Of a stretch of DNA of 14,540 bases, positions 1-14,540 are shown piece by piece. The position numbers were made by a program, and so were the translations under genes. Source of the stretch: Capsulimonas sp. (GTDB lineage: Bacteria; Armatimonadota; Armatimonadia; Armatimonadales; Capsulimonadaceae); assembly GCA_025963815.1 (NCBI GenBank), contig JAOQAA010000321.1, forward strand, positions 1 to 14,540. Direction: 5' to 3'. The notes under the pieces were generated by a model. It had not been told where the DNA came from. It did not search any database and saw only the letters and a program-made list of their open reading frames with translations. Each line of letters starts with the position of its first letter. Positions within the stretch are counted from its first letter, which is position 1.

Positions 1-120
1 GTCCGACATTGCCCCCGCTGGAACCGTGGCGACGATTCATTGTCCTGACGTGACGGTGAACGATGAGCAAGGGACGCCATTGCATGCAACGGACGTCCCC
101 GATAGTCGTAGCGCCGAACA

Positions 121-161
121 TCCCTATTCGGCTGGCATCTGGAATGCCAGCCGAATAGGGA
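121..161. terminator. Long perfect hairpin downstream of the lipoprotein gene
   Basis: The sequence shows an 18-bp perfect inverted repeat (121-138 and 144-161) with a 5-nt loop. It lies 24 bp beyond the stop codon of the minus-strand lipoprotein gene. There is no clear T-run on either side, so it is either an atypical terminator or an RNA-stabilising hairpin. Positions 1-120 hold nothing that I can assign with confidence. Confidence 0.5.
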
Positions 162-185
162 CGGAGCAAATCACCGCTTGCCGCC

Positions 186-404
186 CTACTTGTTGGCCTG
201 TGGCTGAGGCTGCGCAGGCGCAACTGGATTCATGTTATGCTGCGCCATCATTTTCTCGGCAACTCCGGGGGGCGCCAATCCGCCTTCGAAAGCTTTCTTT
301 TCCTCCGCAGTCTTGGAATCGCTTTCTTTCGAACCGCAGCCCATGAGTACCTGACTGCTGCCGAGAACCATCAAGCAGAGCGCAATGATATTGCGGGTTC
401 GCAT
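186..404 (-). CDS. Small lipoprotein of unknown function
   Basis: A 72-residue protein with a typical lipoprotein signal: a short Arg-containing n-region, a hydrophobic stretch, then the lipobox L-M-G-C with the lipidated cysteine at about residue 23. The mature part is only about 50 residues, is rich in Lys, Glu, Pro and Gln, ends in a proline/glutamine-rich tail, and has no recognisable domain. I chose the ATG at 404; an in-frame TTG at 434 would place charged residues before the signal and has no better ribosome site. It lies about 67 bp downstream of the prepilin-like gene on the same strand and may be co-transcribed with it. Small lipoproteins beside DUF1559 proteins are common in Armatimonadota and planctomycetes, but their function is not known. 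Confidence 0.7.
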   Translation of the reverse strand: MRTRNIIALCLMVLGSSQVLMGCGSKESDSKTAEEKKAFEGGLAPPGVAEKMMAQHNMNPVAPAQPQPQANK

Positions 405-471
405 TGTCACGATAATGTCTTTCTTTTGTTCCAAACGTCGAGCACGAGCAGACAGTCGCCCTGTGTGAATT

Positions 472-1251
472 TTACGACCGTGATGCGTCCCACAGGTTAA
501 CGGGCTGGACGGTGCTCAGGGGGTGTAGCGCCTTGACATGTCCATCGCAAAACAGAAAATTTGAGAGGCCATTGGAGTGAGCGCTTACGCCGCCATTCTG
601 GCCGCCAGGAAAAGTTGCATTGGCAGGTTTAGTGGGATCGGGAAACACGCCGCCAGGGCCGAACCAGTTGACGCCAAATATAATCCCTTCGAAACCGGCA
701 TGTGAGGCGTTCATGCCGCCATACTTATCTGTGTCGGAATTCCAGTGCTCGGTTACAAGAATAGTGTCGGCCGGCGAACCGATCTGCGCAAGCGTCCTGC
801 CGCCGTGTATACCGCCGTTCCAATCTTGTAACCCCATGACTCCTTGGGTTATTGGTCCTACTGAGTCAAATCCTATCATACCGTTGACCGCGTAGGAGAT
901 AGAAGTACCCTCCCAGGTGTTAACGCCGGTCTTGCTGTCGTCAGGACAATTGTAGGACTTATAGGTTTTGACATAGGACGAAATTTCCTCGGGCCAGACG
1001 GAGTTGGTCTCGCCCCAAAAGGCACCGCCGTCGACGGTTTCTGCTGCGTAAGGATATCTCTCGTCGTTGTCCTGCACATACTGCATAAACGCCAGGCCAA
1101 GTTGCTTTTCGTTGCTGGCGCAGCTGATCTGGCGCGCCTTTTCACGGGCCTGCGCGAAGACCGGGAAGAGAATGGCGGCCAGTATTGCGATGATAGCGAT
1201 GACAACCAGTAATTCGATCAGTGTGAAACCAAGTTTAGATTTGCGTATCAT
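472..1251 (-). CDS. DUF1559-type prepilin-like protein with N-terminal methylation motif
   Basis: A 259-residue protein. The N-terminus carries a type IV prepilin/pseudopilin leader: a basic start, the cleavage site G8|F9, Glu at position 5 of the mature protein, then about 20 hydrophobic residues of the [14 protein letters not shown] type. The next part (R-E-K-A-R, then [12 protein letters not shown]) is typical of the DUF1559 family. Near the C-terminus a His (225) and Asp-Gly (236-237) form the 'H-X9-DG' signature, here with ten rather than nine residues between. Members are predicted to be processed by prepilin peptidase and displayed on the cell surface; their role is unclear. The ATG at 1251 is preferred because AAAGGA lies about 11 nt upstream and the leader begins there; the open frame continues upstream to 1380 but that part is leader RNA. 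It is divergent from the LacI-type gene. Confidence 0.9.
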
Positions 1252-1481
1252 TGAGAAATAAGTCCTTTCGATTTTGAACCGTCTCGTCAGAGAAGAAACG
1301 TTTGCCACGCCTATCTTATGATATAGGATATGGTCTCCTTTCATCTGTCCTGATATTCCGTCGGAAAAGGATGGCTCCATGGAAAAGCATCGCGTTCGGT
1401 TGTTTTCGGCTCAACGACCGATTGCCCGAAATCAACGCTAACATCCCTTCCTCGGAAAACCAAGTTCGCTCTTATGGCAAA

Positions 1482-1510
1482 AGTATATCACTATGGCGTG
1501 CATCTGTCAA
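1482..1510 (-). promoter_or_regulatory. Sigma70-type promoter of the prepilin-like gene
   Basis: Reading the minus strand, TTGACA (1510-1505) is followed after exactly 17 bp by TATACT (1487-1482), and the -10 box is preceded by TGA, giving an extended -10 (TGnTATACT). This is close to the sigma70 consensus. Transcription would begin near 1475 and leave a 5' leader of about 225 nt before the ATG at 1251. Confidence 0.7.
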
Positions 1511-1611
1511 GTGGAATCCCAATATATGAGTAAAAATATTGTATTTGGAGAGGCAGAGGCTTGCAGAATTAGGAAATATAAATGATATACACCTGTATTC
1601 GGAAGACTATA

Positions 1612-1628
1612 TGATATAATAGTATATC
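1612..1628 (+). promoter_or_regulatory. Extended -10 promoter overlapped by a palindrome, ahead of the LacI-type gene
   Basis: TGATATAAT at 1612-1620 is a perfect extended -10 box; no good -35 lies at the usual distance, which extended -10 promoters tolerate. GATATA (1613-1618) and TATATC (1623-1628) form a 6-bp inverted repeat around ATAG and cover the -10 box. A protein bound there would block the promoter, so this is a candidate autoregulatory operator. It lacks the central CG common in LacI operators, so the assignment to this regulator is inference. Confidence 0.45.
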
Positions 1629-1716
1629 GAAGCTTGGCGGCTGCCCGCCGGCATCCGCACGCAGGGGATATCACGAGGATACGGCGGCTTGGCCATTGCG
1701 AGAAACGGAGATTTAG

Positions 1717-3156
1717 ATGCCGGAGATATGCTGCCCGCGATGTGGAAGCTGGGCGAAACAGGTGAAGGCCGGGATGAACAATGGTCGCCAGCAGTACCGA
1801 TGTGACGCCTGCCGGCGCCGCTACGTGGCGGAGCGGAAAGGGCGCGGCTATCCGGGCAGCCTGCGGGAGCAGGCGGCGGCTCTGCACGCCGAAGGCCGGA
1901 CGCTCGCTCTGATCGGGGAGACGCTAGGGGTGACGCCGCGGACGTTGCGCAACTGGTTCCGGGAGGGCGATCCGAAAGAAGAGGAGCAAGCGGAGCCGCC
2001 GGCTGTCTCGGATGTCACGCACAGTTCCCAGTCCCCCGCTCCAAGCATCGTGGGCGATCCAGACGAAGCGGCGGCAGGCCGGCCGGCCGACAAGATGGCG
2101 CCTGAAGCGCCCGCGGCGCGGAGGCGCTCCACGATCCACGATGTGGCCGAGCAGGCCGGAGTGGCGGCGTCAACGGTTTCCAATTACCTGAACGGCAAGA
2201 GGCGGATAAATGCAAGCACACGCGAGCGCGTCCAGGAGGCGATCGACGCGCTAAACTTCACGCCGAATGCGCTGACGCAGGCGATCCGGAAGCGACGAAC
2301 GCGCATCCTGGGCGTGATGGGCCACGGTCTCTGGGACTTCGTCGAATTGCCGACCTACTCGATCATCCTGCCCCTGCTGGCCGGGATCAACCGGAGCGCG
2401 GCAACGGCCGGACACGATGTGCTGACATATACAAGCTGGTACACGCCAGGACCACACGGCGGCGTCCGCTTTCTCGACGGGTATATCGATGGGCTCGTCG
2501 TGATCGGCTCGACACTCCGCGACGCCTTGCTGGAGCGAACGGCCGCAGCCGGCCTCCCCATTGTCTCGGCGCTGACCCGACAAGTCCCGGCCAATAGCGG
2601 ATATGTCAATGTCGACAACATTGGGGCGATGCACGCCGTTGTTGAGCACCTCGTATCGGTCGGTCGCCGGCGCATCGGCTATGTTGGCCCACTCCACGAC
2701 TCCGACCACATCGACCGCTACCAGGGATTCAGTGAGGCGATGACCGCCGTGGGTCTGGAGTGGGATCCGTCTCCCATGGAATTTGCGTGCCGATCCGCGG
2801 ATCTCCTTACGCAAGAGGTGGTGGAACGCCAGCTGCATCGCATGATACAGACTGCGGAAAAGCTGGATGCGATCGTCCTGCCGAACGACTGGCTGGCGGC
2901 CCGGACGGTCGAAGCACTCGGCAAGCGTGGCTTCCGGGTCCCCGAGGACGTTGCGATTACCGGCTTCGATGATGTTCCAGAGGCGATGCACATCGCCGGC
3001 GGCCTGACGACGGTTCGGCAGCCGTTCCACCGAATCGGGCAAGTGGCGGTGGAACGGCTGGTGGCGATGATCGAAGGCGCGCCTCTCTCCGAATGCCGGA
3101 TCTCCCTGCCTGCCGAGCTGATCGTGCGGGCGTCGACCACGGGCGTGCATGGCTGA
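1717..3156 (+). CDS. LacI-family transcriptional regulator with extra N-terminal zinc ribbon and HTH
   Basis: A 479-residue protein with two apparent DNA-binding modules. Residues 5-37 form a zinc ribbon (C6-x2-C9 and C29-x2-C32) of the type at the N-terminus of IS1 InsA-like transposases. Residues about 48-82 form a simple helix-turn-helix of the transposase or Hin kind. A flexible Glu/Pro/Ala-rich linker (83-136) follows. Residues 137-185 are a standard LacI HTH with hinge (T-I-H-D-V-A-E-Q-A-G-V, S-T-V-S-N-Y-L-N-G). Residues about 195-475 are the periplasmic-binding-protein-like sensor, with typical D-G-L-V-V-I-G, G-R-R-R-I-G-Y-V-G and I-T-G-F-D-D segments, expected to bind a sugar. LacI proteins are usually about 340 residues, so the extra ~135 residues are an addition. 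GGAG lies 6 nt before the ATG. It probably controls nearby sugar-utilisation genes and perhaps itself. The LacI assignment is secure; the function of the added part is unknown. Confidence 0.92.
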   Translation: MPEICCPRCGSWAKQVKAGMNNGRQQYRCDACRRRYVAERKGRGYPGSLREQAAALHAEGRTLALIGETLGVTPRTLRNWFREGDPKEEEQAEPPAVSDVTHSSQSPAPSIVGDPDEAAAGRPADKMAPEAPAARRRSTIHDVAEQAGVAASTVSNYLNGKRRINASTRERVQEAIDALNFTPNALTQAIRKRRTRILGVMGHGLWDFVELPTYSIILPLLAGINRSAATAGHDVLTYTSWYTPGPHGGVRFLDGYIDGLVVIGSTLRDALLERTAAAGLPIVSALTRQVPANSGYVNVDNIGAMHAVVEHLVSVGRRRIGYVGPLHDSDHIDRYQGFSEAMTAVGLEWDPSPMEFACRSADLLTQEVVERQLHRMIQTAEKLDAIVLPNDWLAARTVEALGKRGFRVPEDVAITGFDDVPEAMHIAGGLTTVRQPFHRIGQVAVERLVAMIEGAPLSECRISLPAELIVRASTTGVHG

Positions 3157-3198
3157 GGCGAGGAGCGAGGGCGCGCGAACACCTTATCCGCGTATCAT

Positions 3199-3223
3199 CC
3201 CCCTGGCGCATCCCGTCAGGGGG
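3199..3223. other. Hairpin ahead of the terminator
   Basis: CCCCCTGGCG (3199-3208) pairs with CGTCAGGGGG (3214-3223) with one G-T wobble and a 5-nt loop. No T-run follows. It lies 42 bp after the regulator's stop and 24 bp before the canonical terminator, so it may protect the mRNA 3' end or assist termination. Confidence 0.5.
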
Positions 3224-3247
3224 AAACAGATCTCTCCCATAAGACTA

Positions 3248-3282
3248 GCCCCGAGACCGAGGTCTCGGGGCGATTTTTGTTT
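3248..3282 (+). terminator. Strong intrinsic terminator of the LacI-type gene
   Basis: Two perfect 11-bp arms, GCCCCGAGACC (3248-3258) and GGTCTCGGGGC (3261-3271), are separated by GA and followed on the plus strand by ATTTTTGTTT. This is a classical rho-independent terminator 92 bp beyond the regulator's stop codon. Confidence 0.9.
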
Positions 3283-3394
3283 GGGGAACCTTAGCCCGGA
3301 TTATGCGTATCTAAAGTAAAAAGTGGACACTCTGTCGAATAATCGTTTGCGAACAAGCAATCATACAGAGGCGCTCTCGATGTCAAATGCGCTT

Positions 3395-4039
3395 TTACGG
3401 CGCGGCGATGATCTTATCGCTCAGGCGCATGTAGTCGAAGTCCACAAAACCGCCCGCTGTCTTGGTCGCAAAGTTGAATAGACCGAAGCGGTAGCCCATG
3501 AAGTGCGGCATGTCGTAGATCATGTGCAGCGGCTCCCCGATCGCGTTCCAGTCCTTGCCGTTGAGACTGTAATAGAAATACGCCTTGTCTGTACGCGCCT
3601 TGAAGTCGCAGTCGATCCTCAGAAATACAGTATAGCGCTCCTCGCGGGCGATCACCTGCGTCTGGATCGCGATCAGCACCAACGGGAGCAAGGCGAAGGC
3701 AATCGGCCCGTCGAAGCCGATCGCAAGGCCGGCATAGATAAGCGTCATGCCGAGATATATGGGATTGCGAGTCCACCGATAAGGACCGGCCGTTGCGATG
3801 AGGGTCGTTGGCTGCGACGGCGGAACGTTGGCGCCCAGCCGCCGGAACAGCCCCGCCGCAAGCATCATCGCCGCGCCGGCAACGAACAGCAGCGCGCCGA
3901 TCGCGACCAGCAACCGCCAGTCGATGCCGAAAGAGCGCAGGGTGACTAACCGCTCCGCCGCCAGCCCCAACAGCAGCGCTCCCAGATAGACGAAGGGCGG
4001 AGGGAAGCGCACACCAGCGCTGTCCGGTTCGACGGCCAT
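3395..4039 (-). CDS. Chimera: isoprenylcysteine methyltransferase-like N-part fused to a GH43 C-terminal end
   Basis: A 214-residue reading frame made of two unrelated pieces. Residues 1-136 are an isoprenylcysteine carboxyl methyltransferase (ICMT)-family membrane protein: hydrophobic segments near the N-terminus, the signature G-P-Y-R-W-T-R-N-P-I-Y-L-G, more hydrophobic segments, then R-E-E-R-Y. At this point the family normally continues with a conserved Leu/Phe/Tyr/Arg tail needed for S-adenosylmethionine binding. Instead, from residue 137 (about nt 3631) it continues as the last 78 residues of a GH43 enzyme, closely matching the end of the GH43 protein encoded at 6595-8259 (shared run H-F-M-G-Y-R-F-G-L-F-N). 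The start at 4039 has GGAG 6 nt upstream; an upstream ATG at 4045 is less well placed. The gene begins 21 bp after the flavoprotein stop, so the two form an operon. The methyltransferase is probably inactive. Both halves are clearly visible; how they joined is inferred. Confidence 0.8.
   Translation of the reverse strand: MAVEPDSAGVRFPPPFVYLGALLLGLAAERLVTLRSFGIDWRLLVAIGALLFVAGAAMMLAAGLFRRLGANVPPSQPTTLIATAGPYRWTRNPIYLGMTLIYAGLAIGFDGPIAFALLPLVLIAIQTQVIAREERYTVFLRIDCDFKARTDKAYFYYSLNGKDWNAIGEPLHMIYDMPHFMGYRFGLFNFATKTAGGFVDFDYMRLSDKIIAAP
3404..3508 (-). repeat. Left copy of a near-identical GH43 3'-end repeat
   Basis: About 105 bp, differing by roughly four bases from 6637-6741 in the same orientation. 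It encodes the C-terminal end of the concanavalin A-like domain of a GH43 enzyme. Upstream (3509-3631) homology continues at the protein level but is much weaker at the DNA level. The very high identity confined to the 3' end suggests a recent duplication, gene conversion or homologous recombination between the copies. Confidence 0.8.
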
Positions 4040-4060
4040 GCTCATCTCCAATCTGTGCGC

Positions 4061-4954
4061 TCAAACCAGCATCGACTGCTGGGCGAAGATACCCGCCATC
4101 GCGCCTTGCCATGATGCCGTGGTGACCGAGGGCATGAGGGGGTTGGCGAGGTCGCCGGCGGCGTAGATGCCGAGCATGCTGGTTTCGCGGCGCTCGTCGA
4201 CCTTGAGGACGATGCCGTCGGGCCTATCGACCGTGGCGAGTCCCAGTGATTCATGCAGGCTTGCGGACGGCTTGTTGCGCGGATGCGCGAACAGGATGTC
4301 GATTGCGACATTGGGGCCGGTATCGAGATTGACGGTGGCGCTATGGCCCCCGTGATGGGCGATCTCGGTGATCCGGCCATCGACAACAGGTATGTTGCGA
4401 CGCGCCAGATCGGCCCGGATATCGGGCGGAATGTCGTGACCATCGGCGAAGAGCGTCAACCTGTCGGTCCAATCGTGGAACAGCCTGACAGACTGGTGCG
4501 ACTGCGGGCCGGACCAGACGAGGCCCCAATGCTGGCCAGCGACTTCAAAGCCGTCGCAATAGGGGCAGGGCACGATGGAGGTGCCCCACCCTTCGGCAAA
4601 GCCCGGAACATCAGGCATCTGGTCGGCGACGCCATAGCTCAGGATCAGGCGGCGCGCCCCAAGGCTTTCGCCATCGGCAGTGAGGACGGAGAAATCGTCG
4701 ATGGCGCCGGAGATGCTGGCGGCCCGGGCATTGACCAGTCTGATCGTGGGATAGCGCGCTAGCTGCCGCCGCGCCTCGGCCAGGATGTCCAGCGGTGGCT
4801 TGTGATCGTGACCGAGCAGGCCATGCGAGTGGCCGGCGAAGCGATTGCGCGGCAGTCCGGTATCGAGAACGGTGACCTTGCGGCGGGCACGGCCGAGCTG
4901 CAGAGCGGCGGCGAGACCGGCAAAGCTGCCGCCGATGATGATGACGTCATCCAT
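4061..4954 (-). CDS. Thioredoxin reductase-like NAD(P)/FAD-dependent oxidoreductase
   Basis: A 297-residue flavoprotein of the thioredoxin-reductase class. Visible are the FAD-binding Rossmann motif near the N-terminus (I-I-G-G-S-F-A-G-L at 6-14), a redox-active C130-P-Y-C133-D-G motif as in thioredoxin reductase, and the second FAD motif G-I-Y-A-A-G-D (262-268). The usual NADPH-binding G-x-G-D-S-A motif after the CxxC is replaced by G-L-V-W-S-G-P-Q-S-H-Q (144-154), so it may not use NADPH normally; similar small flavoproteins act as disulfide oxidases or have unknown substrates. The ATG at 4954 is chosen because the FAD domain starts directly and GGAG lies 8 nt upstream. It is divergent from the TetR gene, which probably represses it, and is followed by the ICMT-like chimera. 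The gene set resembles sphingomonad operons rather than its Armatimonadota surroundings. Confidence 0.87.
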   Translation of the reverse strand: MDDVIIIGGSFAGLAAALQLGRARRKVTVLDTGLPRNRFAGHSHGLLGHDHKPPLDILAEARRQLARYPTIRLVNARAASISGAIDDFSVLTADGESLGARRLILSYGVADQMPDVPGFAEGWGTSIVPCPYCDGFEVAGQHWGLVWSGPQSHQSVRLFHDWTDRLTLFADGHDIPPDIRADLARRNIPVVDGRITEIAHHGGHSATVNLDTGPNVAIDILFAHPRNKPSASLHESLGLATVDRPDGIVLKVDERRETSMLGIYAAGDLANPLMPSVTTASWQGAMAGIFAQQSMLV

Positions 4955-5147
4955 AGTGTTGGGCTCCGTGTCGTGGTTGGAGGGGGGTGGGCTGGGCCTG
5001 GCGCGAAATAGCGTCCAGCGATACGCGCTCAAGACGGGCAGCGAGCAGGGCTTCGGCATCGACGAGAAAGTCGCCCATCACTGTGTTGACCGGCCGGACG
5101 ATGCCGCATTCGATATCGCCAGGCGACCCAGGGAAACTTGATTTGGA

Positions 5148-5167
5148 GGGTAGGTTGAAACCTACCC
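5148..5167. promoter_or_regulatory. Perfect 20-bp palindrome, likely TetR operator
   Basis: GGGTAGGTTGAAACCTACCC is a perfect palindrome apart from its two central bases (9-bp arms). It lies between the divergent flavoprotein and TetR genes, just downstream of the predicted minus-strand promoter and just upstream of the plus-strand -35 box. Size, symmetry and place fit the operator of the adjacent TetR protein; binding would block transcription of the flavoprotein operon. Confidence 0.75.
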
Positions 5168-5173
5168 ATTGGC

Positions 5174-5203
5174 TTGCACATTTCAGACACTACATGGTAT
5201 AGT
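5174..5203 (+). promoter_or_regulatory. Promoter of the TetR-type gene
   Basis: TTGCAC (5174-5179) and TATAGT (5198-5203) are spaced by 18 bp, 40 bp upstream of the regulator's ATG. Its -10 box overlaps the -10 box of the opposite promoter, so the two cannot easily be used at the same time. Confidence 0.5.
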
Positions 5204-5228
5204 ACTACAAGAATTAGGATACTGTCAA
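5199..5228 (-). promoter_or_regulatory. Promoter of the flavoprotein operon
   Basis: On the minus strand a perfect TTGACA (5228-5223) is followed after 18 bp by TACTAT (5204-5199). Transcription would start near 5192 and run across the 20-bp palindrome, so a repressor bound at 5148-5167 would stop it. Confidence 0.6.
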
Positions 5229-5242
5229 GTACTGGAATTGTC

Positions 5243-5890
5243 ATGACCGAAAACAGCCGGGGCCGGCGCGGCCGGCCCACCAACGAGGCGCTTGGCCAAA
5301 CGATAGTCGATGCCGCGTGCGAACTCTTTGTGGAATTGGGCTTTCAAGCGACGACATTGGACAAGGTCGCCCAGCGGGCGAAGATATCCAAGCTCAGCAT
5401 CTATCGGCACTTCGAGAACAAGGAGGCGCTGTTCAGCGCGGCCATCGCGGCACGCTGCCATCAGTTTGCACCACAGGCCATTTTTGAAGGCGTCGACGGT
5501 TCGGCCGAAGATCAGCTCTTGGCGGTGGGATCATCCCTGCTTCGCACGCTGTTGAGCGCGGACGTTCGCAGTGTCGAAGCCATGATCATGGCCGACAAGA
5601 CGAATCAAAAGTCGTTAAGCAAGCTCCATTACGAAGCCGGCGCCGCTCATGTCATCGCCCAAATCGAGGCCCTGTTGCGTCAGTTGCACGCGAAGGCGGT
5701 TCTGAACGTGCCCGATCCTCTCCGGTCCGCCCGCTTGTTTGCCGCGCTTTTCAAAGGATCCGATCTCCTGATTATCGCACACTTCGATGAGGCGAGAGCA
5801 GAGGACGACAACGAAATCGAAGCCTATGGCCGGTCGGCCGTCGCCATGTTCATCGCCGCGCACGGCGGCAACGACCACGCGGGCGGATAG
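5243..5890 (+). CDS. TetR/AcrR-family transcriptional regulator
   Basis: A 215-residue repressor. A basic arm (G-R-R-G-R-P-T) precedes a TetR helix-turn-helix at about residues 18-65, including G-F-Q-A-T-T-L-D-K-V-A, L-S-I-Y-R-H-F and K-E-A-L-F. The C-terminal part is an all-helical ligand-binding and dimer domain of the type seen in multidrug- or hydrocarbon-responsive regulators; the ligand cannot be predicted. The frame is open upstream to 5174, but that start would overlap the promoter, so I take the ATG at 5243, with GGAA about 6 nt upstream. It is divergent from the flavoprotein operon and probably binds the palindrome between them. The gene appears intact and belongs to the foreign segment. 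Confidence 0.88.
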   Translation: MTENSRGRRGRPTNEALGQTIVDAACELFVELGFQATTLDKVAQRAKISKLSIYRHFENKEALFSAAIAARCHQFAPQAIFEGVDGSAEDQLLAVGSSLLRTLLSADVRSVEAMIMADKTNQKSLSKLHYEAGAAHVIAQIEALLRQLHAKAVLNVPDPLRSARLFAALFKGSDLLIIAHFDEARAEDDNEIEAYGRSAVAMFIAAHGGNDHAGG

Positions 5891-6020
5891 TCTAGACGAG
5901 GCCGCGAAGGAGTACTTGCTTGATATTTTGGATGCTCGCATTGACATCAACGCGACTATAATCGTTGGACAGCGGGCTGTAAGTGAATGGCATGACTGGC
6001 TTGATAGTCCAGGTCCTTGA
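5891..6020 (+). pseudogene. Possible IstB-like (IS21) ATPase fragment
   Basis: A plus-strand frame starting right at the TetR stop reads L-L-D-I-L-D-A-R-I-D-I, N-A-T-I-I-V-G-Q-R-A-V and S-E-W-H-D-W-L-D-S-P. The spacing resembles the IstB/DnaC-like transposition ATPase end (L-L-E-x-x-x-D-R, S-T-I-x-x-S-Q-x-P-V, W-H, then a D-P turn). It then hits a stop at 6018-6020, where IstB proteins continue for about 30 residues. If correct, it is a short, decayed piece of an IS21-type element. The similarity is by eye only. Confidence 0.35.
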
Positions 6021-6084
6021 CGCGCGATGCAGATTGGATAGCGCATCCTCTTGCAATCTACGGCTTCACTCTGCGCGAACCGTG

Positions 6085-6319
6085 GGGCCGTGGTTTTCGG
6101 AATCTCCTGTCGCTGCTTCGGCCCGTTTGCGAGTCGACGGCCGAGCGCGGCGATGAACGCCTCGTAGCGCTCGCCAGCCTTGGCGCGGGCGGCCTGCGCG
6201 GCGGGTTCCGGCAAGGCCGACGTCATCTGAAGCCAGAAGCGCACGAAGATAGCGTTTGGATGGCGATGCCGACCTCGCGTTCCATGCGGGTCATGCGCCG
6301 GTCGATCTGGTCGAGCCGC
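6085..6319 (-). pseudogene. Truncated, frameshifted CopG-like plasmid gene remnant
   Basis: On the minus strand one frame reads R-L-D-Q-I-D-R-R-M-T-R-M-E-R-E-V-G-I-A-I-Q-T-L, and near 6250 the sense moves to another frame reading V-R-F-W-L-Q-M-T-S-A-L-P-E-P, then R-A-K-A-G-E-R-Y-E-A-F-I-A-A-L-G-R-R-L-A. Together these resemble the C-terminal half of CopG-type or ribbon-helix-helix proteins on sphingomonad and other alphaproteobacterial plasmids. A loss of one or two bases near 6250 breaks it, and its N-terminal part is cut off at 6320, where IS701-like sequence begins. Confidence 0.5.
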
Positions 6320-6323
6320 TTAG

Positions 6324-6537
6324 TACTACAGCCGCACTTTCTGGTGCCCAATGAGCGTATAAGACTCTGAGGTAATCAGAGTTCTGATGGATGAGTTAGT
6401 CGCAGGCTGGGAGCTTGAGTTTCGATACGCTTTGCGATACGCTTGCTTCGCTGTTCGGTCGCAAGGAGATCCGAAATCGCTCCCGGTCTTACTTTCAGGC
6501 CTTGATCTGCCCTGTTGAACGGAAGAACGGTTGGTAG
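6324..6537 (+). mobile_element. 5' remnant of an IS701-family insertion sequence
   Basis: From an ATG at 6387 the frame begins M-D-E-L-V-A-G-W-E-L-E-F; after a frameshift near 6430 another frame gives T-L-A-S-L-F-G-R-K-E-I-R, R-S-Y-F-Q-A-L-I and V-E-R-K-N-G-W, then TAG. This matches the N-terminus of IS701-type DDE transposases, where the R/K-x-x-x-Y-x-x-x-L-L and E-R-K-N-G-W motifs are highly conserved. The remaining ~350 residues are missing. TTAG at 6320-6323 fits the YTAR target preference described for this family, which puts the probable left end at 6324; no right end is seen. Confidence 0.6.
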
Positions 6538-6643
6538 ATCGCCGTGGAGCGGCTGCTGGCGATGATCGAGGGTGCCCCACCTCCGACTGCCAGATCACCC
6601 TGCCGGCTGAGTTGATGGTGCAGACATCGACAGTGGGGCGATG
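6538..6643 (+). pseudogene. 3' remnant of a second LacI-type regulator gene
   Basis: The sequence matches the last ~35 codons of the regulator at 1717-3156 (compare 3043-3156): I-A-V-E-R-L-L-A-M-I-E-G-A-P, then after a one-base deletion near 6584, S-D-C-Q-I-T-L-P-A-E-L-M-V-Q-T-S-T-V-G-R and TGA at 6641-6643. Everything upstream is gone and replaced by IS701 debris. Its stop lies within sequence homologous to the end of the GH43 gene, so the two 3' ends now overlap. Confidence 0.8.
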
Positions 6644-8259
6644 ATCTTATCGCTCAGGCGCATGTAGTCGAAGTCCACGAAACCGCCCGCTGTCTTGGTC
6701 GCATAGTTGAACAGACCGAAGCGGTAGCCCATGAAGTGTGGGCTGCTGTATTCCATCCGTAGCGACTTCCCGACGGCGGTCCATGTCTTGTTGTCGAGGC
6801 TATAGTAGAAGTACGCCCTGTTGTCGAGGTTGTAAAAGAGCTGCGGCTGGTTTTGGTCTCCTCGGTCCTTGAAGTCGCAGTCGATCTTGAGATAAACAGT
6901 CTTCTGCGTGAGCGGGATGCTCGCAAGTTCTTCCGGGCTGTCTGTCTGCGCGTTAATCATGACGATGGACCGGACGCCGCCATCCATCTTGACGCCGACA
7001 ATGCCATATTTCTTTTGCAGCGCGATCATCCCTGCATAGTCGCCGTCCTTCATGCTGCTCACGGTGATGGCGGTGGTCGCAGAGCTTTCGAGGCCGAAGG
7101 TGCGCTGGGTGAGAGTGTTGCGCGCCTGGGTTACCTCCGTATCCACGCGGCCCGTGGTCAAGCGCAGGCTGCCGGGATGCGCAGTGACCGACCAGTTTGC
7201 GTTGTCCGGATTGTGGTTCCACTGCCACACCAGAGGGAGAGGGCGATCGCCGGGTTTGCGGTTGAACTCGTCGGAGGCCACAATACCGGAGACGCCGATC
7301 TTATTGGCCGGGAGGTTGAGCGTTTCCGGAACCTTACCGTTCACTCCGACGACAGGCCATCCATCCACCCACGTCATGGGAACGAGGTAGGGTATGCGCC
7401 CGACCGAGCCGCGATCGCCGAACAGGTAGGCGTACCACTCGCCCTTGGGCGTATCGATCATACCGCCCTGCGCGACGCCCTGATCGTGGAACATGACCTT
7501 ACCCTCATACGGCCCAGTGATCTTGTCGGCCCGATGAATGACTTCGGTGCGCATGTCATTCTTTGGCCAGGTAACATTGCAAAGGTAATACTTGCCGTTG
7601 ATCTTGCGCATCTGCGAGCCTTCCGCAGGCATGCCAGGGGCGCCGCCCGCCACGTCGCCCGCCTTGGGAACAATGACCTGATCCACCCCGCCGGGCAGGA
7701 AGCCGGTCAGGTCCGGCTTCAACTCAGTAAGCCGAATATCACCGGATCCATAGATCAGGTAGACGCGCCCGTCGTCGTCGAAGAACAAGGAGTGATCGTG
7801 GAGGGCGGGAGAGAAGGAAGTTTCCTTCCAGGGCGTCTTGTTAGGATCTTTGGTGCTATAGATGTAGGTCTTGCCGGTAGTAAAGGAGAAGGTCGTGACG
7901 TAGAACGTGCCGTTATGGTAGCGCAAGCTGCTCGCCCAGGACCCCCAGCTATAGGCGTTCTTGCCGTTTGACAAGGTAAGCGCGTCAGTATCGCCGAGGG
8001 TTTCGTAGGCGTAGCTGGCCATCTCCCAATTCACCAGGTCCTTAGACTTCATGATCGGCAGCCCTGGACTCATATGCATGGTGGTGCTGCTCATGTAGTA
8101 GGTGCCGCCGACCCGTATCATGGCGATATCCGGCACGTCTGCCCAGAGGATAGGATTCTGCGCCTTCTTGGTTGAGTCAACCCCTAGAGCGCATGGAGTC
8201 GGCGCCACACCTACGATGATCAAGGAAAGCGCCGCAAAGCACAGCAGTGATTTGTTCAT
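6595..8259 (-). CDS. Secreted GH43 beta-xylosidase / alpha-L-arabinofuranosidase
   Basis: A 554-residue protein. Residues 1-26 form a signal peptide. The five-bladed propeller of GH43 covers about 35-320, with opening motifs D-V-P-D-I, G-G-T-Y-Y-M-S-S-T-T-M-H-M-S-P-G and I-M-K-S-K-D-L-V-N-W. Likely catalytic residues are the base D44, the pKa-modulating D155 (H-D-H-S-L-F-F-D-D-D-G) and the acid E213 (P-A-E-G-S). A beta-xylosidase-type concanavalin A-like domain follows (about 335-540). Family members cut xylo- or arabino-oligosaccharide ends; the exact substrate cannot be read here. The ATG at 8259 starts the signal peptide; the longer frame to 8346 is leader. No strong ribosome site is visible. 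The last 13 residues are encoded by the antisense of a LacI gene remnant and have no counterpart in the related end at 3395; this should be harmless. It is the last gene of the minus-strand run. Confidence 0.93.
   Translation of the reverse strand: MNKSLLCFAALSLIIVGVAPTPCALGVDSTKKAQNPILWADVPDIAMIRVGGTYYMSSTTMHMSPGLPIMKSKDLVNWEMASYAYETLGDTDALTLSNGKNAYSWGSWASSLRYHNGTFYVTTFSFTTGKTYIYSTKDPNKTPWKETSFSPALHDHSLFFDDDGRVYLIYGSGDIRLTELKPDLTGFLPGGVDQVIVPKAGDVAGGAPGMPAEGSQMRKINGKYYLCNVTWPKNDMRTEVIHRADKITGPYEGKVMFHDQGVAQGGMIDTPKGEWYAYLFGDRGSVGRIPYLVPMTWVDGWPVVGVNGKVPETLNLPANKIGVSGIVASDEFNRKPGDRPLPLVWQWNHNPDNANWSVTAHPGSLRLTTGRVDTEVTQARNTLTQRTFGLESSATTAITVSSMKDGDYAGMIALQKKYGIVGVKMDGGVRSIVMINAQTDSPEELASIPLTQKTVYLKIDCDFKDRGDQNQPQLFYNLDNRAYFYYSLDNKTWTAVGKSLRMEYSSPHFMGYRFGLFNYATKTAGGFVDFDYMRLSDKIIAPLSMSAPSTQPAG
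6637..6741 (-). repeat. Right copy of the GH43 3'-end repeat
   Basis: The partner of 3404-3508 in the same orientation, about 96% identical by eye. It lies inside the intact GH43 gene. Homology begins exactly where the LacI remnant ends (about 6637), marking the boundary of a deletion or recombination. Confidence 0.8.
6789..6841 (-). repeat. 30-nt internal duplication in the GH43 gene
   Basis: TGTTGTCGAGG starts at 6789 and again at 6819, and the following 12 bases are also similar. In the protein this gives L-F-Y-N-L-D-N-R-A-Y followed by F-Y-Y-S-L-D-N-K-T-W. The related tail at 3395-3631 lacks about 12 residues here, so a small in-frame duplication happened after the copies separated. Confidence 0.6.
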
Positions 8260-8293
8260 AATTTGTTTTTTTATAAAATGACCTGAATTTCGA

Positions 8294-8330
8294 GCAGAAC
8301 TCGTTGAATGTCGGTCGTCCTTCAAGTTTA
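8294..8330 (-). repeat. 37-bp exact repeat upstream of the GH43 gene (copy 1)
   Basis: Identical over 37 bp to 11087-11123, in the same orientation. On the minus strand it starts TAAACTTGAAGGACGACC and ends GAGTTCTGC. Here it lies 35-71 bp upstream of the GH43 ATG, a fitting place for a regulatory site or promoter element; it contains TTGAA and TTCAA 12 bp apart as an inverted repeat. Its function is unknown. Confidence 0.7.
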
Positions 8331-8441
8331 GCGGCGCAATCGCCAACTTTCTCCCGAATCGGTGAGAATCCCTGTAACCGCCAATCTCTAGCTAGCCTGG
8401 ATAATTTACGTATTAACTGAAGCTAACCTCTGGATAATGCG

Positions 8442-10532
8442 CTAAGGGCACTTCCGCAGTCGCACCAGCACGGCGCCATGCGCTGGCACGGTGGCGGTGA
8501 TCTTCGCGTTCGCAATGCCGAGGTCCTTGCGGAGCCACAGGTCGCGGGTGGTGTAGCGGCCTTTGAGGTTAAGTTCGGCAAACGCAGCCGAGACATCGTT
8601 CTCGAAGTCGCTCGGGTTGAAGAGACCGACGGCAACTGAACTGTCCGCCAGCGTCCGGGTCCAGATCTCCCGGTCATCGTCGTGGGCCGCGCGGCGCGCG
8701 CCCGCCTTTGCCGAGTCTTGATTGAGCGCTAGCACCTCGGGATTGGTCAGCAGCGCCCGTGTCCACTCGTCGTTGTCGGGCATGTTGCCTCCGACCATAA
8801 GAGGCGAAGGCAGCAGGGACCAGAGCGAGATCAATGTCACCTGCTCGTTCTTCGTGAAGCGTGTCTGCCGGTCGCCGCCGACGCTTCGGCCGTTGACGGA
8901 AAGATGGCCGAGCGGGAGCATGTCGGCGTCGGGCCAGTGCCCTGGGCCCTCAATGTCATGCCAGCGGTCACCGAGCGTAAACTCATGGCTCAGAGCGCCC
9001 CAGTCGTCCCAGAAGTCGCCGCTGACCCGCCAGAGGTTAGCATGCGACGCCACATGCGCCGCCTTGTCAAAGGGCGTCTCGCCCGGGGACAGGCTGTAGA
9101 CGATGGACCGCCCGCACCGGTCGATCGATTTGCGGACGGCGTCAATCTCGTCGGTATGGTACCACGAGGATGTGTCGTCCATCTTCACGTAGTCGATGCC
9201 CCACGCCGCGTAGAGACGGAAGAGCGAATCGTAGTAAGCCTGGCCTGCCGGCGTGTCGCCGCTCACGCCGTACATGTCGGGGCACCAGCCACACATGTCG
9301 CCCGCCCTGGCGGCGTCGGCGGCTTTGAACGCAGAGCCTTCAATGGGCAGATTGGCCGTGACGGCATTGCGGGGAATGCCGCGCATGATGTGGATGCCGA
9401 ACTTCAGGCCCATGGCATGGGCCTGATCGGCCAGCGCCTTAAAGCCCACGCCGTCTGCGGCAGACGGAAAGCGATTGGGCGAGGGCAGCAGGCGGCCAAA
9501 TTTGTCCATGGTCAGTTCCGCGCCAGCGCGCGCGTTGGCGTTGTTGTCATGCGCGCCGGGATCGTACCAGCGGTAGTCCACCACCACGGTGTCCCAGCCG
9601 TAGGGCTGCATAACATTGCGGATGTACCGCGCGTTCGCCAGCGTCTCCGCCTCGGTGACGTTGTCGCCGAAGCAGTCGTAGCTGTTCCAGCCCATCGGCG
9701 GGGTCTGAACGAGCGTGGGACCGGCGATCAGATGCACGGTAGCGTCGGCATGGCCCGCAGCGTTGCTGACCCGGATGCGCACCGAGTAGTCGCCGGCCTT
9801 CGCGAGAGCGCCGGTGAAGATGCCGGTGGACTTGTCGAAGGAGACGCCCTTCGGCAGGCCTTTCACCGAGAAGCTCAGCGGACGCTTTCCAGTGACGGGA
9901 ACGGTCCAGATCAGTGGCGTTCCGGGGAAGACACCCACCGCGGACGGACCATTGATATGCGGCGCATCCGGAGCGAGCGCCCCGTCGATCACCGGATCAT
10001 GTTGGGCAAGCACGGTCGTCTCAGGATGCGCCCCGGATGTGACAATGGCGGCATCGGCCCAGTCGGCATGATCGTAGTCGGAGCCATCACCCGCCGTGGT
10101 GACGCGCAGGGTGATGGACGCCAGGCCACGGACATCCACGTTCACGGGCTTGGCGGCATCGCCCCGGCGCATGATGCCGCTGGTCCACAGGACCTTGTGA
10201 TGCGGATCGAGGACCTGGAACTCGGCGCTGCCCTTGCCGGCGATGGCGTCATCGTCGATCCCCACAGTCGCGCGGAACTCGGTTGCCGCGCCCTTCAGGT
10301 CGATTGTGAGCAGGCCGGGCGCGTGCGTGCCGAAACCGTGCTCGTACACCTTGCCGGCCAGCGTGATTGGGTGGCCCTCAACAGACTTGTCGGCCTTGGG
10401 GGCGCCCCATCCCTGCGTGGACTTCGATAAGTCCAGCGAAGATAGGAGGACTACTTCGTCGGCGCGCGACGCCCCTGCAGACGCGGACAGTAGAGCGACG
10501 GCAAGAACCGTTCTTAGAAGTCGAGTAAACAA
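8442..10532 (-). CDS. Secreted NPCBM-GH27 alpha-galactosidase-like enzyme
   Basis: About 696 residues from a TTG at 10532, which has GAGGA about 6 nt upstream; a TTG at 10547 is also in frame but lacks a ribosome site. Numbering is from 10532. Residues 1-24 are a signal peptide. About 25-167 are an NPCBM carbohydrate-binding module (Y-E-H-G-F-G-T-H, F-R-A-T-V-G-I-D-D, F-Q-V). About 205-270 are an immunoglobulin-like putative domain (G-L-P-K-G-V-S-F-D-K-S-T-G). About 280-605 are the GH27 barrel: P-P-M-G-W-N-S-Y-D, nucleophile D452 in Y-V-K-M-D-D, and acid/base D506 in W-R-V-S-G-D. A beta-sandwich follows. GH27 includes alpha-galactosidases and beta-L-arabinopyranosidases; with the GH43 and GH51 neighbours either is plausible. 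It lies 48 bp downstream of the discoidin-like gene. Confidence 0.93.
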   Translation of the reverse strand: MFTRLLRTVLAVALLSASAGASRADEVVLLSSLDLSKSTQGWGAPKADKSVEGHPITLAGKVYEHGFGTHAPGLLTIDLKGAATEFRATVGIDDDAIAGKGSAEFQVLDPHHKVLWTSGIMRRGDAAKPVNVDVRGLASITLRVTTAGDGSDYDHADWADAAIVTSGAHPETTVLAQHDPVIDGALAPDAPHINGPSAVGVFPGTPLIWTVPVTGKRPLSFSVKGLPKGVSFDKSTGIFTGALAKAGDYSVRIRVSNAAGHADATVHLIAGPTLVQTPPMGWNSYDCFGDNVTEAETLANARYIRNVMQPYGWDTVVVDYRWYDPGAHDNNANARAGAELTMDKFGRLLPSPNRFPSAADGVGFKALADQAHAMGLKFGIHIMRGIPRNAVTANLPIEGSAFKAADAARAGDMCGWCPDMYGVSGDTPAGQAYYDSLFRLYAAWGIDYVKMDDTSSWYHTDEIDAVRKSIDRCGRSIVYSLSPGETPFDKAAHVASHANLWRVSGDFWDDWGALSHEFTLGDRWHDIEGPGHWPDADMLPLGHLSVNGRSVGGDRQTRFTKNEQVTLISLWSLLPSPLMVGGNMPDNDEWTRALLTNPEVLALNQDSAKAGARRAAHDDDREIWTRTLADSSVAVGLFNPSDFENDVSAAFAELNLKGRYTTRDLWLRKDLGIANAKITATVPAHGAVLVRLRKCP

Positions 10533-10580
10533 ATGACATCCTCGCAAATGGTGTTAATAGATCTAAAATCGGCAGCCCGG

Positions 10581-10994
10581 TCATTCGTTCCTGGTCATTG
10601 GGTTGCCATCGAATAGGTGAAGTTCCGTGATTTCGGCGACGTTGCTCGGGCCGGCGTTAACGAGAATGAGGACTGTCTTCGTTCCGCGAGTGCGAAGTGT
10701 AATTCCATGGCGCTCACTCGTATCCCTTGTGTCGTTCTCGACGATAGTCCGCCATGTTGCGCCGTCGATGGAGATCTCCACGCAGTATGCGGGCGTTGGC
10801 ACGCCGGACGGCCATACAAGCTCGCCGTCATCGAGGTCGATAGGCTCCGGAAACTCGATCTGACACCACGCCGGGCCGGGCTCCTTGGCCCGCCAACTTC
10901 GCGACTCGCTTCGGTCGAGAAGCTGCTCTGGCTGGTAGCCGTGCCAGTGAGGGTCGAAAGACGAAGCCGTCAGTTTCCAACCATCCGGTTTCAA
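10581..10994 (-). CDS. Discoidin-like (F5/8 type C) domain protein, probably 5'-truncated
   Basis: A 137-residue frame with a single discoidin-type (F5/8C, CBM32-like) beta-sandwich: W-K-L-T-A-S-S-F-D near the N-terminus, S-W-R-A-K, W-C-Q-I-E-F-P-E-P-I-D-L-D, Y-C-V-E-I-S-I-D-G-A-T-W, and an end A-E-I-T-E-L-H-L-F-D-G. Such domains usually bind galactosides or other sugars and are attached to enzymes. Here there is no signal peptide or catalytic part. The only usual start is a TTG at 10994. The frame stays open upstream to about 11111 with protein-like sequence (R-V-L-L-R-S-L-I-D-Y-A-K-S-D-R-L), but without ATG, GTG or TTG. This suggests a decayed or truncated gene, or use of a rare start. It precedes the GH27 gene by 48 bp. 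Confidence 0.55.
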   Translation of the reverse strand: MKPDGWKLTASSFDPHWHGYQPEQLLDRSESRSWRAKEPGPAWCQIEFPEPIDLDDGELVWPSGVPTPAYCVEISIDGATWRTIVENDTRDTSERHGITLRTRGTKTVLILVNAGPSNVAEITELHLFDGNPMTRNE

Positions 10995-11086
10995 ACGGAC
11001 CCGCAGGAGATCGACGAGCGCCTCGCGAGATACGCTGATTGTCGGCGAGAGCCGATCGGATTTCGCATAGTCGATCAGGCTCCGCA

Positions 11087-11123
11087 GCAGAACTCGTTGA
11101 ATGTCGGTCGTCCTTCAAGTTTA
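11087..11123 (-). repeat. 37-bp exact repeat upstream of the discoidin-like gene (copy 2)
   Basis: Identical to 8294-8330. Here it lies 93-129 bp upstream of the TTG at 10994 and 60 bp after the GH43-CBM6 stop. Part of it falls into the open frame that extends the discoidin-like gene upstream. Two equal copies in front of different glycosidase-related genes suggest a shared regulatory element or a small repeat family. Confidence 0.7.
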
Positions 11124-11183
11124 CTGGCAACATCTTCTGTAGTAGTGCGCAATTCGATCAAGTCCGGCAGTGTGCGGCCAGGG

Positions 11184-12563
11184 TTAGCGAGACGATTTCC
11201 GGAATTTCCATGACAAGAAGTTAAAGCTCTTCTCGCCTTGGCTGCCCTTGAAAACGAAAAACACGTCGTGCACCCCTTTTGCTCCCGATACTGAGGCCGT
11301 CTGGACTTTCCACCGGTCCAGGCCGCCAGTATCCGGAACGGCGAGCGTTGCGATCAGTGGTCCCGCGATCCCGTCGAGATGGACTTCCATTGAGGATCCA
11401 ACCGCCAAGCTGGCGACGGAGCCCTCGAAACTCTTGGCGCCCCTGGATCCAAAGTCTACACTTCTCACCTTGATGTAGTCGCCATCGTTGATATCGGTGA
11501 CATAAACTCCCTCGGTGGCGCTGGTTTCGGTCTGAACGCCTGTTTCCCACGCAATCGTCGCCGCCTTAGTCGACTCGTAAGGATTCAGGTGGCCGATTGG
11601 AGCAGGCCCTTCCTTGGTCGGAAGGATCGTTGGAAACGAACCGTCGGGATTGTACTTAAACTCTTCCAGGCACACCGAGCGATCAAATCCGCTGCCGCCT
11701 GGCAAGTCCTCGTTGTGATAAAACAAATACGAGTGTCCTTTGTAATCGAGAACGCCCGGATGATTTGTAAATGACAGTTTCGGTAAGCTCTTAGGCATAA
11801 TGATGCCGCGATAGATCCATGGGCCGGTTGGCGACGCGCTCGTGGAATAGGCGAGAGCCTCCGGGACGCCGGTAGCGGCAAAGACCATATAATAGAGGCT
11901 GCCGCGGCGATAAAACCAAGGGCCTTCTTCATAGAGCGTGGCCCGATCTTTATTTCCCTCGCGCTTTCCAAAACCCTCTTCCGTCAGCGGAACCTTCACG
12001 ATCCCGACACTCTGATCGTATGAGACCATGTCCTTGTTGAGCTTAACGTAAAATAGCTGCGGATTGCCCCAATAAAGATACGCTTGCCCGTCGTTATCGA
12101 TATAAACGGTTGGATCGATGTCTCCTACGCCGGTATGAACGAGCGGATGGCCAAGCGCGTCATGGAACGGGCCTGTCGGGCTATCGGACACCGCAACTCC
12201 CACGGACATTCCGAGACCCTTAGCTGTCATCGGGACATAATAGTAGAACTTGCGATTGCGCTCGATCGCTTGACCGGCCCAGGCGTCGCTTTGAACCCAG
12301 GAGAAGTCTTTCACCGACAGAGGAGAGCCTTCGTCCGTCCAATTCACCATGTCCTTTGTTGAGTAGCACTGCCAATCTTTCATCACGAACGGGTTTGCAT
12401 TGTCTTCGTCATGACCGGTATAAAGGTAGACTTTGCCGTTGGCGATCATCGGAGCAGGATCGGCGGTATGTCGCGTTTGGATAATGGGATTGTCGGCGGC
12501 TGCGGCCTGGATAATCGCCAGGGTAGCCACAAGCGCCGGGAGGGTAGATTTCATTGACTTCAT
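11184..12563 (-). CDS. Secreted GH43-CBM6 arabinofuranosidase / xylosidase
   Basis: A 459-residue protein. Residues 1-23 are a signal peptide (ending A-A-A-A-D). The GH43 propeller covers about 25-325, with base D35 (H-T-A-D-P-A-P-M), pKa-modulating D150 (G-D-I-D-P-T-V-Y-I-D-N-D-G) and acid E213 (Y-E-E-G-P-W-F-Y). Also typical are L-Y-T-G-H-D-E-D and Y-S-T-K-D-M-V-N-W. The C-terminal part (about 330-459) is a CBM6-like domain with G-V-Y-V-T-D-I-N-D-G-D-Y-I-K-V and a final F-N-F-L-S-W-K-F. This architecture is typical of arabinoxylan arabinofuranohydrolases and related xylan enzymes, which remove arabinose side groups outside the cell. ATG codons lie at 12563 and 12554; the first is taken. Between it and the GH51 gene are 128 bp without a gene. 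It is likely to work with the GH51 and GH43 products on the same polymers. Confidence 0.92.
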   Translation of the reverse strand: MKSMKSTLPALVATLAIIQAAAADNPIIQTRHTADPAPMIANGKVYLYTGHDEDNANPFVMKDWQCYSTKDMVNWTDEGSPLSVKDFSWVQSDAWAGQAIERNRKFYYYVPMTAKGLGMSVGVAVSDSPTGPFHDALGHPLVHTGVGDIDPTVYIDNDGQAYLYWGNPQLFYVKLNKDMVSYDQSVGIVKVPLTEEGFGKREGNKDRATLYEEGPWFYRRGSLYYMVFAATGVPEALAYSTSASPTGPWIYRGIIMPKSLPKLSFTNHPGVLDYKGHSYLFYHNEDLPGGSGFDRSVCLEEFKYNPDGSFPTILPTKEGPAPIGHLNPYESTKAATIAWETGVQTETSATEGVYVTDINDGDYIKVRSVDFGSRGAKSFEGSVASLAVGSSMEVHLDGIAGPLIATLAVPDTGGLDRWKVQTASVSGAKGVHDVFFVFKGSQGEKSFNFLSWKFRKSSR

Positions 12564-12691
12564 AATTTATCGTCCGACGTTCTTTTACTACGGGGTGTCA
12601 ACAATTACCGCTTCGCTTAAGAAGGCGCCTTGAGAAGGGTCACCTCCCATGAATGGAAGCAGTAATTGCCGCACGCGGCCTTAAAGCGCCT

Positions 12692-14425
12692 TCAGGGTTT
12701 CATCTTTAAGACGGTAATCGAGTAGGCGGGAAGCGTATAGACGCCGCCTCGTTGGATATTCGGCGCCTTCGTCGTGACAGGAACCACTTTTTTGGGCGTG
12801 TCGATGGCGTTTGTGTCGGCCGGATCAGCGGCGAGAGTGATCGCCGTCATGGTGGACGCCAGGGAGGCCACGCCCGGGATAACGATCTTCACCGGCTGCA
12901 GCGTCGGCTGCGGGTTCACCAGTTTCACCGTGATGACCCCAGTCCGGCTGTCCCGAGTGACGGAACTTCGCAGTGTTGCATTGGTAAGCGTTGCCTTCAG
13001 CACCTCATCGCCATGATTGCGGCTGAACATCTGGAAAGCGTAATAGCTGGGAGAGCCGAAGGTGGTAAGCGCATCGTAACCGATCATGTTTGGACGCCAC
13101 TGCCGCCCGCCGGGATTCACGTTCGCCAGGAGGGGAGCGTAGCATTGCATCACCACCAGATCGGCGTTACGCTCCATCGCCGTCATCCAGGCTGCGTCAC
13201 CCAGGGCTGCCTTCATGCTCGGCGTCGGCGGCAGCGCATGCGAACCCTGATCCCAGGGAGCGATATCCTCGTACGCCGCCCATTCTCCTACGAAGACCTC
13301 CGGACTGCCTTTGCGCTCGTAGCCCTCGAAGTGATTCGGAGATATTTCCACGAGTGTGGCGGCTGAGCTGTAGTTGTGCTCGTCCACAACATCAGGCTTA
13401 CGACTGGGTACAAACTCCTTCCCCGCACTGGCGATGAGCTTGAGCTGTGGATACTTCGCCTTGATGGCATCGTAGAACTGCGCGAAGCGGCCGTCGTAGC
13501 TTCCCGACTTGTCGAAGTTATCCTCGTTGCCGATTTCCACATAGTGCAGCGGGAACGGCTTGGGGTGACCATCGCGGATGCGCACGGCGCCCCACTTCGT
13601 GTTCTTATCGCCGGTCACGTACTCGATCTCATCGAGCGCTTCCTGCACGTAGGGAGCGAGGGCCGGGCCGCCGGTGACATGCTCGCCGTTCAGTGAGTAT
13701 CCCGCATAGACCGCGAGCAGCGGTTCGGCGCCCATGTCTTCGCACCAGTATAGGAACTCCAGCAGTCCCATACCGTCGGTCGAGCGATAGCCCCACGGGC
13801 AGGGATGGCCAGGACGGTTCTCGGGCGGTCCGAGCGTCTTCTTCCAGTCGAAGCGCTCGGCGATCGTGTTGCCTTCAAGATAGTTGCCGCCGGGAAAGCG
13901 CAGGAAGCCCGGCTTGAGATCCACCAGCGTCTGCATCAAGTCGGGTCGCAGTCCGTTCGGGCGATGCTTCCAGGTTGGGGGGAAGAGCGAAACATAGCTC
14001 AGCCAGACGCTTCCGGGGCGATCCACGGTGAGGACGAAGCGCGCCTTCGCCGTTGGGATCACTTTCCCAGTACTCAACGTCGCCGTGTAGGAACGCCACT
14101 GGTCCGTCAGTTGAGCGACTTGCGCCTTGGCGTAAACCGTCTTGCCGTCCTCGCTCTGGATGGCGAGCGTCACCGAGCCGGAAAAGCCGGCGTTAGCGCG
14201 GGCGTAGAACTTTGCCGTATAGCGGGTCAGGGATCGCACGGGAATCCCCCAGTAGCCGTCATTCGCGACTCCGGCGGAATGGCCTGCCGCCGCCGCCGTG
14301 ACATCCAGGCGTAGGCTGGCCGGCTGCTGCTCGCCCCGAGGACGGTTCCGGTCAAGGGTGATGGTCGCTTCCGCTCCTTCGCTCCGAACGACGGACCAGT
14401 GGCGGGGCGCCTGAGCGTCAGCCAT
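12692..14425 (-). CDS. GH51 alpha-L-arabinofuranosidase, remaining open frame after a nonsense codon
   Basis: From the ATG at 14425 the frame gives 577 residues. About 1-150 hold a CBM4/9-like beta-sandwich typical of this GH51 subgroup (Y-W-G-I-P-V, Y-T-A-K-F-Y-A-R). The barrel follows with L-K-P-G-F-L-R-F-P-G-G-N-Y-L-E-G, the acid/base E301 in E-I-G-N-E and the nucleophile E381 in V-F-V-G-E-W. The C-terminal domain ends in Y-S-I-T-V-L-K-M. The enzymes release arabinose from arabinan and arabinoxylan. This gene is not complete: the frame continues upstream with clear GH51 sequence beyond an in-frame TAA (14453-14455), and it has no signal peptide or ribosome site at 14425. The product starting here would lack the first barrel strand and secretion signal and would probably not work. 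Family and catalytic residues are clear; whether the stop is real is not. Confidence 0.85.
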   Translation of the reverse strand: MADAQAPRHWSVVRSEGAEATITLDRNRPRGEQQPASLRLDVTAAAAGHSAGVANDGYWGIPVRSLTRYTAKFYARANAGFSGSVTLAIQSEDGKTVYAKAQVAQLTDQWRSYTATLSTGKVIPTAKARFVLTVDRPGSVWLSYVSLFPPTWKHRPNGLRPDLMQTLVDLKPGFLRFPGGNYLEGNTIAERFDWKKTLGPPENRPGHPCPWGYRSTDGMGLLEFLYWCEDMGAEPLLAVYAGYSLNGEHVTGGPALAPYVQEALDEIEYVTGDKNTKWGAVRIRDGHPKPFPLHYVEIGNEDNFDKSGSYDGRFAQFYDAIKAKYPQLKLIASAGKEFVPSRKPDVVDEHNYSSAATLVEISPNHFEGYERKGSPEVFVGEWAAYEDIAPWDQGSHALPPTPSMKAALGDAAWMTAMERNADLVVMQCYAPLLANVNPGGRQWRPNMIGYDALTTFGSPSYYAFQMFSRNHGDEVLKATLTNATLRSSVTRDSRTGVITVKLVNPQPTLQPVKIVIPGVASLASTMTAITLAADPADTNAIDTPKKVVPVTTKAPNIQRGGVYTLPAYSITVLKMKP

Positions 14426-14452
14426 AAACGCCCGGTTCTGAATGAGCTCCCC

Positions 14453-14539
14453 TTACAGTCCGCCATCGTAGGAGTGGTTGATTTCCTCCGTCATCAGGCC
14501 ATATAGCCGGGGGGTGATCGTGGCGACGGGCTTACTGGC
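14453..14539 (-). pseudogene. 5' part of the GH51 gene ahead of an in-frame TAA
   Basis: Reading the minus strand from 14539 in the frame of the GH51 gene gives A-S-K-P-V-A-T-I-T-P-R-L-Y-G-L-M-T-E-E-I-N, then H-S-Y-D-G-G-L, a TAA stop (14455-14453), and G-E-L-I-Q-N-R-A-F-M-A-D. Across the GH51 family this place reads G-G-L-Y-A/G-E-L-I-x-N-R-A-F, so the stop replaces a conserved Tyr codon (TAC or TAT to TAA, one base). The gene is thus split by a point nonsense change, and its start lies beyond the window. Confidence 0.85.
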
Positions 14540-14540
14540 G

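Follow-up and report, generated by a model that had tools for sequence, protein, structure and literature searches.

Judged by its sequence, a regulator from Capsulimonas sp. carries the DNA-binding part of an insertion-sequence transposase in front of a complete LacI-family protein. The window, which is the whole stretch of 14,540 nucleotides that was analysed, contains an open reading frame for a 479-aa protein composed of an IS1 InsA/transposase-type zinc ribbon and helix-turn-helix (aa 6–83, here called the module), a disordered linker (85–132), and a complete LacI regulator (139–476). The fused proteins are probably local repressors, mainly of DUF1559 pseudopilin-like genes, whose grip on DNA is reinforced by the captured IS1 InsA/transposase head. 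This proposal draws on what can be read from sequence, namely the identity of the module, the intact start, a single LacI clade with losses, purifying selection in one orthologous pair, and the presence of palindromes.

Domain architecture of the fused protein

Table 1. Features of the fused gene and of the divergent gene beside it, by position in the window
Feature	Position	Strand	Evidence or remark
Whole gene: IS1-type module, linker and LacI-family regulator (ATG start)	1717..3156	+	479 aa
Likely ribosome-binding site GGAG	1707..1710	+	read from the sequence; 6 bases before the ATG
Zinc ribbon, aa 6–38 (C6, C9, C29, C32)	1732..1830	+	NF050000 above cut-off; Cys invariant in 22 modules; hairpin in models
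Transposase-type helix-turn-helix, aa 47–83	1855..1965	+	
Flexible linker, acidic and proline-rich, aa 85–134	1969..2118	+	pLDDT <50 for 85–132; low identity
LacI helix-turn-helix, aa 139–184	2131..2268	+	PF00356
LacI effector-binding core, aa 197–476	2305..3144	+	Peripla_BP_3, aa 309–474; CelR/CcpA/PurR/LacI structures
Divergent DUF1559/pseudopilin-like gene, likely target	472..1251	-	PF07596 and N_methyl
Promoter of the divergent gene, TTGACA-N17-TATACT	1482..1510	-	
Candidate operator position, AAGAGCGAACTTGGTTTTCCG	1453..1473	-	8 bases past the -10 box; position as in relatives

A TAG stands in frame directly 5' of the ATG (1714–1716); thus, the N-terminus cannot start further upstream. 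The NCBIfam model of the IS1/IS1595 zinc domain (NF050000) matches aa 6–38 with 31.6 bits in the first 134 aa and 29.3 bits against the whole protein (cut-off 28), which identifies a zinc ribbon of IS1/IS1595 type. The IS1 transposase model NF033558 aligns to aa 6–94 over its positions 1–89 of 199 and gathers 51.6 of the 100 bits that its cut-off demands. The protein is not a full-length IS1 transposase by this model, and a score below the full-length cut-off is expected because the module is a fragment. Two Pfam models give further scores: HTH_Tnp_ISL3 reaches 30.0 (cut-off 27.4) in the whole protein as a sum over two stretches and 15.9, under the cut-off, on the first 134 aa only, and Zn_ribbon_InsA scores 14.4 on these 134 aa, below its cut-off of 26.1. 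The remainder of the protein belongs to the LacI/GalR family by both its helix-turn-helix (PF00356, aa 139–184, 59.8 bits, cut-off 27) and its effector core (Peripla_BP_3, PF13377, aa 309–474, 109.6 bits, cut-off 26.5).

AlphaFold2 models the zinc ribbon as a hairpin (strands 16–21, 24–28, and 35–37) and the helix-turn-helix of the module as three helices (47–58, 63–70, and 74–83). Residues 85–132 have pLDDT values below 50, as expected of a disordered linker, and a LacI fold follows. The top structural matches of the LacI part are CelR, CcpA, PurR, and LacI. An IS1 InsA-type zinc ribbon and helix-turn-helix joined by an acidic, proline-rich linker to a full LacI protein had been described in an earlier note made from the sequence of the window alone, and NF050000, the two LacI models and the predicted structure bear out each of these parts. 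The span that the note gave, 1717..2271, does hold the module, the linker, and the LacI helix-turn-helix, but the gene runs to 3156. The start codon was also checked, and with the stop in frame right before the ATG, the later start that the note had allowed for is not indicated.

Distribution of the fused genes

How widespread is this layout? A protein search, in which scoring covered the 7995 candidates sharing most words, gave 636 matches. From the best 120 of these, alignment A1 takes 49 of the top 50, window protein included, with the 319-aa fragment P0039 left out. All 48 aligned relatives have the domain order of the window protein, the module being clipped in three: at least 80 module residues are present in 46 of the 49 rows, and P0012, P0024, and P0027 start 19 residues late. 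Relatives at 40–76% identity align over the full length, module included, and therefore the resemblance is not due to chance. A search with the module of one relative (P0035, aa 1–84), limited to proteins 0.55–1.75 times the length of P0035, gave nine matches among 21 candidates, each of them with a LacI helix-turn-helix; six were new, one of these six being a probable chimera. P0241, in which the module and a LacI helix-turn-helix are followed by an unrelated C-terminus, is a probable assembly chimera and was left out of the 48.

In a survey of 291 genomes from the phylum, with at most 18 candidates scored per genome, a module-like match at E ≤ 1e-6 is present in 25. Long fused frames (456–516 aa) are found in only three, all from the Capsulimonas family: two genes in G000, four in G062, and one in G134, seven genes in all. 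For the other module matches listed, the frame is no longer than 270 aa. An initial survey that covered 201 genomes, with the window module as the sole query, found the identical seven genes. The layout that the earlier note proposed to look for across genomes thus recurs. The note knew of no described family with it, and no description of an IS1-type module on a LacI protein was found in the open-access literature searched.

Origin of the module

The IS1 transposase model NF033558 is matched at E ≤ 0.01 by all 22 modules compared, as fragments below the full-length cut-off; at the same threshold, a general helix-turn-helix model matches 22 of 22 and Zn_ribbon_InsA only seven of 22. Among short proteins, the module alignment has 861 matches at E ≤ 0.001. 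Most of the best 120 are about 110–122 aa long and, if named at all, have transposase-like names; P0121 and P0122 seem to be parts of fused genes. Of 15 loci in the phylum with an IS1-like ORF, five (L035, L039, L045, L048, and L049) have the ORF between inverted repeats that agree at 18 or more of 22 positions, and the flanks match each other over about 7–8 bp. Inverted repeats and duplicated flanks are seen clearly in two copies of an 841-bp element in G112. The suggestion of the earlier note that a transposase part has been domesticated is strengthened by the matches of all 22 modules to the IS1 model, the IS1-like elements, purifying selection, and the single LacI clade described below; the origin of the module as a domesticated IS1 InsA/transposase DNA-binding head is supported by these comparisons.

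Was the module acquired once or repeatedly? In a tree of the LacI part, the fused proteins fall into a single clade with an SH-aLRT value of 100, or 99 with order-level outgroups. Inside this clade are also unfused rows, C165/P0051 (one protein) and the G112 protein at L064, both without the module; P0054, which has kept the zinc ribbon and apparently lacks the helix-turn-helix; and the short sequences P0052, P0053, and P0055, the first two of which still begin within a helix-turn-helix. One LacI clade with unfused members inside it is best explained by a single capture of the module, which was then lost at least twice. The module tree rests on few columns (96, for 46 fused and 29 stand-alone modules): fused modules do not form one group on the best tree, although the AU test does not reject a single fused group (p = 0.246).

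The unfused C165 and the fused Capsulimonas corticalis gene in L094 have an ABC transporter gene as a common neighbour, and C165 is therefore probably the module-less orthologue of the L094 gene. Beside C165 (L092, G000) there is neither the palindrome nor the DUF1559 gene, both of which are present beside the L094 gene; a joint loss of module, operator, and target is possible. Comparison of DNA and protein revealed no convincing remnant of the module upstream of C165. Upstream of the G112 gene at L064 there are only weak module matches, the best of which (E 3e-4 in a 530-base search) is on the opposite strand. The LacI core can thus be maintained in the absence of the module, as in at least two members of the clade (C165/P0051 and G112 L064), a point that counts against the preferred reading.

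Conservation and selection

For the orthologous pair of G000:C504 and the G062 gene at L097, dN/dS is 0.041 for the module (dS 0.45, 84 codons), 0.192 for the LacI helix-turn-helix and hinge, and 0.135 for the effector part. The value of 2.2 for the linker (18 codons) is unreliable, because it is calculated from one synonymous change. Judged by these ratios, the module is the most constrained domain and is under purifying selection in this one orthologous pair, to which the window gene does not belong. At the protein level, the module is about as conserved as the effector part and less so than the LacI helix-turn-helix, with the linker far behind: mean pairwise identities over 49 rows are 48% for the module, 51% for the effector part, 65% for the LacI helix-turn-helix, and 16% for the linker, and among P0001–P0011 they are 77%, 77%, 80%, and 36%, respectively. 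Among the relatives the linker is 17–59 aa long, and neither its length nor its sequence is conserved. The cysteines C6, C9, C29, and C32 are invariant across 22 modules (alignment A2). In the 49 rows of A1, three of which are clipped, C32 alone of the four is invariant and C6, C9, and C29 are present in at least 90%; W80 is invariant and I66 and L70 are nearly so.

These data bear on the possibility that the fusion is an artefact of annotation or recombination, with translation starting later or with the module as a passive leftover. Some members do lack the module, but the stop before the ATG, an N-terminus common to most relatives, and the low dN/dS of the module in the orthologous pair already contradict this explanation, which is highly improbable.

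Palindromes, promoters, and candidate targets

A palindrome near TTGATGAAC-TTG-GTTCATCAA is found beside six of the seven fused genes; at four of them (L093–L096) it is intergenic and close to TTGATGAAC-nnn-GTTCATCAA. In five of the six cases the palindrome starts 7–10 bases past the -10 box of the neighbouring gene. These promoters have a TTGAC -35 box and a spacer of 17 (18 at L093); L095 is without a clear -35 box. By its sequence and position, the palindrome is a candidate LacI-type operator.

With up to two mismatches, G062 has two copies of the palindrome and G134 has one, all three adjoining a fused gene, and G000 has none. With up to three mismatches there are five sites in G062, against two for a reversed control pattern; one of these sites (5487055) lies within an ORF and is probably due to chance. 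A matrix was built from seven sites at four of the six loci, the C504/L097 pair not being among the training sites. At the six loci it scores 19.8–31.4 bits, with 22.3 and 19.8 bits for the C504 and L097 sites; leave-one-out scores of the seven training sites are 23.1–30.4 bits, and letter-shuffled sequence gives 0.29 matches of at least 10 bits per 15 kb. An exact IUPAC pattern is found six times in G062, twice in G000, and once in G134, compared with once across the other 16 genomes of the order; six of these nine sites adjoin six of the seven fused genes. The pattern was drawn from the nine sites and then counted, so the count is circular for G062, G000, and G134, and the scarcity elsewhere is not. 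Allowing one mismatch, it matches most other genomes at about the control rate.

At L093, two family palindromes stand in tandem (7063–7104), 21 bp from start to start, downstream of one promoter. A near-match, TGATAAATCGGATACATCA (one mismatch, both strands), is found at G062:C1:7261177-7261195, with the fused gene at 7249818 some 10 kb away; it is possibly a second target of that regulator.

Which genes might be controlled? At L091, L094, L096, and L097 the adjacent gene after the site encodes a DUF1559 protein with a pseudopilin methylation motif, and L093 and L095 instead have a short ORF there (94 and 132 aa) with no family match. The three exact sites that do not adjoin a fused gene each stand upstream of another gene: in G062 one for a GH2-type glycosidase (1573095) and one for a hypothetical protein (4790719; NF004860 below cut-off), and in G000 one for a BNR-repeat protein (G000:C718). 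The last may be read as a GH74-like enzyme, with no family above cut-off. A nitroreductase-like neighbour is common to the GH2 site and the G000:C718 site.

Candidates for the conserved operators that the earlier note proposed to look for were thus found beside six of the seven fused genes, but in the window the position corresponds to a 9-base core only. The candidate AAGAGCGAACTTGGTTTTCCG has just the core GAACTTGGT (1459–1467) in common with the family palindrome, and its full 21 bases score -11.1 with the family matrix. The core occurs once in the window, where 0.07 occurrences are expected, and is present in 14 of 200 shuffles. The window gene is the only one of the seven without a scoring palindrome. 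A composite of promoter and GAACnnnGTT is found three times in G000, five times in G062, and once in G134, compared with zero, one, and zero control matches; one of the three G000 matches falls in the window, and some composite matches are without a palindrome.

Surroundings of the window gene

The fused gene sits at the end of a minus-strand run of glycosidase genes (an arabinofuranosidase, two GH43 enzymes, and an alpha-galactosidase); a matrix scan did not find the family palindrome at these genes. The 3' end of the LacI gene is duplicated (3046–3137 and 6541–6631, 92 bp, 80%), as is the 3' end of a GH43 gene (3404–3631 and 6637–6900, 185 bp at 84% and 34 bp at 88%). Both duplicates have the same convergent order and flank a block of methyltransferase, pyridine-nucleotide oxidoreductase, and TetR genes. 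It looks as if this block was inserted between a formerly adjacent regulator and GH43 gene via a duplicated junction. An ORF on the minus strand (3395–4051) joins a phospholipid-methyltransferase-like part to a C-terminal fragment of GH43.

A 43-nt repeat, D3, is present at 8293–8335 and 11086–11128 (95% identical). Its 22-base imperfect palindrome has only these two copies in the genome of the window, and is absent from G062 and G134, at up to three mismatches. D3 is doubtful as an operator, since it does not look like the family palindrome and might be left over from a coding sequence.

Does the module have a DNA site of its own?

A search for a second shared motif around the promoters of six loci gave 8–10-mers only mildly above Markov-resampled sequences, and nothing usable. 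The top word, TGATATCCT (up to one mismatch), is found at seven of seven fused loci; of 27 upstream regions of other LacI genes, used as controls, one contains it. This contrast is unfair, since most control regions are less AT-rich. The word was rejected as a second motif: at L091 and L094 its sole match is TGATATACT (the -10 box of the neighbouring gene, and a similar word), at L097 it matches both TGATATACT and TGATATTCT, and its positions are inconsistent. The ends of IS1-like elements gave no site either: those recovered for five of the 15 IS1-like loci differ from each other, and no one site was derived from them.

The lack of a usable second motif and the free length of the linker argue against a rigid composite operator, and not against a loose tether. 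The longer composite operator or two-site tether envisaged in the earlier note is so far unsupported, with LacI-like palindromes at six of seven genes and no usable second motif. A bipartite operator, or a loop between two promoters, in which the module binds a separate specific site, is a special form of the preferred reading and shares part of its probability; taken by itself it is somewhat doubtful. Two distinct DNA-binding families in one chain with a long flexible linker are consistent with it, as are the tandem palindromes at L093 and, according to PMC12428005, the binding of InsA-type domains to specific IS1 ends. However, the search of six loci gave no usable second motif, and a linker that is unconserved in length and sequence argues against a fixed geometry. 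A related and equally tentative proposal is that the IS1 repressor head has been domesticated as a second sequence-specific reader on a sugar repressor, so that a dimer would read two unrelated types of site and could bridge or tether promoters, the hybrid having then been duplicated into a small regulator family.

Could the module have lost specific DNA binding and serve another role, such as zinc or redox sensing, protein contact, or oligomerisation, leaving the LacI part to regulate alone? The lone LacI-sized palindrome at the promoters, the failure to find a second conserved motif, and P0054, which seems to retain the ribbon without the helix-turn-helix, would fit such a change. Elsewhere, however, the helix-turn-helix has been retained with the ribbon, as its invariant W80 and nearly invariant I66 and L70 indicate, and the dN/dS of 0.041 includes it; loss of binding is unlikely.

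In the preferred reading, that of a local repressor with a reinforced grip on DNA, the LacI core would dimerise and sense a sugar-like ligand. It would sit on the palindrome just past the -10 box and so block the adjacent promoter. Repression of the adjacent gene by the LacI part via the palindrome, which we infer, is the best-supported step. Two modules on flexible tethers would make additional contacts with the DNA around the promoter, in the manner of InsA at the IS1 ends, and such contacts might raise affinity, residence, or reach. By this analogy, added DNA contacts near the promoter would be the simplest reading of the role of the module. Dimerisation of LacI is established, and four DNA-binding modules per dimer would follow.

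Comparison with known systems

The fused proteins share with LacI/GalR repressors (LacI, CcpA, PurR, and CelR) a helix-turn-helix, hinge, and periplasmic-binding-like core, and six of the seven fused genes have a candidate operator palindrome beside them, in five cases just downstream of a promoter; they differ from them in the extra 84-aa zinc ribbon and helix-turn-helix in front and in the disordered linker. With InsA, or the N-terminal part of InsAB', of IS1 they share a zinc ribbon and helix-turn-helix of one family (NF050000 and NF033558). In contrast to these proteins, they lack the catalytic InsB part and are joined to a putative ligand-binding repressor. According to PMC12428005, the binding of IS1 ends by InsA requires both the zinc finger and the helix-turn-helix, and InsA strongly represses the IS1 promoter.

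The plant proteins FHY3/FAR1 likewise reuse the DNA-binding part of a transposase in regulation. That part comes from a MULE transposase, whereas here the part has been joined to a bacterial repressor whose own DNA-binding domain is retained.

Host regulators of plants and animals that have taken over the DNA-binding domain of a transposase are well known. The fused genes of the Capsulimonas family would provide a bacterial case with a traceable capture, losses, and measurable selection, in which the effect of the added domain could be tested directly: module-less relatives could serve as natural controls, and promoters and palindromes have already been identified. Each of these repressors would have two kinds of DNA-binding part and not one, and the added module is apparently kept by selection.
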